Source: Burkholderiales bacterium
GTDB taxonomy: Bacteria; Pseudomonadota; Gammaproteobacteria; Burkholderiales; Ga0077523
Direction: 5' to 3'
Assembly (NCBI GenBank): GCA_022843925.1
Contig: JALHMS010000008.1
Location: 1-64,000 of the forward strand
DNA: 64,000 bases
Position 1 is the first letter of the stretch. Each line of letters opens with the position of its first letter. A program made the translations under genes and the position numbers. The notes beneath the pieces are model-generated. The model saw only the letters and a list, made by a program, of their open reading frames with translations, did not search any database and was not told where the DNA came from. Of this stretch, positions 1 to 64,000 are shown piece by piece.

Positions 1-2
1 TC

Positions 3-692
3 GTCGTGGGCTACGGCAAGGCAGCGGTGGTCCACGGGGTGTCGTTCGACGTGCGGGCCGGCGAGTTCGTCGTGCTGCTGGGGCGCAACGGTGCGGGCAA
101 GAGCACGATCCTCCATGCGCTGTCCGGACTCATCCCGAAGCGCGGCGGGCGCGTGACCTTCGAAGGTGCCGACATCACGGCCGCGATCGCGCGCAAGGTC
201 GTGCAGGCCGGCGTGATCCAGGTGCTGGAGGGGCATCGCGTGTTCCACTCGCTCTCGGTGGAGGACAACCTCCTCGTGGGCACCTACGTACTTTCTCCGC
301 GGGGCGACCGTTCGAAGCTCGACCGCATCTATTCGATGTTCCCCGAGATGGCGGAGAAGCGGCACGACGCGGCGTCGCGACTCTCGGGCGGACAGCAGCA
401 GATCCTCGCGGTGGCGCAGGGCGTGATCGGCGAACCGAAGTTGCTGATCCTCGACGAACCCTCGGGTGGTCTCGCGCCCATCGTGATCGATCGGATCCTC
501 GACGTGGCCGCGCAGCTCTGTCGCGAAGGCATGTCGATCCTGCTCGTCGAGCAGATCGTCGAGAAGGCGCTCCGCCACGCAGACCACTGCTATCTCGTCG
601 ACACGGGCCGCATCGTCGGCGATGGTCCGGCCGATACGATGCTGGGCAGCGCGGCGCTGCACGAGGCCTATCTCGGGCGATCGTCGGGCTGA
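3..692 (+). CDS. livF: Branched-chain amino acid ABC transporter ATP-binding protein (5' partial)
   Basis: This is an ABC ATPase of the LivF type, one of two cytoplasmic ATPases that power periplasmic-binding-protein-dependent uptake of branched-chain amino acids or related amides and carboxylates. The sequence shows the Walker A motif GRNGAGKST, a Q-loop near QVLEGHRVF, the ABC signature LSGGQQQ, Walker B LLILDEPSGGLAP and the short C-terminal region without a regulatory domain that is usual for LivF. The open frame runs to the left window edge. Family members normally have about ten more residues before the VGYGKAAVVHGV segment, so the true start lies outside and the GTG at base 6 is unlikely to be the start. 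The permease and LivG partners would lie upstream. The exact substrate cannot be told. Confidence 0.9.
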   Translation, partial: VVGYGKAAVVHGVSFDVRAGEFVVLLGRNGAGKSTILHALSGLIPKRGGRVTFEGADITAAIARKVVQAGVIQVLEGHRVFHSLSVEDNLLVGTYVLSPRGDRSKLDRIYSMFPEMAEKRHDAASRLSGGQQQILAVAQGVIGEPKLLILDEPSGGLAPIVIDRILDVAAQLCREGMSILLVEQIVEKALRHADHCYLVDTGRIVGDGPADTMLGSAALHEAYLGRSSG

Positions 693-717
693 TCGAGGTT
701 CGGGGACGCCACGAACG

Positions 718-743
718 CCGAGGGCCGCTTTCGCGGCCCTCGG
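718..743. terminator. Bidirectional hairpin terminator
   Basis: A perfect 11-bp stem CCGAGGGCCGC / GCGGCCCTCGG encloses a TTTC loop. It lies between the stops of two convergent genes (livF ending at 692 and the PEP-CTERM gene ending at 767), so it can serve both. There is no long T-run on either side, as is common in very GC-rich genomes. Confidence 0.75.
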
Positions 744-766
744 TGGCTGGAACGTTTCGGACAGGT

Positions 767-1456
767 CTATCGGCGGCGGCGCGTCATCGCGAGCAGGGCA
801 AGTCCTCCCGCGAGCATTGCCCAGGTCCCGGGTTCCGGGATCGGGGGCGGCTGAAATGCCACCGTGCCCGAGAAGAACTGGCCGAAGAACTCGTTCTCAC
901 CGAAGGACGGCGCAGTCGTCTCCACGATCGATACGCGGTCGAACGGACTGTCGGTCCAGACGCCGACGAAAGCCGCCGTGTCGTTGTCCGGATTGAACGA
1001 GAAGCTGCCCACCGACACGCCGCCCAGGCTGAGCGTCACCGTGAAGGAGGAATCGACGAAGGGCGCGTTGAGATTCGGGTCGAACTCCGGCTCGACGATG
1101 TCGAAGCCGAACGAGAAGACGGGATCCATCAACGCGATCTCGAGGTTCTCGGGACCGCTGATCGCGATGTCGGCGCCGGGCAGGCGGGCCGTCCAGTCCT
1201 GGTTCACGGCAGCCGCGACGCCACCCGTGCCGCTGAACAACTCCGTTGCGCCGGAACCCAGGGTGACCGTGACCGAACCTGCGGCGAGGATGTTGCCTGC
1301 GACCTTGCCGATGTCGGCCAGTGGCCCGCTCGCGCTGGTGGCACCCGACTGCGCCAGAAAGGTGCTCTTCTCCGTGAACACCGAAAGGTCGGCCAGGCTC
1401 GGCAGGCTTGCCGTCGCGAGCATCAGACCCAGGAGGCTGCGTTGAAAGGTTTTCAT
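767..1456 (-). CDS. PEP-CTERM sorting domain protein
   Basis: The 229-residue exported protein starts with a signal peptide (MKTFQRSLLGLMLATASLPSLA) and ends in a canonical PEP-CTERM tripartite signal: PIPEPGTWAML, a hydrophobic stretch and the basic tail TRRRR. PEP-CTERM proteins are processed by an exosortase (EpsH/XrtA family) and usually reach the cell surface or exopolysaccharide matrix. No exosortase is present in this window. The middle is beta-rich and low in cysteine, with no domain I can name. I chose the ATG at 1456 because AGGGAAG lies seven bases upstream and the signal peptide follows directly; the track ORF extends 91 codons further without support. Confidence 0.85.
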   Translation of the reverse strand: MKTFQRSLLGLMLATASLPSLADLSVFTEKSTFLAQSGATSASGPLADIGKVAGNILAAGSVTVTLGSGATELFSGTGGVAAAVNQDWTARLPGADIAISGPENLEIALMDPVFSFGFDIVEPEFDPNLNAPFVDSSFTVTLSLGGVSVGSFSFNPDNDTAAFVGVWTDSPFDRVSIVETTAPSFGENEFFGQFFSGTVAFQPPPIPEPGTWAMLAGGLALLAMTRRRR

Positions 1457-1566
1457 CTTGTTACTTCCCTCTGCACGGCGGTTACCGGAGAGGCAACCGT
1501 CCTGAACCTTGCGGCCGCTGCGGGTGTTCCGCGCGTCGCCGTCTGTGGAGGCTCGATACTTCCCTA

Positions 1567-1581
1567 ACACGTAGCGTGCCA
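1567..1581 (-). promoter_or_regulatory. Possible sigma-54-type promoter of the PEP-CTERM gene
   Basis: Read on the minus strand, TGGCACG is followed by four bases and GTGT. The -24 element matches the sigma-54 consensus fully, while the -12 element is poor (GTGT instead of TTGC). It would give a leader of roughly 100 bases. PEP-CTERM systems are known to associate with the PrsK/PrsR two-component pair and RpoN, which is why the match is reported. Confidence 0.3.
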
Positions 1582-1694
1582 GTGACGCGAAGTCTCTGAA
1601 CCTGTTGATCCGGTTGCAATAATTGCCGAGCGGCGGTAGCCCTACCACCGAATCTGTCAACCCGTCCGACACGAAGGACGTACCGCTTCGATGG

Positions 1695-2201
1695 TCACCG
1701 AGGGGTTGTCCGGCGGGCTCGCCAGGCACGCAGCAGATTCCCCGATTCGGTGATCTCGCGCGGTGTCATCCCCTCGTCGACCAGCCGCTCGCGGGCTTCC
1801 CGTGCCTTCCACCAGCCGTTCTCGGTGGCTGCGGTGAACCACATGTGGGCACGCGCCCTGTCGCGGGTCACGCCATCGCCCTTCGCGTACATGTGTCCGA
1901 CGATGTACTGCGCGTGGTTGTGACCGCCCTCGGCGGCCCGTTCCATCCATGTGGCAGCGATCGCGAGATCGCGGGATGTCCCTTCGCCGCGCGCGTGCAT
2001 CAGGCCCAGGTGGAACTGGGCTGCCGTGCTCCCCGCCTCGGCTTCGGGGCCCAGCATCCCGGCGGCCTCGGTGAAGAGACCCCGGTCGTAGAGCGAGATG
2101 CCTTCGGCCACGCGACTCTGGTCGTCGGCCTGCGCTGTCCGCCCGGTCGTCGCGAGTGCGCCCGCGAACGCGAGGATCAGGAGCCATCGGGCGCCGATCA
2201 T
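1695..2201 (-). CDS. Exported Sel1-repeat (TPR-like) protein
   Basis: The 168-residue protein has an N-terminal signal peptide (MIGARWLLILAFAGALATTGRTAQA) followed by about three Sel1-type alpha/alpha repeats, seen as AAQFHLGLMHARGEGT, HAQYIVGHMYAKGDGV and a terminal AHMWFTAATENG unit. Sel1 repeats are protein-protein interaction scaffolds, often periplasmic. The ATG at 2201 overlaps the TGA of the upstream DUF2970 gene (ATGA), so the two are translationally coupled and likely form an operon with the enoyl-CoA hydratase gene. No catalytic role is suggested by the sequence. Confidence 0.8.
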   Translation of the reverse strand: MIGARWLLILAFAGALATTGRTAQADDQSRVAEGISLYDRGLFTEAAGMLGPEAEAGSTAAQFHLGLMHARGEGTSRDLAIAATWMERAAEGGHNHAQYIVGHMYAKGDGVTRDRARAHMWFTAATENGWWKAREARERLVDEGMTPREITESGNLLRAWRARRTTPR

Positions 2202-2407
2202 TTGCGCAACACCACCTGCACGATGGTGACCAGGGTTCCGACGAAGATCGCTGCGCCGATCAAGCCGCCGATGATCGCCTGCTGCGGCGTGATCTTCGCG
2301 GCATCCTTCTGGTAATCGCTGCTCTTGCGGATGCCGAGAAAACTGAAGAAGACCGCCTTGGCGACCGCCAGCGGCGAGCTCTTGCGCTCCGGCGTCGGGT
2401 TGGTCAT
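2198..2407 (-). CDS. DUF2970 family small membrane protein
   Basis: This 69-residue protein, hidden in the C-terminal part of a longer shadow ORF, has a polar N-terminus, the segment AVAKAVFFSFLGIRKSSDYQKDAAKITP typical of DUF2970, and one C-terminal membrane helix (AIIGGLIGAAIFVGTLVTIVQVV). The family is of unknown function and is common in betaproteobacteria. The gene begins two bases after the TAG of the enoyl-CoA hydratase gene and its TGA overlaps the next ATG, so it sits in the middle of a three-gene operon. Confidence 0.85.
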   Translation of the reverse strand: MTNPTPERKSSPLAVAKAVFFSFLGIRKSSDYQKDAAKITPQQAIIGGLIGAAIFVGTLVTIVQVVLRK

Positions 2408-2409
2408 GC

Positions 2410-3219
2410 CTAGGTGCCCGTCCAATGCGGGGGGCGCTTCGCGATGAACGCGTCGATGCCCTCGCCGGCATCGTCCGCCATCATGTTGCAGGCCATCGCT
2501 TCGGCCGCCTGCGCGTAGGCCGCTTCCATGCCGACTTCCAGTTGCGGATAGAACATGCGTTTGCCCGTCGCCACCGCGACCGGGCTCTTCGCGATGATCG
2601 CCGCGGCGAGGCGCTGCACTTCGGCATCCAGACGATCCAGCGGGACGACGCGGTTCACGAGGCCGAAGGATTCCGCCGTGGCGGCGTCGATGAACTCCCC
2701 GGTCATCAGCATCTCCATCGCCTTCTTGCGCGGCACGTTGCGCGAGAGCGCCACGGCCGGGGTCGAGCAGAAGAGGCCGACGTTGATGCCGGAGGTCGCG
2801 AACTTCGCGGAGTCCGCGGCCACCGCGAGATCGCAAGCCGCGACGAGCTGGCATCCCGCCGCCGTCGCGATGCCGTGGACACGCGCGATCACCGGCTGGG
2901 GCAGGCGCGCGATCGTGAGCATGAAGCGGCTGCACTGCGCGAAGAGCGCGTCGTAGAAGTCCTTCCGCGGATTGGCACGCATCTCCTTGAGGTCGTGTCC
3001 GGCGCAGAACGCCGTGCCCTGGCCCGCGATCACCACCACGCGGATCGAGGTGTCGGCGGCGATCCCGTCGAGCGCGGTCTGCAGCTCCGCGAGCATCGCG
3101 CCGGACAGCGCGTTGTACTGCCTGGGGCGATTGAGGGTCAGCGTGCACACGCCGCCGATGGTGTCGCGAAGCAGGAGGGGTTCGGCCTGGACGGCCTGGG
3201 GGGTGAGCGTGGCGGACAT
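2410..3219 (-). CDS. Enoyl-CoA hydratase/isomerase family protein (ECHDC3-like)
   Basis: This 269-residue crotonase-fold protein probably acts on an acyl-CoA thioester in the cytoplasm. It shows the crotonase signature around TAFCAGHDLKEM (CoA-binding loop), the oxyanion-hole segment HGIATAAGCQLVAACDLAVA and the FCSTPAVALSRNVPRKKAMEML region typical of the ECHDC3-like subgroup. In that subgroup the usual catalytic glutamates of true hydratases are not obvious, so hydratase activity is uncertain. It is the first gene of a three-gene operon with the DUF2970 and Sel1 genes. A TATAAT box lies about 40 bases upstream. Confidence 0.85.
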   Translation of the reverse strand: MSATLTPQAVQAEPLLLRDTIGGVCTLTLNRPRQYNALSGAMLAELQTALDGIAADTSIRVVVIAGQGTAFCAGHDLKEMRANPRKDFYDALFAQCSRFMLTIARLPQPVIARVHGIATAAGCQLVAACDLAVAADSAKFATSGINVGLFCSTPAVALSRNVPRKKAMEMLMTGEFIDAATAESFGLVNRVVPLDRLDAEVQRLAAAIIAKSPVAVATGKRMFYPQLEVGMEAAYAQAAEAMACNMMADDAGEGIDAFIAKRPPHWTGT

Positions 3220-3256
3220 GGCGGCTCCGGTGAAACGAGAGGGTGTGATGGCGCCG

Positions 3257-3262
3257 ATTATA
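3257..3262 (-). promoter_or_regulatory. -10 box upstream of the enoyl-CoA hydratase gene
   Basis: Read on the minus strand this is a perfect TATAAT, striking in such GC-rich sequence and placed about 38 bases upstream of the ATG at 3219. No convincing -35 hexamer lies at 16-18 bp. Confidence 0.5.
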
Positions 3263-3298
3263 GTCTCCGGACCGCGACAGACCCTGCCGTCCGCAGCC

Positions 3299-6200
3299 TC
3301 AGTGCGCCTGCGGGTCGAGTGCGCCGGGATCCAGGCTGACCGTCGCCAGCCGCGGGAGGTCCAGCTCGCCAGGCGGCATGGGGCGGCTCACCAGGAACCC
3401 CTGGATCTCGTCGCATCCCAGCTGGCGCAGGAATTCGAGTTGCTCCCGGGTCTCGACGCCCTCGGCCACCACGGTGAGGCGCAGGGTGTGCGCGAGCACC
3501 ACGATGCCGCGCACGATCGCCGTGTCGTCGGGATCGTGCGGCACGTCGCGAATGAAGCTGCCGTCGATCTTCACGCAGTCGATGGGCAGTCGCGAAAGGT
3601 AGGAGAGCGACGAATAGCCGGTCCCGAAGTCGTCCACCGCGATGCGCACGCCCAGATCGCGGAAGCGCGTGAGCAGTTCGCTGCTCTGCGCCACGTTGCG
3701 CATGACCGTGCTCTCGGTCAGTTCCAGTTCGAGCCACGGCGCACCCCCGCCGGCCCGGGCGAGGGCCTCGGCGAGCCGGCCCGGCAGGCGTTCGTCGGTG
3801 AGCTGGCGGGCCGACAGGTTCACGGAGATCAACGGTACCCGAGCGCCCGCGGTGCGCCAGGCGGCGCATTGGCCTGCGGCCTCGTGAAGCACCCAGTCCC
3901 CGATGGCGAGGATCATCCCCGTCTCCTCCGCCACCGGGATGAACTCTCCGGGTTCCACGGCCGGACCGTCGGGGGGCTGCCAGCGCAGCAGGGCCTCGAC
4001 CCCCGTGAGGCGGCCCGAGCGCAGATCGAGGCGCGGCTGGTACTGCAATCGAAGCTCGCCCTGTGCGAGGGCACGACGCAGCGCCGACTCGAGCGTGAGG
4101 CGGCGACGCGACCGGATGTTCATCTCCTCGGAGAAGAACTGCAGCCGGTTGCGGCCGTGTTCCTTCGCGCGATACATCGCGAGGTCGCTGCTCTTCAGCA
4201 GCGTGCGGGCATCGTCGCCATCCCGCGGGTGCATGCTGATGCCGATGCTCGCCGTGAGGTGAAGCTCCTGCCCCGCGAGCGCGAAGGGCCTCGCCGTCGT
4301 CGCCAGGATGCGATGGGCGACGTCGGTGGCGCGGGCGGTGTCCGCCCGGTCGTCCAGCAGCACGACGAACTCGTCGCCGCCGAGCCGCGCCACGAGGTCC
4401 CCGGCATCGACCTCGCCGCGAAGCCGGTCGGCCACCTCCTTCAGCAGCAGATCGCCGACCTCGTGACCGAGCGTGTCGTTGATGAGCTTGAAACCGTCGA
4501 GATCCACCAGCATCAGGGCGAACGGCGCCTGGGGCGTGGTCCCCGCATCCAGACGTTCGCGCAGCCGGCGATCGAAGAACGTCCGGTTGGGCAATCCGGT
4601 GAGGCCGTCGTGGAACGCGAGGTAATGGATGCGCGACTCGCTCTGCTTGCGCTCCGTGATGTCGCGCATCACCACGACGACCTTGCGCTCGCCGCTGCGG
4701 TCGATGAAGAGCGAGGACGACAGCTCCGCGGGGAAGCGGGACCCATCGCGGCGGATCATCGTGACCTCGCCCTTGACCCGTCCGGTGCGGTCGCGCTCCT
4801 CGAGCATCGACGCGAGACCGGGACTCGCCGGGTCGACGATCCGCTCGCGGTCCATCGCGAGCAGCGCCGCCTCGTCGTACCCCAGGCTGCGGCACGCCTC
4901 CGGGTTCGCCGACAGGATCCGGCCGTCCGGCCGTGCCAGCAGGATGGCGTCGATGCTGTTCTCGAACATGGCCTGGTAGCGGGCCTCGCTCTCGCGCAGC
5001 GACGCCACGAGATCGCGCTGGGCCGTGAGGTCCTCGTCCACGGCGATCGCACCGTGGAAGCCGTGATGGTCGGTGAAGATCGGCACGGCGGAGTGCAGGA
5101 TCGTGCGGCGGCTGCCATCGGGCGCGAGGATGTCGACCATCTCGTTCAGCGCCGGCTCGCTGGTGCGCAGTGCGCGCGCGAGCGCCCACTCGGAGGCGCC
5201 CACCTGCTGGCCCGAATGCGTCCACCAGCCCACCGGTTCCAGCGGCCGGCCCGGCCGGGCCGGGCCATGCAGGCGTTCGGCCGCCGCGTTCATCATGCTC
5301 ACGGTGCCGTCCCGCTCGGTCATGCTCACGCCGACCGGCAGCGTCTCGACCACCTGCCGGAGCAGCGATTCGCTGCGTTCGACCGACCGCATGAGGCGCT
5401 CGCGGCTGCGCAGTTCGCGCATGAGGAGCCAGGTCAGCCACACGATCGTGGCGGCGAAGGCCACACCCACCACCGAGTACGCCGTCAGGCTGCGGTACCA
5501 GGGGCTCAGGATGTCCTGCTCGCTCACGCCGACCCAGACGATGAGAGGCCTGCCCGGCACCCGTCGTGCGGTATAGATGCGGTTGACGCCGTCGAAGATG
5601 CTCCTCAGTTCACCGGCGGCCGTGCCGAGCTTGAGGATCTCTTCGCGGATGGGGGCGGTGCTCGGGATCACGCGGCCGATCGTCGCTTCCCTGTGGGGTA
5701 TGCGCGCGATCAGTTCACCGTCCCAGTGGCGCAGGTTGATGAGCCCGTTCAGGCCCACGTCGACGCTCGCGAACACCCGCTCGAAGTAGCGCGGCTCGAC
5801 GATCGCCACGACGACACCGGCGAACGTGCCATCGGCGCCCGCGAGCCGCCGGCTCATCGGGAGGAAGGGGCGGCCCGTGGCGCGGCTCTCGATCGGCTTG
5901 CCCACGTAGAGGGCGCCGCTCGACGGTGGGCCGGTCCGATGCTGTCGGAAGTACTCGCGGTCCGAGACGTCGATGCCCAGCGTCGGCACGGTTTCCGAAT
6001 CGTGGACGATGCGACCCCGGGCGTTCACGATGAACATCGCGCGGGCGCCACCCACTTCGGCGAGGCGCGCGCGCAAGAGTGCCGTGGCCTCGGCATCGCC
6101 CATGGCGCGGCCCGCAGGCATCCGGGTCCACAGGTCGGCGACATGCCCCAGCGCCAGATCTATGGTCTGGATGGAGCGCGCGGTCTGTTCCTCGAGCACG

Positions 6201-6388
6201 CGCGCCAGGTTCCGCGTGACGAGCGCCGACTCGGCGATGTACCCGGCGCGTTCGGTGCGCAGCGTCGTCGCCAGCACCAGGGCGAGCACCGTGATCGCGA
6301 GCCCGCCCAGCACGGGCAGCAGCACCGTGAGCCGGAGCGTGCTGCCGCGCGTCGCGGACGCTGCACCGGGCACCGGCCGGAGGCTCAC
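3299..6388 (-). CDS. dCache-PAS-GGDEF-EAL cyclic-di-GMP signalling protein
   Basis: This 1029-residue inner-membrane sensor is predicted to make and/or degrade cyclic di-GMP. Domains in order: membrane helix at about residues 17-42, an extracytoplasmic Cache-like sensor (about 45-295), a second helix (about 301-325), a PAS domain (340-460), a second PAS/PAC domain (465-580), GGDEF (590-755) and EAL (765-1015). The GGDEF motif is intact (RLGGDEF, about 669-675). The EAL domain keeps [18 protein letters not shown] and the KID/EGVET segments expected of active phosphodiesterases. I chose the GTG at 6388, which overlaps the ackA stop (GTGA); the 56 codons upstream in the track lie inside ackA. 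Coupling to acetate kinase suggests co-expression; a functional tie is inference. Confidence 0.9.
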
Positions 6389-7569
6389 GGTCGCCCCATC
6401 GCGAGGACGGACGCCACGTGGCGCGCGATCATGCCTTCCTCGTCGGTGGGGATCACCCAGGCGCGCACGCGGCTGTCGGGTTTCGTGATCCGCGGGCCGT
6501 GCGTCGCGTTCGCTGCAGGGTCCACGACGACCCCCAGCCACTCCGCGGCGCGGCACACCGCCTCGCGGATGCGGGCGCTGTGCTCACCGATGCCGGCCGT
6601 GAACACGAGCGCATCGACACCGCCCAGGGCGGCTGCGGCTGATCCGATCTCGCGGCCGATCCGGTAGACGAACAGATCGATCGCTGCTGCCGCGCGCGGA
6701 TCGGCGCTCGCCTCCAGCACCCGCATGTCGGAGGCGATGCCGGACACGCCGAGCAGCCCCGACTCGTGATAGAGCAGGTGCTCCACGCCGCGGACGTCCA
6801 TCCCGAACGCGTCCATGAGGTGCAGCACGACGCCTGGGTCGATCGCGCCGCTGCGCGTCCCCATCGGCAGCCCGTCCAGCGCCGTGAAGCCCATCGACGT
6901 CGCGACGCTGCGCCCGGCCGCCATCGCGCAGAGGCTCGCGCCGTTGCCGAGGTGCAGCACGATGGTCCGGCCGCGGTCGGCGTCGGGATCGACCTCCGCG
7001 AGACGCCCCGCGATCGATTCGTACGAGAGCCCGTGGAATCCGTAGCGGCACACGCCCCGATCCGTGATGCGGGCCGGCAGCGCGTAGGCCCGCGCCACCG
7101 CCGGCTGATCGTGATGGAACGCGGTGTCGAAGCAGGCCACCTGCGGGAGGTCGGGTGCCTGGGCAAGCAGAGCACGGATCGGCGCCAGGTTGTGGGGCTG
7201 ATGGAGCGGTGCGAGCGGGACGAGGGCCTCCAGCGCGGCGAGGACGCCGGCGTCGACGCGCACGGGCCCGACGAAGGACGAGCCGCCGTGGACCACCCGA
7301 TGGCCGATCCCTTCCAGCCCGCCCTCCGGCACGCGCGACAGCGCGAACGCGAGGGCGTGCGCGGTGGCGTCGTCGTGGCCGATGGCGGATGTCCAGCGCT
7401 TCTCGGCAATTGTGGTTCCATCGGCCTCCTTCGCCACGAAGTGCGGCGTCGCGGCGAGAGCGTCGATCTGGCCGTGGAGGAGCGTCCGCATGGCGGAACC
7501 GTCCCGACCGCAGAGCGAGAACTTCAGGCTGGAGGAACCGGCATTGAGGACGAGGATCGCGCTGCGCAT
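6385..7569 (-). CDS. ackA: Acetate kinase
   Basis: Acetate kinase interconverts acetate plus ATP with acetyl phosphate plus ADP and works with a phosphotransacetylase. The 394-residue protein has the usual length and the ASKHA-fold motifs: N-terminal [26 protein letters not shown], the phosphate-loop region [13 protein letters not shown] with RSVATSMG, and FTAGIGEH near the C-terminus. It lies downstream of a phosphotransacetylase-like gene on the same strand, with a 142-base gap holding a hairpin, and its stop overlaps the start of the GGDEF-EAL gene. In many betaproteobacteria this pair works in overflow metabolism or PHA-related acyl-CoA handling. Confidence 0.95.
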
Positions 7570-7598
7570 CGTCAGGCGGTCCCGGGCGGGATCAGCGA

Positions 7599-7624
7599 CC
7601 CGGCGACACGGCGGCGTCGCCGGG
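7599..7624 (-). terminator. Hairpin between phosphotransacetylase-like gene and ackA
   Basis: A 9-bp perfect stem CCCGGCGAC / GTCGCCGGG with an 8-base loop lies in the 142-base gap. It could be an intercistronic terminator or an attenuator that lowers ackA expression relative to the upstream gene. No T-run follows. Confidence 0.4.
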
Positions 7625-7711
7625 CCGAAGGGAGGGCGCGGCGGGGCGCACTTCGAGGGCAGCTTGCATCGGGTCGCCGCGCCTCAATGGCTGCACCGCA
7701 ACGGACGCACC

Positions 7712-8659
7712 TCAAGGCACCGGCGGCGCGCGGCCGTCGCGGCGGGCGCCGGCCAGGAGCGTGGCGAGGGCGCACGATGCGAGGCGCGAGACCACGGAAT
7801 CGGCGCGGCTCGTGAGCACGACCGGCACGCGTGCGCCGAGTACGATCCCCGCTGCGTCGGCGCCAGCGAGGAACGACAGGCTCTTCGCGAGCATGTTGCC
7901 GGCTTCGAGATCGGGAACGACGAGCACGTTGGCGTGGCCCGCGACGGTGGAGCGGATCTGCTTCACGCGGGCGGCCTCGGGATCGATCGCATTGTCGAGC
8001 GCGAGCGGGCCGTCGAGCAGGGCGCCGGTGATCTGGCCCCGGTCGGCCATCTTGCAGAGCGCGGCCGCCTCGATGGTGGAAGGCACGGCGGGGTTCACCG
8101 TCTCCATCGCGGAGAGGATCGCGACGCGCACCTCGGGAAAGCCGAGCGCGTGGGCGAGGTCGATGGCGTTCTGGACGATGTCGACCTTCTCGGCCAGGCT
8201 CGGTGCGATGTTCACGGCAGCGTCGGTGATGATGAGCGGTTCGCTCCGCCCGGGCACGTCCATCACGAAGCAGTGGCTCACCCGCCGCGCCGTGCGCAGC
8301 CCGGTGGTGCGATCGACCACCTCGGCCATCAGTTCGTCGGTGTGCAGGCTGCCCTTCATCAGCGCATCGACACGCCCGGCCCGCACCAGGGCCACGGCCT
8401 GCGCGGCGGAGGCATGGCTGTGCGGCGTGTCGATGATCTCGTACGCGTCGATGCCCACGCCGGCCTGCGCAGCCGCGGCGCGCATCCGGGCGACCGGACC
8501 CACGAGCACCGGCGCGATCAGGCCCTGCTGCGCCGCCTCGGCCACGGCGGCGATCGAACTCGCGTCGCACGGATGCGCCACGGCGGTGACGGCCGGCGGG
8601 AGTGTGCGGCAATGATCGAGCAGGCGATGGAACTGCGTGTGCGGGGACGGGGGGCTCAT
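7712..8659 (-). CDS. Phosphate acetyl/butyryl-transferase family protein
   Basis: The 315-residue protein belongs to the PTA/PTB family, which exchanges CoA for phosphate on short acyl groups. Family features visible are APVLVGP near residue 50, the DALMKGSLHTDELM segment, MDVPGRSEPLIITDAAVNIAP, VAILSAMETVNPAVPST and the C-terminal VPDLEAGNMLAKSLSF block. The length is that of short single-domain enzymes, like those fused to a MaoC hydratase domain elsewhere, but no such domain is present here. The ATG at 8659 overlaps the upstream DUF3429 stop (ATGA), and ackA follows downstream, giving an acyl-CoA/acyl-phosphate/acid module. Acyl-chain preference (acetyl or butyryl) is not resolvable. Confidence 0.88.
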   Translation of the reverse strand: MSPPSPHTQFHRLLDHCRTLPPAVTAVAHPCDASSIAAVAEAAQQGLIAPVLVGPVARMRAAAAQAGVGIDAYEIIDTPHSHASAAQAVALVRAGRVDALMKGSLHTDELMAEVVDRTTGLRTARRVSHCFVMDVPGRSEPLIITDAAVNIAPSLAEKVDIVQNAIDLAHALGFPEVRVAILSAMETVNPAVPSTIEAAALCKMADRGQITGALLDGPLALDNAIDPEAARVKQIRSTVAGHANVLVVPDLEAGNMLAKSLSFLAGADAAGIVLGARVPVVLTSRADSVVSRLASCALATLLAGARRDGRAPPVP

Positions 8660-9111
8660 CGGATGGCGGCCATGCCGAGGCAGGCGACGACGACGATCGT
8701 GAGACCCGCGCGGAGGCGCAGATACCAGCCCGGGATCGTGAAGCGGCCCGCCACCTGGCGATCCATCGAATAGTGGATGACGAACATCGCGCCGATGAGC
8801 GTCAGGCCCGACGATGGCGTGATCAGCAGGCCCACCCACGCCACCAGCGCGGGCACCACGCTCCAGCCCATGATGACCGCCCGTTCGCGGTCGGGGATGT
8901 CGCGGTGGAGCATCGCGATGCCCCAGTGCACGGCCCCGACGAACGAGAGGATCACCGCCGCGTACGTCCGCAACCACTCGAGGAGTGTCGGTCGGTACGC
9001 TTCCGGCAGCACCCACAGACCGCCCGACAGCAGCACGAAGGGCACGAGGCCACCGGCGCCGAGCCAGAGGGGGGCGGAAGGTACGGGCGAGGTCGGGGGA
9101 GGGCTCAGCAT
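8656..9111 (-). CDS. DUF3429 membrane protein
   Basis: This 151-residue protein is predicted to span the inner membrane about five times (APLWLGAGGLVPFVLLSGG, YAAVILSFVGAVHWGIAML, VIMGWSVVPALVAWVGLLI, LTLIGAMFVIHYSMDR and a last helix LTIVVVACLGMAAI). The FVGAVHWGIAM core is the hallmark of DUF3429, a family of unknown function. It starts 49 bases after the photolyase-like gene and its stop overlaps the next ATG. The start at 9111 follows the natural hydrophobic domain; the track extension of 97 codons runs antisense to other sequence and lacks support. Confidence 0.85.
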   Translation of the reverse strand: MLSPPPTSPVPSAPLWLGAGGLVPFVLLSGGLWVLPEAYRPTLLEWLRTYAAVILSFVGAVHWGIAMLHRDIPDRERAVIMGWSVVPALVAWVGLLITPSSGLTLIGAMFVIHYSMDRQVAGRFTIPGWYLRLRAGLTIVVVACLGMAAIR

Positions 9112-9160
9112 CGTGATGGGTACGGGTCCGCCGCAGTATGCCAAACGGCCGTGACGCGGA

Positions 9161-10339
9161 CTACCGCTGCGATGGTGACGATTCCGGATGCGGCCAGGCC
9201 GGCGCCACCTTGCCCCAGAAGGCGCTGAACGACCGGCACGGCGTGGCGGGGTCGGCCGTGAAGCGCGGCGCAGGATGTCGCACGGTCGCGACGCTTTGCG
9301 TCGCACCCGCGTACTCGGGTTCGTCGGTGCGCACCATCGCGACCGACGCCGCCTCGCGCAGCGCGGGTGCGAGGGTCGCGAGGTCTCCCCACCAGAGCAC
9401 ATCGGCGATCCGCGTCATCCCCCCGGTCACGAAGTCCCAGCGCTGCATCGACCAGGGAAAGCGCGCGTGGAAAGGCGCGTGGAACACGCCGATCGCCACG
9501 TCCGCGTCGTCGGGGCGGCGCAGCGACCAGGGATGCAGCAGCGCGATCCGCCGTCCGCGCACCATCGTTGCATCGATCGCCGGCCACGCGGTGGCCGCCG
9601 GGGGCCCGGCGAGGAGCGCGGGCATCGCGATCGGTGGCGAAGCGATCCGCTCCGGTCCGGCGTCCCCGCCGGTCCGCGCGTGCGCCTCCAACGTTTCGTA
9701 GTCGTGGTCGATCGCGGTGCCTGGGCTGGCGAGTGCCGGTGCATAGCGGGCCACGTTGGCTGCATCGAACAGATAGGGCTTCGCGGAGAAGGTGCCCGCG
9801 CACCACTGCCACGAGAGATGGTTGGACGGCAGGTCGCCATCGAGGAGATGTCCGTACATCCAGTCGGCGCCCACCCGCCAGTGGACCTTCCGCGTGTGCA
9901 CGACGTAAGAGGCGAGCCACATGCGGTGGTGGTTGTGGAGCCAGCCGTCCGCGTAGAGCTGACGGATGCCGGCATCGATGACCCGCACCCCCGTGCTCGC
10001 GGTGAGAACGTCCTCCGGCAGGGCCTGCGCATAGCGACCCGACCACACGGGGGTCCGGAGGTCGTCGAGGATCCCCTCGCCGGCATGGCGTCGGACGTGG
10101 TGGAAGAACTCCCGCCACGCGAATTCGTAGGTGAGCTTGTCGAGCGGGCCGAGCCCACGATGTTCCCGCAGATGGGCGACGATCTCGGGAAGGTCGACGA
10201 AGCCGTGCGTGATCCAGGGTGACAGGCGCGTGACCGCACCGTCGAGTGCGTTGCGGGTCCGCGCGTAGGCGCGGGGATCGATCTCGTCGATACGGGCGAG
10301 CGCCGCGGCGCGATCGGGTATCCAGTGGGCTGTCGTCAT
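9161..10339 (-). CDS. Photolyase/cryptochrome-like flavoprotein with apparently permuted domains
   Basis: The N-terminal 220 residues look like the FAD-binding catalytic domain of DNA photolyases: RLSPWITHG (38-46), WREFF (75-79), GWLHNHHRMWLASYVVH (132-148) and DGDLPSNHLSWQW (167-179). By eye the Asn at 173 and Trp at 177 match E. coli Asn378 and Trp382, next to the flavin. Normal photolyases begin with an alpha/beta antenna domain, which is absent here. Instead, residues about 262-345 (RRIALLHPWSL, VAIGVFHAPFHARFPWS, RWDFVTGGM, WWGDLATLAPAL) resemble that antenna domain. They are followed by SFSAFWGKVAP, like the FTPFW linker that normally precedes the FAD domain. The order therefore seems circularly permuted. 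The substrate may be UV-damaged DNA; this is inference. It is followed by DUF3429. Confidence 0.8.
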   Translation of the reverse strand: MTTAHWIPDRAAALARIDEIDPRAYARTRNALDGAVTRLSPWITHGFVDLPEIVAHLREHRGLGPLDKLTYEFAWREFFHHVRRHAGEGILDDLRTPVWSGRYAQALPEDVLTASTGVRVIDAGIRQLYADGWLHNHHRMWLASYVVHTRKVHWRVGADWMYGHLLDGDLPSNHLSWQWCAGTFSAKPYLFDAANVARYAPALASPGTAIDHDYETLEAHARTGGDAGPERIASPPIAMPALLAGPPAATAWPAIDATMVRGRRIALLHPWSLRRPDDADVAIGVFHAPFHARFPWSMQRWDFVTGGMTRIADVLWWGDLATLAPALREAASVAMVRTDEPEYAGATQSVATVRHPAPRFTADPATPCRSFSAFWGKVAPAWPHPESSPSQR

Positions 10340-10371
10340 GGCGGTCGCTTCGTCTCCGCCGATGCGGGCGA

Positions 10372-10383
10372 GTTCCCGGGAAC
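10372..10383. promoter_or_regulatory. 12-bp palindrome upstream of the photolyase-like gene
   Basis: GTTCCCGGGAAC is a perfect 12-bp palindrome 33 bases upstream of the photolyase-like ATG, in the 88-base gap after pldA. It could be an operator for a dimeric regulator. The stem is too short and loop-free for a terminator. Confidence 0.35.
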
Positions 10384-10427
10384 CTGAGGGATGCCGTACC
10401 GCCGCGGTCGACCTCCGCGCGCGCCCG

Positions 10428-11399
10428 CTACAGCCATTCCACCAGCGCGACGCCCGCGCCGATCGCGGTCTGCCGATGGTTGTAGTCGATGAGGCTCTCG
10501 CCGTGGCCGGTGAAGACCTGCACGTACCCCTTCAGCTGGCGATACAAGGGAAAGTAGATGTCCATCTGCGCGGCTCCCCGGGTGCCCGACAGCGACAGGT
10601 TGCTCCGCAGCGTGAGCGCCACCGCCACCGCCTGCCATCTCTTCAGCGCCGTGATCTCGATGCGGCCGACGTAGCTCTGGATGTCGGGGTTGCTGTCGAT
10701 GCGCTCGAGTTCCGGCAACCGGATCCAGGGTCGCACGAGCAGCGCGAAGTCGTCGCCGCGCTCGAACCCGAATTGCGCGTAGACGCGGTTCCAGCTCCGC
10801 GAGATCGCGGAGCCGCGGCCGTTCGATTGATGCACCAGACCGATGTTCACGTATCGCAGGTCGAGGCCGGGCAGCTTCCGGTCGAGCCGGATGAGCGCCA
10901 TCGCCTCCGGCTCGTAGTTGGTCTCGCGGAACGGTCCGGAGTCCAGGAAGACCTGCCAGTGCGACTGCTGCGTGTAGGCGAGCCAGAGCTCGAGGCGGCC
11001 ATCCAGCAGGCGTCGCCGCACCGGCGTCTTGATCGAGATCTGGAACTTCGTTTCCGCCGGTGCGAGGTCGCCCGCGTTCGCGGCCCCCTGGGTGGGTGAC
11101 GTCGGGCGTTCGTTCGGACTGTCGGTGACCCGCAGGGGCAGCAGGTAGTTGGCGTTGTGCCCCATCAGCGTGAGGCGCTCCCGGTCTTCGTCCTCCACCG
11201 ATGGCCAGAGCGACTCCAGGATCGAGGCGCGCGGCCGAACAGGACGTTCGTGGGTGCGGTCATAGCACGCGAGTCGCTCGCGATCGCTCGGGATGCCGGC
11301 GCAAGCATCCGGATCCTCCGCGGACGCAGCGATCGACGGGCCACCGAGGGCGAGCCATCCGCACAGCGCGAGCGCGCAGGCCCGGCGATGCCGGATCAA
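10428..11399 (-). CDS. pldA: Outer membrane phospholipase A (OMPLA)
   Basis: OMPLA is a beta-barrel phospholipase A1/A2 of the outer membrane that removes mislocalised phospholipids. The 323-residue protein carries an export signal (ALALCGWLALGGPSIAASA) and the OMPLA catalytic block VHQSNGRGSAISRSWNRVY, which contains the His-x-Ser pair and the downstream Asn of the catalytic triad. It ends in beta strands with a C-terminal VEWL typical of barrels. The start is a TTG at 11399 overlapping the TGA of the upstream flavoprotein gene (TTGA), preceded by GAGGAG five bases before. The longer track ORF has no such support. The N-terminal DACAGIPSDRERLACYD segment is like that of other betaproteobacterial OMPLAs. 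Confidence 0.9.
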   Translation of the reverse strand: MIRHRRACALALCGWLALGGPSIAASAEDPDACAGIPSDRERLACYDRTHERPVRPRASILESLWPSVEDEDRERLTLMGHNANYLLPLRVTDSPNERPTSPTQGAANAGDLAPAETKFQISIKTPVRRRLLDGRLELWLAYTQQSHWQVFLDSGPFRETNYEPEAMALIRLDRKLPGLDLRYVNIGLVHQSNGRGSAISRSWNRVYAQFGFERGDDFALLVRPWIRLPELERIDSNPDIQSYVGRIEITALKRWQAVAVALTLRSNLSLSGTRGAAQMDIYFPLYRQLKGYVQVFTGHGESLIDYNHRQTAIGAGVALVEWL

Positions 11400-12532
11400 G
11401 CGGCTCCTCGGAGACGCGCCGGCGACAGCATGGCCGCGGTGAGCCCGAAGGCGGCGAGGCGCGTCGGCAGGCCGCGATCCTGCGCGAGGGATGCGCAGGC
11501 TTCGGACATCGCAGGACACGTCTGGATGCCGTATCCGCCCTGGGCTGCGCACCAGAAGAACCCGGGGGCGTCCGGATCGAAGCCGCCCACGAGATCGCCG
11601 TCGGCCACGAACGACCGCAGCCCGGCCCACGTGCGCGACGGGCGCCGGATCGACAGGTGCGTCGCGCACTCGATGCGGTCGATGCCGGTCGCGACGTCCT
11701 CCACCTCCGGCTGCACGTCCTGCGGCGGGACGGGGTCCGCGTTCGCCGGGGAACCCAGCATCTGCCCCGCGTCCGGCTTGAAGTAGAACGACTCGTCGAC
11801 GCCGATCACGGTGGGCCAGGCGCGCACGTCGAAGCCCGCCGGTGCGGGGAACGTGAAGGCGGTGCGGCGCTTGGGCACGAGCCCGATCGGCGCCACGCCC
11901 GCGAGCGCCGCGATGGCGTCGCACCACGCACCCGCCGCGTTGATGACGACCGGCGCCTCGAACGTGTCGCCGCCCGCGATGGTCACCCGCCACACCCCGC
12001 CGTGTCTCGCGATGGCCGTCACCTCTGCATCGCATCGGAGCGTGCCGCCCAGGGCCCGGAGCCCGCGGAGGAAACCCTGGTGCAGCGCGTGGACGTCCAT
12101 GTCCGCCGCCAGGGGATCCGCGATGCCGCCGGTGACCCACGCGGCCCGCATCACGGGCACGCGGGCCATGATCTCGTCGGCACTCACCCGATGGATGGCA
12201 TCCCCCTGCGCGCCGATCTCGGCATACAGCGCGTCGAGCTGCGGCTGCTGTCCGGGCCCCGCGACGAAGAGTGCGCCGCGGTCGGAGAGGATGGGATGAC
12301 CGGTGAACCCGGCGGGCGGATGCTCGAAGAACTCCCGGCTCGCCAGGGTCAGCGCGCGCACCTGCGCCGTGCCGTAGCTTTCCGCGAAGAGCGCCGCCGA
12401 GCGGCCCGTGGTGTGATAGCCGGGCTGGGACTCGCGCTCCAGCACCACCACCCGATGGTCAAGGGCCAGGTGCCAGGCCACGGAGGCGCCGGCGATGCCG
12501 CCGCCGATCACGATGAAGTCGCTCGTTGTCAT
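11396..12532 (-). CDS. FAD-dependent oxidoreductase (glycine/D-amino acid oxidase family)
   Basis: The 378-residue flavoprotein has the N-terminal dinucleotide-binding motif VIGGGIAGASVAWHL, the RSAALFAESYG segment and the C-terminal GGYGIQTCPAMSEACASLA block typical of the DAO superfamily (D-amino acid, sarcosine or glycine oxidases and dehydrogenases). The substrate is not identifiable by eye. It is transcribed after mnmC with a 25-base gap, and its stop overlaps the TTG start of pldA. No signal peptide is seen, so it is cytoplasmic or bound to the inner face of the membrane. Confidence 0.85.
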   Translation of the reverse strand: MTTSDFIVIGGGIAGASVAWHLALDHRVVVLERESQPGYHTTGRSAALFAESYGTAQVRALTLASREFFEHPPAGFTGHPILSDRGALFVAGPGQQPQLDALYAEIGAQGDAIHRVSADEIMARVPVMRAAWVTGGIADPLAADMDVHALHQGFLRGLRALGGTLRCDAEVTAIARHGGVWRVTIAGGDTFEAPVVINAAGAWCDAIAALAGVAPIGLVPKRRTAFTFPAPAGFDVRAWPTVIGVDESFYFKPDAGQMLGSPANADPVPPQDVQPEVEDVATGIDRIECATHLSIRRPSRTWAGLRSFVADGDLVGGFDPDAPGFFWCAAQGGYGIQTCPAMSEACASLAQDRGLPTRLAAFGLTAAMLSPARLRGAA

Positions 12533-12557
12533 GGCCCGATCGTACCGCAGCGCAGAC

Positions 12558-14528
12558 TCAGGCGATCGTCCGCCCCCGCTTCAACGCCCGCGCCAGGAAG
12601 CGTGCGGCGCCCAGCGCCTGCACGACGCGGTCGGGCAGCGGCAGGGGTTCGCCGGTGATCAGCGAGGCGATGAGTTCGCCCGCGATCGGGGCGGTGACCA
12701 GCCCGCGCGAGCCATGACCGGTGCTGACCAGGAGGCCGTCCAACCACGGTGCGTCGGTGTCGAAGGTCGTCGTCGCGTCGCGCGCGAGAGAGGCGAAGCG
12801 ATCGCGGAAGAGGTCCGCGTCTGCCACTGCGCCGACGATCGGGAGATAGTCGGGCGTCACGCAGCGGATACCCGCGCGGCTTTCGTGCTGCACGACATTG
12901 GATGCTTCGGTGCCGAGCGCTGTGGCGAGCGCAGGCGCCAGAGCGCGCAGCGCTTCGACGTTCGCGAGGTCGTCGGACGGACGCAGGCGGGTGTCGGTGT
13001 CGCCGATGTCGAAGGTTGCGCCGAGCCAGTGCCGGCCGTCGCGGGCGGGTGCCACGTAGCTTTCGCCGCAGAGGACGGTGGCGAGACGGGCGGAATCCGG
13101 CGTGGCGACCACGCCCGTGATCTGACCGCGGATCGCCTTCAAAGGCAGGTGCGCGAGCAGCGGCAATCGCGCGGTGTCGAATCCACCCGCGACAATGACC
13201 ACGGCGGCCTCGAACGTCGTCCCGTCCGACATGGCCACGCGCCAGCGGCCGTCCGCGGCGCGGTGCAGCCCGACGACTTCGGCATCGAAGCGGGTCGCGA
13301 TCCGTGCGTGATCGGCGAGCGCCCCGCACAACGCTGGCGGATGCGCCCATCCGGCCGTGCCGTAGAAGAGCCCGCCGGACGACAGCGCGACCCCGGCGAG
13401 CGCCGTCGCCTCGGCGGCCCCGACGGCGCGCACGAATCCGGCGGGCCAACCGAGCGCAGCGAGTGCCGTCTGACGGTCCGCTTCCGCGGCATCGTGGGCG
13501 AGGGCGAGCACGCCGCAGTCGGCCCATGCACGGCCGTCCGCCGGGAGGCGTCGTTCCAGTTCGCGGCGCGTGAAGGCGAGGCCCGACAGCGACAGATCGG
13601 TGAGCGCTGTCCCGTGCGCCGACGGCTTGATGTAGAGCACGCCCTGTGCGTTGCCCGAGGCCTCCGCTGCCAGCGCGGGTCTGCGGTCGAGCAGTGTCAC
13701 GTCGAGTCCGCGCGCGGCGAGGCTTGCCGCGGCCGCAGTCCCGGCGAGCCCGCCACCGATCACGATGGCATCGCGGGCATCCGGCATCGCCGCGGGCCGG
13801 CGCAGCCACGGCGCGCAGGCAGGTGACGCAGCCCCGCGCGAGAACGTGCCCCGCAGCATCTCCCATTTCGTTCCGAAACCCGGGGCCCGCGAGACAGCGA
13901 AGCCCGCGGCGATCAGGCCGCGACGAACCCCGCCGGAGGATGCCCAGGTCGCGCAGGTGGTACCCGGGTGACTGAGCCGCGCGATCTGGGCGAGGAGCGC
14001 GTCGCTCCACATCTCCGGATTGCGGTCGGGCGTGAAGCCGTCGAGGAACCACGCGTCGACGGTGGCGGTGACATCGCCCAGCGTCGCGCACGCATCACCG
14101 ACGAGCAGCGTGAGCCCCACCCGTCCCCCGGCCAGCAGGCACCGGTGCCATCCGGGCGGCAGGGCGAGCATCTGTGCGCACAGCGCCGCTGCCCGCCCGG
14201 CCAGCTCCGGCCAGAGCGCGGCCGCGGCAGCGAGCTGGGCGACATCGAGCGGATGACGTTCGGTGCTGAGGAAGTGCAGTTGCGCGGATGGCGGGGCGAC
14301 CTGCTCGAAGAGCTGCCAGGCCGCGAGGAACGAGAGTCCGGTGCCGAAGCCCGTTTCTGCGATCGTGAACTGACCGTTGGGCGGGAGGGCCGCGAAGCGC
14401 TCGGCCAGCCGGTTGCCGGCGAGGAACACGTGGCGCGCCTGCCCGAGCCCGCCCTCGCGGGAGAAGTACACGTCGCCGTAGCGACGGGACCACGGCTGGC
14501 CGTCACGCCAGTCGATGTCGCCGCTCAT
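12558..14528 (-). CDS. mnmC: tRNA 5-methylaminomethyl-2-thiouridine biosynthesis bifunctional protein
   Basis: MnmC completes the mnm5s2U34 modification of tRNA wobble uridines. The FAD domain removes the carboxymethyl group and the SAM domain methylates the product. The 656-residue protein has both parts in the expected order. The N-terminal methyltransferase domain (about 1-240) shows ETGFGTGLSFL and DAWFLDGFTPDRNPEMW. The C-terminal DAO-like domain (about 250-640) shows AIVIGGGLAGTAAAASLA, EASGNAQGVLYIKPSAHG and a terminal STGHGSRGLVTAPIAGELIA segment. It is the first gene of a minus-strand operon with the DAO-type gene and pldA. Confidence 0.95.
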   Translation of the reverse strand: MSGDIDWRDGQPWSRRYGDVYFSREGGLGQARHVFLAGNRLAERFAALPPNGQFTIAETGFGTGLSFLAAWQLFEQVAPPSAQLHFLSTERHPLDVAQLAAAAALWPELAGRAAALCAQMLALPPGWHRCLLAGGRVGLTLLVGDACATLGDVTATVDAWFLDGFTPDRNPEMWSDALLAQIARLSHPGTTCATWASSGGVRRGLIAAGFAVSRAPGFGTKWEMLRGTFSRGAASPACAPWLRRPAAMPDARDAIVIGGGLAGTAAAASLAARGLDVTLLDRRPALAAEASGNAQGVLYIKPSAHGTALTDLSLSGLAFTRRELERRLPADGRAWADCGVLALAHDAAEADRQTALAALGWPAGFVRAVGAAEATALAGVALSSGGLFYGTAGWAHPPALCGALADHARIATRFDAEVVGLHRAADGRWRVAMSDGTTFEAAVVIVAGGFDTARLPLLAHLPLKAIRGQITGVVATPDSARLATVLCGESYVAPARDGRHWLGATFDIGDTDTRLRPSDDLANVEALRALAPALATALGTEASNVVQHESRAGIRCVTPDYLPIVGAVADADLFRDRFASLARDATTTFDTDAPWLDGLLVSTGHGSRGLVTAPIAGELIASLITGEPLPLPDRVVQALGAARFLARALKRGRTIA

Positions 14529-14583
14529 CGCGGATGGCCTCGCGGATCGGCGAGTCGACCGGGGCGTCGTGCCCGCCGCCCGC

Positions 14584-14589
14584 TATGAT
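14584..14589 (+). promoter_or_regulatory. -10 box of the hydratase gene
   Basis: TATGAT lies 31 bases upstream of the hydratase ATG in the 92-base divergent gap with mnmC. A matching -35 hexamer is not evident. Confidence 0.4.
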
Positions 14590-14620
14590 CGCGGCGTTCC
14601 CGATCCGGAGTACGCCATCC

Positions 14621-15400
14621 ATGTTCGATCCCGCCGCCGCCGCCGAGAGCCTGTTCCGCGATCATCGCGAACTGCGCCGGCTCGTCCCCTTCGCCCGCGA
14701 CTTCGGCGCCCACGACCTCGATGCCGCCTACGCCATCCAGCGGGAACTGGTGCGCCGGTTCATCCCGGTACACGGGCCGCGCGTCGGCTGGAAGATCGGC
14801 CTCACCTCGCGGCGGATGCAGGAGATGTGCAGCATCGATCACCCGGTCGCGGGGGCGGTGCTCGCGAGCCGCCGGCAGCACTCGGGCATCGTGCGGTCGC
14901 TGGGGGAGATCGTGCATCTCGGGCTCGAGTTCGAGATCTGCGTGCGTCTCGGCCGCGACCTGCCGCCGCGCGATCGTCCGTACACGCTGGAGGAGGTGGG
15001 CGCGGCAGTGAACGCGGTGGCCCCGGCCTTCGAAGTGATCGACGACCGCCATTCGCCCTACCCGCTCGACATGCTGTCGCTCGTGGCCGACAACGCGTGG
15101 AACGAAGGCATCGTGCTCGGCAGGTTCTGCGAATCGTGGCCCGACCTCGCGGCCGTGCAGGGTGTCGTCGAGGTGAACGGCGAGCGGGTCGATGCGGGCC
15201 ATGGACGCGATGTGCTGGGACATCCGTTCGAACCGTTGCGGTGGGTGGCCAACTGGCTTTCGGCCCAGGGGGAGATGTTGCACGCGGGCGAGATCGTTTC
15301 GACGGGGAGCATGGTGACGACCCGTTTCCCGAAGGCCGGCGATACCTATCGCTTCACCGTCGACGGCATCGGCTCGACCGAGATCGTGCTGGTGGCGTGA
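14621..15400 (+). CDS. 2-keto-4-pentenoate hydratase family protein
   Basis: The 259-residue protein belongs to the fumarylacetoacetate-hydrolase-fold hydratases (MhpD/HpaH/DmpE type), which add water to 2-oxo-4-enoates in meta-cleavage pathways. Visible features are VGWKIGLTS, the metal-ligand segment GLEFEICVRLGRDLP with paired Glu residues, APAFEVIDDRHS and VEVNGERVDAG. The ATG at 14621 is preceded by CGGAG ten bases upstream; the 29-codon extension in the track precedes the likely promoter. It faces an HpcH/HpaI-type aldolase gene, the enzyme that usually acts next, but the two are convergent rather than in one operon. Confidence 0.88.
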   Translation: MFDPAAAAESLFRDHRELRRLVPFARDFGAHDLDAAYAIQRELVRRFIPVHGPRVGWKIGLTSRRMQEMCSIDHPVAGAVLASRRQHSGIVRSLGEIVHLGLEFEICVRLGRDLPPRDRPYTLEEVGAAVNAVAPAFEVIDDRHSPYPLDMLSLVADNAWNEGIVLGRFCESWPDLAAVQGVVEVNGERVDAGHGRDVLGHPFEPLRWVANWLSAQGEMLHAGEIVSTGSMVTTRFPKAGDTYRFTVDGIGSTEIVLVA

Positions 15401-15434
15401 GGGAAGGCCGGCGGGTGCACACCCTGCGGACCGA

Positions 15435-16187
15435 TTACCCGCGGACTTCCTTCAACGCAGCCACCGCGGCGCGCGCGAGGGTGATGTAGTCGGTGCACAG
15501 CCCGATCACCCGGTAGCCCTGTTCGAGGTAGGTCTTGGCGTGGGCGGGGGTGTGTGCGTAGATGCAGCGCGCGATGTCCCGCTTCTCGCAGGCGCGGATG
15601 ATGTCGCGGATGGCCTGCTGCACCTCCGGGTCGTTGATCTTGCCGGGTTTGTCCATGCTCCCCGACAGATCGAAGGGCCCGACGAACACGCCGTCGATGC
15701 CGGGCACGTCGAGGATCGCGTCGATGTTGCGGGCGGCTTCCACGTGCTCGATCTGGACGATGACGGCCACCTCATCGTTCGCGCGCCGCATGTAGTCGTC
15801 GAAGTCGAGATCGAACCGCTGGGCGCGGGTGATGCCCACGCTGCGGACGCCCTGCGGCGGATACTTGCAGCGACCCACCGCAAGGCGGGCGTCCTCGGCG
15901 TTGTTCACCAGCGGCACGATGATGCCGGTGGCACCGATGTCGAGCGCCTTCTTGATGTGGGCCTCGTCGTTCCACGGCACCCGGACCACGCACGGGACCC
16001 GGGTGTCGACGGCCACCAGGATGTCGAGTGCCTGGCGCGCCTCCATCGGGGAGTGCTCCAGATCGAGGAAGAGCCAGTCGTAACCGGCCGTGGCGTAGAT
16101 CTCGGCCACCTCGGGCAGCGGGATCTGGAGCAGCGCCCCCATCAGCGGGCGCCCTTCCTTCAGGCGATGGCGGAACGACAGGGTCAC
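15435..16187 (-). CDS. HpcH/HpaI-type 2-oxo-3-deoxy acid aldolase
   Basis: The 250-residue class II pyruvate aldolase cleaves 4-hydroxy-2-oxo acids to pyruvate and an aldehyde with a divalent metal. Hallmarks are DWLFLDLEHSP, VVRVPWND (catalytic Arg), VIVQIEHVEAARN (metal-binding Glu) and GVFVGPFDLSGSM (metal-binding Asp). The start is a GTG at 16187 that overlaps the TGA of the upstream small gene (GTGA); the longer track frame lies inside that gene. Possible substrates include 4-hydroxy-2-oxoheptanedioate and 2-dehydro-3-deoxyglucarate. The neighbouring convergent hydratase favours the first, which is inference. Confidence 0.9.
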   Translation of the reverse strand: MTLSFRHRLKEGRPLMGALLQIPLPEVAEIYATAGYDWLFLDLEHSPMEARQALDILVAVDTRVPCVVRVPWNDEAHIKKALDIGATGIIVPLVNNAEDARLAVGRCKYPPQGVRSVGITRAQRFDLDFDDYMRRANDEVAVIVQIEHVEAARNIDAILDVPGIDGVFVGPFDLSGSMDKPGKINDPEVQQAIRDIIRACEKRDIARCIYAHTPAHAKTYLEQGYRVIGLCTDYITLARAAVAALKEVRG

Positions 16188-16594
16188 CAGTAGGTCCTCA
16201 GGGTGGGAGGCTCGGGTTCGTAGGGTTCTGCCGTCTCGTCGAACCCCGCGAGCCATTCCTGGGCGTCCTCCTCGGACGCGAAGATGCGGAACGGGAAGGG
16301 CGGCGGGTGATACAGCTCGAACACCCGCAGCGCCGCGATGCCCAGGCTCGATTGCACGACCCCGGCCTCCGCCAGCGTGTGGCGCGTCACCTCCGACGAC
16401 GCCAGGAACGTCGCAGCCTCGACGTCCACCCGCCAGATCCCCGGCAGCCGCGCCATCACACGCTGCTTGCCTGCGACGAGCGCGCGACGGAACTCGAACT
16501 CCGCCTTCACCGCCGCCAGCGTGAGGACGCCCACGGCGGAGTAGTCCACGTGCACGATGCCGTCGGTGCCCAGCCAAACCCTTGGTGCAGTCAT
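16184..16594 (-). CDS. Small STAS/SpoIIAA-like protein
   Basis: The 136-residue soluble protein starts MTAPRVWLGTDGIVHVDYSA and shows an alternating strand/helix pattern, with RVMARLPGIWRVDVEAATFLAS in the middle and FPFRIFASEEDAQEWLAGF near the end. That last pattern resembles SpoIIAA/STAS-like proteins of unknown function, so the call rests on overall pattern only. A 6-bp inverted repeat GAGTCG-TT-CGACTC directly upstream of the ATG overlaps the AGGAG ribosome binding site, which might limit translation. It is coupled to the aldolase gene through a GTGA overlap. Confidence 0.65.
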   Translation of the reverse strand: MTAPRVWLGTDGIVHVDYSAVGVLTLAAVKAEFEFRRALVAGKQRVMARLPGIWRVDVEAATFLASSEVTRHTLAEAGVVQSSLGIAALRVFELYHPPPFPFRIFASEEDAQEWLAGFDETAEPYEPEPPTLRTYW

Positions 16595-16718
16595 GAGTCG
16601 TTCGACTCCTTGGAAAACGATCGGCGGCGGACGGTGCGACCGCCGCGATGCAGCGCGATCCCGTCCATCGCGGTCCAGCACGGAAGCGTAACCGGCAGCG
16701 CGGGGAAAGTTAAGCGGA

Positions 16719-17534
16719 TCAGCGTCCTCCGCCTTCGCATCGGGCGATAAACATGAAGCGGGACAGGCTGAAGAACGTCGTTCCTTCCGCCTCGCGTCGC
16801 GCGAGATCGTCGCGCCAGGCCGCGGCCTCCTCGGGGGAGATCGCGCCGCTTCGCACGACGAACCGCGCGATCACGTCCGTCATGCCTTCGCAATACGTGT
16901 TCTCGCTCCGTCGTACCGAAAGCAAGGGGAGGGCCTCCACGTGCACCACGTCGTATCCGGCCGCGGTGAGCAGTGTCGGCAGCGTCCGTGGCAGCTGCGG
17001 ATGCGGGCAGTGGGCATCCCACGCGGCGACGATGCGGCGCATCCGGGCATCGTCGGCGGACGCCCACACGCACGACGCCCAGTCGGTGTCGACGAGGAGC
17101 AACCTGCCACCGGGGCGCAGGACCCGCCGGAATTCGGCGAGCGCGGCCGCGACGTCGGGCACGTACTCCAGCACCTGGATGCAGACGACGGCATCGAAGG
17201 CGCCGTCGTCGGCCGGCAACGCGGTGGCCTCGCCGGGCAGGATCGACAGCTGCCCGAGGCCGTTCCGGTTGCGCCCGGCGATGCGCAGCATGCTGTCCGC
17301 GGTGTCGACGCCGACCACCGCGCCTGTGATGCCCACGGTCTGCGCCATCTCGGCGCACAGGAGCCCGGGCCCGCAGCCCACGTCCAGCACGCGCTCACCC
17401 GGGGCCAGCGCCAGGGCGGCACGGATCGCCGCGCGCTGCGCGACGATGTCCGGCGTCCGGTAGAGCGCCTCGACACGACGCGCCGCCGCATCGTCGGCGA
17501 ACAGGGTGTCAGAGGGTGGTGTCGACATGGACAT
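16719..17534 (-). CDS. SAM-dependent methyltransferase (class I)
   Basis: The 271-residue protein has the class I methyltransferase core: motif I VLDVGCGPGLLCAEMA, an acidic residue in VVGVDTADSML, motif II FDAVVCIQVLEYVPD and motif III LRPGGRLLLVDTDWAS. It resembles UbiE/arsenite-methyltransferase-like enzymes but no substrate motif is recognised; the CEGMTDVIARFVV tail is not diagnostic. The first 26 bases overlap the 3' end of the amidase gene, so the two are co-transcribed. An ATG two codons later (17528) is an equally good start. Confidence 0.85.
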   Translation of the reverse strand: MSMSTPPSDTLFADDAAARRVEALYRTPDIVAQRAAIRAALALAPGERVLDVGCGPGLLCAEMAQTVGITGAVVGVDTADSMLRIAGRNRNGLGQLSILPGEATALPADDGAFDAVVCIQVLEYVPDVAAALAEFRRVLRPGGRLLLVDTDWASCVWASADDARMRRIVAAWDAHCPHPQLPRTLPTLLTAAGYDVVHVEALPLLSVRRSENTYCEGMTDVIARFVVRSGAISPEEAAAWRDDLARREAEGTTFFSLSRFMFIARCEGGGR

Positions 17535-19089
17535 GATGCGACGGAAGCATGCGTTCCACCCAGCGGCCCGCTGCGAGCACGCGAGCGTCCTCCCCCGGCC
17601 GGCCGATGATCTGCACGCTGACAGGGAGTCCCTCGGTGTCGAACCCGCAAGGAAGGGAGAGTGCCGGCAGGCCGGTCATGTTGAAGGGCGAAGTGAAGCG
17701 CGTGAGCATCGCGGCCGTCGGTAGCGTGCGTCCGCCGACGCTCACGACGGTCTGACCGACGGGCGGCGGAGCGCACGGCAGCGTCGGGGTGATCAGCACA
17801 TCGGCGTCGCCGAGCGCCTCCAGCAGGGCGTCGCGCACCTCCGTGCGGATGCGCTGCGCCTTCACGTAGGCCGTGGCCGGAAAGCATCGGGCGATCTCGA
17901 AACGCAGGCGGACGTCCTCCCCCAGCCGGATGCGGGCTGCCGCCATGATGTCGGCGTTCGCGGCGGCGGCCTCCGTTCCGATCGTCACGAACTGCGCGCC
18001 GGCGGCCATCGCCAGCGCGTCCACCGCCGTCGCCGTGACCCGGGCGCCAGCGCTTCGCCACGTGGCCTCCAGTTCGTCCATGCGCTGGGCGATACCGTTC
18101 TCCACCGCCTCCGCGAAGGTGCCCCGCAGGCAAACGAACGACGGCGGGCGGCTGGGCATGCCCCCGGTCACGCCCTCCGGCAGACCGGCCATCACCTCGA
18201 AGGCAGTGGCGGCATCATCGACGGTACGGGCGAGCGGGCCGACATGGTCGAGGGACCACGCGAGTGGAAGCACGTCCGTGCGGTCGACGGCGCCGTAGCT
18301 CGGCTTGAATCCGACGATGCCGCAGCACGCTGCCGGGATGCGGATCGAACCGCCGGTGTCGGTGCCCACTGCCACGGGCACGACGCCCGAGGCCACCACG
18401 GCACCCGAGCCGCCGCTGGAGCCGCCGGGGATGCGTTCCTCGAAGCGCGGATTGAGCACCGTGCCGAAGTGCGGGTTCGCGCTCGTCACGCCGAATGCGA
18501 GTTCGTGCAGGTTGGTCGTGCCGAAGATCACGGCACCGGCGCTGCGCAGTCGCGCCACGACCGGCGCATCGCGATCCATCAGCCGGGGTTCGCGGGCCAG
18601 GGAGCCGCCGGTCATGCGATAGCCGCGGACGGCCATGAGGTCCTTGATCGCGATCGGGACGCCTGCGAGCGGACCAGGATCCATGCGCCGCGCGATCTGC
18701 GCATCGATGGCTTCGGCCTGGGCCGTGACGTCGTCGACGTCGAGCGCCGTGAACATGTTCGCGTGGCGCCAGGCGCGGGCGGCCTCCAGCGCGGCCTCGG
18801 CGATTCCGCTGGCACGGGTGCGGCCCCCCCGGACGTCACGGGCCATCTCCGCGATGCCCTCGCGCTGCCCCGACGCCTGGGGCAGCCGCTGCAGCGGCGT
18901 GCCGGCCTGGGGCACGGGCGGGGACACGATGGGTTCGGCGGCCGGAAGGGCATTCTCGAGCGCGATGAAGTCGTCGTAGCTCCAGGCAAGTCGCTGCTGC
19001 CAGGCGTCGATGCGGGCGGTGTCGGTCTCGCCATGGAGGGCGGCGATGGCGTCGACGAGTTGCGCGTAGCGGGTGCGATCGATGGGCAT
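17509..19089 (-). CDS. Amidase signature family hydrolase
   Basis: The 526-residue amidase contains the full amidase signature: the catalytic Lys in PIAIKDLMAV, the GGSSGGSGAVVASG glycine-serine block and GTDTGGSIRIPAACCG with the cis-Ser/Ser nucleophile region. It hydrolyses carboxamides by a Ser-cisSer-Lys triad. The N-terminal 100 residues are helical and include a TYDDFIA-like segment common in stand-alone amidases. It is not a GatA by context, since no GatB or GatC is nearby. The ATG at 19089 begins the family's normal N-terminus; the 30-codon extension in the track is not supported. Confidence 0.88.
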   Translation of the reverse strand: MPIDRTRYAQLVDAIAALHGETDTARIDAWQQRLAWSYDDFIALENALPAAEPIVSPPVPQAGTPLQRLPQASGQREGIAEMARDVRGGRTRASGIAEAALEAARAWRHANMFTALDVDDVTAQAEAIDAQIARRMDPGPLAGVPIAIKDLMAVRGYRMTGGSLAREPRLMDRDAPVVARLRSAGAVIFGTTNLHELAFGVTSANPHFGTVLNPRFEERIPGGSSGGSGAVVASGVVPVAVGTDTGGSIRIPAACCGIVGFKPSYGAVDRTDVLPLAWSLDHVGPLARTVDDAATAFEVMAGLPEGVTGGMPSRPPSFVCLRGTFAEAVENGIAQRMDELEATWRSAGARVTATAVDALAMAAGAQFVTIGTEAAAANADIMAAARIRLGEDVRLRFEIARCFPATAYVKAQRIRTEVRDALLEALGDADVLITPTLPCAPPPVGQTVVSVGGRTLPTAAMLTRFTSPFNMTGLPALSLPCGFDTEGLPVSVQIIGRPGEDARVLAAGRWVERMLPSHHVHVDTTL

Positions 19090-19218
19090 GGTGGCAAGGA
19101 TCCCGTGTGGGCCCGGCGACGGGCGCAGCCCCGACGGGGCTGTCGCGGCGCGAGGGCGCGATGGTAACCCGGACGGCATGCGCGTCCGGCGAGCCCGCGG
19201 CCCGCACCCGGCCGCGCC

Positions 19219-19911
19219 TCAGATGCTGCGCGACAGGGCGTCGAGCGCGTCCGAGCGGAACTCCCGCAGATACAGGATCAGCACGACCCAGCTCGTCGCG
19301 ACCATCCACGTCCACGGGTTGATGAACCACATCAGCGCGGCGAGCCCGAAATAGTAGGCGCGCAGACCGTTGTTGAAGCTGTCGGCGGCGAGTCCGGCCG
19401 TCGCGGCGGCGTGCTGGATGAAGTCCTCCTTGCGCTCCGACGGCGCCTCGATGGGCGGCGAACCGCCCACCATCACCGAGCAGAAGTGATAGAGGCGCAG
19501 GGACCACGTGAACTTGAAGAAGGCGAACGTGAAGATGCCGATCAGCAGGAGGATCTTGATGTCCCAGAAGCGATCGGTGCCGGCGGCCTGCCGGCTGAAC
19601 GGCAGTTCCATCACGACCATCGCGATCTTGTCGGTGGTGCCGAGGAGAGCGAGCAGGCCGCCGAGAATCAGCAGCGTGGTGGAGGCGAAGAACGTGGATC
19701 CGTTCGAGAGGTTCGCGAGGATGTTGATGTCGCCGATGCGGACCTCGCGGGTCACGACCTCGGTCATCCAGTGTCTGCGCAGGCTCGTCATGCGCATGAC
19801 GAGGCTGGGGACCCGCCGTGCGTACCAGCGCGCGAAGCGCACGTAGCCGATCCAGAAGACGAAGAACCAGGCGAGTGCCAGCCAGTCCATGATCTTGAGC
19901 GGCAGCGGCAT
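19219..19911 (-). CDS. DUF599 family membrane protein
   Basis: The 230-residue inner-membrane protein shows about four hydrophobic helices: LALAWFFVFWIGYVRFA, FFASTTLLILGGLLALLG, ILLLIGIFTFAFFKFTWSLRLYHF and a C-terminal LAALMWFINPWTWMVATSWVVLILYL. The pattern, with TWSLRLYHFCSVMVG and NNGLRAYYFGLA, fits DUF599, whose function is unknown. It lies between the amidase gene and the FIST gene on the same strand, with gaps of more than 100 bases, so it is probably its own transcription unit. Confidence 0.8.
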   Translation of the reverse strand: MPLPLKIMDWLALAWFFVFWIGYVRFARWYARRVPSLVMRMTSLRRHWMTEVVTREVRIGDINILANLSNGSTFFASTTLLILGGLLALLGTTDKIAMVVMELPFSRQAAGTDRFWDIKILLLIGIFTFAFFKFTWSLRLYHFCSVMVGGSPPIEAPSERKEDFIQHAAATAGLAADSFNNGLRAYYFGLAALMWFINPWTWMVATSWVVLILYLREFRSDALDALSRSI

Positions 19912-20017
19912 GGCGCTATCTCACGCGGTTGCGAAGGGTTGCAGGCCTGCGTCGGCCCGGCGGTCGGGGAGACTCCGATCGATCCGCACGATCCGCGCGA
20001 TCAAGAACCGGGACTCC

Positions 20018-21154
20018 CTACAGGAAGAGCGTGAGGACACCGGTGTAGCCGTACATCCGGTTGTGCGAGATCTCCCCGTTGCAGAAGAATCCGACGAGCG
20101 GGATGTCGCCCAGCCCCTCCCGGATCATCTCCAGCTCCCGCGATGTCTCGCCGAAGAGGGCTTCGCCACGGCCCAGACACGAGAAGTAGAGCGCACCGCG
20201 GGGCCGCGAGAAAAGGCCGCTCTTCATGCTGTCGAGCATTCGGCCCATGTCCTCGGCGGCCGAGCGGCGGTCGCGGCGGCAGAACATCAGCTTGTCGCCG
20301 GCGTCGACGAGATCGCCGATCGCGACCAGGCCGCGCTCGGGATCGAGCCCCACGAGATTGCGCACCGTGTAGTCGGACGCGTCGTCGCCCGACACGGGCA
20401 TCGCCGCGAAGAGGTTGGCACCGGCCCGTTCGAGATCGCCATCGGAGTCGATGGAAGCCTCCTCGCGCAGGACGTCGAGCGCCGGACGGCCGTCGAGTTC
20501 GATGAGGACGTTGCGGCGGCTCTGCGTGACGGTGTGGACATCTCCAAGCGGAGAGCAGCCCTGGGTGAGCCGCGTGCTCACGATCACGTCGTCGGTGAAC
20601 ACGACGCCGGACAGTCCGCCCTCCGACAGGCCGTCGGCAATCTGCGGATGGGCGCTGCGCGAACTCGACAGGCCCCCGACCACGAAACCGCCTTCGAGGC
20701 GCCGCGCCATCTCGGCGACCAGGGCCGGAATGCGGCTGTTGCGCGGGTCTGCGTGGACCACGGCGAAGTTGCCAGCCGCACCGCCGACGGTCAGCGGATC
20801 CCGCGCGAGATCGCCCGGGGCGCGGAGCTGCGAGATCACGCGGAACGATCCGGGGGCGAAGCTGCCCAGCATGATCGCCATCGCGCCTTCGTCGAGATAC
20901 TCCTGGCCGGTCGCGCAGATGCCGAGACCGACGGTGCCCACCCAGTGCTCGACGCCGGTGCGCATGCGCAGCAGTTCGAGCAGGTCCTGCATGCGCGAGG
21001 TGTAGGGGTCGGTGACGTAGAGGAACCCGAGATTGGCGCCGGCCGGCGTGGGCCCGAGCTGTTCGAGGCATTCCGCGGCGGCGATGCGCCAGTGCGGAGA
21101 CGCGGCGTGCGCGTAGGGGAAGGCTGTGCTGGCGGAGCGTGTGGTGACTGGCAT
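20018..21154 (-). CDS. FIST domain sensory protein
   Basis: The 378-residue soluble protein has an N-terminal FIST_N region ([38 protein letters not shown]) and a C-terminal FIST_C region ending [41 protein letters not shown] proteins are thought to bind small ligands, possibly amino acids, and often partner with signalling proteins. Here it stands alone, facing ppa across a 91-base divergent gap. The ATG at 21154 is the last start before the conserved domain. The track ORF extends 80 codons over ppa and its promoter on the other strand. Confidence 0.85.
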
Positions 21155-21214
21155 GGAGGCGGCGGATCTGACGGAAAGTCTGCGGTCGCGGGTCGGATCG
21201 CCGCACCGCCTTCC

Positions 21215-21220
21215 TATAAT
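21215..21220 (+). promoter_or_regulatory. -10 box of ppa
   Basis: A perfect TATAAT lies 25 bases upstream of the ppa ATG in the FIST/ppa divergent gap, implying a leader of about 20 bases. No strong -35 is visible. Confidence 0.6.
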
Positions 21221-21245
21221 AGCGGCTTTGACACGGACGGCACCC

Positions 21246-21794
21246 ATGAACCTAGACCGAGTCGGCCCCGGCCGCGACCTGCCCAACGACATCAACGTGA
21301 TCATCGAGATCCCGATGAACGCGGACCCGATCAAGTACGAGGTGGACAAGGAGACCGGGGCAATGTTCGTCGACCGCTTCATGTCGACCGCCATGCGCTA
21401 CCCCTGCAACTACGGCTACGTGCCCCATACCCTCTCCGGCGACGGGGATCCCGTCGATGTCCTGGTGCTGTCGCCGGTGCCGCTCATCACCGGCGTCGTG
21501 GTCCGCTGCCGGCCCATCGGGATGCTGAAGATGACCGACGAGGCCGGCGAGGACACCAAGGTGCTCGCCGTGCCGATCGACAAGCTGTCGAGCCTGTATC
21601 GCCACATCGTGACGGCCCGCGATCTCCCCGATCTCGTGACCTCGCAGATCTCGCATTTCTTCGAGCACTACAAGGATCTGGAACCCGGCAAGTGGGTGAA
21701 GGTCATGGGCTGGGTCGGCCCCGAGGAAGCCAAGGAGGAGATCCTCCACGGCGTGCGCACGTACGATTCCGCCGCCAGCAAGCCGATGTTCTGA
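21246..21794 (+). CDS. ppa: Inorganic pyrophosphatase
   Basis: Family I soluble pyrophosphatase hydrolyses pyrophosphate and pulls biosynthetic reactions forward. The 182-residue protein has the usual bacterial length and conserved sites: [40 protein letters not shown] with the metal-binding Asp residues, and [13 protein letters not shown]. The ATG at 21246 gives the family's standard N-terminus; the track ORF begins 40 codons earlier, upstream of the TATAAT box. Confidence 0.97.
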
Positions 21795-21872
21795 CGTGAC
21801 GCCGCGCGCCCGGCTCCGGGTGTCCGCTGGCCGGGGCATCCGATCGATTCACCGCAATCCACGGAACGATCC

Positions 21873-22340
21873 ATGACGCGTCGTCGATCCCCGCCCGTCC
21901 CGGCCCAGCTGGGTACCCAGACCCCGCTGCCGGCATCGCCCGATGTCGCGCTGCTGGAGCGCGTGCCGAATCCCCATCCGGACGTGCGCTACGTCGCGCG
22001 CTTCACCGCACCCGAGTTCACGTCCCTCTGCCCGGTCACGGGGCAGCCGGACTTCGCGCACATCGTCATCGACTACGTGCCGGCCCGCTGGCTCGTGGAG
22101 AGCAAGTCCCTGAAGCTGTACCTGGGCGCCTTCCGGAACCACGGCGCCTTCCACGAGGATTGCACCATCGCGATCGCGAAACGGCTGAAGGCGCTGCTCG
22201 CGCCGAAGTGGCTGCGGATCGCCGGCTACTGGTATCCGCGGGGCGGGATTCCGATCGACGTGTTCTGGCAGACGGCACGCCCGCCGGCGGGCGTGTGGAT
22301 CCCGGACACGGGAGTGGCCTCCTACCGGGGTCGCGGCTGA
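21873..22340 (+). CDS. queF: NADPH-dependent 7-cyano-7-deazaguanine reductase
   Basis: QueF reduces preQ0 to preQ1 in queuosine biosynthesis. The 155-residue protein is the short unimodular type. It carries [16 protein letters not shown], with the thioimide-forming Cys and the catalytic Asp, and [21 protein letters not shown], the QueF signature that binds NADPH. No preQ1 riboswitch was recognised in the 78 bases upstream. Its TGA overlaps the next ATG by one base (TGATG), coupling it to the channel gene. Confidence 0.95.
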
Positions 22341-23944
22341 TGCGATTCCTGCTCTCGATCCTCCTCGTGCTGGCGGGCGCGACGGCGTCGATCGCCGCGG
22401 ACACGGGGACCGTGCAGTCCGTGGCGGTGCTGCGGTTGCAGAACCGGGTGGTGCACGTGTTCCGCGTACCGGCCCAGGGCTACGCGCCGCGGGAGCGCGC
22501 CGTGGCAGCCCAGGCCCGGCTCGATCAGGCGATGCAGGACGACGGCCCCGGCGAGGTCTCGGTCCGCGAGGCGCCCGATGGGCGACTGTTGGTGGTCGAC
22601 GACGAAGCCGTGTTCCTAGTGGCACCCGGCGACGAGGATCGCCTCGCCGGCGAGACGTACGACGAGGCGGTCGAGGGCACCCGGGAGCGCCTCGCGGCCG
22701 CCTTGAAGGTCGCAGCGGAAACCCGCAGCCTGCGCGCCTGGCTGGTGGCCCTCGCGCTGGCGGCCCTCGCCACCGTCGCCTACGTCGCACTGGTCTGGGG
22801 TGTCATGCGCGTCCGACGGACCATCTCGGTGCGCATCGCGCTCCGGGTCCGGGCGGGCGTCAAGCGTCTGCACATCGCGGGCGTCACGGTGCTCGACCCT
22901 TCGCTCTTCCGTCAGACGATCGCCCGCCTCGTCGGCTTCGTCGCGTGGGCCCTGGTGCTGGTCGCGACCTACGTGTGGATCGCGTTCGTGCTCGGGCGCG
23001 TCGCCTACACGCGACCCTGGGCCGAGCAGTTGCAGGGCGCGCTGTTCGACACCCTCACGTTGATCGGGCAGGCGGTCGCCGGGGCCATTCCCGGGCTCGT
23101 GATCGTCGTGGTGATCGTCCTGGCCACCCGCGGCGTCCTGCAGGTCGCCGGCGCGTTCCTTTCCCGGGTCGAGCGAGGCCACTTTGCGCTCGGCTGGCTC
23201 GATGCCGACACCGCCCGGCCGACCCGGCGTCTCGTCACCATCGTGGTGTCCGTCTTCGCGCTGGCCATGGCGTATCCGTATCTGCCCGGATCGCACACCG
23301 ATGCCTTCAAGGGGTTGTCGGTGCTGGTGGGGCTCATGGTGTCGATCGGGGCTTCGGGCCTCGTCGGGCAGGCGGCGAGCGGTCTCATCCTCATGTACTC
23401 GCGCGCGATCCGTGTCGGCGAGTTCGCGCGCATCGGGGACGTCGAGGGCACGGTCACCGACCTCGGCGCGTTCGTGACACGCCTGCGCACGGGCAAGGGC
23501 GAGGAGGTCGTGGTGCCGAACGCGCTCGTCATGGGACAGATCACGCGCAACTACTCGCGCACCTCGGGCGGGGTCGGCTTCACCTTGAGCACGAGCGTCA
23601 CCATCGGCTACGACGCGCCGTGGCGCCAGGTGCACGCCATGCTGCTCGAAGCGGCGAAGCGCACGCGCGGCATCCTGGCCGACCCGCCGCCGCGGGTGGT
23701 CCAGACGGCGCTCTCGGACTTCTATGTGGAGTACCTGCTGATCGCCCATGCGGGTCCCGATGCGCCGCGGCAGCGTGCCGAGGTGCTGAGCGAGCTGCAC
23801 GGACACATCCAGGATGTCTTCAACGAGTACGACGTCCAGATCATGTCTCCGCACTACCTCGGGGACCCGCCGAAGCCGGTGCTCGTGCCGCCGTCGCGTC
23901 GCTACGCGCCGCCCGCCAGTCGCCCCGGAGATCCCGAGGTCTGA
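22340..23944 (+). CDS. MscS-family mechanosensitive channel with periplasmic N-terminal region
   Basis: The 534-residue inner-membrane protein begins with a signal sequence ([20 protein letters not shown]) and about 110 periplasmic residues. These are followed by helices near 133-156, 195-221, 240-265 and 298-316, and the pore-lining MscS helix near 327-357 (LVGLMVSIGASGLVGQAASGLILMYS). The cytoplasmic beta domain is recognisable from RVGEFARIGDVEGTVTDLGAFVTRLRTG and EEVVVPNALVMGQITRNYSR. It probably opens under membrane tension, although large MscS paralogues can have other gating. The gene overlaps queF by one base; this pairing is probably only a shared transcript. Confidence 0.9.
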   Translation: MRFLLSILLVLAGATASIAADTGTVQSVAVLRLQNRVVHVFRVPAQGYAPRERAVAAQARLDQAMQDDGPGEVSVREAPDGRLLVVDDEAVFLVAPGDEDRLAGETYDEAVEGTRERLAAALKVAAETRSLRAWLVALALAALATVAYVALVWGVMRVRRTISVRIALRVRAGVKRLHIAGVTVLDPSLFRQTIARLVGFVAWALVLVATYVWIAFVLGRVAYTRPWAEQLQGALFDTLTLIGQAVAGAIPGLVIVVVIVLATRGVLQVAGAFLSRVERGHFALGWLDADTARPTRRLVTIVVSVFALAMAYPYLPGSHTDAFKGLSVLVGLMVSIGASGLVGQAASGLILMYSRAIRVGEFARIGDVEGTVTDLGAFVTRLRTGKGEEVVVPNALVMGQITRNYSRTSGGVGFTLSTSVTIGYDAPWRQVHAMLLEAAKRTRGILADPPPRVVQTALSDFYVEYLLIAHAGPDAPRQRAEVLSELHGHIQDVFNEYDVQIMSPHYLGDPPKPVLVPPSRRYAPPASRPGDPEV

Positions 23945-24034
23945 GCCTGTCCCGCGTCGGGACGTAGGCGGCCCGGGCGCACGGGCACGGAACTGGCGAA
24001 CCGCCCCGCAAGACGTTCAAGGAGCAGTCCACGC

Positions 24035-24766
24035 ATGGCCATCCTGCTGTTCACCGACTTCGGTGCCTCCGATCTGTACGTGGGACAGGTCGAGACCGTC
24101 CTCGATCGCTACGCGCCCGGTGTGCGGGTCATCAGTCTGATGAACGAGGCGCCGACGTTCGACGTGAAGGCCTCCGCCCACCTGCTCGCCGCCCTTGCCG
24201 CCTCGGTGCCGCGCGGACACGTGTTCCTTGCCGTCGTGGACCCCGGAGTGGGCACCCGACGCGATGGCATCGTCGCGCGCATCGACGGACGTTCGTATGT
24301 GGGCCCCGACAACGGACTCCTCTCCGTGCTCTGGCAGCGCAGTGCGACGCGCAGCGCGTGGAAGGTCACCCACCACGCCCCGGGGGCATCCGTGTCGTTC
24401 CACGGTCGCGATGTGTTCGCACCCTTGGCGGCTGCGGTCGTGACGGGGGAGTTCCCGAACGAGACCGTGACATCCATCGCCGCGCCGGAAGTGATGCTCC
24501 CCGAGGGCGATCTGGCGGAGATCATCTTCGTCGATCACTACGGCAACGCGTTCACCGGTCTGCGGGGAAAGGGTCTCCCCGAGGATCGCGAGCTGTGTCT
24601 GCGGCGCATGCGCATCCCGCACGCGCGCGTGTTCGGCGAGGCCGACGCCGGCCGGGGCTTCTGGTACGTGAACAGCCTCGGCCTGGTGGAGATCGCGATG
24701 CCCGGCATGAGCGCCGCGAAGATGCTCGGCATCCGCGTCGGCCAGGAGGTCGGCTGGGGGGCGTGA
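24035..24766 (+). CDS. SAM hydroxide adenosyltransferase (DUF62, fluorinase fold)
   Basis: The 243-residue protein belongs to the SAM-dependent halogenase-like family. Non-halogenating members use water to split SAM into adenosine and methionine. Motifs: LLFTDFGASDLYVGQV at the N-terminus, VVDPGVGTRRDG, VGPDNGLLSVL, SFHGRDVFAPLAAAV and VDHYGNAFTGL. The Asp, Arg and His in these blocks match the hydroxide-activating set of the hydrolase subgroup. The 23-residue insertion of true fluorinases is not seen, so halogenation is unlikely. AAGGAG precedes the ATG. It stands alone 90 bases after the channel gene. Confidence 0.88.
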   Translation: MAILLFTDFGASDLYVGQVETVLDRYAPGVRVISLMNEAPTFDVKASAHLLAALAASVPRGHVFLAVVDPGVGTRRDGIVARIDGRSYVGPDNGLLSVLWQRSATRSAWKVTHHAPGASVSFHGRDVFAPLAAAVVTGEFPNETVTSIAAPEVMLPEGDLAEIIFVDHYGNAFTGLRGKGLPEDRELCLRRMRIPHARVFGEADAGRGFWYVNSLGLVEIAMPGMSAAKMLGIRVGQEVGWGA

Positions 24767-24775
24767 TGCGGCAGC

Positions 24776-24795
24776 GCGGACGCGGTGTCGTCCGC
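24776..24795 (+). terminator. Short hairpin after the DUF62 gene
   Basis: A 7-bp stem GCGGACG / CGTCCGC with a 6-base loop starts ten bases after the stop codon. It is a plausible but weak terminator. Confidence 0.4.
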
Positions 24796-24928
24796 AGCGG
24801 GAAGTAGCGCCATCGGCACCCGTCCGGCCAGCATCGTTCGATCCCGCTCCCTCCGATTCGCCGCGACGGTGCCCGGCGTACCTTCGCCCCCGTCGGGCCG
24901 CCGGCCCGCCCACGACGGAGGTTCCACC

Positions 24929-26497
24929 ATGCAATGCCTGCACGCACCACGGCGCGCCCTGACCGCCGCGCTCCTGCCATTCGTCATCTCGACGTTGTCC
25001 CCCACTGCTCACGCCGGACCCTACGAAGACGGCATGGCGGCACTCGATCGCTGGGACGCCACCCGCGCCGCCGCGTTCTTCGAGATTGCAGCGCAGCAGG
25101 GCGATCCGCGCGGCCTCCACGAGTTCGCGATCCAAGCGGCGGACCCGGCCAAGGACGGCAGCGTTCCTTACCTCGAGCGTGCCGCAGCCCTCGGCGAACC
25201 GCGGGCGATGGCGGCGCTCGCGGAGAACCAGCTCTCCGCGGTTCCGGACGGCAGCGGGCGCGCCCGCGCCTTCCTCGAGCCTCCGTCGCGGGTGCCGCGC
25301 CTGCTCGCCACCGCCTGCGAGAAGCAGCAGTTCGGTGCCTGCCGGACGCTCGCTCAACTGCACGCAGGGGCGATGCCGGAGCGGGCGAAGCACGTCGGAA
25401 TCGTCGACGTCGACATGACGCAGGCGCGGCGCTGGGGCGATCTATGGCGTGCGGGGCGTCTTGCGGAGGCGCGGACCGGCGACGAGACCGCGCTCGCCGA
25501 GATCGTTGGTTTCGGTGCCGAGGCATGGTCCGGGGTCGATGCCGCAACCCAGGCGTTCCATCGCATGGTCTACGCCGACATGAGAGGCGACGCGTCGTCC
25601 GGGGCCGCCGGGCCGCCTCCGGACGCGGCGTTGCGCAGCAGGGTCGATGCGTGGGAGATCCAGCAGGGCCTTCGTCCGGCCCGTCTGCCGGCTGCGCTGA
25701 CCCTCGCACGGCGCATTGCCGCCTTCGAGGCCGCCTACGACCAGTTCGACGCCGAGACCATCGCAGCCTCCGGACGCTACTTCGCCGCGAAGGTGATGGC
25801 CGCGGCGTCGAATCCCTACGCTGCCCCACGTCCATGGGGCGGTGAGCTCGACAAGGTCACGGCCGTCGCCACGCGCGAGCTGGCGGTCTTCCACAAGCAC
25901 GTCGCCGGCACGCATCGCAAGCTGGGGCTCGACATCGAAACATGGCTGCCCGGCAGACTCGTGGCGATGTTCACGCCGACGCAGCTGTACTGGATGGACC
26001 GCATGCGGTCCACTCCGGGCATGAAGAAGCGGGCGGCAGTGGCGCGCCTGCTGCGGATGGCGAACCTCGATGGCAATGCGGTCGCGGTGCGGCTGCGACG
26101 CGATCCCGCGATGGAATCGCTCGGGCAGGATGAAATCGCCCGCCGCGATCGCTACGCGAAGGACCGCGGCATCGATCTCGGGCCGGCGGCCGAACCGATC
26201 CTCCAAACCCGGGAACGCCTGCTCTACGCGCTCATGCAGCAGTTGCACCTGGGCGACCGCAATGCCCGCCTCGGCGATGCAGCATGGGGCCGGGCGTCGG
26301 CCATGCTCACCCTGTCGGAGGCCCGTGACATCGGACGCTCCCTGGAGTGCGGGCACTGCCGCGGCGTGGAGAATCTGCTGCAGGAACTTGTGTCGGAACG
26401 CGCCAAGGTCATCGAAACCTCGCAGGCAGGGGCACGGATGGAGGCCCGCGTGACCGACGTCATCCAGAACTGGGGACCGCCTCCGAGCGGCCGTTGA
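24929..26497 (+). CDS. Exported hypothetical protein with Sel1-like N-terminus
   Basis: The 522-residue protein is not recognised as a whole. It begins with a signal peptide (ALTAALLPFVISTLSPTAHA). Two to three Sel1/TPR-like units follow ([42 protein letters not shown]). The rest is a helix-rich region of about 330 residues with a RYFAAKVMAAASNPYAAPRPWGG segment and a C-terminal CGHCRGVENLLQELV stretch whose CxxC might bind metal or form a disulfide. CGGAGG eight bases before the ATG supports the start, which is 48 codons inside the track ORF. It ends in a terminator shared with the convergent TPR-protein gene. Confidence 0.65.
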   Translation: MQCLHAPRRALTAALLPFVISTLSPTAHAGPYEDGMAALDRWDATRAAAFFEIAAQQGDPRGLHEFAIQAADPAKDGSVPYLERAAALGEPRAMAALAENQLSAVPDGSGRARAFLEPPSRVPRLLATACEKQQFGACRTLAQLHAGAMPERAKHVGIVDVDMTQARRWGDLWRAGRLAEARTGDETALAEIVGFGAEAWSGVDAATQAFHRMVYADMRGDASSGAAGPPPDAALRSRVDAWEIQQGLRPARLPAALTLARRIAAFEAAYDQFDAETIAASGRYFAAKVMAAASNPYAAPRPWGGELDKVTAVATRELAVFHKHVAGTHRKLGLDIETWLPGRLVAMFTPTQLYWMDRMRSTPGMKKRAAVARLLRMANLDGNAVAVRLRRDPAMESLGQDEIARRDRYAKDRGIDLGPAAEPILQTRERLLYALMQQLHLGDRNARLGDAAWGRASAMLTLSEARDIGRSLECGHCRGVENLLQELVSERAKVIETSQAGARMEARVTDVIQNWGPPPSGR

Positions 26498-26502
26498 CCG
26501 AC

Positions 26503-26544
26503 GCGGGGCAGCCCGCCTCAGCGCGCTCCGGCGGGCTGCCCCGC
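26503..26544. terminator. Strong bidirectional terminator inside a 3' coding end
   Basis: A perfect 15-bp stem GCGGGGCAGCCCGCC / GGCGGGCTGCCCCGC with a 12-base loop lies between two convergent genes. Its right half is part of the last codons of the minus-strand gene ending at 26518. Confidence 0.75.
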
Positions 26545-28422
26545 GGCTGGCGACGAGGCGGCGGGTGGCTGGGTCTGTCCCGACTGCGCCGCGCGGACGT
26601 ACGGGTGTGTCGCACCCAGGCGGCTCGTCATCCGTGCGATCACCGACGGAACGACGCCGGCCGCTGCCGCGCTGCCGTCGCGCTGGGCGATCGTCCGCTG
26701 GAACAGCACGACGGCGAAGCCGGTCTCGGCTTCGAGTGCGGTGTCCCAGCCGTCCGGTTCCTCGGCATCCGCCGGCGACCCATGGGTTCGCCAAAGCTCC
26801 AGGATGCGCTCCGCGGTGCGTCGAAGGCCGATCAGATTGTCGCGATCGAGCTGGGCCATCCCGAGGCGGACCAGCGGTCGTGCTGCCAGCGGATGCAACG
26901 CGCCATGCACCCGTGCGATCCCCTCCACATGTTCCTCGAGGACGGCAATCGCTTCATGCTCGCGACCGGTGAGGCGGAACTGGCGGACCAGCGCCCCGAT
27001 GAGCAGTGCGCGCGTGTCGTCGGGCAGCGCTTCGTTCCCGATGGAGACGAGCTCCCGGGCGCGCTGGATCTGGATCTCGCGCTCGGTGAATCCGGGCTGG
27101 TCGCGAGCGATGCCGGGGGCGCGACCGAGCAGACCACCCAGTGCCGACGCCAGGGCGACCGACGTGTCCCCCTGGGATGCCTCGACCGCGGTGATCCACG
27201 CGCCGTAGAGTTCGTCCTCCTCCAGCGAGGGCTCGGTGACCGTCGCCAGCGCCGGGAGTGCCTCCGAGAGGATCCTCACCGACTCGGCCGTGGCGCTCGC
27301 GGAGAACGCGGCGGCGAGCTCCGCGGCGCGCCGGCAAGTGGACGACAGCACATGGATGCGGTGCCGTTCGGCCGGCGGCAGCGAGGTGACGTCGATCGGG
27401 GGTCGGGTCTTGCCCGCAGCCTCCGCCACCGCGCGGCAGGCGGTCAGCTGCGCCCGGGCCATGGGCAGCGCCGCGACGGCGCCGCGCGGGTAGAGCGCAT
27501 CCACATGCATCCGGTTCAGCATCTGCCATGCTGCGAGGAAGAGCCGGATGCGCGTCGTCTCGATGTCGCGCCCGGGCGGCAGCGTGTCGAAATCCATGAC
27601 CGCGAGCCGACCGTGGAAGGGAAACAGCAGTTCGCATCGACCGGCGCCATCGCATGCCTGGTGGAGCGCGGAGCGTTCCACGCCGGCAACGCCGGGGAAT
27701 GTCTGCTCGAACCAGCCGGAAGGGGCGTGGCAGCGGTACATCGCCGCCGGCGACGCCATACCCACCATCGGCAGCGGCGGCGAGGACGCATCACCGTCGC
27801 AGTCCCATCCGCGGAACGTGCGCTTGCCGTCGCTCGTGTCGATCTTCGTCCAGAAGCCATGAAGGACCTGGATCGCGGTGCCATCGGCCGATCGTCGGGT
27901 CGATCCGGGCGGGGGGCGGACGCCGCGGACGATGTCGTGCCGCTCACCGTCGGTGTCATCGCGCAGCAGCCGCACCCGCGCATGACCGATCCGGCAGGCG
28001 CCTGCGGCCGCGGGATGCGATTCGCAGAGCGTGCCCATCGATTCCGGCGGAACGGCTTCCCCGTCCGGGACCATCACGTCGAACGCGACTTCTGCGGGCG
28101 TGTCGCCGGCCAGTGCGATCCGGCGCGGCGCGGAGCCACGGGCCCATCGCGCGTCCCAGTCGGTCGGTGCTGCCCGCATCCGCAGCGCGGGTGCCGGGCG
28201 CGCACCCTCCCGGCCCGGCCACGTGAACGCGAAGCTCTCGTGCGGCACATCGATGGTCCGGGTGATCTCGGAGGAGGTCGCGCCGGTGCCCGGATTCCAC
28301 GGGCTCAGGGGAAGGCTGCCCTCCATCCATCGGAGTGCCACCAGCGGGCCGATGACGATCGCGCCGATGGTGCCGGCGATCGCGACACCGAAGATGATCC
28401 AGCGGGCGGTTCTCGCTCTCAC
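26518..28422 (-). CDS. Membrane-anchored hypothetical protein with TPR-like C-terminus
   Basis: The 634-residue protein has one N-terminal membrane anchor (WIIFGVAIAGTIGAIVIGPLVAL) and a large periplasmic part. I do not recognise the family. Residues about 45-300 look beta-rich. From about 400 onward helical repeats resemble tetratricopeptides (AIAVLEEHVEGIARVHGALHPLAARPLVRLGMAQ, the kinesin-light-chain-like pattern). The C-terminal PAASSPAAGQPAGAR tail is low in complexity. It starts 28 bases after the peptidase E stop, so it is probably co-transcribed with that gene. Confidence 0.6.
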   Translation of the reverse strand: MRARTARWIIFGVAIAGTIGAIVIGPLVALRWMEGSLPLSPWNPGTGATSSEITRTIDVPHESFAFTWPGREGARPAPALRMRAAPTDWDARWARGSAPRRIALAGDTPAEVAFDVMVPDGEAVPPESMGTLCESHPAAAGACRIGHARVRLLRDDTDGERHDIVRGVRPPPGSTRRSADGTAIQVLHGFWTKIDTSDGKRTFRGWDCDGDASSPPLPMVGMASPAAMYRCHAPSGWFEQTFPGVAGVERSALHQACDGAGRCELLFPFHGRLAVMDFDTLPPGRDIETTRIRLFLAAWQMLNRMHVDALYPRGAVAALPMARAQLTACRAVAEAAGKTRPPIDVTSLPPAERHRIHVLSSTCRRAAELAAAFSASATAESVRILSEALPALATVTEPSLEEDELYGAWITAVEASQGDTSVALASALGGLLGRAPGIARDQPGFTEREIQIQRARELVSIGNEALPDDTRALLIGALVRQFRLTGREHEAIAVLEEHVEGIARVHGALHPLAARPLVRLGMAQLDRDNLIGLRRTAERILELWRTHGSPADAEEPDGWDTALEAETGFAVVLFQRTIAQRDGSAAAAGVVPSVIARMTSRLGATHPYVRAAQSGQTQPPAASSPAAGQPAGAR

Positions 28423-28449
28423 GGGGCTAGGCGGGCGACACGATACGGT

Positions 28450-29154
28450 TCAGACAAGCCGGACTGGTTCCAAGGCCTGTTCTTCGACACCGATGGGTGT
28501 GCGTCGAACGGACCACGCCATCGACTTCGGCCGATTGGCCACGGCCTGATGGAAGGCGCCGTCCACGAAGTGCAAGCCGACGCCGTCGTCGGCGGCGTGG
28601 CCGTCGGGTACCTCACCCGCACCGACCATCGCCTGGAATGTGGGCCGCCTCTCGGTTTCGCTGTCGTAGTGCGGGCAGTTGCTGCCGCTCAGGAATCCGA
28701 GGCATGGCAGCGCCGTCAGGGGGCCGGCGATGGAATCGGTGATGCCTTGCGCGAACCAGCAGATCGAGCCCGCGCTCGATCCGCCCATCGGCGTCCCGTT
28801 GTCGTAGGCCTTTCGGAGGATGACGTCCAGTCCCCAGTCGCGCCAGATCGCGAGCATCGACCGCGTGTTGCCGCCGCCCACGGCGATGGCGTCGTGGTCC
28901 ATCACGAACGATTCGAGATCCTGGGGCGTGCGTTTGAAGAAGGGCAGGACGGACGGGCGGCAGCCGAGCCGCGTGAACGCCTGGAAGAAGCGCAGCTGGT
29001 AGGGCTCGTGGTCGCCGCTCGCCGTGGGCACGAACAGGATGCGCGGCGACTCCAGACCCGTGAGATCCCGGAAGTAGCGTTCGAGATGGAGATTGTTATC
29101 GGGGTCGGCGAGAAAGCCGCCGCCCATGGCGAGGATGTGTCGCGATCGGGCCAT
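28450..29154 (-). CDS. pepE: Peptidase E (S51 alpha-aspartyl dipeptidase family)
   Basis: The 234-residue enzyme belongs to the S51 family that cleaves Asp-X dipeptides, with a glutamine-amidotransferase-like fold. It shows AMGGGFL at the N-terminus, ILFVPTASGD, AIAVGGGNTRSMLAIW and the nucleophile elbow GGSSAGSICWF with the catalytic Ser. LHFVDGAFHQAVANR in the last third corresponds to the segment with the catalytic His in the family. The length fits. It is transcribed toward a TPR-like membrane protein. Confidence 0.85.
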   Translation of the reverse strand: MARSRHILAMGGGFLADPDNNLHLERYFRDLTGLESPRILFVPTASGDHEPYQLRFFQAFTRLGCRPSVLPFFKRTPQDLESFVMDHDAIAVGGGNTRSMLAIWRDWGLDVILRKAYDNGTPMGGSSAGSICWFAQGITDSIAGPLTALPCLGFLSGSNCPHYDSETERRPTFQAMVGAGEVPDGHAADDGVGLHFVDGAFHQAVANRPKSMAWSVRRTPIGVEEQALEPVRLV

Positions 29155-29188
29155 GACGAATCCGCGGAGGTTGGGGTGCGCGATTCTA

Positions 29189-29240
29189 AGGGAGACTCTG
29201 ATCTGGTCGTGCGACCGTGCGATGGGATCGGAGTCTCCCT
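29189..29240 (-). terminator. Hairpin terminator at the end of the ACP phosphodiesterase gene
   Basis: Two 15-base arms, AGGGAGACTCTGATC and GATCGGAGTCTCCCT, pair with one G-T mismatch across a 22-base loop. The right arm reaches into the stop codon of acpH, which lies just upstream on the minus strand. It also sits in the upstream region of pepE. Confidence 0.6.
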
Positions 29241-29829
29241 AAGCCGCTGCCCGGGCGATGCCCCGGGCGAGATCGCGGAGGTCCGGGAAGAACGCATCGA
29301 ACGCGGCTCCGAACGCATCGGCGTGCACGGCGAGTTCCTCGTGCGCCCCCGCCAGAACGATCGCGTGCGGCGCGCGCCGGCTCATGCGGTCCAGGGTGAT
29401 CGCGATGCCTTCGAGCGTCGCGTATCCGGCGAGCCAGTCCTGGGCGACGAGATGGGGCACCAGCCGGCCGAAGCGATCGGGCAGCGGCACGGATGGGCGA
29501 GAAAGCGACGCGTAGACGTCGTCGGCGAAGATGCGCAGCGGCGCCGGATGCCATGCCGTCCATCGCGCGGCGAGGAAATGATCGAAGAAGATGTCGACGA
29601 GGATCCCCGCGTAGCGTCGGCGGGCGGGCGAGACGAGCCCCCTGGCTTCGCGCACCACCGGATGGGCATCGGTGAACGTGTCGACGGTGCGATGCAGCCG
29701 GATCGCGGACTGCACTTCACCGCGGTAACCGCTCGCCTCGAGCGGCCCTTTCACGAAGTCGCCCAGCAGGCTGCCCAGCCAGGCGTCCGGGATGGGCGGC
29801 GAGAGGTACAGGTGCGCGAGGAAGTTCAC
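29239..29829 (-). CDS. acpH: Acyl carrier protein phosphodiesterase
   Basis: AcpH removes the 4'-phosphopantetheine arm from acyl carrier protein. The 196-residue protein starts VNFLAHLYLSPP, the family's near-invariant N-terminus. It carries the metal-binding HD-like residues in GSLLGDFVKGPL, IRLHRTVDTFTDAHPVV and GILVDIFFDHFLA. I chose the GTG at 29829 over the TTG at 29847 because it matches the family start and GAGG lies eight bases upstream. It follows the M20 hydrolase gene closely, so it may share its transcript. Confidence 0.9.
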   Translation of the reverse strand: MNFLAHLYLSPPIPDAWLGSLLGDFVKGPLEASGYRGEVQSAIRLHRTVDTFTDAHPVVREARGLVSPARRRYAGILVDIFFDHFLAARWTAWHPAPLRIFADDVYASLSRPSVPLPDRFGRLVPHLVAQDWLAGYATLEGIAITLDRMSRRAPHAIVLAGAHEELAVHADAFGAAFDAFFPDLRDLARGIARAAA

Positions 29830-29854
29830 CGCGGGCGCCTCGCGCAACGGGGCC

Positions 29855-31153
29855 TCACGGGGCGCCCATGTAGTCCGCAGTGAGATGCAGGAGGGTGCGC
29901 ACGCCGAGCTTGAGCGCGCTCTCGTCGATCGAGAATCGCGGGGAGTGGTTGTAGGCGACCTTCGCGACGTCCTGGCCCGCGGGCGTGCCGCCCAGGAAGA
30001 GGAAGAGCCCGGGCGCCCGCTGCGCGAAGAACGAGAAATCCTCCGCGCCCATGAGGCGGTCGCGCAGCTGCACGTTGTCGGCGCCGGCCACGCGATGCAG
30101 GGTGGGAAGCATGCGGCTCGTGAGTGCAGGGTCGTTGATCGTCACCGCGTAAGGCTTCTCGATCGTCACCTCCGCCGTGGCACCCGAGGCCTCGGCGATG
30201 TTCTCGGCGGTGCGCCTCACGCGCGCATGGATGTCGTCGCGCAGGGCTTCGTCGAACGTGCGGATGGTGCCGACCATGGTGACCTGGTCGGGGATGATGT
30301 TGAAGCGGATGCCGCCATCGATGCCGCCGATCGTCACGACCGCGGGTTCCTTCGCGATGTTCACCTGGCGGCTCACGATGGTCTGGAGGCCGAGCACGAT
30401 CTGCGAGGCGACGACGATGGGATCCACGCCGCCCCAGGGCGCCGACCCGTGGGTCTGGCGACCCTTCACCACGATCTTCAGCACGTCGGCCGCCGCGAGC
30501 GCCGCGCCGGGCCGGTAGCCGATCTGGCCGACGTTCAGCATCGAGCCGATGTGCAGGCCGAACACGACCTCCGGCACCGGGGCGTCGAACGCGCCTTCCG
30601 CCAGCATGAGCGTGGCACCGCCGGCCTCGCCGGGAGGAGGACCTTCCTCTGCCGGCTGGAAGATCAGTTTCACGGTGCCGGGCAGGCGCTCCTTCACCTT
30701 CGCGAATGCCTCGGCCGCACCCATAAGCATCGCGACGTGGGTGTCGTGACCGCAGGCGTGCATCACGCCGGTCTCCTTGCCGCCGTAGGTGGTCCGCACT
30801 TTCGACGCGAACGGGAGGTCGACCTCCTCGGTGACCGGAAGGGCGTCCATGTCGGCGCGCAGTGCGACGACCGGGCCCGGCCTGCCGCCGCGAAGCACCG
30901 CGACGACGCCCGTGACGCCGACGCCGGTACGCACCTCGTAGCCGAGCCGTTTCAGATGGTCGGCGACGAGGGCCGCCGTGCGCACTTCGCGATTGCCGAG
31001 TTCGGGATTCGCGTGGATGTCGCGGCGCCATTCGATGACGCGCGGTTCGATCTGATCCGCCAGACGGTCGAGATCGGTGCGCAGATCGGCGGCATGACCG
31101 ACCGCACCGGTGCCGGCGAGGAGGAGGGCGAGGGCGAGGTGGGCGGGTTTCAT
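29855..31153 (-). CDS. Exported M20 family amidohydrolase/carboxypeptidase
   Basis: The 432-residue zinc hydrolase has a signal peptide (MKPAHLALALLLAGTGAVGHA) and M20D features: ALRADMDALPV, HACGHDTHVAMLMGAA with metal ligands, IFQPAEEGPP with the catalytic Glu pair, and GAEDFSFFA. M20D enzymes hydrolyse N-acyl amino acids, hippurate or indole-acetyl conjugates; the substrate here is unknown. A periplasmic location is unusual for the family but is indicated by the signal sequence. The ATG at 31153 begins that signal; the 20-codon extension in the track is rejected. The 253 bases upstream contain no gene I can support. Confidence 0.88.
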   Translation of the reverse strand: MKPAHLALALLLAGTGAVGHAADLRTDLDRLADQIEPRVIEWRRDIHANPELGNREVRTAALVADHLKRLGYEVRTGVGVTGVVAVLRGGRPGPVVALRADMDALPVTEEVDLPFASKVRTTYGGKETGVMHACGHDTHVAMLMGAAEAFAKVKERLPGTVKLIFQPAEEGPPPGEAGGATLMLAEGAFDAPVPEVVFGLHIGSMLNVGQIGYRPGAALAAADVLKIVVKGRQTHGSAPWGGVDPIVVASQIVLGLQTIVSRQVNIAKEPAVVTIGGIDGGIRFNIIPDQVTMVGTIRTFDEALRDDIHARVRRTAENIAEASGATAEVTIEKPYAVTINDPALTSRMLPTLHRVAGADNVQLRDRLMGAEDFSFFAQRAPGLFLFLGGTPAGQDVAKVAYNHSPRFSIDESALKLGVRTLLHLTADYMGAP

Positions 31154-31406
31154 GATGCGTCCGGCGGAGGGGAGGTGAGCGGCGAGTCTCGGCCACTGGA
31201 CGGAACGCGTCAATGCGAGCCGACGGCGCGCACGCTTCCTCCGCTCCGTCCCGAGGAGAGCCGGGTCGGCGAGATCGAAGGGCGTGACCGCCGTGGCACC
31301 CGGCTGCGGATGTGATGGGTCGGACTCGGACCGGATGTCCGGCTGCCGGTGAGGATGTCGTGCGCGTCGAACGTCGTGCGGCGCGATGCAGCCGGGGTTC
31401 CTCGCG

Positions 31407-31715
31407 TCACTCGACCGGCAGACCCTCGGCCACCCACCCGTCCGTGCCGCCGGCGACGTTCACCACGTGCTGCAGGCCATCCATGTGCAATTTCTGAAGC
31501 GCGATCAGCGACCGTGCGCCGGACTTGCAGACGAGATGGATGGGTCTGGCGAGATCGAAGCTGCCGAGCGCGGTGCGGGACAGGCGTTCGAGGGGGATGT
31601 TCACGGCGCCGGGGACATGGCCCCTGGCGAACTCTGCGGGAGATCGGACGTCCACGAGCTGCACGTCGCCGTGCTGCTGGAGTCGATGGAGCGCGCTGGC
31701 GTGTACGGAGAGCAT
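31407..31715 (-). CDS. Single-domain rhodanese (thiosulfate sulfurtransferase-like)
   Basis: The 102-residue protein is one rhodanese domain. It has VQLVDVRSPAEFARGHVPGAVNIPL at the N-terminal half, the active-site loop VCKSGARS with the sulfur-accepting Cys, and GGTDGWVAEGLPVE at the end. It probably carries sulfane sulfur in the cytoplasm. It has the size of GlpE/PspE-type proteins but no signal peptide. It is transcribed away from the unknown gene at 31875. Confidence 0.9.
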   Translation of the reverse strand: MLSVHASALHRLQQHGDVQLVDVRSPAEFARGHVPGAVNIPLERLSRTALGSFDLARPIHLVCKSGARSLIALQKLHMDGLQHVVNVAGGTDGWVAEGLPVE

Positions 31716-31797
31716 GGTGATGGCTCCAAGAAAGGGGGCGGCTACGAAGATGCGCCCGACTCTGCCCGTAACGGCACGTTGCCTTCTGTGACACAGG

Positions 31798-31826
31798 TTC
31801 CTGACGACGCCGCGAGCCCCGATAAT
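31798..31826 (+). promoter_or_regulatory. Possible sigma-70 promoter of the hypothetical gene at 31875
   Basis: TTCCTG and GATAAT are separated by 17 bases, about 50 bases before the ATG. The -10 is good and the -35 weak. Confidence 0.35.
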
Positions 31827-31874
31827 CCGGCGTCCGCCTCGCGGTCACCCTCCCCCCACTGCTTCAGGTCTTCC

Positions 31875-32948
31875 ATGCCCCGACTCCCCGACCCCCGGAC
31901 GCCTGCCTCTCCCGCGGCGCCCCATGAACTCGCCGCCCGCATCGACGCGGTGCTCACGGCCTCCGCCGCCGGGGATGGCGGGCGCGCGGAGGCCGGGCTT
32001 GCCCGTTTGCTGCGGCGGGCCTTCGAGCGTGGGGAGGACGCCGGCGTCGGCACGATGACGGACGTGCTGGGTGGCGCTGCCGCCCGCATGCTCGATCGCG
32101 CGCTCGACGCCGCGATCCACGGTGCGGACGATGGGGGGCTGATCGCCCGCGTGTTCCTGATCCCCTTGGTGTTCGTCACGGCGGGGCGGGCTCCCGCGGA
32201 GGTGCAAGGTGCCCTGCCGGACGTCGCGGCCATTGCAGGGCTCATGCGGCGCGCCGGTGCCCTCGGAGCCGTGGAGAACTTCGGACTCGGCAATGCCCTC
32301 GGGTCGCTCGAGGCCGCGCGCGCGGTGCCGCCGCAGCAGCTTTTCGGGCTCGCCCGTCAGTGGGGGGCGGACGGCGGCGCTTCGCTGCTGGCGCCGGCGC
32401 CCATCGCCGTGACCGACGCGGAGGAGCGCGCGCACCTGCGATTCCTCGCGGGTGCTTCGCTCACGGCCGCCGATGCGCCGACCTTTCTGGAGACGGCGGG
32501 AACGGTCGGGCGATGGGGGATTGCCGTCTCGGGGGCGATACACGACCAGCTGGCGGTGGAAGGTCTTTCCTTGCTGGCGTTGCCGCGGGCCCCGATGCCT
32601 TGGTTCAGGGCCCTGACGGAAGGGGCGTTCCTGCGCGAGGAGGTCACCTTCAATCTGTTCGTGACGGGCGCACTGCGAAGGATTCGTGCGGAAACCGGCG
32701 AGCCCGATGTGGTGGTGTCCGCACGAGACGACGGTACGGTCCGCGTGGACATGTCGTCACCCTTCGACCCGCAAATCCGGCATGCGCATCGCTGGCCCCT
32801 GCAGGCCGCCGATGATCTGGCCCGGGTGGAGGCAAGCATCCTCGACCTGTTGCGCGATTGCCGGGTCGAGCGTGTCGAGGTGCAGGAGGCCGTGTTGCCT
32901 GCGGAAGACATGCCCGCTCCGGGCATCGGCGGTCTTCTGCGGCACTGA
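31875..32948 (+). CDS. Hypothetical protein (cytoplasmic, helix-rich)
   Basis: The 357-residue protein is not recognised. It has no signal peptide. The N-terminal half is Ala/Leu-rich and helical, with DVLGGAAARMLDRALDAAIHG and LIARVFLIPLVFVTAGRAPAEV. The C-terminal third has strands such as PDVVVSARDDGTVRVDMSSPFDP followed by a helix VEASILDLLRDCRVERVEVQEAVLP. The ATG at 31875 lies 163 codons inside the track ORF; earlier sequence is antisense to the rhodanese gene. A 11-bp tandem repeat AGATACCGGGG follows immediately at the stop. No neighbour suggests a function. Confidence 0.6.
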   Translation: MPRLPDPRTPASPAAPHELAARIDAVLTASAAGDGGRAEAGLARLLRRAFERGEDAGVGTMTDVLGGAAARMLDRALDAAIHGADDGGLIARVFLIPLVFVTAGRAPAEVQGALPDVAAIAGLMRRAGALGAVENFGLGNALGSLEAARAVPPQQLFGLARQWGADGGASLLAPAPIAVTDAEERAHLRFLAGASLTAADAPTFLETAGTVGRWGIAVSGAIHDQLAVEGLSLLALPRAPMPWFRALTEGAFLREEVTFNLFVTGALRRIRAETGEPDVVVSARDDGTVRVDMSSPFDPQIRHAHRWPLQAADDLARVEASILDLLRDCRVERVEVQEAVLPAEDMPAPGIGGLLRH

Positions 32949-33010
32949 GATACCGGGGAGATACCGGGGTCCGGTCGTCCGCTCGATCGACGGAACCCCG
33001 TTCTCGAACG

Positions 33011-33745
33011 TCAGCGGGTGTCCGAGGCCCGTGTCCGCTTGCGTCGTGCAGCCCAGCCCAGCAGCCCGAGCCCCGCGAGGGTGAGCGCCCAGGTACCGGG
33101 TTCCGGGATCGGCGCGTAGAGGGTCACCACTTCGGTCGGGCTGAGCCCGCGGTCGAAGATGCGGATCGATGTCACGACGCCGGACGTCTGCTCGCCGGGG
33201 AACACGTTGTCGTCGCGGAAGAACACCATGCGCGCACCGGACGTCGAGAAGACGCCGTTTCCCGCCCCGTCGACGATGCTGAATTGCGCAGTCCCGTTCG
33301 CATAGCCGGTCAGCGTATTCGTGCTGGCGATCCGGGTGAGCAGGATCGTCACGGGGTCGCCGGCGGAAATCACGCTGGCAGTGCCGAAGTTGATCGGTGG
33401 AAAGCTGAGTCGCCCCGCGAAGCTGTAGAGCCCCGTATCGGAGGCGCCATTCTTGAAGTCGAGGATGCGGCGGTACTCCGACACTTGATCGAGCCGCGCG
33501 GTGATCTCCACCGAGTAGTCGGCCCCGTTGGAAAGCGCGCCATCGAGGATGAGCCCCTGCCCCGCCGCAAAGGTGTAGCTGCCGTCCCCGAGCGTTCCCC
33601 CGAGCGACTGGAGGGCTGGGCCGCCGAGGGTGTCGGCGAGCGAGTTGTCGAACCGGTATTCGTGAACCGGAGCCGCGGGTGCTGCCTGGGCGGCGTCCAT
33701 CGCGCCGAGGCAGATCAGGGCCCCGGCCAGCATCAAGGTGCGCAT
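33011..33745 (-). CDS. PEP-CTERM protein with LamG-like domain
   Basis: The 244-residue exported protein has a signal peptide (MLAGALICLGAMDAAQA) and a jelly-roll region of the LamG/concanavalin type starting HEYRFDNSLADTLGG, with SNGADYSVEITARLDQ and VVTSIRIFDRGLSPTEV. It ends in PIPEPGTWALTLAGLGLLGWAARRKR, a complete PEP-CTERM anchor. LamG-like modules often bind carbohydrates or other surface ligands. It would be cut by an exosortase encoded elsewhere. GAGG lies nine bases before the ATG. Confidence 0.85.
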   Translation of the reverse strand: MRTLMLAGALICLGAMDAAQAAPAAPVHEYRFDNSLADTLGGPALQSLGGTLGDGSYTFAAGQGLILDGALSNGADYSVEITARLDQVSEYRRILDFKNGASDTGLYSFAGRLSFPPINFGTASVISAGDPVTILLTRIASTNTLTGYANGTAQFSIVDGAGNGVFSTSGARMVFFRDDNVFPGEQTSGVVTSIRIFDRGLSPTEVVTLYAPIPEPGTWALTLAGLGLLGWAARRKRTRASDTR

Positions 33746-33782
33746 TTTTTCTTGCCTCGAACGTGGGTACTGGGAGGTCCAG

Positions 33783-33797
33783 GCAATGCACTTGGCA
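33783..33797 (-). promoter_or_regulatory. Possible sigma-54-type promoter of the second PEP-CTERM gene
   Basis: On the minus strand TGCCAAG, four bases and TTGC are spaced as in sigma-54 promoters. The -12 element is perfect but the -24 GG is GC. It lies about 38 bases upstream of the ATG, a realistic distance. Confidence 0.35.
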
Positions 33798-33961
33798 TGC
33801 CCGGACTGGAGCAGTCACCATCGGCCCGCTGAAAAAACATGTCAAGTGAATGAAAAAGACCGTGCGACGGCGCCGTCATGCGCCGGGGTGGCGAGAGCAG
33901 GAGATTGCAACGGCATGACGGACAGCGGCGATTCCCGACCGGGCATGCGCCCGAGTGCTGT

Positions 33962-33989
33962 CGGGCGGCCCCGGGAGGTGGGCCGCCCG
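33962..33989 (-). terminator. Hairpin terminator of the DUF4139 gene
   Basis: A perfect 10-bp stem CGGGCGGCCC / GGGCCGCCCG with an 8-base loop sits five bases beyond the stop codon of the minus-strand DUF4139 gene. No T-run follows. Confidence 0.6.
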
Positions 33990-33993
33990 GCGG

Positions 33994-35493
33994 CTACCAG
34001 CTGTAGCGGACGGTGTACTTCACGACGGCTTCCTGGTCGGGGCCGACCGTCACGGGGATGTGGATGGTCCGGGCGTCCTGCTTCTCGTGGGTGTGCGAGG
34101 CGGCGGTGATGCGCCAGTTCGTCCAGCGATACAGGTTCTCCTTGACCAGCACCTTCACCGGGACATCCTTGCGGTTGCGCAGGCGGATCTCGATGTCCTC
34201 GCTCATCGTCTTGCGGCCCGTGTCGATCCGAAAGTCGGTCTGGCGTCGCTCCCCGACCACATCGAATGCCGAACCCAGCTGGAGGCGCAGCGTCTCGTTG
34301 CGTGGCGTGTGGTCGATGCGGTCCTCTCCGATGAACTCGAGCGACCCGTCGGCAGGATCCCGCTTGCTCACGCGGACCCGGCCGGCCGGCAGCGGAACAC
34401 CCATTCCGTTCTCACGGTCGTTGCGGAACGACAGGTACACGTCCACCTTCCGGTTGCCGGTGCCGCCGAACCCGCGATCGGTGTACGGCTCGCCACCCAG
34501 TCCGTAATCGCGCGCGCCCTGATAGACGAGCGTGCGCTCGCATCCGACCCCGGCCGCGGCAGGGAACAGCTCGATCTGCTTCGTCGAACGGTCGGGCAGC
34601 GACGTCGGACGGCCAAGGGTGTACAGGTGGTATTCGAAGAACTGCTTCTCCTCGAAGCCCGCGGGGGCGTCCATCGCCGCCTCGGCGGCACGCATCGCCA
34701 TCACCTTTGCGCGGACGGGCGATGCGGGGGGCGCACGGTGGACGTCCCCCGCGATCAGTTTCAGGCGCGCATCCGGATAGCCGGCGCCCGACTGGTTGAC
34801 GATGCTGACCCACGCGCCGACGTCCAGGCGGCACTCGTTGCCCGGCAACTCGGTGTACGTGAGGTTGTAGTCGGTCCACCAGGTGATCCCCGCGGTCTGG
34901 TACGAGACGCGCGACACGTGGCTGCCGGGCTTCTGCGTCAACACGTCCCAGACGAGCGTGGGACGCGTGATCAGCCCACCCGGCAATCCCGGCAGGGTCA
35001 CCGATGCCTGGTGCGACAGCGTCCGGACCGTCCCGTCGTCCTGTTGCAGGACGATCCCGCCCTGGGTGGAGAGAAGGCGGCCGCCGAAGCGCTCGGTGCC
35101 GTCGCCGCGCACCTGCTCGACCGTGATGTCGCGGTCGATGAACTTCTCCAGCAGGCGTTCCGTCGAGACGAGGTCGAACTGGAAGTTCTGTTCGACGACG
35201 CGGGTACCTGCGGGATCCGTCAGCGAGCTGAACGTGACCGTGGTCGGATCGATCAACCCCGCGACGTCGGTGAAGCGGATCTCGCTGCGCCCGGGCGCCA
35301 GATCGATGGCCCGCTCGTGCCGCACCACCGCGTAGCCGGGGACCTGGCCTCCGCCGCCCAGACGGTACTGGTCGGGTGACAGCGCGCCGGCCGGGGCTCC
35401 GCTGTAGATCGTGAGTGCGTTGGCGACGGGGTCCGCGGCACTGGCGGGGATGGCGAGTGCGGCGAGGGCGATGGCGGTGAGGCGGGCGTGCAT
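33994..35493 (-). CDS. Exported DUF4139 domain protein
   Basis: The 499-residue protein has a signal peptide (MHARLTAIALAALAIPASA). Its beta-rich body includes AIDLAPGRSEIRFTDVAGLIDPTTV, VSYQTAGITWWTDYNLTY and the C-terminal RNRKDVPVKVLVKENLYRWTNW. These fit the DUF4139 mucoidy-inhibitor-like family of unknown role, found in the periplasm or on the surface. There is no membrane segment besides the signal. It is downstream of an alpha/beta hydrolase gene on the same strand with a 91-base gap. Confidence 0.82.
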   Translation of the reverse strand: MHARLTAIALAALAIPASAADPVANALTIYSGAPAGALSPDQYRLGGGGQVPGYAVVRHERAIDLAPGRSEIRFTDVAGLIDPTTVTFSSLTDPAGTRVVEQNFQFDLVSTERLLEKFIDRDITVEQVRGDGTERFGGRLLSTQGGIVLQQDDGTVRTLSHQASVTLPGLPGGLITRPTLVWDVLTQKPGSHVSRVSYQTAGITWWTDYNLTYTELPGNECRLDVGAWVSIVNQSGAGYPDARLKLIAGDVHRAPPASPVRAKVMAMRAAEAAMDAPAGFEEKQFFEYHLYTLGRPTSLPDRSTKQIELFPAAAGVGCERTLVYQGARDYGLGGEPYTDRGFGGTGNRKVDVYLSFRNDRENGMGVPLPAGRVRVSKRDPADGSLEFIGEDRIDHTPRNETLRLQLGSAFDVVGERRQTDFRIDTGRKTMSEDIEIRLRNRKDVPVKVLVKENLYRWTNWRITAASHTHEKQDARTIHIPVTVGPDQEAVVKYTVRYSW

Positions 35494-35584
35494 GCGGACT
35501 CCTTCCGAAGTTTGACGGGATGTCCCCCGCGAGCAGACGCAGGGGTCACCCGGGCTTCAACGATCCGCCGAGCCCTACGGGGTT

Positions 35585-36628
35585 TCAGCGCGGCGGAGCC
35601 TCGTCGAGGAAGAGCTGGACTTCGCGGAACAGCTGGCTGCGGTTGCGCTCCATGATGACCGTGTGCGTCCCTTCGCCGATCGTCACGAGACGGCGCCAGG
35701 GTGCGGCGGTCAGCTTGCCGAACACGGCCTGTGCCATGGAGACCGGGGTGTCCTGGTCCCACTCCGCGACGACGATCAGCGTCGGGGCCGTGATCTGCGA
35801 CGGATCGTAGAAGGGCTTGTCGGCGAGCCAGTAGGTGCGGAGATCCTGGATCACGCCGTTCGGTGCGCGGAGCAGGCCGGACTCCTTGGAGGTCGGATCC
35901 GTGGCCCAGGTCGCATCGGCCCAGGCTTCGAACCAGTCCGGCGGGATCAGGTCGGCCACCTTGTCTTCCGGGACGCCTGCCAGCCAGCGCTTCTTCGCGT
36001 TGTCGCGGGCGACGGTGCGATAGGCGGGCAGCGGACCACTGCCTGCCAGGGCCGTCGGCGTCGTGCGCAGCCATAGCGGGGCGTAGAGAACGAGCTTCGA
36101 GACATCGGCCCCGTGGCTCGCCGCATAGCTGCCCATGATCGACGTGCCCCAGGACCAGCCGAGCAGCGTCACCTTCTCGGCGCCCGTCTCCCTGCGGACA
36201 TGGGCAACCGCAGCGGCGACGTCGCGCACGGCCGTGGCGGTGTCGACGATCGGGCCGTTCTCCGTGGCCGGGCGGTCCATCTCGGGCGGCCGGGTGCTGC
36301 GCCCGTAGCCGCGGAGATCCACGAGCCACACGTCCCAACCGTGCTTCGCGATGAAGTCCATCCACGACTCGCCGTCGAGCGCGAGGTCGAAGGCGGTCTC
36401 GGACGGGTAGGTCGCGCCGTGCACGTAGAGCAGCACGCGCTTCGCCTGGTCCGCTGCGGTGCAGCCCGGACGCTTGTTGCGCACGTAGAGGGCGATGCCC
36501 GCGGTGTCCGACGGGATCATCGCGTCGCGCGTCTGAAGGCCGGCAGTGCACTTGGCGGGTTCGTCGGCACGGACCGCGCCGGCAGCGAGGCAAGCGATGG
36601 CGGTGAGGGCGAGGAGAAGTCGTCGCAT
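35585..36628 (-). CDS. Exported alpha/beta hydrolase
   Basis: The 347-residue protein carries a signal peptide (LLLALTAIACLAAGAVRA) and an alpha/beta-hydrolase fold. It shows VLLYVHGATYPSE (oxyanion HG), DVWLVDLRGYGRSTRP, the nucleophile elbow LLGWSWGTSIMG with Ser, the acid in VVAEWDQDTP and the His in IGEGTHTVIM. The substrate is unknown; lipase, esterase or prolyl-peptidase-like roles are all possible. Two cysteines near the N-terminus (KCTAG, RPGCTA) could form a disulfide, consistent with export. Confidence 0.85.
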   Translation of the reverse strand: MRRLLLALTAIACLAAGAVRADEPAKCTAGLQTRDAMIPSDTAGIALYVRNKRPGCTAADQAKRVLLYVHGATYPSETAFDLALDGESWMDFIAKHGWDVWLVDLRGYGRSTRPPEMDRPATENGPIVDTATAVRDVAAAVAHVRRETGAEKVTLLGWSWGTSIMGSYAASHGADVSKLVLYAPLWLRTTPTALAGSGPLPAYRTVARDNAKKRWLAGVPEDKVADLIPPDWFEAWADATWATDPTSKESGLLRAPNGVIQDLRTYWLADKPFYDPSQITAPTLIVVAEWDQDTPVSMAQAVFGKLTAAPWRRLVTIGEGTHTVIMERNRSQLFREVQLFLDEAPPR

Positions 36629-36681
36629 GGGGAGGCTCCGCGTGAGGTGACCTTGGAATCTAGTGTCTCGACACCGAAGTT

Positions 36682-36771
36682 CGCAAGCGTTGATCGCAAT
36701 CGCAGCATCGGAGAGCGTAGAGGATCGGACGATGAGTCACCCCTGCGCGGCGCAAGCGTTGATCGCATTCG
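36682..36771. repeat. Two 21-bp direct repeats between divergent genes
   Basis: CGCAAGCGTTGATCGCAATCG (36682-36702) and CGCAAGCGTTGATCGCATTCG (36751-36771) differ at one base and begin 69 bases apart. They are flanked by a 9-bp inverted pair, GTGTCTCGA at 36663-36671 and TCGAGACAC at 36769-36777. The array lies between the divergent hydrolase and srkA genes and may be a regulator binding site. Confidence 0.7.
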
Positions 36772-36791
36772 AGACACCGGCACGCACCCGA

Positions 36792-36797
36792 TAGAAT
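36792..36797 (+). promoter_or_regulatory. -10 box of srkA, suggesting a leaderless transcript
   Basis: TAGAAT ends seven bases before the ATG at 36805, so transcription would start at or within a base or two of the start codon. No ribosome binding site is seen. A weak -35 (TTCGAG at 36768) is 18 bases upstream. Confidence 0.4.
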
Positions 36798-36804
36798 GCC
36801 GTGC

Positions 36805-37797
36805 ATGACTGCCATCGCCGATGCCGCGCACCCGTTCTCCCGTCTCGACCCTGATGCGATTCTCGATGCCGTGGAGAGCACCGGGCTCCGCTGCGACGGA
36901 CGCCTCTCCGCGCTCAACAGCTACGAGAACCGGGTCTGGCAGGTCGGCATCGAGGATGCGGCGCCCGTCATCGCGAAGTTCTATCGTCCGGCGCGATGGT
37001 CGGACGCGCAGATCCTCGAGGAGCACGCCTTCGCGCGGGAACTGCTCGAGGCGGAGGTCCCCGTCGTGGCACCGATCGAGACCGACGGTCGCACGCTCCA
37101 TGTCGCGGGCGGCTTCCGGTTTTCGCTCTGGCCACGCATGGGCGGGCGCGCCCCGGAGTTCGATCGCGAGAACGTGCTGGCGTGGATGGGGCGTTTCATC
37201 GCGCGCATCCACGTGGTCGGTGCGCGCGGACGCTTCGCCCATCGCGAGAAGCTGTCGGTCGCACGTCTCGGTCGCGAGTCGCGCGATTTCCTCCTCGGTG
37301 CCGGCTTCGTCCCGAAGGAGCTCGAGCCCGCGTACCGCAGCGTCGCCGACCAGGCGCTCGACGCCGTCGAAGCGTGCTTCGAGCGCGCCGGCCCGGTGCG
37401 GGGTCTGCGTCTGCATGGCGACTGCCACGCGGGCAACGTGCTCTGGACCGAGGCGGGACCGCACTTCGTCGACCTCGACGATGCCGTCACCGGGCCGGCG
37501 ATCCAGGATCTCTGGATGCTGCTCTCGGGGGATCGCGTCCAGCGCGAAGCCCAGCTCGCCGCCGTGCTGGAGGGGTACGAGACATTCCGCGAGTTCGACC
37601 GCACGGAACTCCTGCTCGTGGAGGCGCTGCGCACCCTGCGCCTCATGCACTACGCCGCATGGCTCGCCCGCCGTTGGGACGACCCGGCGTTCCCGGCGAG
37701 CTTTCCGTGGTTCCACACGCAGCGGTACTGGCAGGACCACATTCTCGAATTGCGCGAGCAGTTGGGTGCCATGGACGATTTCCCGCTGTCGGGCTGA
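36805..37797 (+). CDS. srkA: Stress response kinase A (SrkA/YihE-like)
   Basis: The 330-residue protein is an APH-fold Ser/Thr kinase of the SrkA family, which protects cells from stress-induced death by countering MazEF-type toxins in E. coli. Motifs include RLSALNSYENRVWQVG (P-loop-like), VIAKFYRPARWSDAQILEEHAFA with the ATP-binding Lys and the helix C Glu, the catalytic loop LHGDCHAGNVLW and the metal-binding DLDDAVTGPAIQDLWM. I prefer the ATG at 36805 to that at 36796, because the first overlaps the presumed -10 box. The length agrees with the family. It is monocistronic by spacing. Confidence 0.9.
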   Translation: MTAIADAAHPFSRLDPDAILDAVESTGLRCDGRLSALNSYENRVWQVGIEDAAPVIAKFYRPARWSDAQILEEHAFARELLEAEVPVVAPIETDGRTLHVAGGFRFSLWPRMGGRAPEFDRENVLAWMGRFIARIHVVGARGRFAHREKLSVARLGRESRDFLLGAGFVPKELEPAYRSVADQALDAVEACFERAGPVRGLRLHGDCHAGNVLWTEAGPHFVDLDDAVTGPAIQDLWMLLSGDRVQREAQLAAVLEGYETFREFDRTELLLVEALRTLRLMHYAAWLARRWDDPAFPASFPWFHTQRYWQDHILELREQLGAMDDFPLSG

Positions 37798-37982
37798 GCC
37801 AAGGTTCCTGGGTCGCCGATGGCGATGTCGGTCCTGTCCTTCTCGGGAAGTCCGGGTGGGCAGGCAGGGAGGGATGCCCCTGTCACTACAGGGAATTGCC
37901 GGCCACTCTCTCGGGGACGTCACCCCTGCCTGTCAAGGTCGATGGGGCGGCGCAACCATCCGAACTAGAGGAGTGCAACACG

Positions 37983-38231
37983 ATGAGAAAGATGCTTCTG
38001 CTGGGGGCTGCTGCGACCCTGTACATCTCCATGCACGCGAGCGCCGGTGAACTCGGCGACCACTGCGCGTGGGGGTTGGTGAATGGCAAGAAGGTGAAGA
38101 CCGACTGCTCCGTCAGCCAGATGAGCACCGACGGGAAGACGTACTGCTTCAGCAACGAGCAGGTGAAGTGGAACTTCATGGCGGATCTGGAGGCCAACAC
38201 GGCCAAGGCAAAGGAAGCGTTCAAGAAGTAG
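37983..38231 (+). CDS. Small exported YHS-like protein
   Basis: This 82-residue protein is buried at the end of a long shadow ORF in the track. It has a signal peptide (MLLLGAAATLYISMHASA) and a mature part of about 60 residues with three cysteines (HCAWG, TDCSVS, TYCFSN). The pattern GKTYCFSNEQVKWNFMADLEANTAKAKEAF resembles the YHS domain, which binds metal in some proteins. AGAGGAG lies nine bases before the ATG. The function is unknown. A strong hairpin follows the stop. The 185 bases between srkA and this gene contain only a short hairpin (CCCTGT-CACT-ACAGGG). Confidence 0.75.
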   Translation: MRKMLLLGAAATLYISMHASAGELGDHCAWGLVNGKKVKTDCSVSQMSTDGKTYCFSNEQVKWNFMADLEANTAKAKEAFKK

Positions 38232-38234
38232 TGC

Positions 38235-38267
38235 CATCGCCAGGCGCCGGTCCGGCGCCTGGCGATG
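38235..38267 (+). terminator. Hairpin terminator of the YHS-like gene
   Basis: A perfect 14-bp stem CATCGCCAGGCGCC / GGCGCCTGGCGATG with a 5-base loop begins four bases after the TAG stop. The rest of the 334-base gap before phaZ holds a possible promoter and a double palindrome described separately. Confidence 0.75.
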
Positions 38268-38431
38268 CGGCCCGTGCTTGTTCCGGGCCGCTCACGTCCC
38301 ATGCCTCCAGCACCATCGGTGTGCCGCGGCCGATCGATGTCTCGTGCCGGGCTGCCATCGATCACCACCTCCGCCGCCGCAACGATTTCGTCCCTGGGCG
38401 TCCCCGCGGAGTCCTCCCGCGCCGCAACACC

Positions 38432-38459
38432 TTGACGCCGCCTCAGGGTGCTCTTTACA
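38432..38459 (+). promoter_or_regulatory. Possible sigma-70 promoter of phaZ
   Basis: TTGACG and TTTACA are separated by 16 bases, about 110 bases upstream of the phaZ ATG. The -35 matches five of six consensus positions and the -10 three to four. Confidence 0.35.
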
Positions 38460-38494
38460 GTGCCGCTAAGGTCACCGACGAAGTGATTCCAAAA

Positions 38495-38516
38495 CAACAT
38501 GTTGCACAACACGTTG
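38495..38516. promoter_or_regulatory. Tandem palindromes upstream of phaZ
   Basis: The perfect palindrome CAACATGTTG is followed after two bases by CAACACGTTG, a near-palindrome, giving a 12-base period. Position and symmetry suggest an operator between the candidate promoter and the phaZ start. The regulator is unknown; PhaR-type PHA regulators are one candidate. Confidence 0.45.
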
Positions 38517-38565
38517 CGAGTGCGGCCGGGGAGTGGTCGCAGGCGCTTCCCGGAGGTCTTACACG

Positions 38566-39789
38566 ATGTTGTATGCACTGCACGAGATGCAGCACGCCCT
38601 GCTCGCCCCCTTCGAGGCAGCGGCGGTTGCGAGCCACGCCCTGTTCACCCAGCCCCACAGCCCCTGGGCGCACACCCCCTACGCACGATCCGCCGCCGCT
38701 GCCAACGAACTCGTGATGCGCCTCGTGCGCCGGTACGAGAAGCCCGAGTGGGGCATCCGCGAAACCGTCGTCGATGGCCGGACGGTCCCGGTGCACGTCG
38801 AGAAGACGGTGGTGAAGCCGTTCTGCCATCTGCTGCACTTCAAGCGGGAGATCGAACGGAAGTCGAAGGACCCCGTGGTGCTGATCGTGGCGCCGCTTTC
38901 CGGGCACCATGCGACGCTACTGCGCGACACCGTGCGCACCATGCTCCCGGAGCACGAGGTCTACATCACCGACTGGATCGACGCCCGCATGGTCCCCGTG
39001 CACGAGGGCCACTTCCACCTCGACGATTACGTGCACTACGTCCAGGACTTCATCCGGCATCTCGGTCCCAAGGTCCACGTCGTCTCGGTGTGCCAGCCCA
39101 CGGTGCCGGTGCTGGCCGCGATCTCGCTGATGGCCGCCAACGGCGACAAGATCGCACCGCTCTCCATGACGATGATGGGCGGTCCGATCGACACCCGTCG
39201 CAGTCCGACCTCCGTGAACAACTTCGCGACCGGCCGCCCGCTCTCGTGGTTCGAGAGCCGCGTGATCCAGCGTGTGCCGGGCAACTATCCCGGTGTGGGG
39301 CGCCGCGTCTATCCGGGGTTCCTGCAGCACGCGAGCTTCATCATGATGAACGCCCATCGGCACATCGAAGCACATCGCGATTTCTTCAATCACCTCGTCG
39401 AGGGCGACGGCGAGAGCGCCAGCGCGCATCGGCGCTTCTACGACGAATACAACGCGGTGCTCGACATGGCCGCCGAGTACTACCTCGAGACGCTGCGCGT
39501 GGTGTTCAAGGAGCACTCCCTGCCGAACGGCACATGGGACGTCCGCGGCGAACGCGTGCGGCCCGAGGCGATCGAGCGCACCGCTCTCTTCACGATCGAG
39601 GGCGAGCTCGACGACATTTCCGGTGTGGGGCAGACCGAAGCCGCGCACGGGTTGTGCAGCAGCATTCCCGCGGAGAAGCGCGAGCACTACCTCGTGGAGG
39701 GCGTGGGTCACTATGGTATCTTCAGCGGGCGCCGGTATCGGGAGGGGATCTACCCGCGGATCCGCGATTTCATCCGCAAGCACGGCTGA
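38566..39789 (+). CDS. phaZ: Intracellular polyhydroxyalkanoate depolymerase
   Basis: The 407-residue protein is of the PhaZ type that degrades native intracellular PHB granules. Features are MLYALHEMQHALLAPFE at the N-terminus, PVVLIVAPLSGHHATLLRDT, the segment VYITDWIDARMVP and the lipase-box-like VVSVCQPTVPVLA, in which a Cys is the nucleophile, as in the Ralstonia PhaZ1 group. Further features are MMGGPIDTRRSPT and the C-terminal GVGHYGIFSGRRYREGIYP with the catalytic His. CGGAGGT nine bases before the ATG supports the start; the 11-codon extension is rejected. It implies that the organism stores PHA, although the synthase is not in the window. Confidence 0.93.
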   Translation: MLYALHEMQHALLAPFEAAAVASHALFTQPHSPWAHTPYARSAAAANELVMRLVRRYEKPEWGIRETVVDGRTVPVHVEKTVVKPFCHLLHFKREIERKSKDPVVLIVAPLSGHHATLLRDTVRTMLPEHEVYITDWIDARMVPVHEGHFHLDDYVHYVQDFIRHLGPKVHVVSVCQPTVPVLAAISLMAANGDKIAPLSMTMMGGPIDTRRSPTSVNNFATGRPLSWFESRVIQRVPGNYPGVGRRVYPGFLQHASFIMMNAHRHIEAHRDFFNHLVEGDGESASAHRRFYDEYNAVLDMAAEYYLETLRVVFKEHSLPNGTWDVRGERVRPEAIERTALFTIEGELDDISGVGQTEAAHGLCSSIPAEKREHYLVEGVGHYGIFSGRRYREGIYPRIRDFIRKHG

Positions 39790-39829
39790 GATTTCCCGCA
39801 CTTCGTCCTGGTGGTGAATCGAACGTGAC

Positions 39830-39859
39830 GCGAGGCGCACCCGAAAGGGTGCGCCTCGC
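39830..39859 (+). terminator. Hairpin terminator of phaZ
   Basis: A perfect 13-bp stem GCGAGGCGCACCC / GGGTGCGCCTCGC with a GAAA tetraloop lies 40 bases after the phaZ stop. Its right arm is the beginning of the adjacent 41-bp tandem repeat. Confidence 0.75.
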
Positions 39860-39943
39860 TGCATTTGGAACAGGCGCATAGCCGAAAGGGTGCGCCTCGC
39901 TGCATTTGGAACAGGCGCATAGCCGAAAAGGGTGCGCCTCGCT
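39841..39943. repeat. 41-bp tandem repeat, two and a half copies
   Basis: Two identical 41-bp units (39841-39881 and 39882-39922) starting CCGAAAGGGTGCGCCTCGCT are followed by about 21 bases of a third unit with one extra A. Each unit repeats the right arm of the phaZ terminator, while the left arm is present only once. The repeat is not CRISPR-like, since the units are contiguous with no spacers. Confidence 0.9.
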
Positions 39944-40017
39944 GTCGTCGGGCCGACCGACGCTTCATCGAAGTGCCGATGTCCGGCAGCGACTCATAAA
40001 AGAACAAGGAGGAGAAG

Positions 40018-40995
40018 ATGGCATCCGTGTTCCTTCGGCTCATGTCGGCGCTGTTTGCCCTCGCCGCCCTCGCGATCTCCCCGGTCTTCGCCGATGGCGC
40101 GTTCCCGCAGAGGCCCATCAAGCTCGTCGTGCCGTGGGGTGCGGGCGGTGGCACCGATGCGATCGCCCGCACTCTGGGACTCCTCATCGAGCGCGATCTC
40201 GGCAAGCCCGTGAACGTGATGAACATCACTGGCGGCAGCGGCGTGATGGGCCACCAGACGGTCGCGATGGCGGCCCCCGACGGCTACACCATCGGCCTCA
40301 TCACCGCCGAGATCACGATGATGCATCACCAGGGACTGACGAAGCTCTCGGGCGATTCGTACACGACGCTGGGCCTGGTCAATATCGATCCCGCGGCGGT
40401 GCAGGTGCGGGCAGACTCACCCTACAAGACCATCCAGGATCTCGTCGCCGCCATCAAGGCGAACCCCGGCAAGCTGAAGGCCTCCGGCACGGCGCGGGGC
40501 GGGTCGTGGCACCTCTCCCTCTACGGAATGCTGAAGGCCATGGGTGTCGACCCGCTCACGGTGCCCTGGGTCCCGAGCATGAGCAACAACGCGGCGCTGC
40601 TCGACCTGGTCGCCGGTGGCGTCGATATGGTGGCCGGATCGCACCCGGAAGCGCGGGCGCTGATCGATGCCGGCAAGGTGCGCAGCCTCGCGATCATGGA
40701 TGACGAACCCTCGAAGTTGTTCCCGAAGGTTCCTACCCTCGAGAGCGCCACCGGGACGCGCTGGGAGAGCGGCGTGTTCCGGGGACTCGCTGCACCGAAA
40801 GGGCTGCCGAAGGCCGTCGAGGATCGCCTCGCGGCGGCCGTGAAGACCGCGTACGAGAGCCCGGAGTTCAAGCAGTTCATGGACAGCCGGGGGTTCGGTC
40901 GGGTGTGGCGCGACCCGAAGGCCTTCGCCGATCACATGGCGAAAGTCGATGCGGAATCCGGCGCCCTGATGAAATCCACCGGACTCGTGAAGTGA
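40018..40995 (+). CDS. tctC: Tripartite tricarboxylate transporter substrate-binding protein (Bug family)
   Basis: The 325-residue periplasmic binding protein has a signal peptide (LMSALFALAALAISPVFA) and Bug-family features. These include FPQRPIKLVVPWGAGGGTDAIART, the PVNVMNITGGSGVMGHQTVAMAAPDGYTIG ligand-loop block and LVAAIKANPGKLKASG. It delivers a carboxylate ligand to TctAB; Bug proteins bind varied ligands such as citrate, aromatic acids and amino acids. AAGGAGGAG precedes the ATG. It is the first gene of a six-gene transporter/catabolic operon. Confidence 0.93.
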   Translation: MASVFLRLMSALFALAALAISPVFADGAFPQRPIKLVVPWGAGGGTDAIARTLGLLIERDLGKPVNVMNITGGSGVMGHQTVAMAAPDGYTIGLITAEITMMHHQGLTKLSGDSYTTLGLVNIDPAAVQVRADSPYKTIQDLVAAIKANPGKLKASGTARGGSWHLSLYGMLKAMGVDPLTVPWVPSMSNNAALLDLVAGGVDMVAGSHPEARALIDAGKVRSLAIMDDEPSKLFPKVPTLESATGTRWESGVFRGLAAPKGLPKAVEDRLAAAVKTAYESPEFKQFMDSRGFGRVWRDPKAFADHMAKVDAESGALMKSTGLVK

Positions 40996-41053
40996 TGCCA
41001 CGACCGATGTCGCGTTCGCGCGAATCGGTGCCGGTCATGGAAGGGCCTCACCG

Positions 41054-41530
41054 ATGACGGTCCGCGTCAACGACGTCGTGTCCGGCGGGCTCGTGGGCGC
41101 GCTGGGCGTCACCGCTCTGGTGCTCGCGCAGGGCTTCCCCGAGATTCCCGGCGAACCCGGACCCGCACTCTTTCCGCGTCTGGCCGGGGCAGGGCTGCTC
41201 GTCGTTGCGGTGGCCCTCGTGCTCGGTGGATGGCGCAGCCGCAACGCCGCACCATGGGTCGAATGGCCCGAATGGCTTTCCCAACCGCGCCGCTTTGCCG
41301 CCGTCGTCGTGATCGTCGCGGGCCTCGCCATCACAGCGCTCTACATCGAGACCCTCGGCTTCTTCATCTGCGCACCGCTGCTGGTCGGCGCGCTGCTGGT
41401 CGCGCTGTCGGTACGCGTCGCCGTCGCGATTCCCGTCGCGCTGATCGCGACGGCTGTCGTCCACGCCATCTTCTACTCGGGTCTGCGCGTGGCACTCCCG
41501 TGGGGGCTGTTCGAGCGCTTCGCCTGGTAG
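41054..41530 (+). CDS. tctB: Tripartite tricarboxylate transporter small membrane subunit
   Basis: The 158-residue TctB-type protein has four predicted membrane helices (DVVSGGLVGALGVTALVLAQG, LAGAGLLVVAVALVLGGW, FAAVVVIVAGLAITALYI, and the pair LGFFICAPLLVGALLVAL/VAVAIPVALIATAVVHAIFYSGL). EIPGEPGPALFPRL after the first helix is a family hallmark. It lies 58 bases after tctC and four bases before tctA. Confidence 0.9.
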   Translation: MTVRVNDVVSGGLVGALGVTALVLAQGFPEIPGEPGPALFPRLAGAGLLVVAVALVLGGWRSRNAAPWVEWPEWLSQPRRFAAVVVIVAGLAITALYIETLGFFICAPLLVGALLVALSVRVAVAIPVALIATAVVHAIFYSGLRVALPWGLFERFAW

Positions 41531-41534
41531 CGTG

Positions 41535-43028
41535 ATGGATCCCGTCCAGACCGCCTTCGCGCTCGTCCTCGATCCGTACGTGCTCGTGGTCATCCTGGCG
41601 TCGGCGTTCTACGGCCTCTTCATCGGTGCGATCCCCGGGCTCACCGCGACGATGGCCACCGCGCTGCTCGTGCCGGTCACGTTCTTCATGCCGCCGATTC
41701 CTGCGGTGGCGGCCATCGTCACCGCGACGGCGATGGCCATCTTCTCCGGCGACATCCCCGGCGCGCTGATGCGCATCCCCGGCACACCGGCGTCTGCCGC
41801 GTACGCCGACGAGGCCTATGCGATGACGAAGAAGGGGCAGGCCGAACTCGTGCTCGGTGCCGGCCTCGTCTTCTCGGTGATCGGCGGTCTCATCGGAACG
41901 ACCATCCTGGTGTTCGCGGCGCCGAGCCTCGCCGAGGTCGCGCTGAAGTTCTCGAGCTTCGAGTACTTCTGGCTCGTGGTCCTGGGCCTCACGTGCGCGA
42001 TCTTCATCGCCTCGGACAATCTGGCGAAGGGCTTCGCATCGCTGACGCTGGGGCTGCTGGTCGCCACCGTCGGCATGGAGAACCCCGCTGCGTTTCCGCG
42101 CTACACGTTCGACCGGCCCGAGCTCGCCGGCGGGATCACGCTGATCCCGATGCTGGTCGGCCTCTTCGCAGTCTCGGAGATCCTGCGCTTCGCAGTGTCG
42201 ACGGCCCCGACCTTGAAGCTCGAGCAGGACCGCTTCGGCAGCATCTTCCGAGGACAATGGAAGCTGCTGAAGCAGTACCCCATGGCCACCGTGCGCGGGA
42301 GCCTGCTCGGCACCGCGGTCGGCGCGCTGCCCGGGGCCGGCGCGGACATCGCGGCGTGGATCTCGTATGCCGTGTCGAAGAAATTCTCGAAGACGCCGGA
42401 GAAGTTCGGCACCGGTCACGTCGAAGGCATCGTCGAGAGCGGCGCGGCCAACAACAGTGCGTTGTCGGGTGCCTGGATTCCCGCGCTGGTGTTCGGCATT
42501 CCCGGCGACTCGATCACGGCGATCGCCATCGGCGTGCTGTACCTGAAGAACATGAACCCGGGACCCACCATCTTCATGGAGAACCCGCAGAACATCTACG
42601 CGGTGTTCATCGTGTTCTTCATCGCCCAGTTGCTGATGCTCCCCCTGGGCTGGATCGCCATCAAGACCTACAAGCAGGTGCTCGAGGTGCCGCGCAACGT
42701 GCTGATGCCGCTCATCCTCCTCTTCTGCACCGTGGGCGCCTTCGCGATCAACAACAGCGTGTTCGACATCGGCGTGATGCTCGCCTTCGGCGTGCTGGGC
42801 TGGCTGCTCGAGGCGAACCGGTTTCCGGTGGCGCCCGTGATCCTGGGCGCGGTGCTCGGGCACATGCTCGAGGAGAACTTCATCACCTCGATGATCAAGG
42901 CGGACGGCAACGTCTGGTCATTCTTCCAGCGTCCGATCGCGGGCACGCTGGGGGTGCTCACGCTGCTGCTCTGGATGGTGCCGATCGTTCTGCGGCTATC
43001 GAAAAAAGGACGGGTTGCGCATGGCTGA
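41535..43028 (+). CDS. tctA: Tripartite tricarboxylate transporter large membrane subunit
   Basis: The 497-residue protein is the main permease of the TTT system, with about eleven helices. The TctA signature is clear: ILASAFYGLFIGAIPGLTATMATALLVPVTFFM near the N-terminus, GDIPGALMRIPGTPASAAYADEAYAMTKKG and a second half with GALPGAGADIAAWISYAVSKKFSK and GIPGDSITAIAIGVLYLKNM. The ATG at 41535 or the GTG at 41532 could be used; the ATG gives the expected N-terminus. Its stop overlaps the next gene by eight bases. Confidence 0.93.
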   Translation: MDPVQTAFALVLDPYVLVVILASAFYGLFIGAIPGLTATMATALLVPVTFFMPPIPAVAAIVTATAMAIFSGDIPGALMRIPGTPASAAYADEAYAMTKKGQAELVLGAGLVFSVIGGLIGTTILVFAAPSLAEVALKFSSFEYFWLVVLGLTCAIFIASDNLAKGFASLTLGLLVATVGMENPAAFPRYTFDRPELAGGITLIPMLVGLFAVSEILRFAVSTAPTLKLEQDRFGSIFRGQWKLLKQYPMATVRGSLLGTAVGALPGAGADIAAWISYAVSKKFSKTPEKFGTGHVEGIVESGAANNSALSGAWIPALVFGIPGDSITAIAIGVLYLKNMNPGPTIFMENPQNIYAVFIVFFIAQLLMLPLGWIAIKTYKQVLEVPRNVLMPLILLFCTVGAFAINNSVFDIGVMLAFGVLGWLLEANRFPVAPVILGAVLGHMLEENFITSMIKADGNVWSFFQRPIAGTLGVLTLLLWMVPIVLRLSKKGRVAHG

Positions 43029-43752
43029 TTCCACCTACACGCGGTTCCTGGAAGGGCGGGTTGCGCTCGTCACCGGCGGGGCGAGCGGCATCGGACTCGG
43101 GATCGCCGAGGGGCTGCGCGATCTCGGCGCCAGCGTCGTCGTGGCGGGCGTCGTCCCCGCAGAGCTGGAGGGTGCGCGGGTAGCGGGCTTCGATGCGCGC
43201 TCCGTCGACGTTGCCGACGATGCTTCCGTCGCCACGCTGTTCGCGGGGCTGCCGCAGCTCGACGTCCTCGTGAATTGCGCGGGGATCATCCGGCGCGTCG
43301 AGGAGCATCGCGTGGAGGTGTTCGAGCATGTGCTGAACGTGAACCTGACCGGCACCATGCGTTGCTGTTCCGCGGCGCGTCCGCTGCTCGCCGCGACGGG
43401 TGGCGCGATCGTCAACATCGCGTCGATGCTGTCCTTCTTCGGCGGTGGCCTGGTGCCCGCATACAGCGCCTCGAAAGGCGGGGTCGTGCAGCTGACCAAG
43501 TCCCTCGCCATCGCCTATGCCGCTGATAAGATCCGGGTGAACGCCGTGGCCCCGGGCTGGATCGCCACGCCGCTCACCACGGCCCTACAGAACGACGCCA
43601 CCCGCAACCGCGCGATCCTCGACCGCACGCCTCTGCAACGCTGGGGCACGCCGGACGATGTCTCGGGTGCAGTGGCCTTTCTCTGTTCTCCAGCCGCCAC
43701 CTTCGTGACCGGTGTCGTGTTGCCGGTCGACGGTGGTTATCTGGTCGCCTGA
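43021..43752 (+). CDS. Short-chain dehydrogenase/reductase
   Basis: The 243-residue NAD(P)-dependent SDR has the cofactor motif VTGGASGIGLGIAEG, NCAG, the catalytic Ser in NIASMLSFFGGG, the YSASK Tyr-Lys pair and the C-terminal PVDGGYLVA typical of classical SDRs. The overlap of eight bases with tctA couples their expression, so it probably oxidises or reduces the imported compound or a product of it. A sugar-acid or hydroxy-acid dehydrogenase is plausible; the exact substrate is unknown. Confidence 0.88.
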   Translation: MADSTYTRFLEGRVALVTGGASGIGLGIAEGLRDLGASVVVAGVVPAELEGARVAGFDARSVDVADDASVATLFAGLPQLDVLVNCAGIIRRVEEHRVEVFEHVLNVNLTGTMRCCSAARPLLAATGGAIVNIASMLSFFGGGLVPAYSASKGGVVQLTKSLAIAYAADKIRVNAVAPGWIATPLTTALQNDATRNRAILDRTPLQRWGTPDDVSGAVAFLCSPAATFVTGVVLPVDGGYLVA

Positions 43753-43791
43753 GGCGAACCCACCGAATCTTCAGCAGGAGTGTCACACGCC

Positions 43792-44295
43792 ATGAACGCC
43801 CCCCTCGTCGTCAGTCATCTCGCCGCCGCCGGCATGCAGCCGGAGATCGTCACGCTCGCCGTCCCCGAGGACGAGCGCGTCTGGGTGCCGCAGGCCCCAG
43901 GCGTCTGGTTCCGCCCGCTGATGCTCAACACGGTGGCCGGTGGCTGGTTCAACCTGCTGCGCGTGCGCAAGAGCGGCATCCTCTCGCGACATCGCCATCC
44001 GATGGCCGTGTACGGCTACGTGATCAAGGGCAGCTGGCGCTATCTGGAGCACGACTGGATCGCCGAGGAGGGCGGATTCGTCTACGAGCCGCCGGGTGAG
44101 GTCCACACGCTCACCGTCGACGAGGGCGTCGAGGAGATGATCACCATGTTCAACGTGAACGGGGCGATGATCTACGTCGACGAGAAGGGCGACACCGTCG
44201 GCTACGAGGACGTCTTCACGAAGATCGACATGTGCCGGAAGCACTACGAAGCCGTGGGCCTCGGTGCCGGCTACGTCGATCAGTTCATCCGCTGA
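43792..44295 (+). CDS. 2,4'-dihydroxyacetophenone dioxygenase-like cupin
   Basis: The 167-residue cupin resembles 2,4'-dihydroxyacetophenone dioxygenases, which cleave an aliphatic C-C bond using iron and oxygen. Motifs are WVPQAPGVWFRPLMLN, LLRVRKSGILSRHRHPMAVYGYVIKG with two His metal ligands, EGGFVYEPPGEVHTL with the later Glu/His ligands, and YEDVFTKIDMCRKHYE. AGCAGGAG lies before the ATG at 43792. Members of this cupin group are widespread beside transport and dehydrogenase genes, so the true substrate here may differ from dihydroxyacetophenone. Confidence 0.8.
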   Translation: MNAPLVVSHLAAAGMQPEIVTLAVPEDERVWVPQAPGVWFRPLMLNTVAGGWFNLLRVRKSGILSRHRHPMAVYGYVIKGSWRYLEHDWIAEEGGFVYEPPGEVHTLTVDEGVEEMITMFNVNGAMIYVDEKGDTVGYEDVFTKIDMCRKHYEAVGLGAGYVDQFIR

Positions 44296-44346
44296 CCAAG
44301 TCACACCGCCGACGCGTCGCGTCGCGGTCCATCACCAGGAGACACG

Positions 44347-45321
44347 ATGAGCAAGGCTATCCGATTCCACAAGACCGGCGGCGCCGATGTGCTGGTCTAC
44401 GAGGACGTCGAAGTGGGCGATCCCGGCGAAGGTCAGGCCCGCGTGCGCAACAAGGCGATCGGTCTCAATTTCATCGACACGTATCACCGCTCGGGTCTGT
44501 ACCCATTGCCACTGCCGAGCGGGGTCGGACTCGAAGCCGCGGGTGTGGTCGAGGCCATCGGCCCCGGTGTCGACTATCTGAAGGTCGGTGATCGCGTGGC
44601 CTACGCGGGCGGGCCGCCCGGGGCCTATTCCGAAGTCCGGGTGATGCCGGCGGACCGGCTGGTGAAAGTGCCCGATGGCATCACCGACGAGCAGGCCGCG
44701 GCCATGATGCTGAAAGGGCTCACCGCCCAGTACCTGCTCCGCAGCACCTTCCGCGTGCAGGCCGGCCAGACCGTCCTGTTCCACGCGGCAGCGGGGGGCG
44801 TCGGCCTCATCGCCGGCCAGTGGCTGAAGGCGCTGGGCGTCCACGCGATCGGCACGGTCGGCAGTGACGAGAAGGCCGCCATCGCGAAGGCCCACGGCTA
44901 CGAACACACGATCGTCTACACGCGCGAGAACTTCGTCGAACGGGTGAAGGAGATCATGGGCGGCGCGAAGCTGCCGGTGGTCTACGACTCGGTGGGCAAG
45001 GACACCTACATGGGCTCGCTCGACTGCCTGCAGCCGCGCGGCATGCTCGTCGTGTTCGGCAACGGTTCCGGCCCCGTGCCGGCGTTCGACCTGAACCTGC
45101 TGGCCGCGAAGGGCTCGCTGTACGTGACCCGCCCCACGCTCGTGTCGTACGTCGGCAAGCGTGCAGAACTCGTGGCTGCCGCCGACGAGCTCTTCCAGGT
45201 GGTGCTGTCCGGGCAGGTGAAGATCGAGATCAACCAGCGCTACGCGCTGAAGGACGCGCAACGCGCCCACGCGGATCTCGAAGGTCGCAGGACGACGGGG
45301 TCGACGATCCTGATGCCGTAG
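44347..45321 (+). CDS. qor: NADPH:quinone oxidoreductase (zinc-independent MDR)
   Basis: The 324-residue medium-chain reductase matches Qor. It has RFHKTGGADVLVYEDVEV at the N-terminus, GLNFIDTYHRSGLYPLPLPSGVGLEAAGVV, the cofactor-binding HAAAGGVGLIAGQWLKALG and a C-terminal GRRTTGSTILMP. Structural zinc cysteines are absent, as expected for the quinone reductase branch. CAGGAG precedes the ATG. It is the last gene of the operon that starts with tctC and is followed by a strong hairpin. Confidence 0.93.
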   Translation: MSKAIRFHKTGGADVLVYEDVEVGDPGEGQARVRNKAIGLNFIDTYHRSGLYPLPLPSGVGLEAAGVVEAIGPGVDYLKVGDRVAYAGGPPGAYSEVRVMPADRLVKVPDGITDEQAAAMMLKGLTAQYLLRSTFRVQAGQTVLFHAAAGGVGLIAGQWLKALGVHAIGTVGSDEKAAIAKAHGYEHTIVYTRENFVERVKEIMGGAKLPVVYDSVGKDTYMGSLDCLQPRGMLVVFGNGSGPVPAFDLNLLAAKGSLYVTRPTLVSYVGKRAELVAAADELFQVVLSGQVKIEINQRYALKDAQRAHADLEGRRTTGSTILMP

Positions 45322-45376
45322 TACTTTCGGCGGGCGGCGATCCCCCGGCACTTCGCTGCCCGACGCCGTCCACTCC

Positions 45377-45407
45377 GGCGCGCAGGTCCTCTCGGGACCT
45401 GCGCGCC
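45377..45407 (+). terminator. Hairpin terminator after qor
   Basis: A perfect 13-bp stem GGCGCGCAGGTCC / GGACCTGCGCGCC with a 5-base loop lies 55 bases beyond the qor stop. It separates the tct operon from the next cluster. Confidence 0.8.
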
Positions 45408-45454
45408 CCGGCGACTGTTCCACCACTGCAGGTCAGCGGGTCCTCCCGGGCTCG

Positions 45455-45491
45455 ATAGTCCGTTGACTGCCTTGCATAGTCCGGGCAAAGT
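45455..45491 (+). promoter_or_regulatory. Candidate promoter/operator of the isoprenoid cluster
   Basis: TTGACT (45463-45468) and a weak CAAAGT 17 bases on could be a sigma-70 promoter. The hexamer is bracketed by two direct repeats ATAGTCCG (45455-45462 and 45476-45483) that start 21 bases apart, two helical turns, as expected for a regulator site. The remaining 217 bases before the flavoprotein ATG show nothing I can name. Confidence 0.35.
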
Positions 45492-45708
45492 CCCGACGGA
45501 TGACGGCGACGATCAGACACGCCGGATCTCGAGACCATTCACGGAGTTCAACCGGCGCGCCTACGCGGGCGACAGACCGGTCATGCGTCCGACATCGGGG
45601 GGAGCAGGTGGAGCTTTCTGCACACTGCGAGATCGCACGTACGACGTGGGCCGCGCGGGGTTGCCCGCGACGGTCCGTGGTCGTCTCGCGCAATGCCGCG
45701 GTACACGA

Positions 45709-48090
45709 ATGACACCGACTCGGGGTCGCGGAGGCGCCAGACCGCCGGGTGACGCCGCCCCCGCGCGCGTCGCGAAGGCGGATCGCGTCAAAGTGGTGGT
45801 GGTCGGCGGCGGCATGGGCGGGCTGACGGCTGCCTACGAGTTGTCCCATCCCCGGCACGGCGGCAAGTACGAGATCACCGTCTACCAGATGGGCTGGCGG
45901 CTCGGTGGCAAGGGCGCCTCCGGCCGCAACCGCGACAAGTCCGATCGCATCGAGGAGCACGGTCTCCACGTCTGGATGGGGTTCTACGAGAACGCTTTCC
46001 GGATGATGCGGGAGTGCTATGAAGAGCTCGGCATGCGCGCAGGGAAGCAGGGGAAGCGGTCACAGCATGCTTTCGCCACAATCGAAGAAGCCTTCCTGCC
46101 CGATCACCACGTCGGTGTGGCATGTCCACCCCGGCAGGCTGGGGATCCGTGGCTCACCTGGACCGCGTGGTTTCCGCCCATGGATGGTCAGCCGGGCGAT
46201 CCGCTGAAGGGAGACCGCAATCCGTTCACGCTGAACGGCTACCTCACGCGATCGATCTTTCTCGCCCGCACCCTGATGCTGTCGCTGGTGGCGGACGCGG
46301 CCCGGCGTGATGGCAAACGATCTGCCGTCGACGACGCTCTCGACAAGGGGCGCAGGATCTACAAGAAGCGCTCGCCGAAGCTGCTTGTCGATGCGATGGC
46401 GCGCATGTTGCGCGTGGGGACGCTCACCACGTTATCCGGGCTGGCGCAGGCCGTACTCATTCTCGAGACGGCCCTGCGTGACCGCATGAACCTCGCGGGC
46501 AAGGAGTACTTCGTCCTCGAGTTCCTCGATGCAGTCGTCGTGAATGTCCGCCGCCAGTTGCAGGACGTCGTCGGGATCGACCCGGAGATCCGTCGCAAGA
46601 CCGAGCTCGTCGATCTCGTGATGACGTCGATTGCGGGCATCCTCCGGGACGAACTGCTGGCCGCGCCGAATGGCCTCGATGCGATCGACCATCTCGATGC
46701 GCGGGAGTGGCTGGCGAGGCACGGCGCGACCTGGAGTTCGCTGAACTCACCGATCCTCCGGGGCCTGTACGACATGGCCTTCGCCGAGTTCATTCCCATG
46801 GAGGAATCCGATCGTGCGACGGGGCGATCGGCCCGGCGGGGCCAGGATGGCGAACTGCGGGGGCTATCGGCGGGCCAGGCGCTGCGCTGCGCGATGCGGA
46901 TGTTCTACACCTACCGGGGCTCCCTGTTCTGGCGGATGCGGTCGGCGATGGGCGAGGTGGTGTTCGCCCCACTGTACGACCTGCTCAAGGCCCGTGGCGT
47001 GGAGTTCGAGTTCTTCCACTGTCTGGATGCCATCGAGGTCGATACGACTGCCGGATCGCGATTCGTGAAAGGACTGACGTTCCTGCAACAGGCGAAGACG
47101 AATCCGCGCAAGCGGTACGAACCTCTTGTGGAAGTGGACACTGCCGTCGGCAAAGTCCGCGCCTGGCCCGCCGAGCCGCTCTGGGACCAGCTTGCGGGCG
47201 ATGGCAATCGTGGCCGCAACTTCGAAGTGCCATGGGATCGTGCAGGACAACCCCGCAACCTCGAGGCCGGCAAGGATTTCCACATGGTCGTTCTCGCTGT
47301 CGGTCTCGGAGCGATTCCGCACATTCTAGGTTACGAGAAGCTCGGTCCCCGGTGGCAGGACATGGTCCAGCGCATGCGCACGGTGCCGACGCAGGCGATG
47401 CAAGTCTGGCTCGGGGAACCCATGCACGAACTTGGCTGGAGAGCGCCGCCTGTCACGCTCTCCGGCATCGGACCGACAGGGTCGAAGACCTTCGATACCT
47501 GGTCCGACATGACGCCGATCATTCCGCTCGAGCACGCGAAGTTGACCGAGGACACGCCCTCGGCACTGGCGTACTTCTGCGGGGCAATGCGAGATGCCGA
47601 GCTCGACGAGCTACATGCTTCCAGGGTACCCGATGGGCAGGAGGCGCGAGCGAACAAAACCATCGAGCGAGTGCGGCAGCAGGTCCGCGCGAACGGAACG
47701 GCGTTCCTCGCAGAGTCCATGGGTGACTTCTGGCCCGACGCACGCGAAAAGCAGGACGGCAATCGCCCGGAGGGACGCTTCGACTGGCGGGTACTGCATG
47801 TGCCCCAAGCCGGTGGCAGACGAACCCGGAAGGCGTCGTACGACGCCCAGTACTACACCGCAGCAGTGGCGCCGTCCGACCGGTACGTTCTGTCCGTGCC
47901 CGGCAGTGCTGCCTACCGGATCTCGCCCCTGGACGACAGCATCGTCAACCTCACAGTGGCCGGCGACTGGACCGCGTGCGGGTTTCTCGGCGGCTGCATC
48001 GAGGCCGCCGTCATGTCGGGGCGGCTGGCCGCCCACGCCCTCTCCGGCCTGCCTGCCCTGGACGAGATCATCGGCTATGACCACCCCTGA
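45709..48090 (+). CDS. CrtP/CrtQ-like FAD-dependent oxidoreductase (long form)
   Basis: The 793-residue flavoprotein has the dinucleotide-binding motif VVVVGGGMGGLTAAYEL (about 29-45). It also has the MGWRLGGKGASGRN loop and EEHGLHVWMGFYENAFRMM, which resembles the ...GLHxFFGxYxNLFRLM block of phytoene/zeta-carotene desaturases. The C-terminal FAD segment is VAGDWTACGFLGGCIEAAVMSGRLAAHAL. It is about 300 residues longer than those desaturases because of a helical insert near 200-450 rich in basic residues. A desaturase, isomerase or hydroxylation-type flavin reaction on a prenyl chain is the best guess. The start is uncertain: ATG at 45709 or an in-frame ATG at 45583, neither with a clear ribosome binding site. 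It heads the five-gene cluster and overlaps the next gene by 14 bases. Confidence 0.75.
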   Translation: MTPTRGRGGARPPGDAAPARVAKADRVKVVVVGGGMGGLTAAYELSHPRHGGKYEITVYQMGWRLGGKGASGRNRDKSDRIEEHGLHVWMGFYENAFRMMRECYEELGMRAGKQGKRSQHAFATIEEAFLPDHHVGVACPPRQAGDPWLTWTAWFPPMDGQPGDPLKGDRNPFTLNGYLTRSIFLARTLMLSLVADAARRDGKRSAVDDALDKGRRIYKKRSPKLLVDAMARMLRVGTLTTLSGLAQAVLILETALRDRMNLAGKEYFVLEFLDAVVVNVRRQLQDVVGIDPEIRRKTELVDLVMTSIAGILRDELLAAPNGLDAIDHLDAREWLARHGATWSSLNSPILRGLYDMAFAEFIPMEESDRATGRSARRGQDGELRGLSAGQALRCAMRMFYTYRGSLFWRMRSAMGEVVFAPLYDLLKARGVEFEFFHCLDAIEVDTTAGSRFVKGLTFLQQAKTNPRKRYEPLVEVDTAVGKVRAWPAEPLWDQLAGDGNRGRNFEVPWDRAGQPRNLEAGKDFHMVVLAVGLGAIPHILGYEKLGPRWQDMVQRMRTVPTQAMQVWLGEPMHELGWRAPPVTLSGIGPTGSKTFDTWSDMTPIIPLEHAKLTEDTPSALAYFCGAMRDAELDELHASRVPDGQEARANKTIERVRQQVRANGTAFLAESMGDFWPDAREKQDGNRPEGRFDWRVLHVPQAGGRRTRKASYDAQYYTAAVAPSDRYVLSVPGSAAYRISPLDDSIVNLTVAGDWTACGFLGGCIEAAVMSGRLAAHALSGLPALDEIIGYDHP

Positions 48091-49012
48091 TACCGCTGCG
48101 AAGCTGCGGGCGCTCCGCCCCGCGCCCGAGCGCGTCGTGCCCATCCGCCACTCGGCCGCGACGCTTCGCCATCCCGAGCCTGGACAGACCGTGTTGCGCG
48201 AGCCCGGCGAACCAAGGCGCGAAGGGGACACGGCCATGTCCTCGACGGAGGACGTCGTGGTCCACGCCGTGCGTCTCGGCTACAAGGTTGCCGAGGAACA
48301 GGTCCGCAAGGGGCGCAACGCGGCACGGCGGATGCGGCGTGCTTCGATGGCGTCTGGTGCGGGTGACGTCGGTGAGATGGTTGCCTACGGTTTGCGGTTC
48401 TACCGACAGTTCTCCCAGTTGGTCGTGGAGGCGGCCGAAACGATGGGCTCGGGTTCCAGGCTCTGGTCGCAGCTGAAGGGAGCGCGTACGGCCGACGGTG
48501 CAGCGACACGTGCCGGTCGTGGCACGACTCGGCACGATCTCGATGCCATCCTGGCCCACATCGCCGGAATGCTCTCCGGCCAGCAGTCCGGCGGCTTCGC
48601 CGACGGCGCTGCCGATGGTGAGGTCGAACGTAGTATCGCTGAGTTGCTCCGCACCCACGGGCCGAAGCTGCTTGCTTCTTTGTTGTCGCCGCCCGCCGGT
48701 GGCACAGCTTCAGCGCCCGTGCCGAGCGGCACCGGTGGGAGCTGGTCGTTCAACGTCAACGCGTCGGGCCTGCGAGGCAAGTGCCGGTGTTCGGTTCCGG
48801 ACCACGTGAACGGCCAGTTGCGCTGTCCGCGCCTAGCCGATTCTGAAGATGTGGCGCTCGATGCAATCGTGGCGTTCGATGCCGGTCACCGGAGCATCGA
48901 CATCGATGTGAAGGACACGGATGCCAAGGCCGGCGTGTACTGCGGTGTCGTGCTGGACGGGAGCGAAGCCGTCGGCTTCCTGTCGATCACCCTCACGGCG
49001 AGGGAAAGATGA
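48077..49012 (+). CDS. Hypothetical protein with helical middle and beta-rich C-terminus
   Basis: The 311-residue protein is not recognised. A polar N-terminal tail is followed by amphipathic helices (VVVHAVRLGYKVAEEQVRKGRNAARRM, GEMVAYGLRFYRQFSQLVVEAAETMG). These resemble phasins or other lipid-body surface proteins in pattern only. A Gly/Ala/Pro linker comes next. The C-terminal 90 residues form probable strands (GGSWSFNVNASGL, VALDAIVAFDAGHRSIDIDVKD, AVGFLSITLTARE) with four cysteines (CRCSVP, LRCP, YCGV). It overlaps the flavoprotein gene by 14 bases and the prenyl synthase gene by 4, so it is an integral member of the cluster and may act as a scaffold or lipid carrier. Confidence 0.65.
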   Translation: MTTPDTAAKLRALRPAPERVVPIRHSAATLRHPEPGQTVLREPGEPRREGDTAMSSTEDVVVHAVRLGYKVAEEQVRKGRNAARRMRRASMASGAGDVGEMVAYGLRFYRQFSQLVVEAAETMGSGSRLWSQLKGARTADGAATRAGRGTTRHDLDAILAHIAGMLSGQQSGGFADGAADGEVERSIAELLRTHGPKLLASLLSPPAGGTASAPVPSGTGGSWSFNVNASGLRGKCRCSVPDHVNGQLRCPRLADSEDVALDAIVAFDAGHRSIDIDVKDTDAKAGVYCGVVLDGSEAVGFLSITLTARER

Positions 49013-50064
49013 CCACCGTCCGCGAACGTCTCGACGCGCGGATCCCTTCCCTGATCCCGGAGGTGCTCGAGGAGTACGGCGAACTCACGCGCCGCATGCT
49101 TCGTCGGTATCTTCCCGGCAAGGCGATCCGCCCCTACCTCGACGATCTGATCGCCGACTATCCGATGCGCGGCGGGAAGATGATGCGTTCGAGCCTGTGC
49201 ATCGCGACAGCGCGGGCGTTCGGCGCCGATCCGGAGGATGCGCTTCTGACGGCGGTTGCCATAGAACTGCTCCACAACGCGCTGCTCATCCACGACGACA
49301 TCGAGGACGGCAGCGACGAACGGCGTGGCCGACCGACGCTGCATCATCTGCACGGTGTTCCGCTCGCAGTGAACGCCGGCGACACTCTGACGCTGCTGTC
49401 CTTCCAGCCGCTGCGCGACAACGTGAAGCGCCTCGGGCCGCGCCTCGCGATGCAGATTCTCGAGGAGGCGGAGCACATGGCCTGGGAGTCCGCCGAAGGT
49501 CAGGCTCTGGAGCTGGGCTGGTGCCGCGACAACCGCATGGACGTGGAGGATGCCGATTACCTCACCATGATCCTCAAGAAAACTTGCTGGCTCGCGACCA
49601 TCTACCCGAGTCGTGCCGGCGCGCTCATCGGCTCGCGCGGCCGCGCCGAGCTGGATCCCTTCTTCCGGTTCGGTTTCTTCTTCGGCGCCGCATTCCAGAT
49701 CCAGGACGACGTACTGAACCTCGTGGGGGATGCGCGCTACGGCAAGGAACTGAACGGCGACCTGCGCGAGGGCAAGCGGACGTTGATGCTGATGCACGCG
49801 TGGCGACATGCCGGCGCGGCCGATCGCGAACGCCTGCGTCAGGTGCTCGCCCTGCCGCGGGCCGAACGCAGCGACGCGCACGTCGACTGGATGCTGGCGC
49901 TGATGGAGGCGTCGGGCTCCGTGGCCTATGCGGTGGCCATGGCCCGGGGCCTCGCCGGCGCCGCGCTGCGTGAGTTCGAAGGCATCTTCGGCGAACTGCC
50001 GCCGTCTCGCGACAGGGACTTCATCGGCGGGCTGGTGACGTGGGTGCTGGAGCGTGCCAGTTGA
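49009..50064 (+). CDS. Trans-isoprenyl diphosphate synthase (polyprenyl synthetase)
   Basis: The 351-residue enzyme adds isopentenyl diphosphate to an allylic primer. It has MRGGKMMRSSLCIATARA (IPP-binding region), the first Asp-rich motif DDIED (96-100) in LLIHDDIEDGSDERRGRPTLH, and the second as FQIQDDVLNLVGD (DDVLN, 233-237). There the third Asp is Asn, as in some geranylgeranyl synthases (DDYxN). KRTLMLMHAW follows, as usual. The residues before the first motif are ELLHN, with no obvious bulky block, so product length cannot be set. ATG overlaps the upstream TGA (ATGA). It supplies the prenyl chain for the cluster. Confidence 0.88.
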   Translation: MTTVRERLDARIPSLIPEVLEEYGELTRRMLRRYLPGKAIRPYLDDLIADYPMRGGKMMRSSLCIATARAFGADPEDALLTAVAIELLHNALLIHDDIEDGSDERRGRPTLHHLHGVPLAVNAGDTLTLLSFQPLRDNVKRLGPRLAMQILEEAEHMAWESAEGQALELGWCRDNRMDVEDADYLTMILKKTCWLATIYPSRAGALIGSRGRAELDPFFRFGFFFGAAFQIQDDVLNLVGDARYGKELNGDLREGKRTLMLMHAWRHAGAADRERLRQVLALPRAERSDAHVDWMLALMEASGSVAYAVAMARGLAGAALREFEGIFGELPPSRDRDFIGGLVTWVLERAS

Positions 50065-50080
50065 ACGGGGGAATCTGCGG

Positions 50081-51370
50081 ATGAAGAACCGTCTGATGAT
50101 CTACGGCGCGACGGGCACCGTCGGTCGGGTCGTCGCCCGTCAGGCGGAGGAATGCTGGCGCGAGGCGAATCGCAAAGGCCAGTTGGACATCTGGGCGCGC
50201 CCACCTGCGCTGGCGGGGCGCGATGTCGGTGCCCTGCGTGCCCTGGGCGGGGAGCTTGGGCTGCCCTGGATCGCCGTTTCGCTCGACGATGCCGACGGTT
50301 TGCGGCGAGCGATGGCGGACGCCGCGGTGGTGATCAATGCAGCCGGTCCGTTCGAGGAGACCGCCGAGCCCATCGTCAAGGCATGCCTGCGGACCGGGAC
50401 CCACTACCTCGACCTCTGCGGAGAGCTCGACGTATTCCGCCGTCTGGACAACTACAACCTGGACGCCCTGGATCTCGGCGTCTTGCTGATGCCAGGGGTG
50501 GGGTTCGTCGTGCTGGCCTCCGACTATCTGCTACGCGGCATCCACAAGACTCTCAAGGACGAAGGCTTCGAGTTGACCCAGGTCCGGGTGGCGCTCTCGC
50601 GGCTGGAGATCATGCCGCGCGGGACGGTGAAGAGCATGATCGAATCCATCCGCGAAGGCGTGCTGGTCCGGCGCCATGGGAGATTGGTGCACGTGCCGGC
50701 CGGCCAGGTGGAAAGGCAGTTCCGCTTTGCAGGCGTGCTCCGTACCTGCACGGCGGTCCAGCTGCCTGACCTGATCACTGCGCCCGCCACGATCCGCGCC
50801 GTTGGTGGCAGCGAAGAGCTTTCTGTCGAGACCTTCGGAGAGATGCGTCCGCTCGAACGCTTGAACTACTCGATGAGCGGGATCTTCGCGTCCGTGCTGC
50901 AGGCGTCGCCGGTACGAGACTGGCTACTGCGCCAGGCCGATCTTCTGCCCGCGGAGCCCGGTGGCGACGACCGTGAACAGTGTCTCGTGGTCGAAGGCTC
51001 CGATCGTCACGGCGCGAGGCGCGAAGTGTGGTCGTTCCGTGTTCCTGATGCCGACGCGTTCAGTGCCTGGTCGTCCGTGATGCTGGCGGAGGCGATTCTG
51101 AAGATCTTGGCAAAGGGTCCGTATCCGCCGGAAGTGCCGATCGTGATGAGCGGCCTGGAGAAGGCTTTTCCCTTGGCAGGCTTCCGGACGCCCGCCAGCA
51201 CCTTCTATGGGGTGCTGGACAGCAGATTCGGGGCGTCAAAGGCGTCCAAGGGGAAGGCAGGTGGCTCGCCCCAGGCACAGAGGACCTTGTCCGACCGCGC
51301 TACTCAGACACCATGGGTCGATGTCGATCCGAGTGTCACCACCGTCCAGTTCCGGCTGGGGAACGATTGA
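50081..51370 (+). CDS. Saccharopine dehydrogenase-like NAD(P)-binding oxidoreductase
   Basis: The 429-residue protein has an N-terminal Rossmann motif (LMIYGATGTVGRVVARQ, residues 5-21). The saccharopine-dehydrogenase-like block is AAVVINAAGPFEETAEPIVKACLRTGTHYLDLCGELDVF, with LLMPGVGFVVLASDYL after it. Relatives include trans-acting enoyl reductases of glycolipid synthesis and other reductases acting on lipid-linked substrates. The ATG at 50081 has GGGGGA eight bases upstream and lies 16 bases after the prenyl synthase stop; an upstream GTG at 50054 would overlap that gene. Its TGA overlaps the following ATG (TGATG). It likely reduces a prenyl or acyl intermediate of the cluster; this is inference. 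Confidence 0.8.
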   Translation: MKNRLMIYGATGTVGRVVARQAEECWREANRKGQLDIWARPPALAGRDVGALRALGGELGLPWIAVSLDDADGLRRAMADAAVVINAAGPFEETAEPIVKACLRTGTHYLDLCGELDVFRRLDNYNLDALDLGVLLMPGVGFVVLASDYLLRGIHKTLKDEGFELTQVRVALSRLEIMPRGTVKSMIESIREGVLVRRHGRLVHVPAGQVERQFRFAGVLRTCTAVQLPDLITAPATIRAVGGSEELSVETFGEMRPLERLNYSMSGIFASVLQASPVRDWLLRQADLLPAEPGGDDREQCLVVEGSDRHGARREVWSFRVPDADAFSAWSSVMLAEAILKILAKGPYPPEVPIVMSGLEKAFPLAGFRTPASTFYGVLDSRFGASKASKGKAGGSPQAQRTLSDRATQTPWVDVDPSVTTVQFRLGND

Positions 51371-53232
51371 TGGCCGGGTCGCCAGATTCGATCGTGATCG
51401 GAGACGTCGCTGCCGTCTCTTTCGATCTGCTTGTCCGGGCCCGACGATTTCCGCCGGGGATCCTCGAGTCGGTCGGCGACGATCGCTCGCGCACGGTCGT
51501 CCCTGGATCGACGGTGCGGGCGCTGTGCATGAAAGGAAGGTTCGATGGCCGGGACGTGCAGGCGATGTGCTTGTTCCGCCATCTGGGAGAGTACGAGATC
51601 ACCTGCGATGTGGTGTTCACGGACGACTCCTTGCTGCTGTCCCGCCTGCGGGAAGGGTTCGCGTTCCCGGCGGTATGGGCCAGGATCAAATGGGAGAAAT
51701 CGAAGATCTCGGTGGAGGCCGAGCTGTTCGGTGAGGCTGAAGGGCAGGAGGACAGTCAGGTGGCCGAAGCCGCCCAACCTGACGAGGTGATTGCGTTCGA
51801 GTTCACCGCCACAGGTCGGAAGACGGCTGGTGTTCCGACCACGTTTGGCGTCCGGCAGCTGTTCCAGATCCGCGATGCGGAGCGTCCGGCGCTGGCGCGC
51901 ACGGAGGCGATCACGAAGTGCAACTTCGGGATCGGATCGGGCAATTCGGAGCCGCTGTGGCGCACCGCCAAGATCAAGGAACTCCAGGTGAAGGGGGGGC
52001 GCAACCTCGATATCGCGAAGGATCTTGGCTTCGAGCCCTCGCAATCGGTGCTCGTCGGTTGGGCCGCGGAAGATCTCGAGATCACGCTGGGCGCGGTCCC
52101 GAACGAGGCGCCTGTCGTCCATCATCGCGCGTTCCACGAGCCCCGGATGGATCCCCGGACGCCGCCACCGTACGTGTTCGATGACGTCGTATCCACTGGG
52201 TTCAAGTTCACCGCGAATCGCGAACACCTCGACGCCATCGTCGATGCCTTGCTCAATGCGCCGGAGGCCGGTCCAGGCGATATCGCCCGCCAGAACTTCC
52301 GCTATGTCGCAGCGAGTACCGAGATCGTCCTGGAGTACCTGGAGTACGGATCCATGCGGTCCACGGCACCGGAGACGAGCGAACGGCGCGACGAGGACTT
52401 CACCTCGCAGTTCGAACTCTGCCTGCGGCTGATCGTCGGTGCGATCGAGGAGGACAGCGAAGCTGCGTCGGACCCCATGGTGTTCTGCCCCGTCCTCTTC
52501 GTCGACAACTGGACCTCGATGGTCAGCGGGCGGGAGGTGATGGGCTACTGGAAGCGCATGGCGGCGTTCGAGCCTGCCCGCGGCACTCCCAACGCCGAGG
52601 CCCTGCGCGAGCGCCTCTGGCCCCACGCCCGGTTCGACGTCACGGAGGAGGGCCAGGCTGATGTTCCAAGGATGGAAAACACTGATGACGTCGAGCGCCG
52701 AATAACCGCCGCGGGCTACGGGGAGCCGATCGTGACGATCCGGCATGCCCTCGATCGAGCGGCGCTTCGACCGGACCACCGCAACCCGGGCCGCTTGGGG
52801 GTCGGCGATGCCCAGCGCTTGTTGCCGTGGAGACAGACGGACTTCGGAGACGTCCGTTTCCGACGTCAGTTCGCCCGGGACTGGTTGCGGGTCAGTGGGG
52901 AGTCGTTCGACACGATCCAGCGTTCCTTCCTTGCCGGACCCAATGGCCGCGCGCCGTACGGTGGCTGGATCCGGACGCGAAACACGGTCCGCGACTTCCG
53001 TGTGGTCCAGCCGGAGGGCGCGGCTGTCCTGACCATGGGGTCCTTCGTTGATCGCGAACTGGCAGTCCGATTGGGTGAGCAGACGGTCCTGGCGGGGGCG
53101 ATCGGCAAGGCACCGGTGATCGACCTCGCCAAGCTTCTCGGCTTGCCCCACAGCGAGATCAAGATCCCGCCTTCCGACTGGTACCTCGCAAGCGGATCCT
53201 TCGACGTGAAGGTCATCGACCGACTGGCGTGA
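51370..53232 (+). CDS. Large protein with acetoacetate-decarboxylase-like region
   Basis: The 620-residue protein has no signal or membrane segment. Around residues 375-400 the block PVLFVDNWTSMVSGREVMGYWKRMAAF resembles the ...DNxxxxxxGREVxGFPK active-site segment of acetoacetate decarboxylase-fold enzymes, where the Lys forms a Schiff base. The N-terminal 250 residues are beta-rich and may be a second copy or a different domain. The rest is not recognised. It is the last gene of the cluster (TGATG overlap with the reductase gene) and its 3' end overlaps the convergent cyclase/ATPase gene by 20 bases. ADC-like proteins of secondary pathways catalyse decarboxylation, aldol or cyclisation-type steps. 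Confidence 0.7.
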   Translation: MAGSPDSIVIGDVAAVSFDLLVRARRFPPGILESVGDDRSRTVVPGSTVRALCMKGRFDGRDVQAMCLFRHLGEYEITCDVVFTDDSLLLSRLREGFAFPAVWARIKWEKSKISVEAELFGEAEGQEDSQVAEAAQPDEVIAFEFTATGRKTAGVPTTFGVRQLFQIRDAERPALARTEAITKCNFGIGSGNSEPLWRTAKIKELQVKGGRNLDIAKDLGFEPSQSVLVGWAAEDLEITLGAVPNEAPVVHHRAFHEPRMDPRTPPPYVFDDVVSTGFKFTANREHLDAIVDALLNAPEAGPGDIARQNFRYVAASTEIVLEYLEYGSMRSTAPETSERRDEDFTSQFELCLRLIVGAIEEDSEAASDPMVFCPVLFVDNWTSMVSGREVMGYWKRMAAFEPARGTPNAEALRERLWPHARFDVTEEGQADVPRMENTDDVERRITAAGYGEPIVTIRHALDRAALRPDHRNPGRLGVGDAQRLLPWRQTDFGDVRFRRQFARDWLRVSGESFDTIQRSFLAGPNGRAPYGGWIRTRNTVRDFRVVQPEGAAVLTMGSFVDRELAVRLGEQTVLAGAIGKAPVIDLAKLLGLPHSEIKIPPSDWYLASGSFDVKVIDRLA

Positions 53233-56200
53233 GCGGCAGGACGTCCGTGACGTCACCCTCCCATCGGAGATAGGGCGACAGATTCGCGGCCTGCAGGGAG
53301 GCTGCGATCGTCCGGGCATGCTCGAGCGCTGCGACATCGCCCAGCGCGCCGAGTGTCCTGGCCGCCCTGACTTCGAACAGCGTCGCCCCCTGCGTCTGCG
53401 CCAGCCGGATCGATTCCTCCAGGGTCGCCCGAGCTTCCTTGGTTCTACCTTGCGCGACCAGGATTTCACCCCGGATGCGCAACAGATGTGCATCCACGTA
53501 CTGTTCGCCGGTCTCGGCGGACTGACGCAGACCGGCGTCGACCGCCGCTTCTGCGTCCGCGTGGCGGCCCAACGCCAGGTAGGTTTCGGCGAGATCGCCG
53601 TGGACGATCGGACCACCGAGTTCGGCGCCACTCGCCCGGTATGCCGCGAAGGTGTTGGCGAGTGGATCGATGCAGTCGGTGGCACCGCCCAGCATCGCGC
53701 CTGCGAAGGACGCCTGGATGTACCCTACGCCCAGCCAGTCGGTGAAGCCGTACTGCTGGCTGATCGCGATGCAGGCATGGGCGTGCTCCAGCGCAGTTGC
53801 GAAGTTGCCCATCAGGCATTCGAGCATCGCACCGTAGGCTCGGGCGAATGCCTGTTCGAAAGGCCGGGGCGTCGAACCACCCTCGGTATCGCGCCCCAAC
53901 GTACCCGCCAGATCCAGCGCGCGGGAGAGGCGATCGCGGGCCTCTGCAAGACGACCCTGCAGGCAGAGCGCGTGCGATGCGAGGCACAACGATGCAACAC
54001 CAGGATCCTGCGTCGAAGGAAACTGCCGCGACTTGCCGTCGCAGCCGACGTACTGCGACCAGGCATCCTCCAGAAGGGCGAGGCCGGTCGCGACGCGGCC
54101 GTGATAGAAGTTGATGTAGCCCGACACCGTGAGACCTTCGATGACCTGCTCGGCACGCCCGGTCTCTCGGCCAAGGCGCAGGCAGGACTGCGCCAGAGCC
54201 ATCGCTTCGTCGAGTTGCCCGCGTACGACATGAAACGACCACAGCCCGCGCAGGACGGGAAAGAGTTCGGCGTTGTCGCCGAATGCCTCGCAAATCTGCC
54301 GTGCGCGGCGGAATGCCGTCTCCACCGCAGGGGCGGCATATCCCTGCCATGAGGACAGCGCCAGACCGGTCTGCACCTGCAGATCGAGTTCGAGCGCATC
54401 GCGACCCGGATCCGCCGGGTGCTGCAGCAGCAGGGCCAATGCCTTGTCGAGGTGGCCGCTGGCTTCGGCGTTGGCCGCGCGGGTCGCAGCACGCTTGCCG
54501 GCGGTTCGGTAATACTCCACCGCCTTCATCCACTGCTGGGCGATCTCGAAGTGATGCGCCACGAGCTCCGGCATCGCTTCCCGGATATCCGGGAAGGCCT
54601 CTTCGAGGGTCCTGCCGATCCGCTCGTGCAACGCCTTCCGAGTGAGGCGGAGCATGGTGTCGTACGCAGCGTCCCGAATGAGGGCATGGCGAAATCGGTA
54701 GGTGGTGGCGACGCCTTTGCCGAAGGTCAATATCAGGTCGGCGGCATCGAGTTGTTCCATCGCCCGGTCCAGCGCGGCCTCGTCGGCGCCGGAGACCGAC
54801 AGCATGAGTTCCCGCGAGAACTCACGCCCGATTGCGGCGGCCTCCTGCGCGAATCGTTTCGCCGTGGACAGGCGATCCAGGCGCGCCATCAGAAGATCGT
54901 TGAGCGCGCTGGGACCGACCAAACTACCGTTCGAGCCCGGCAATTCGAGCGCGGAGCGCGTCAATTCCTCGAGATGGAGGGGGTTGCCATCGCTTGCGAC
55001 GGAAATGCTGTCGATCATCTGCGGCGAGATGTCGGCGCCACCGATAAGCGTTCGTACGATCTCCACGCGACTTTCGTGGTCCAGCGGAGTCAGTGTCACG
55101 ATGTGGGTGCGTGCCGACTCCGCCCAAGTCGCCGAGAATTCCGGTCTTGCCGTGGCAAGTACGAGAATCCGATTGTTCGAGATACGCTCGACCAATCTGT
55201 TGATCAAGTCCAGCGTGGAAGGGTCTGCCCAGTGCAGATCCTCGACCAGCACCAGTACCGGGCTGCTGTCGGTCTGTCCGATCACCCAGTCGAGCAGCAC
55301 GTCGATGGTGCGCTTGCGCCTCCATTCAGGCGTCTCCTCGACCAACGTGTACTGGCTCCCTTCGAGGGGAATGTCCAGCATCCGCGCGAGATAGGGCAGT
55401 ACCGACGCCGAGCGATCCGCGAGCGGGCCGGCTGCCACCAGATTCTCCAGCTTCGCCAGGCGGGTGGCCGCGGAGTCCCCACGGGTGATGCCAGCGCCGA
55501 CTTCCATGGCGCGGATCAGCGGATACAGAACGGTGCCACTCGCGTGCGGCGAACAGGAGTAGCGCCAGAGTGCATGACTGCCCTCGGGGAGGGCAGCGCA
55601 GACCGATTCCACCAGACGCGACTTGCCGATGCCGGCCTCGCCCTGCACGAGGACGATCTGCCCGTCGCCTTCGATGGCGCGCTTCCGGAGTTCGGCGAGT
55701 TCGGAGACCTCCCGATCACGCCCCATCATGTGAGACGAAATTCTCCGAACGGCCGCGAAGCGACTCAGTCCCGTGGCCTCGCCTTGCAGGCACCAGCGTC
55801 GATGCTTTCCCTCGAAGCCCTTCAAGGCGCGGGGCTCGAGCTCCTGGAACTCGAAGAGGCCGCCCACAAGTTGGCGGGTGACGTCGGACACGATCACCTG
55901 TCCCGGCTCCTCGGCGCTGGCCTGCAGGCGGCTGGCGAGGGTGGGGGCCAAGCCCGTCAGTTCGATGCCTTTCGCGAACTCGCTTTCGCTCACGTATCCG
56001 ACGATCGTCTCACCCGTGGCGATCCCCACGCGCACCTGCAACGACTTCCCCGGCATCGTCTCGATGGGTCCCAGCGCGGTGACGACATCCAGGGCGGCGC
56101 GCATGGCGCGCTCAGGGGCGTCCTCCTGGGCCACCGGATAGCTGAACAGCACCACGACGGCATCACCGATGTTCTGGACGAGCGATCCGCCATGACGTTT

Positions 56201-56374
56201 CATCACCGACTCGAGTGCCGTCTCGAACTGTCTGCGCACCAAGAACAGGTCTTCGTAGTCGAGCTTCCTGGACAAGCCGGTGAAATCGACAATGTCGCAG
56301 AACAGCACGGTACATTGCCGGCGTTCGACAGTACGTGCGCCACTTTCCTGCAGTCTCAGTTCGCCATTCGCCAT
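53213..56374 (-). CDS. Class III adenylate cyclase-like / AAA ATPase / TPR regulator
   Basis: The 1053-residue protein joins a class III nucleotide cyclase domain (about 20-200), a signal-transduction ATPase (about 215-560) and a long TPR-like helical region (600-1050). The cyclase part keeps FCDIVDFT (metal Asp, 26) and NIGDAVVVLF (second Asp, 71). The expected transition-state Asn in the NLAARLQ-type motif is Thr145 (TLASRLQ), and the substrate-selecting Lys position is Gln. The ATPase has Walker A GEAGIGKSR and Walker B VLVLVEDLHWAD. Such proteins act as large signalling switches. The start at 56374 follows a GAGG; the track start far upstream is rejected. It converges on the isoprenoid cluster with a 20-base overlap. 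Confidence 0.88.
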   Translation of the reverse strand: MANGELRLQESGARTVERRQCTVLFCDIVDFTGLSRKLDYEDLFLVRRQFETALESVMKRHGGSLVQNIGDAVVVLFSYPVAQEDAPERAMRAALDVVTALGPIETMPGKSLQVRVGIATGETIVGYVSESEFAKGIELTGLAPTLASRLQASAEEPGQVIVSDVTRQLVGGLFEFQELEPRALKGFEGKHRRWCLQGEATGLSRFAAVRRISSHMMGRDREVSELAELRKRAIEGDGQIVLVQGEAGIGKSRLVESVCAALPEGSHALWRYSCSPHASGTVLYPLIRAMEVGAGITRGDSAATRLAKLENLVAAGPLADRSASVLPYLARMLDIPLEGSQYTLVEETPEWRRKRTIDVLLDWVIGQTDSSPVLVLVEDLHWADPSTLDLINRLVERISNNRILVLATARPEFSATWAESARTHIVTLTPLDHESRVEIVRTLIGGADISPQMIDSISVASDGNPLHLEELTRSALELPGSNGSLVGPSALNDLLMARLDRLSTAKRFAQEAAAIGREFSRELMLSVSGADEAALDRAMEQLDAADLILTFGKGVATTYRFRHALIRDAAYDTMLRLTRKALHERIGRTLEEAFPDIREAMPELVAHHFEIAQQWMKAVEYYRTAGKRAATRAANAEASGHLDKALALLLQHPADPGRDALELDLQVQTGLALSSWQGYAAPAVETAFRRARQICEAFGDNAELFPVLRGLWSFHVVRGQLDEAMALAQSCLRLGRETGRAEQVIEGLTVSGYINFYHGRVATGLALLEDAWSQYVGCDGKSRQFPSTQDPGVASLCLASHALCLQGRLAEARDRLSRALDLAGTLGRDTEGGSTPRPFEQAFARAYGAMLECLMGNFATALEHAHACIAISQQYGFTDWLGVGYIQASFAGAMLGGATDCIDPLANTFAAYRASGAELGGPIVHGDLAETYLALGRHADAEAAVDAGLRQSAETGEQYVDAHLLRIRGEILVAQGRTKEARATLEESIRLAQTQGATLFEVRAARTLGALGDVAALEHARTIAASLQAANLSPYLRWEGDVTDVLPLTPVGR

Positions 56375-56476
56375 TGCGGGAGTCCCTCGAAACCTGCTTT
56401 GTTCTTGTGTCAGGCCTACGCACCTGCCGTACTTCGGGGGGTGACTCCGAAGGCTGTGTCGCACGGTGGTGCAGGT

Positions 56477-56504
56477 ATTGTCACTCACCGTGCCACAGTT
56501 GCAA
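56477..56504 (-). promoter_or_regulatory. Candidate sigma-70 promoter of the cyclase/ATPase gene
   Basis: On the minus strand TTGCAA and GACAAT are separated by 16 bases, about 100 bases upstream of the ATG. A 7-bp inverted repeat CACGGTG / CACCGTG (56462-56468 and 56486-56492) surrounds the -10 and could be an operator or a leader hairpin. Confidence 0.4.
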
Positions 56505-56903
56505 GTCCGCCATTCGGTCTGTCTGAAGCGGCGCTTTGCCGAAAGGGCGAGGGCGCCACCGGACATTGGTGTAAACCCAACACTCTGGAAGAATTGTGTT
56601 CGGTCTCGGTGCCGAGCGGCCCGACTCGGCGTGGTATAAGCCGGCACCAGAGCCGGTCTTCGATCGACGCCGCTTCCGAACCCGAAGGTGCAGGGAAGCT
56701 TGACGAACGACGATCTCGCCGGGCAGGTCTCCGCGCCGCGGGTGCGGCACCGGCATCGATGTCGTCGCGGGGCGGCCCTTTGCCGTCTGTCGCACGTCGG
56801 TCGCCTTTCACGACGCCGTATCGCGGTGACGGCACGCAGTGGATGCCGGGATGCATCCGACGCCAAGCGATTGCCGAGAACAGAAGGTCCACGGGAGACT
56901 CCC
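56505..56903. other. Intergenic region between divergent genes
   Basis: About 400 bases between the cyclase/ATPase promoter and the SDR gene hold no supportable gene; the ORFs here are low-quality, Arg/Pro-rich shadows. A TATAAG at 56635-56640 may be a -10 for the SDR gene but no -35 fits. The stretch from 56380 to 56640 looks less GC-rich than its surroundings. Confidence 0.5.
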
Positions 56904-57659
56904 ATGTTCGATCTCACAGGAAGGATCGCCCTCGTGACTGGCGCTTCGCGCGGCCTGGGCTGGGCCATGGCGCGATCGCTGGCGGAGGCCGGTGCCACCG
57001 TCGTGCTCAATGCCCGCGATCGGGATGCGCTCGCCGCGAAGCTCGCCGAACTGGACGCCGCAGGTCTGCGCGGCGAGATCGCCGCCTTCGACGTGGCCGA
57101 CGAAGCGGCTGCGGTGGCCGCGGTCGCCGACATCGGTCGGCGTCACGGGCGGATCGACATCGCCGTGCTCAATGCCGGCATCCAGCATCGCAGCCCGATC
57201 ACCGCGTTCGAGACCGCCGACTTCCGCCGCGTGCTCGATGTGAACCTCACGGCCGTCTGGTGGCTCGCCCGTGAATGCGCGAAGCTGATGATCCCGGCGA
57301 AGCGTGGCCGCATCGTGGTCACGGGCTCCATCAGCGCCATCGCGGCGCGCCCGACGATCTCGGCCTACATCGCGTCGAAGGGTGCCGTGCACGCATTGAC
57401 CCGCGAACTGGCGGTGGAGCTGGCGCCGCACGGCATCACGGTCAACGCCGTGGCGCCCGGCTACTTCGCGACCGAGATGAACACCGCACTCATCGAGAAG
57501 CGCGAATTCAACGACTGGGTCTGCCAGCGCACGCCGGCCGGGCGCTGGGGGCGGCCGGAGGAGCTCGCCCCGGCCTGCGTCTTCCTGGCGTCAGATGAGG
57601 CATCTTTCGTGAACGGCCACGTGCTCGTGGTGGACGGCGCCTTCACGGCGTCCATGTGA
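56904..57659 (+). CDS. Short-chain dehydrogenase (gluconate 5-dehydrogenase-like)
   Basis: The 251-residue SDR has VTGASRGLGWAMARSL, LNAGIQHR, the catalytic Ser in VVTGSISAIAA, the YIASK pair and a C-terminal HVLVVDGAFTASM. The N-terminal MFDLTGRIALVTG and the overall pattern resemble gluconate 5-dehydrogenase/2-deoxygluconate 3-dehydrogenase. GGGAGA precedes the ATG at 56904. It lies 11 bases before a 2-hydroxyacid dehydrogenase gene, and together they suggest oxidation and reduction of a hydroxy- or keto-acid such as a sugar acid. Confidence 0.88.
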   Translation: MFDLTGRIALVTGASRGLGWAMARSLAEAGATVVLNARDRDALAAKLAELDAAGLRGEIAAFDVADEAAAVAAVADIGRRHGRIDIAVLNAGIQHRSPITAFETADFRRVLDVNLTAVWWLARECAKLMIPAKRGRIVVTGSISAIAARPTISAYIASKGAVHALTRELAVELAPHGITVNAVAPGYFATEMNTALIEKREFNDWVCQRTPAGRWGRPEELAPACVFLASDEASFVNGHVLVVDGAFTASM

Positions 57660-57670
57660 GAGGAGAAATC

Positions 57671-58696
57671 ATGGGCGACAAGTTCCGCGTCGGCGTGAGC
57701 CGCGACGTGATCACGGCCGACGGCGGGACGATGTTCGGCCCCGAGGCGATGAAGATTCTCGAGCATCCCGCAGTGACGTGGGAGTTCCTGCCCGAGAAGG
57801 TGGCCGAGATCACTCCTGCCCATGCCGCACGCTACGACGCGCTGTGCCTGCTCACGGCGCGGGTCACGCGCACCACGCTCGGCAGCCCCGACCGGAAGCT
57901 GAAACTCGTCGCGCGGTTCGGCGTGGGCTATGACTCGGTCGACGTGGCCGCGTGTACCGAGCGGGGTGTCCTGCTCACCATCACGCCCGACGGCGTGCGT
58001 CGTCCGGTGGCGGCGTCGGTCATGGCCTATGTGCTCGCGCTGGCGCATCGAATGGTCCTGAAGGACCGCCTCGTGCGCGACGGTCGCTGGGCCGAGAAGG
58101 GGGACTTCCTCGGCATGGGCCTCATGGGTCGCACGCTGGGCGTGATCGGCGTGGGCAACATCGGCCGCGAGGTGCTCAGGCTGGCGAAGCCGTTCGATCT
58201 GAAGCTGATCGGCCACGATCCCCACTTGTCGCAGGCCGACGTGCGGGATCTCGGCGTCGTGATGACGGACCTCGACACGCTTCTCGCGACGTCGGACTTC
58301 ATCTCGGTGAACTGCCTGCTCGACGATCGCACCCGCGGACTGATCGGCGCCGCGCAGTTCGCGCGCATGAAGCCGTCGGCCTACTTCATCAATACGGCGC
58401 GCGGACCGGTCGTCGACGAGGCAGCGCTCGTCGAGGCCATCCGACAGAAGCGGATCCAGGGCGCGGCCATCGATGTCTTCGAGAAGGAGCCCACGCCGGT
58501 CGACAACCCGCTGCTCGCGTTCGACAACGTGATCGTGGCGCCCCACGCGATCTGCCACACGGACGAATGCATGCGCATGCTGGGGGAGGGCGCCTTCCGT
58601 TCGGCGGTGATGCTGGCCGAAGGGCGCAAGCCTGCGCACATCGTGAACGCCGAGGCGCTTGCGCACCCCGATTGGGTCGGGCGGTTCCACGCCTGA
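57671..58696 (+). CDS. D-isomer-specific 2-hydroxyacid dehydrogenase
   Basis: The 341-residue NAD-dependent dehydrogenase interconverts 2-oxo and D-2-hydroxy acids. The NAD-binding motif GVIGVGNIGREVL is clear. The catalytic set is seen as the Arg in INTARGPVVDE, the Glu in DVFEKEP and the His in APHAICHTDE. AGGAG lies five bases before the ATG at 57671. It belongs to the branch with phosphoglycerate/glyoxylate-type reductases; the substrate is not resolvable. It is co-transcribed with the preceding SDR gene. Confidence 0.9.
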   Translation: MGDKFRVGVSRDVITADGGTMFGPEAMKILEHPAVTWEFLPEKVAEITPAHAARYDALCLLTARVTRTTLGSPDRKLKLVARFGVGYDSVDVAACTERGVLLTITPDGVRRPVAASVMAYVLALAHRMVLKDRLVRDGRWAEKGDFLGMGLMGRTLGVIGVGNIGREVLRLAKPFDLKLIGHDPHLSQADVRDLGVVMTDLDTLLATSDFISVNCLLDDRTRGLIGAAQFARMKPSAYFINTARGPVVDEAALVEAIRQKRIQGAAIDVFEKEPTPVDNPLLAFDNVIVAPHAICHTDECMRMLGEGAFRSAVMLAEGRKPAHIVNAEALAHPDWVGRFHA

Positions 58697-58798
58697 TCAC
58701 CTCCACCCGGCGGCCGATCCGTCCCCGTCGGCGGCCCCGACCACGATGGCGCGCCGCACGGGCGCCCGGATGCGCTACCCACCTCGGATGATTCCCCG

Positions 58799-59554
58799 AT
58801 GACCAACGTGCAGTACACCCTCGGCTGGGACGAGACCGCGATGCGGTTCCTGACCCGCCGGACCTTGGATTCCCATGGCGCGTTCTTCGTGCCGTACCTT
58901 GCCGCCGGCATGCATGTCCTCGACTGTGCCTGCGGCCCGGGCAGCATCACCCAGGGCATCGCGCGGGCAGTCGCACCGGGTGCCGTCACGGGCATCGACA
59001 TGAGCGCGTCCCAGATCGAGATGGCGACGGCCCGGGCGCAAGGCGAGGGCATCGCCAACGCGATGTTCCGGGAGGCGAGCATCTACGAGCTTCCGTTTCC
59101 CGATGCGAGCTTCGACGCGGTGTTCTCCCACGCGTTGCTCGAGCATCTCGGCGAGCCGGTGCGTGCTGCAAAGGAATGCCTGCGTGTGCTGAAGCCCGGT
59201 GGCGTGATCGGCGTGGCGACTCCCGACTGGGATGGATTCATCGTCGCTCCCGAGACGCCGGAACTCGTGGCGGCCGTCCGCATGTATCGCGAGGCCCAGG
59301 ATCGCAACGGCGGCGACACCCGCACGGGGCGCAAGCTCGGGACGATCCTGCGGGATGCGGGGTTCGTGGCACCACGTATGCAGGCGCGCTACGAGAACTA
59401 TGATCCCTCGCGCATCATCGGGGAGGTGATCTCTCTCCAGTTGCAGCGGGACGGTCACGATCGATTGGCGGAGGTGGTGCGCGAGTGGCAGACCGATCCG
59501 GAAGGACTATGGGCGCAGGCCTGGGTGTCGTGCGTGGCGAGAAAGCCCGCCTGA
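58799..59554 (+). CDS. SAM-dependent methyltransferase (class I, UbiE-like)
   Basis: The 251-residue protein has motif I VLDCACGPGSITQGIA, VTGIDMSASQIEMA, motif II FDAVFSHALLEHLGEPV and motif III LKPGGVIGVATPDWDG. It resembles UbiE/COQ5-like small-molecule methyltransferases, but the substrate is unknown. It is separated from the dehydrogenase gene by 102 bases and probably has its own promoter. After it, 271 bases up to the next gene hold no ORF I can support. Confidence 0.85.
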   Translation: MTNVQYTLGWDETAMRFLTRRTLDSHGAFFVPYLAAGMHVLDCACGPGSITQGIARAVAPGAVTGIDMSASQIEMATARAQGEGIANAMFREASIYELPFPDASFDAVFSHALLEHLGEPVRAAKECLRVLKPGGVIGVATPDWDGFIVAPETPELVAAVRMYREAQDRNGGDTRTGRKLGTILRDAGFVAPRMQARYENYDPSRIIGEVISLQLQRDGHDRLAEVVREWQTDPEGLWAQAWVSCVARKPA

Positions 59555-59825
59555 CATGGTCGACGGTCGGGAGCGGTCCCTGCGTGCGTCGCCGCCACCG
59601 TGCGCCGACCGCTTGCGAGCGTCCGGATCCCGGCCGACCTATTTTCGTCGTATTGCAACGGCAGGATGGGGCGGTTACATTGGTCCGCAAGGTAGCGGCG
59701 AAGAAAGGGATCTCCCCAAAGCAGGACCGGGGCACCACTTAGGATCAGCGCGAAAGTCAGACCCGCGGCTCGGTGCCCACCGGACCATCAGCCCTGCCAC
59801 CCACAAGTTCAAAGGACACGCCCCA

Positions 59826-60920
59826 ATGCCCAGTTCCTTCGCCCGCGCCTGCGTTGCAGTATCGATCGTCTTGCTCGTCACCGGTTGCCAATCGATCAAG
59901 CTGTCGCTGTCCGAGTATCCGGAAGACACCACGTCGCTGATGGAGCCGGCCGCCAAGATGCCCACGGAAAGCATCCTCAAAGCGAGCCAGGACAGAACCA
60001 AGGTGGTTCTTCTGCGCAGTGAGCAGAGTGCCGCCGACGGGCAGGCCTACAAGGAGCTCACCGACGCGCTCACTCGTGAAGTGGAAGCCGTCCTGTCGGG
60101 CAACGGTGTCGAGATCGTCGATCGCAGCCTCGCCGGCAAGCTCGACCAGGAAATCAAGATGTGCGAGCTGCAGGGCACCGGGAAGTGCGGGAGCCAGATG
60201 GAGCCGTCCGTGGCGCGCTATGCCGTCAAGGCGACCATCACGAATGCTTCCTACGCACCGACGCTGATTCCTGCCCAGCGCATGACCGGGGGCGACACCA
60301 CGTTTGCGATCGCGGCGGCCAGCTATCCCGGCTTCGTCGAGCGTTATGCGGTCGATGGCAAGAACGACCAGATCGTGGTGCGGCCACACTTCAATCACGT
60401 GGCGCAGGTCAGCACCGCGGTGCGGGTCTACGAGGTGCCGAGTCTGCGCGAGTTGAAGGCGGTCACGAGTTCGGGCGCTGACAACCAGCGCACGGCCGAC
60501 ATGGCGCCGCTCGAGTCCCAGCTTCTCCTGGCGTCCCTGAAGTCGGCGGTCGAGTCGGGGGAAGCCAAGGCGGAACTGCTGAACGTGTTCGCGCCGAGGG
60601 GGTTCGTGATCGGGCGGCGAACCAACGGGAAGAAGACGATCTTCAAGGTGTCCATGGGGGCGTCCCAGGGTTTGCTTCCCGGCGCCACGGTGGTCATCGT
60701 GTCGGAGCACGACAGCATCAATCCGATCACGCACAAGGCGTCCACCGACCTCATCGATGTGGTGAAGGGCAAGGTCTCGGAACTGGTGCTCCCGTCCGAG
60801 GCCTGGGTGATCCCCGACGATGCCGAGAAGGCGAACAAGGTCAGCCTGGGCGATCAGGTCATGGTCAAGCACGAAGGCGACATCTGGGGTTCCCTGCGCG
60901 GGCTCGGCAGGAATCGATGA
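59826..60920 (+). CDS. CsgG-like outer membrane lipoprotein
   Basis: The 364-residue protein has a lipoprotein signal with lipobox LVTGC followed by QS, so it is probably sorted to the outer membrane. The N-terminal half contains VVLLRSEQ, TREVEAVLSGNGVEIVDRSLAGKLDQEIK and AVKATITNASY, reminiscent of CsgG-domain lipoproteins. The C-terminal part (NGKKTIFKVSMGASQGLLPGATVVIVS) is strand-rich. The CsgG link is by pattern and context: FecR and LPP20 genes follow. The ATG at 59826 begins the lipoprotein signal; the 90-codon extension in the track is rejected. Confidence 0.7.
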   Translation: MPSSFARACVAVSIVLLVTGCQSIKLSLSEYPEDTTSLMEPAAKMPTESILKASQDRTKVVLLRSEQSAADGQAYKELTDALTREVEAVLSGNGVEIVDRSLAGKLDQEIKMCELQGTGKCGSQMEPSVARYAVKATITNASYAPTLIPAQRMTGGDTTFAIAAASYPGFVERYAVDGKNDQIVVRPHFNHVAQVSTAVRVYEVPSLRELKAVTSSGADNQRTADMAPLESQLLLASLKSAVESGEAKAELLNVFAPRGFVIGRRTNGKKTIFKVSMGASQGLLPGATVVIVSEHDSINPITHKASTDLIDVVKGKVSELVLPSEAWVIPDDAEKANKVSLGDQVMVKHEGDIWGSLRGLGRNR

Positions 60921-61086
60921 AGCGGCGCCGGGTGCCTTCGACAACCGGAACGATGGGAGTGGAGATGGCCCGGCGCATGTGCGTCGATCGCGTGTCGGGA
61001 CAGGCTTGGCTCGCGCGTCGCACGTGCTGCTTCCGTCGTCCGCCCGCCGTCGTCGACGGCCCGATCTCGGCAACGCACCCCGGCGT

Positions 61087-61124
61087 GTTCACACTACGAC
61101 CGCACGGGTGCCCGTCGTGTGAAC
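61087..61124. terminator. Hairpin between convergent lipoprotein and FecR genes
   Basis: GTTCACAC and GTGTGAAC form an 8-bp outer stem around an inner ACGG-GTGC-CCGT hairpin. It lies in the 233-base convergent gap, which otherwise shows no gene. Confidence 0.4.
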
Positions 61125-61153
61125 AGGTCCCGGTTCTTCACCGCAGTTCTTCG

Positions 61154-61933
61154 CTAATCCTTCACTCTTCTCAGCCAGTCGGCCCCGAAGGCCTCCGCTG
61201 ATTCCATTTCGCCTCTGGCCTCCGCACTCAGGGCCTGCTCACGCACCTGCTTGCCATCGAAGACCGCCTGTCGGTCCGCGCCGAGCGTGAACTCGCGCGT
61301 GTACTGAGCGAACTCCGACTTCGTTGCCGCTTCGAACCTCTCGAAGTCCTTCTTCTCCCGCTCCACCGCTGCGACGCCCTGTTCCTTGAACGCCTCGAAC
61401 TCGTCCTTCTCCGCCATGCGGAGCAGTTCGAACTCGCCCTCGGGGCTCTCGATGTTCACCAGGCCCTTCCGCATGCCGACTTCGCTGCGCCCCGGGATAT
61501 CCACCACCAGGAAGCGCGTGCCCCGGATACCGATGGTGGCGACGGTCGTGCGGACCGAGACGGGCTCCTTGCGGTTGGCATCACTGCGGATCGCGTAGTA
61601 GATCCACCCCGTGATCTGTCGCAGGAGTCCCCCGCGTTCCTTCGGAGGCGGGACTTCCAGCTTGCTCTTTCTGTCGAGCACGGCGAACCCGCTGGCTCCC
61701 AGCTGGACGACCACACGGCCGTTGTCGCCCGTCTCGATGGTGCCGCCCTCCGTGAGCCGCGTACCCACGCGGACGGGCTCTTGGGCTCCGCCGGCGCGGT
61801 TGCGGACGGCCGCGCTGCCCTCGACCCGGACCACCTCCGCCACACCGGTCTGCGCGAGGCAGTTCGACCCGGAGGCGGCAAGGATCACGAGGGCCAATGC
61901 ATGGGCGATCGCGAGCCCGGAAAGTGTCTTCAT
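61154..61933 (-). CDS. Exported FecR domain protein
   Basis: The 259-residue protein has a signal peptide (LSGLAIAHALALVILAASGSNCLA) and a FecR-type beta-roll: VRVEGSAAVRNRAGG, RVGTRLTEGGTIETGDNGRVVVQL and VRTTVATIGIRGTRFLVV. The C-terminal 80 residues form a charged helix/coiled coil (EFEAFKEQGVAAVEREKKDFERFEAA). Unlike anti-sigma FecR proteins, it lacks a cytoplasmic N-terminal domain and a membrane anchor. It is the secreted type found with surface-structure genes and lies next to CsgG-like and LPP20 lipoprotein genes. Confidence 0.85.
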   Translation of the reverse strand: MKTLSGLAIAHALALVILAASGSNCLAQTGVAEVVRVEGSAAVRNRAGGAQEPVRVGTRLTEGGTIETGDNGRVVVQLGASGFAVLDRKSKLEVPPPKERGGLLRQITGWIYYAIRSDANRKEPVSVRTTVATIGIRGTRFLVVDIPGRSEVGMRKGLVNIESPEGEFELLRMAEKDEFEAFKEQGVAAVEREKKDFERFEAATKSEFAQYTREFTLGADRQAVFDGKQVREQALSAEARGEMESAEAFGADWLRRVKD

Positions 61934-62213
61934 GGTGTCGACTCCGAATGGAAAAGGATCACGGGTGATGGCGGCGGATTGCCACGCACGGTCGGCGGCT
62001 CGCAGCGAACAACCCTCCGGAGGCGGAGACGTTGACGGACATCACCGCGGATGGACTTCTCTCTTGCGCCCCCGCAGCCAGCGGTGCGCACGCACCGTCG
62101 CGCAACGTGATGCAGTCGTGACGCTCGGCGTACATGTTTGCCGAATCACAAGCGGGACTGCCGCATCGCAAGCGCCGGCCAACCGCCATGCCCGCCGGTC
62201 CGGCCCACGATGC

Positions 62214-63209
62214 CTACTTCTGGCCGAAGCCGAGTCCGGCGATCGGACCTTCCTCACGCAAAGTGGCGAGCAGCGCCTGGACGGCATTCTGGCGTGCTGC
62301 CTTGTAGTCGTAACGGGACGTGCCCGAGACCTCGTGGTCGCGGCTGGCAAGCGATTGGCCGCGATCGTCACGGATGTTCACGTTCACGTTGAGCTTGACC
62401 ACCTTGCTGCCGTAGATCTCGTCCTCGCGGTTGACGGCCGTCACCACGAGTACGTTTCCAGCGCTGCCGGCGGTGCTCACGGCCCGCATGCCGTTCTCGT
62501 TCACGAACGTGCCGATCGCAGCGGCGACGTCGGCGTCCTGTGGTTTGGCCTGCAACTGGAACACGAGTCCGGCAGAGGACTCGTCGACCTTCTGCTGCAC
62601 GGCCTGGTAGCGCTTCAGCTTCGCAAGGCCCGCTCCACCGTTCTCGGCGCCCACGAGGAGTTGTGCCTGCGCGCTGGCGCTGTCGATCGTGGGCAGCAAT
62701 CGGCGCAGACCGATGAAGCGCTCGAGCGGAGAAGCCTTCTCTAGCGACGCGACAGTCTGCTCGATGGTGGCGTCCAGCGGATCCAGCTTCGCCCGGATGT
62801 CGCCCATGAATGCCTGGCGGTCCACCTTCACCAGCACGAAGTAGCCTTTGCCACCCTGGGCGGTCTGTTCGATGGAGAAGTTGCGGAACTCGGTCTTCTG
62901 CACTTCCTCCGACAAGCGGCTGCGCGCCTGCCGGTCCACCTTCCCGTTGGTGTCGGTGACCTGGCTGTCGATGCGGCCGGAGATGCTGACGCGCAACTTC
63001 GTCGCCACATCCTTCAGCGCTGCGCGGCGGGCAGTCTCGCGGTCGATGCCCTCTCCGACGCCGTACCAGGCAGTGGCGGAATCGGGCGGTGGGTTGAGGA
63101 CCCAATCCGGCGCAGGACCGGCGTCCCGCGTGGAGCCCATGGAGAGGCAGCCACCCAGGAGTCCGAGGACGCCGATTGCAAAGCCAAGTGCTGCCAGTGC
63201 TCGAGTCAT
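62214..63209 (-). CDS. LPP20-family lipoprotein
   Basis: The 331-residue protein has a lipoprotein signal with lipobox LLGGC followed by LS. It then shows an LPP20 region: APDWVLNPPPDSATAWYGVGEGIDRETARRAALKDVATKLRVSIS with FSIEQTAQGGKGYFVLVKVDR. The C-terminal half has repeated alpha/beta elements (VVTAVNREDEIYGSKVVKLNVNVNI). LPP20 proteins are outer-membrane lipoproteins, some of which act in flagellar or curli-type assembly (FlgP, FlgT-like). GGGAGG lies ten bases before the ATG at 63209; the track extends 62 codons without support. Confidence 0.82.
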   Translation of the reverse strand: MTRALAALGFAIGVLGLLGGCLSMGSTRDAGPAPDWVLNPPPDSATAWYGVGEGIDRETARRAALKDVATKLRVSISGRIDSQVTDTNGKVDRQARSRLSEEVQKTEFRNFSIEQTAQGGKGYFVLVKVDRQAFMGDIRAKLDPLDATIEQTVASLEKASPLERFIGLRRLLPTIDSASAQAQLLVGAENGGAGLAKLKRYQAVQQKVDESSAGLVFQLQAKPQDADVAAAIGTFVNENGMRAVSTAGSAGNVLVVTAVNREDEIYGSKVVKLNVNVNIRDDRGQSLASRDHEVSGTSRYDYKAARQNAVQALLATLREEGPIAGLGFGQK

Positions 63210-63418
63210 GCTGACGTGGCCTCCCGACCACTGCCGCGTTCGCGGCGGAAGATGAGTGCAGTGCCGGGGACCCTCGCCCGTCTCGAAGACGGCTGACGCG
63301 CCGACGTGCCGCAGCCCGTTCGTCCCCGCGCGAGGGTAGCAAGCCGCGCCGTGCGCCACAATCTGCGTCGCGCGTGATTTTCTGGCGACCGACATTGTGC
63401 GAGTCTCGCCGAGACTGG

Positions 63419-63447
63419 TTGCCTCACCTTTGCCGTTCTGCTAAAAA
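63419..63447 (+). promoter_or_regulatory. Candidate sigma-70 promoter of the terminal LPP20 gene
   Basis: TTGCCT and TAAAAA are separated by exactly 17 bases. The site lies in the 394-base divergent gap between two LPP20 genes and would give a leader of about 150 bases. The rest of the gap shows no gene. Confidence 0.4.
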
Positions 63448-63603
63448 AGCCCGTGACATCGAGCATGAAGATTGCAGGACGCGAGATCGATGCGACCTTT
63501 CTTCCCTTGGCCTGCAGCATCGACTGCAAGGTTGCTGCAACCGAGCGGTGCGGCCGTAAGACGACGATTTGCAGACATCACTGACACTCCAGGAGATTCG
63601 CCC

Positions 63604-64000
63604 ATGCGTCCCATCCGTATCCAAAGCTTTCTGATCGCGTCCGCAGCTGCTGCTGTTCTGGCTGGCTGTTCATCGACCCCGAAGAAGGACACCGTGGCGC
63701 TGCCGCCCTTGGAGTGCGTGTATCCCGACTCACCGAAGGACGCCGCGCCGCTCTGGATCTGCGACGCGCCCGTGGAAGGCGTGGCTGTGTCGGCGGTCGG
63801 CGTGCACGAGAAGTCTGCCGCCGGTGCAGCCTTCATGAAGGATCAAGCCGCCGCCGATGCCCGCGTGAAGCTCGCGCAGCAGATGAAGGTGCACGTCAAC
63901 AACATGATCAAGCAGTACGTCGAGACCACCGGTGCGGGTTCTGCCGAAACGGTCGACAAGGTCAACACGAGCGTCTCGAAGCTGATCACCTCCGAGACCA
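63604..64000 (+). CDS. LPP20-family lipoprotein (3' partial)
   Basis: The first 132 codons of a lipoprotein run off the window. The signal (LIASAAAAVLAGC, followed by SS) and the mature start are clear. The pattern LWICDAPVEGVAVSAVGVHEKSAAGAAFMKDQAAADARVKLAQQMKVHV is typical of LPP20 domains. AGGAGA lies seven bases before the ATG. It is divergent from the other LPP20 gene, so the pair may act in the same envelope complex. Confidence 0.82.
   Translation, partial: MRPIRIQSFLIASAAAAVLAGCSSTPKKDTVALPPLECVYPDSPKDAAPLWICDAPVEGVAVSAVGVHEKSAAGAAFMKDQAAADARVKLAQQMKVHVNNMIKQYVETTGAGSAETVDKVNTSVSKLITSET

What the first reader, a model, noticed from the sequence alone, without database searches (positions are those of the whole stretch)
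9161..10339. Photolyase-like protein with circularly permuted domain order
Seen in sequence: the FAD-binding photolyase domain comes first (WREFF, NHHRM, DGDLxxNxxxWQW) and the C-terminal 130 residues look like the normally N-terminal alpha/beta antenna domain, ending in SFSAFW, which resembles the FTPFW linker that normally joins antenna to FAD domain. Known: described photolyases and cryptochromes have antenna then FAD domain. Inference: a circular permutation, with the ancestral N- and C-termini fused. The flavin-adjacent Asn and Trp positions seem kept, so activity is plausible.
Basis: partly seen in the sequence, partly recalled or inferred. Interest (0 to 1): 0.72.

Follow-up and report, generated by a model that had tools for sequence, protein, structure and literature searches.

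The report
Reversed-order photolyase, already-known class
The gene encodes a light-driven DNA-repair enzyme whose two domains stand in the opposite order to the textbook one, but this reversed arrangement was already described in bacteria between 2020 and 2022, so this is a new betaproteobacterial member of a known class rather than a new invention.

Summary
The 392-aa protein (9161-10339, minus strand) carries the FAD domain first. A small alpha/beta domain follows (about residues 262-386) and ends in an SFSAFW helix. 27 contigs, nearly all betaproteobacterial, encode relatives; the 23 aligned share the order. The C-terminal domain is too diverged for a direct match: Pfam, direct profile-profile comparison and Foldseek against PDB all miss the photolyase antenna domain. 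Homology is supported through intermediates. Split and fused reversed-order relatives carry an alpha/beta part that matches canonical antennas (hhalign 97%) and also matches this family's C-terminus end to end (94%), far above shuffled controls.

The premise that described photolyases all have antenna-then-FAD order is wrong. Reversed order is published as NewPHL/SPL (Emmerich 2020, Xu 2021) and as cyanobacterial Phr4/Phr5, Phr6 and Phr7 (PMC9426592). In a FAD-domain tree all reversed-order proteins lie together behind one 100/100 branch. The window protein sits in a fused betaproteobacterial subclade without the Fe-S cysteines. CPD-repair, FAD-contact and Trp-dyad residues are kept, so it is most likely a functional CPD photolyase, probably acting on single-stranded DNA (inferred). 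Whether the order arose by circular permutation or by fusion of split genes is undecided.

The parts
9161..10339 (-). Whole gene: reversed-order photolyase (NewPHL/SPL/Phr4-6 group), 392 aa
   Evidence: ORF; Pfam FAD_binding_7; 27 related loci; AF2 model pLDDT 92.5, pTM 0.91; tree placement
9665..10318 (-). FAD/DNA-lesion-binding helical domain, about residues 8-225; E72, W75, N136, R139, M140, W154, D167, D169, N173, W177 and W179 equivalent to PhrB E274, W277, N341, R344, M345, W359, D372, D374, N378, W382 and W384
   Evidence: Alignment to 1dnp, 1owl, 1tez, 4u63 and 1iqr; residue counts across groups
9179..9556 (-). C-terminal alpha/beta domain, about residues 262-387, homologous by transitive evidence to the photolyase antenna (DNA_photolyase) domain
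   Evidence: AF2 strands and helices; hhalign chain: canonical antenna to Phr5-type 97%, Phr5-type to this domain 94%, no shuffle as high; direct comparison fails
9209..9226 (-). SFSAFW motif, residues 372-377, at the start of the final helix; counterpart of the F..FW / FTPFW element that ends the antenna domain
   Evidence: Collinear in the A2 to A4x alignment; S370 invariant and S372 nearly invariant in the family
8656..9111 (-). DUF3429 gene immediately downstream, a recurrent neighbour of reversed-order photolyases
   Evidence: Pfam PF11911 E=9.5e-37; within 1 kb in 18 of 56 reversed-order loci, near-duplicates included

Best explanation
The gene encodes a member of the reversed-order (inverted-topology) photolyase class known as NewPHL/SPL and, in cyanobacteria, as Phr4/Phr5, Phr6 and Phr7. 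The N-terminal helical domain binds FAD and the DNA lesion, and light-driven electron transfer from reduced FAD splits cyclobutane pyrimidine dimers. The C-terminal alpha/beta domain is a shortened, diverged relative of the domain that stands first in ordinary photolyases; it probably packs against and seals the FAD domain and may carry no antenna pigment. SHOWN here: domain order, conservation, kept catalytic and Trp-dyad residues, absence of the Fe-S cysteines, placement with the other reversed-order proteins. INFERRED: FAD binding, CPD repair, single-strand preference, sealing role, lack of antenna pigment.
For: FAD domain homologous to solved photolyases (E 1e-17 to 1e-20). E72, W75, N136, W154, N173, W177 and W179 kept in essentially all members. 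All 49 reversed-order rows lie behind one 100/100 branch. L099 carries the exact cysteine spacing (85, 3, 6) of published Synechococcus Phr4, which ties the collected clade to the published one. [quoted passage not shown] coli survival after UV-C. A third electron-relay Trp is not conserved at the position examined, as in the Trp dyad of D. shibae NewPHL.
Against: No published NewPHL/SPL sequence could be fetched by name, so the alpha group is called NewPHL-type by inference. The C-terminal domain matches the antenna only through intermediates; direct profile comparison (3.6%) and Foldseek fail. In E. coli carrying phr4/phr5 the UV-C protection did not differ between light and dark. No activity data exist for the beta subclade.
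Confidence: 0.8

Rival explanations
1. The C-terminal domain is an unrelated Rossmann-like domain fused to a stand-alone photolyase FAD domain, and the SFSAFW likeness is coincidence.
For: Foldseek of the domain alone returns only generic Rossmann-like proteins, none significant and no photolyase among the best 50; no PF00875 hit in 23 members; direct hhalign 3.6%.
Against: A2 to A4x 94% and A4x to canonical antenna 97%, each far above 150 column shuffles and the reversed alignment, and collinear over 123-126 columns. The same gene order FAD then alpha/beta recurs in split relatives, whose alpha/beta parts touch PF00875 in fused Deinococcus proteins (E about 1e-3).
Confidence: 0.1
2. The protein is a light sensor (cryptochrome-like) rather than a repair enzyme.
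For: The genome has two other photolyase-family genes, so repair could be covered elsewhere; no activity data for the beta subclade.
Against: Lesion-pocket residues E72, W75, M140 and W179 are kept across the subclade; a second photolyase-family gene lies beside some relatives, which suggests a repair context (L013, L015, L035, L119).
Confidence: 0.1
3. The reversed order arose not by circular permutation of one gene but by fusion of two separate neighbouring genes (FAD domain, then alpha/beta domain).
For: Split pairs in gamma genomes and in L099, and both split and fused forms in Deinococcus; published Synechococcus phr4/phr5 against fused Cyanobium phr6.
Against: The tree does not fix the direction; fused forms are spread over the alpha, beta, Bacteroidota and Deinococcus branches, so fission of a fused gene is equally possible.
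Confidence: 0.5

Closest known systems
NewPHL / SPL (Emmerich et al. 2020; Xu et al. 2021), e.g. Dinoroseobacter shibae A8LJA9
   Same: N-terminal FAD domain, C-terminal extra domain, no Fe-S cysteines, Trp dyad, CPD-pocket residues (relatives L033, L038, L072 and others used as stand-ins)
   Different: Separate branch (alpha group 100/99 on its own); the C-terminal domain of the alpha group (Z-domain type) does not match the window's domain directly, only both match the Phr5 type
Cyanobacterial Phr4/Phr5 and Phr6 (PMC9426592)
   Same: FAD then alpha/beta order; alpha/beta domain of the same type by profile comparison with Phr5-type proteins such as L099
   Different: Phr4/Phr6 carry four Fe-S cysteines, absent here; Phr4/Phr5 are two genes, here one
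Class I CPD photolyase (E. coli PhrB, 1DNP)
   Same: Homologous FAD domain with the same CPD-contact residues
   Different: Antenna domain first and longer; further sequence after the FAD core; the window protein lies across a long 100/100 branch

Membership tests
Reversed-order photolyases (NewPHL/SPL/Phr4-7) | FAD domain N-terminal, second domain C-terminal | tested here: met
   Pfam FAD_binding_7 at 72-196 of 392; AF2 model; same in the aligned relatives
Reversed-order photolyases (NewPHL/SPL/Phr4-7) | FAD domain groups with other reversed-order proteins, apart from canonical photolyases | tested here: met
   100/100 branch holding all 49 reversed-order rows; one member, L099, tied to published Phr4 by cysteine spacing
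NewPHL in the strict sense (alpha group, Z-domain) | Clusters with the characterised NewPHLs | tested here: inconclusive
   Window protein lies outside the alpha group; no characterised NewPHL sequence was at hand
NewPHL in the strict sense (alpha group, Z-domain) | CPD repair in single-stranded DNA | not testable with these tools
   Needs a biochemical assay
Phr4/Phr6 | Four Fe-S cysteines with spacing 85, 3, 6 | tested here: not met
   Present in L099, near-match in fused Deinococcus; absent from the window protein, whose FAD domain has a single Cys
Class I CPD photolyase | N-terminal PF00875 antenna domain | tested here: not met
   No PF00875 hit; FAD domain starts at about residue 8
Class I CPD photolyase | CPD-pocket residues E274, W277, N341, M345, W384 | tested here: met
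   E72, W75, N136, M140, W179
Any photolyase | Binds FAD and is photoreduced | not testable with these tools
   FAD-contact residues kept; binding not measured

The most novel reading that the evidence does not exclude
The betaproteobacterial group is a distinct subtype of reversed-order photolyase: Fe-S cluster absent, alpha/beta domain reduced until no antenna pigment can bind, working together with the neighbouring DUF3429 protein and possibly with a different substrate range.
Probability: 0.2. Interest if true: 0.4.

Novelty: new member of a known kind. Interest (0 to 1): 0.25.

Why it matters
It extends the reversed-order class to a broad, fused, Fe-S-free betaproteobacterial lineage. Split, fused, Fe-S and non-Fe-S relatives together give material for asking which domain order came first, since SPL proteins have been proposed as ancestral to all photolyases (Xu 2021, as cited in PMC9649867). 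The recurring DUF3429 neighbour is an unstudied lead.

Tried and rejected
Pfam, NCBIfam and PDB profile searches did not detect the C-terminal domain. Direct profile comparison with canonical antennas failed. Foldseek of the isolated C-terminal model found only non-significant Rossmann-like proteins; of the whole model, the top hits are photolyases and cryptochromes aligned over about 200-280 columns, consistent with the FAD domain; the viral library gave ordinary photolyases only. Single decoy segments scored against the C-terminal profile gave mixed ranks: Phr5-type and canonical single sequences often scored no better than decoys, so the homology claim rests on profile-profile comparison with shuffles. 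The decoy set for the Phr5-type profile contained at least one Phr5-type sequence, judged from its score. A paper search for 'photolyase' with 'circular permutation' found nothing relevant; the literature says 'inverted topology' or 'reverse domain order'. Emmerich 2020 and Xu 2021 are not held, so their content is taken from papers citing them.

Full report
OBSERVATION. FAD_binding_7 covers residues 72-196 (E=5.5e-25) and no other Pfam family matches. 27 related loci were found, nearly all betaproteobacterial, at 41-92% identity; 23 were aligned and share the architecture. Mean column identity is 50% over the whole protein and 36% over the C-terminal part. AlphaFold2 gives pLDDT 92.5 and pTM 0.91 with a compact alpha/beta domain at about 262-386; the domain folded alone gives pLDDT 89.9 and pTM 0.77 with nearly the same secondary structure.

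IS THE C-TERMINAL DOMAIN THE ANTENNA DOMAIN? Direct evidence is lacking: no PF00875 hit in any of 23 members, no PDB profile hit, hhalign against 26 canonical antennas 3.6%, and Foldseek against PDB finds no photolyase among the best 50. The link comes through relatives. In gamma genomes (L070, L071, L116) and in L099 the same two domains are two adjacent genes, FAD first, then an alpha/beta protein of about 140-160 aa. In Deinococcus they are fused in three plasmids and split in one. The alpha/beta part of these matches canonical antennas at 97% (score 70 against at most 23 in 150 column shuffles) and matches the window family's C-terminus at 94% across 123 columns including the final FxxFW helix (score 48 against at most 17). 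The C-terminal domain of the alpha NewPHL-type proteins matches the same intermediates at 76% (score 37 against at most 21). Fused Deinococcus C-termini also touch PF00875 at E about 1e-3. Homology is therefore well supported, but transitively.

PLACE IN THE FAMILY. A maximum-likelihood tree of 70 FAD domains puts all 49 reversed-order proteins on one side of a 100/100 branch of length 2.3, away from canonical class I-like proteins and from the second photolyases found beside some relatives. The window protein sits within a betaproteobacterial cluster that the tree mixes only with two Bacteroidota rows, at moderate support. The alpha NewPHL-type proteins form their own 100/99 group.

LITERATURE. 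PMC9426592 describes Phr4/Phr5 and Phr6 as having the reverse domain order, and Phr7 as an N-terminal FAD domain plus a short C-terminal 'Z-domain', citing Emmerich et al. [quoted passage not shown] The published Phr4 cysteine positions (169, 254, 257, 263) have spacings 85, 3, 6; L099 reproduces them exactly, which ties the clade collected here to the published one. The window protein lacks these cysteines.

MECHANISM. Positions equivalent to PhrB E274, W277, N341, M345, W359, N378, W382 and W384 are kept (the roles of the PhrB residues are from general knowledge). A third electron-relay Trp is not conserved at the one position examined (W99), in keeping with the Trp dyad reported for D. shibae NewPHL. 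The best-supported reading is a CPD photolyase using reduced FAD. Single-strand preference and a sealing role for the C-terminal domain are carried over from NewPHL (the sealing role from general knowledge) and were not tested. The alpha/beta domain is short (about 125 residues against about 160 in canonical antennas), so an antenna pigment is doubtful.

CONTEXT. A DUF3429 gene lies immediately downstream and recurs within 1 kb at 18 of 56 reversed-order loci in the fetched set, which includes some near-duplicate loci. Six loci have a COG3380-like oxidoreductase within 1.5 kb (the label is from general knowledge). A second photolyase-family gene lies next to the photolyase in L013, L015, L035 and L119. 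The host genome has two further photolyases with ordinary order.

CIRCULAR PERMUTATION? The order is settled; the route is not. Since split and fused states both occur in the FAD-then-alpha/beta order, the protein may descend from a fusion of split genes, and if SPLs are ancestral, as Xu et al. 2021 are cited as proposing, the ordinary order would be the derived one.

VERDICT. Real feature, correctly spotted; known class; new betaproteobacterial member.

Noticed in passing
window 8656-9111 (-); also L001, L002, L003, L004, L036, L071, L106, L107, L111, L122: A DUF3429 gene lies beside the reversed-order photolyase at 18 of 56 loci examined, across alpha, beta and gamma lineages; it also sits next to an ordinary photolyase in L079. 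No paper in the library mentions DUF3429 with photolyase.
   Followed up: partly
L013, L016, L017, L036, L070, L113: A COG3380-like (renalase-type) NAD(P)/FAD oxidoreductase gene lies within 1.5 kb of the photolyase at six loci.
   Followed up: partly
L070 1300-2615; L071 983-2298; L099; L116; L120 1890-3181: Split FAD and alpha/beta gene pairs, several overlapping by a few bases, in gamma genomes, L099 and Deinococcus sp. QL22: the Phr4/Phr5 arrangement outside cyanobacteria.
   Followed up: partly
L013 7195-8739; L015 6978-8618; L035 4046-5524; L119 3004-4578: A second photolyase-family gene, distant from class I in the tree, stands directly beside the reversed-order photolyase.
   Followed up: partly
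window 6385-7569 and 7572-8660 (-): By reading the sequence: an acetate kinase-like gene, then a phosphate acetyl/butyryltransferase-like gene, downstream on the same strand.
   Followed up: no
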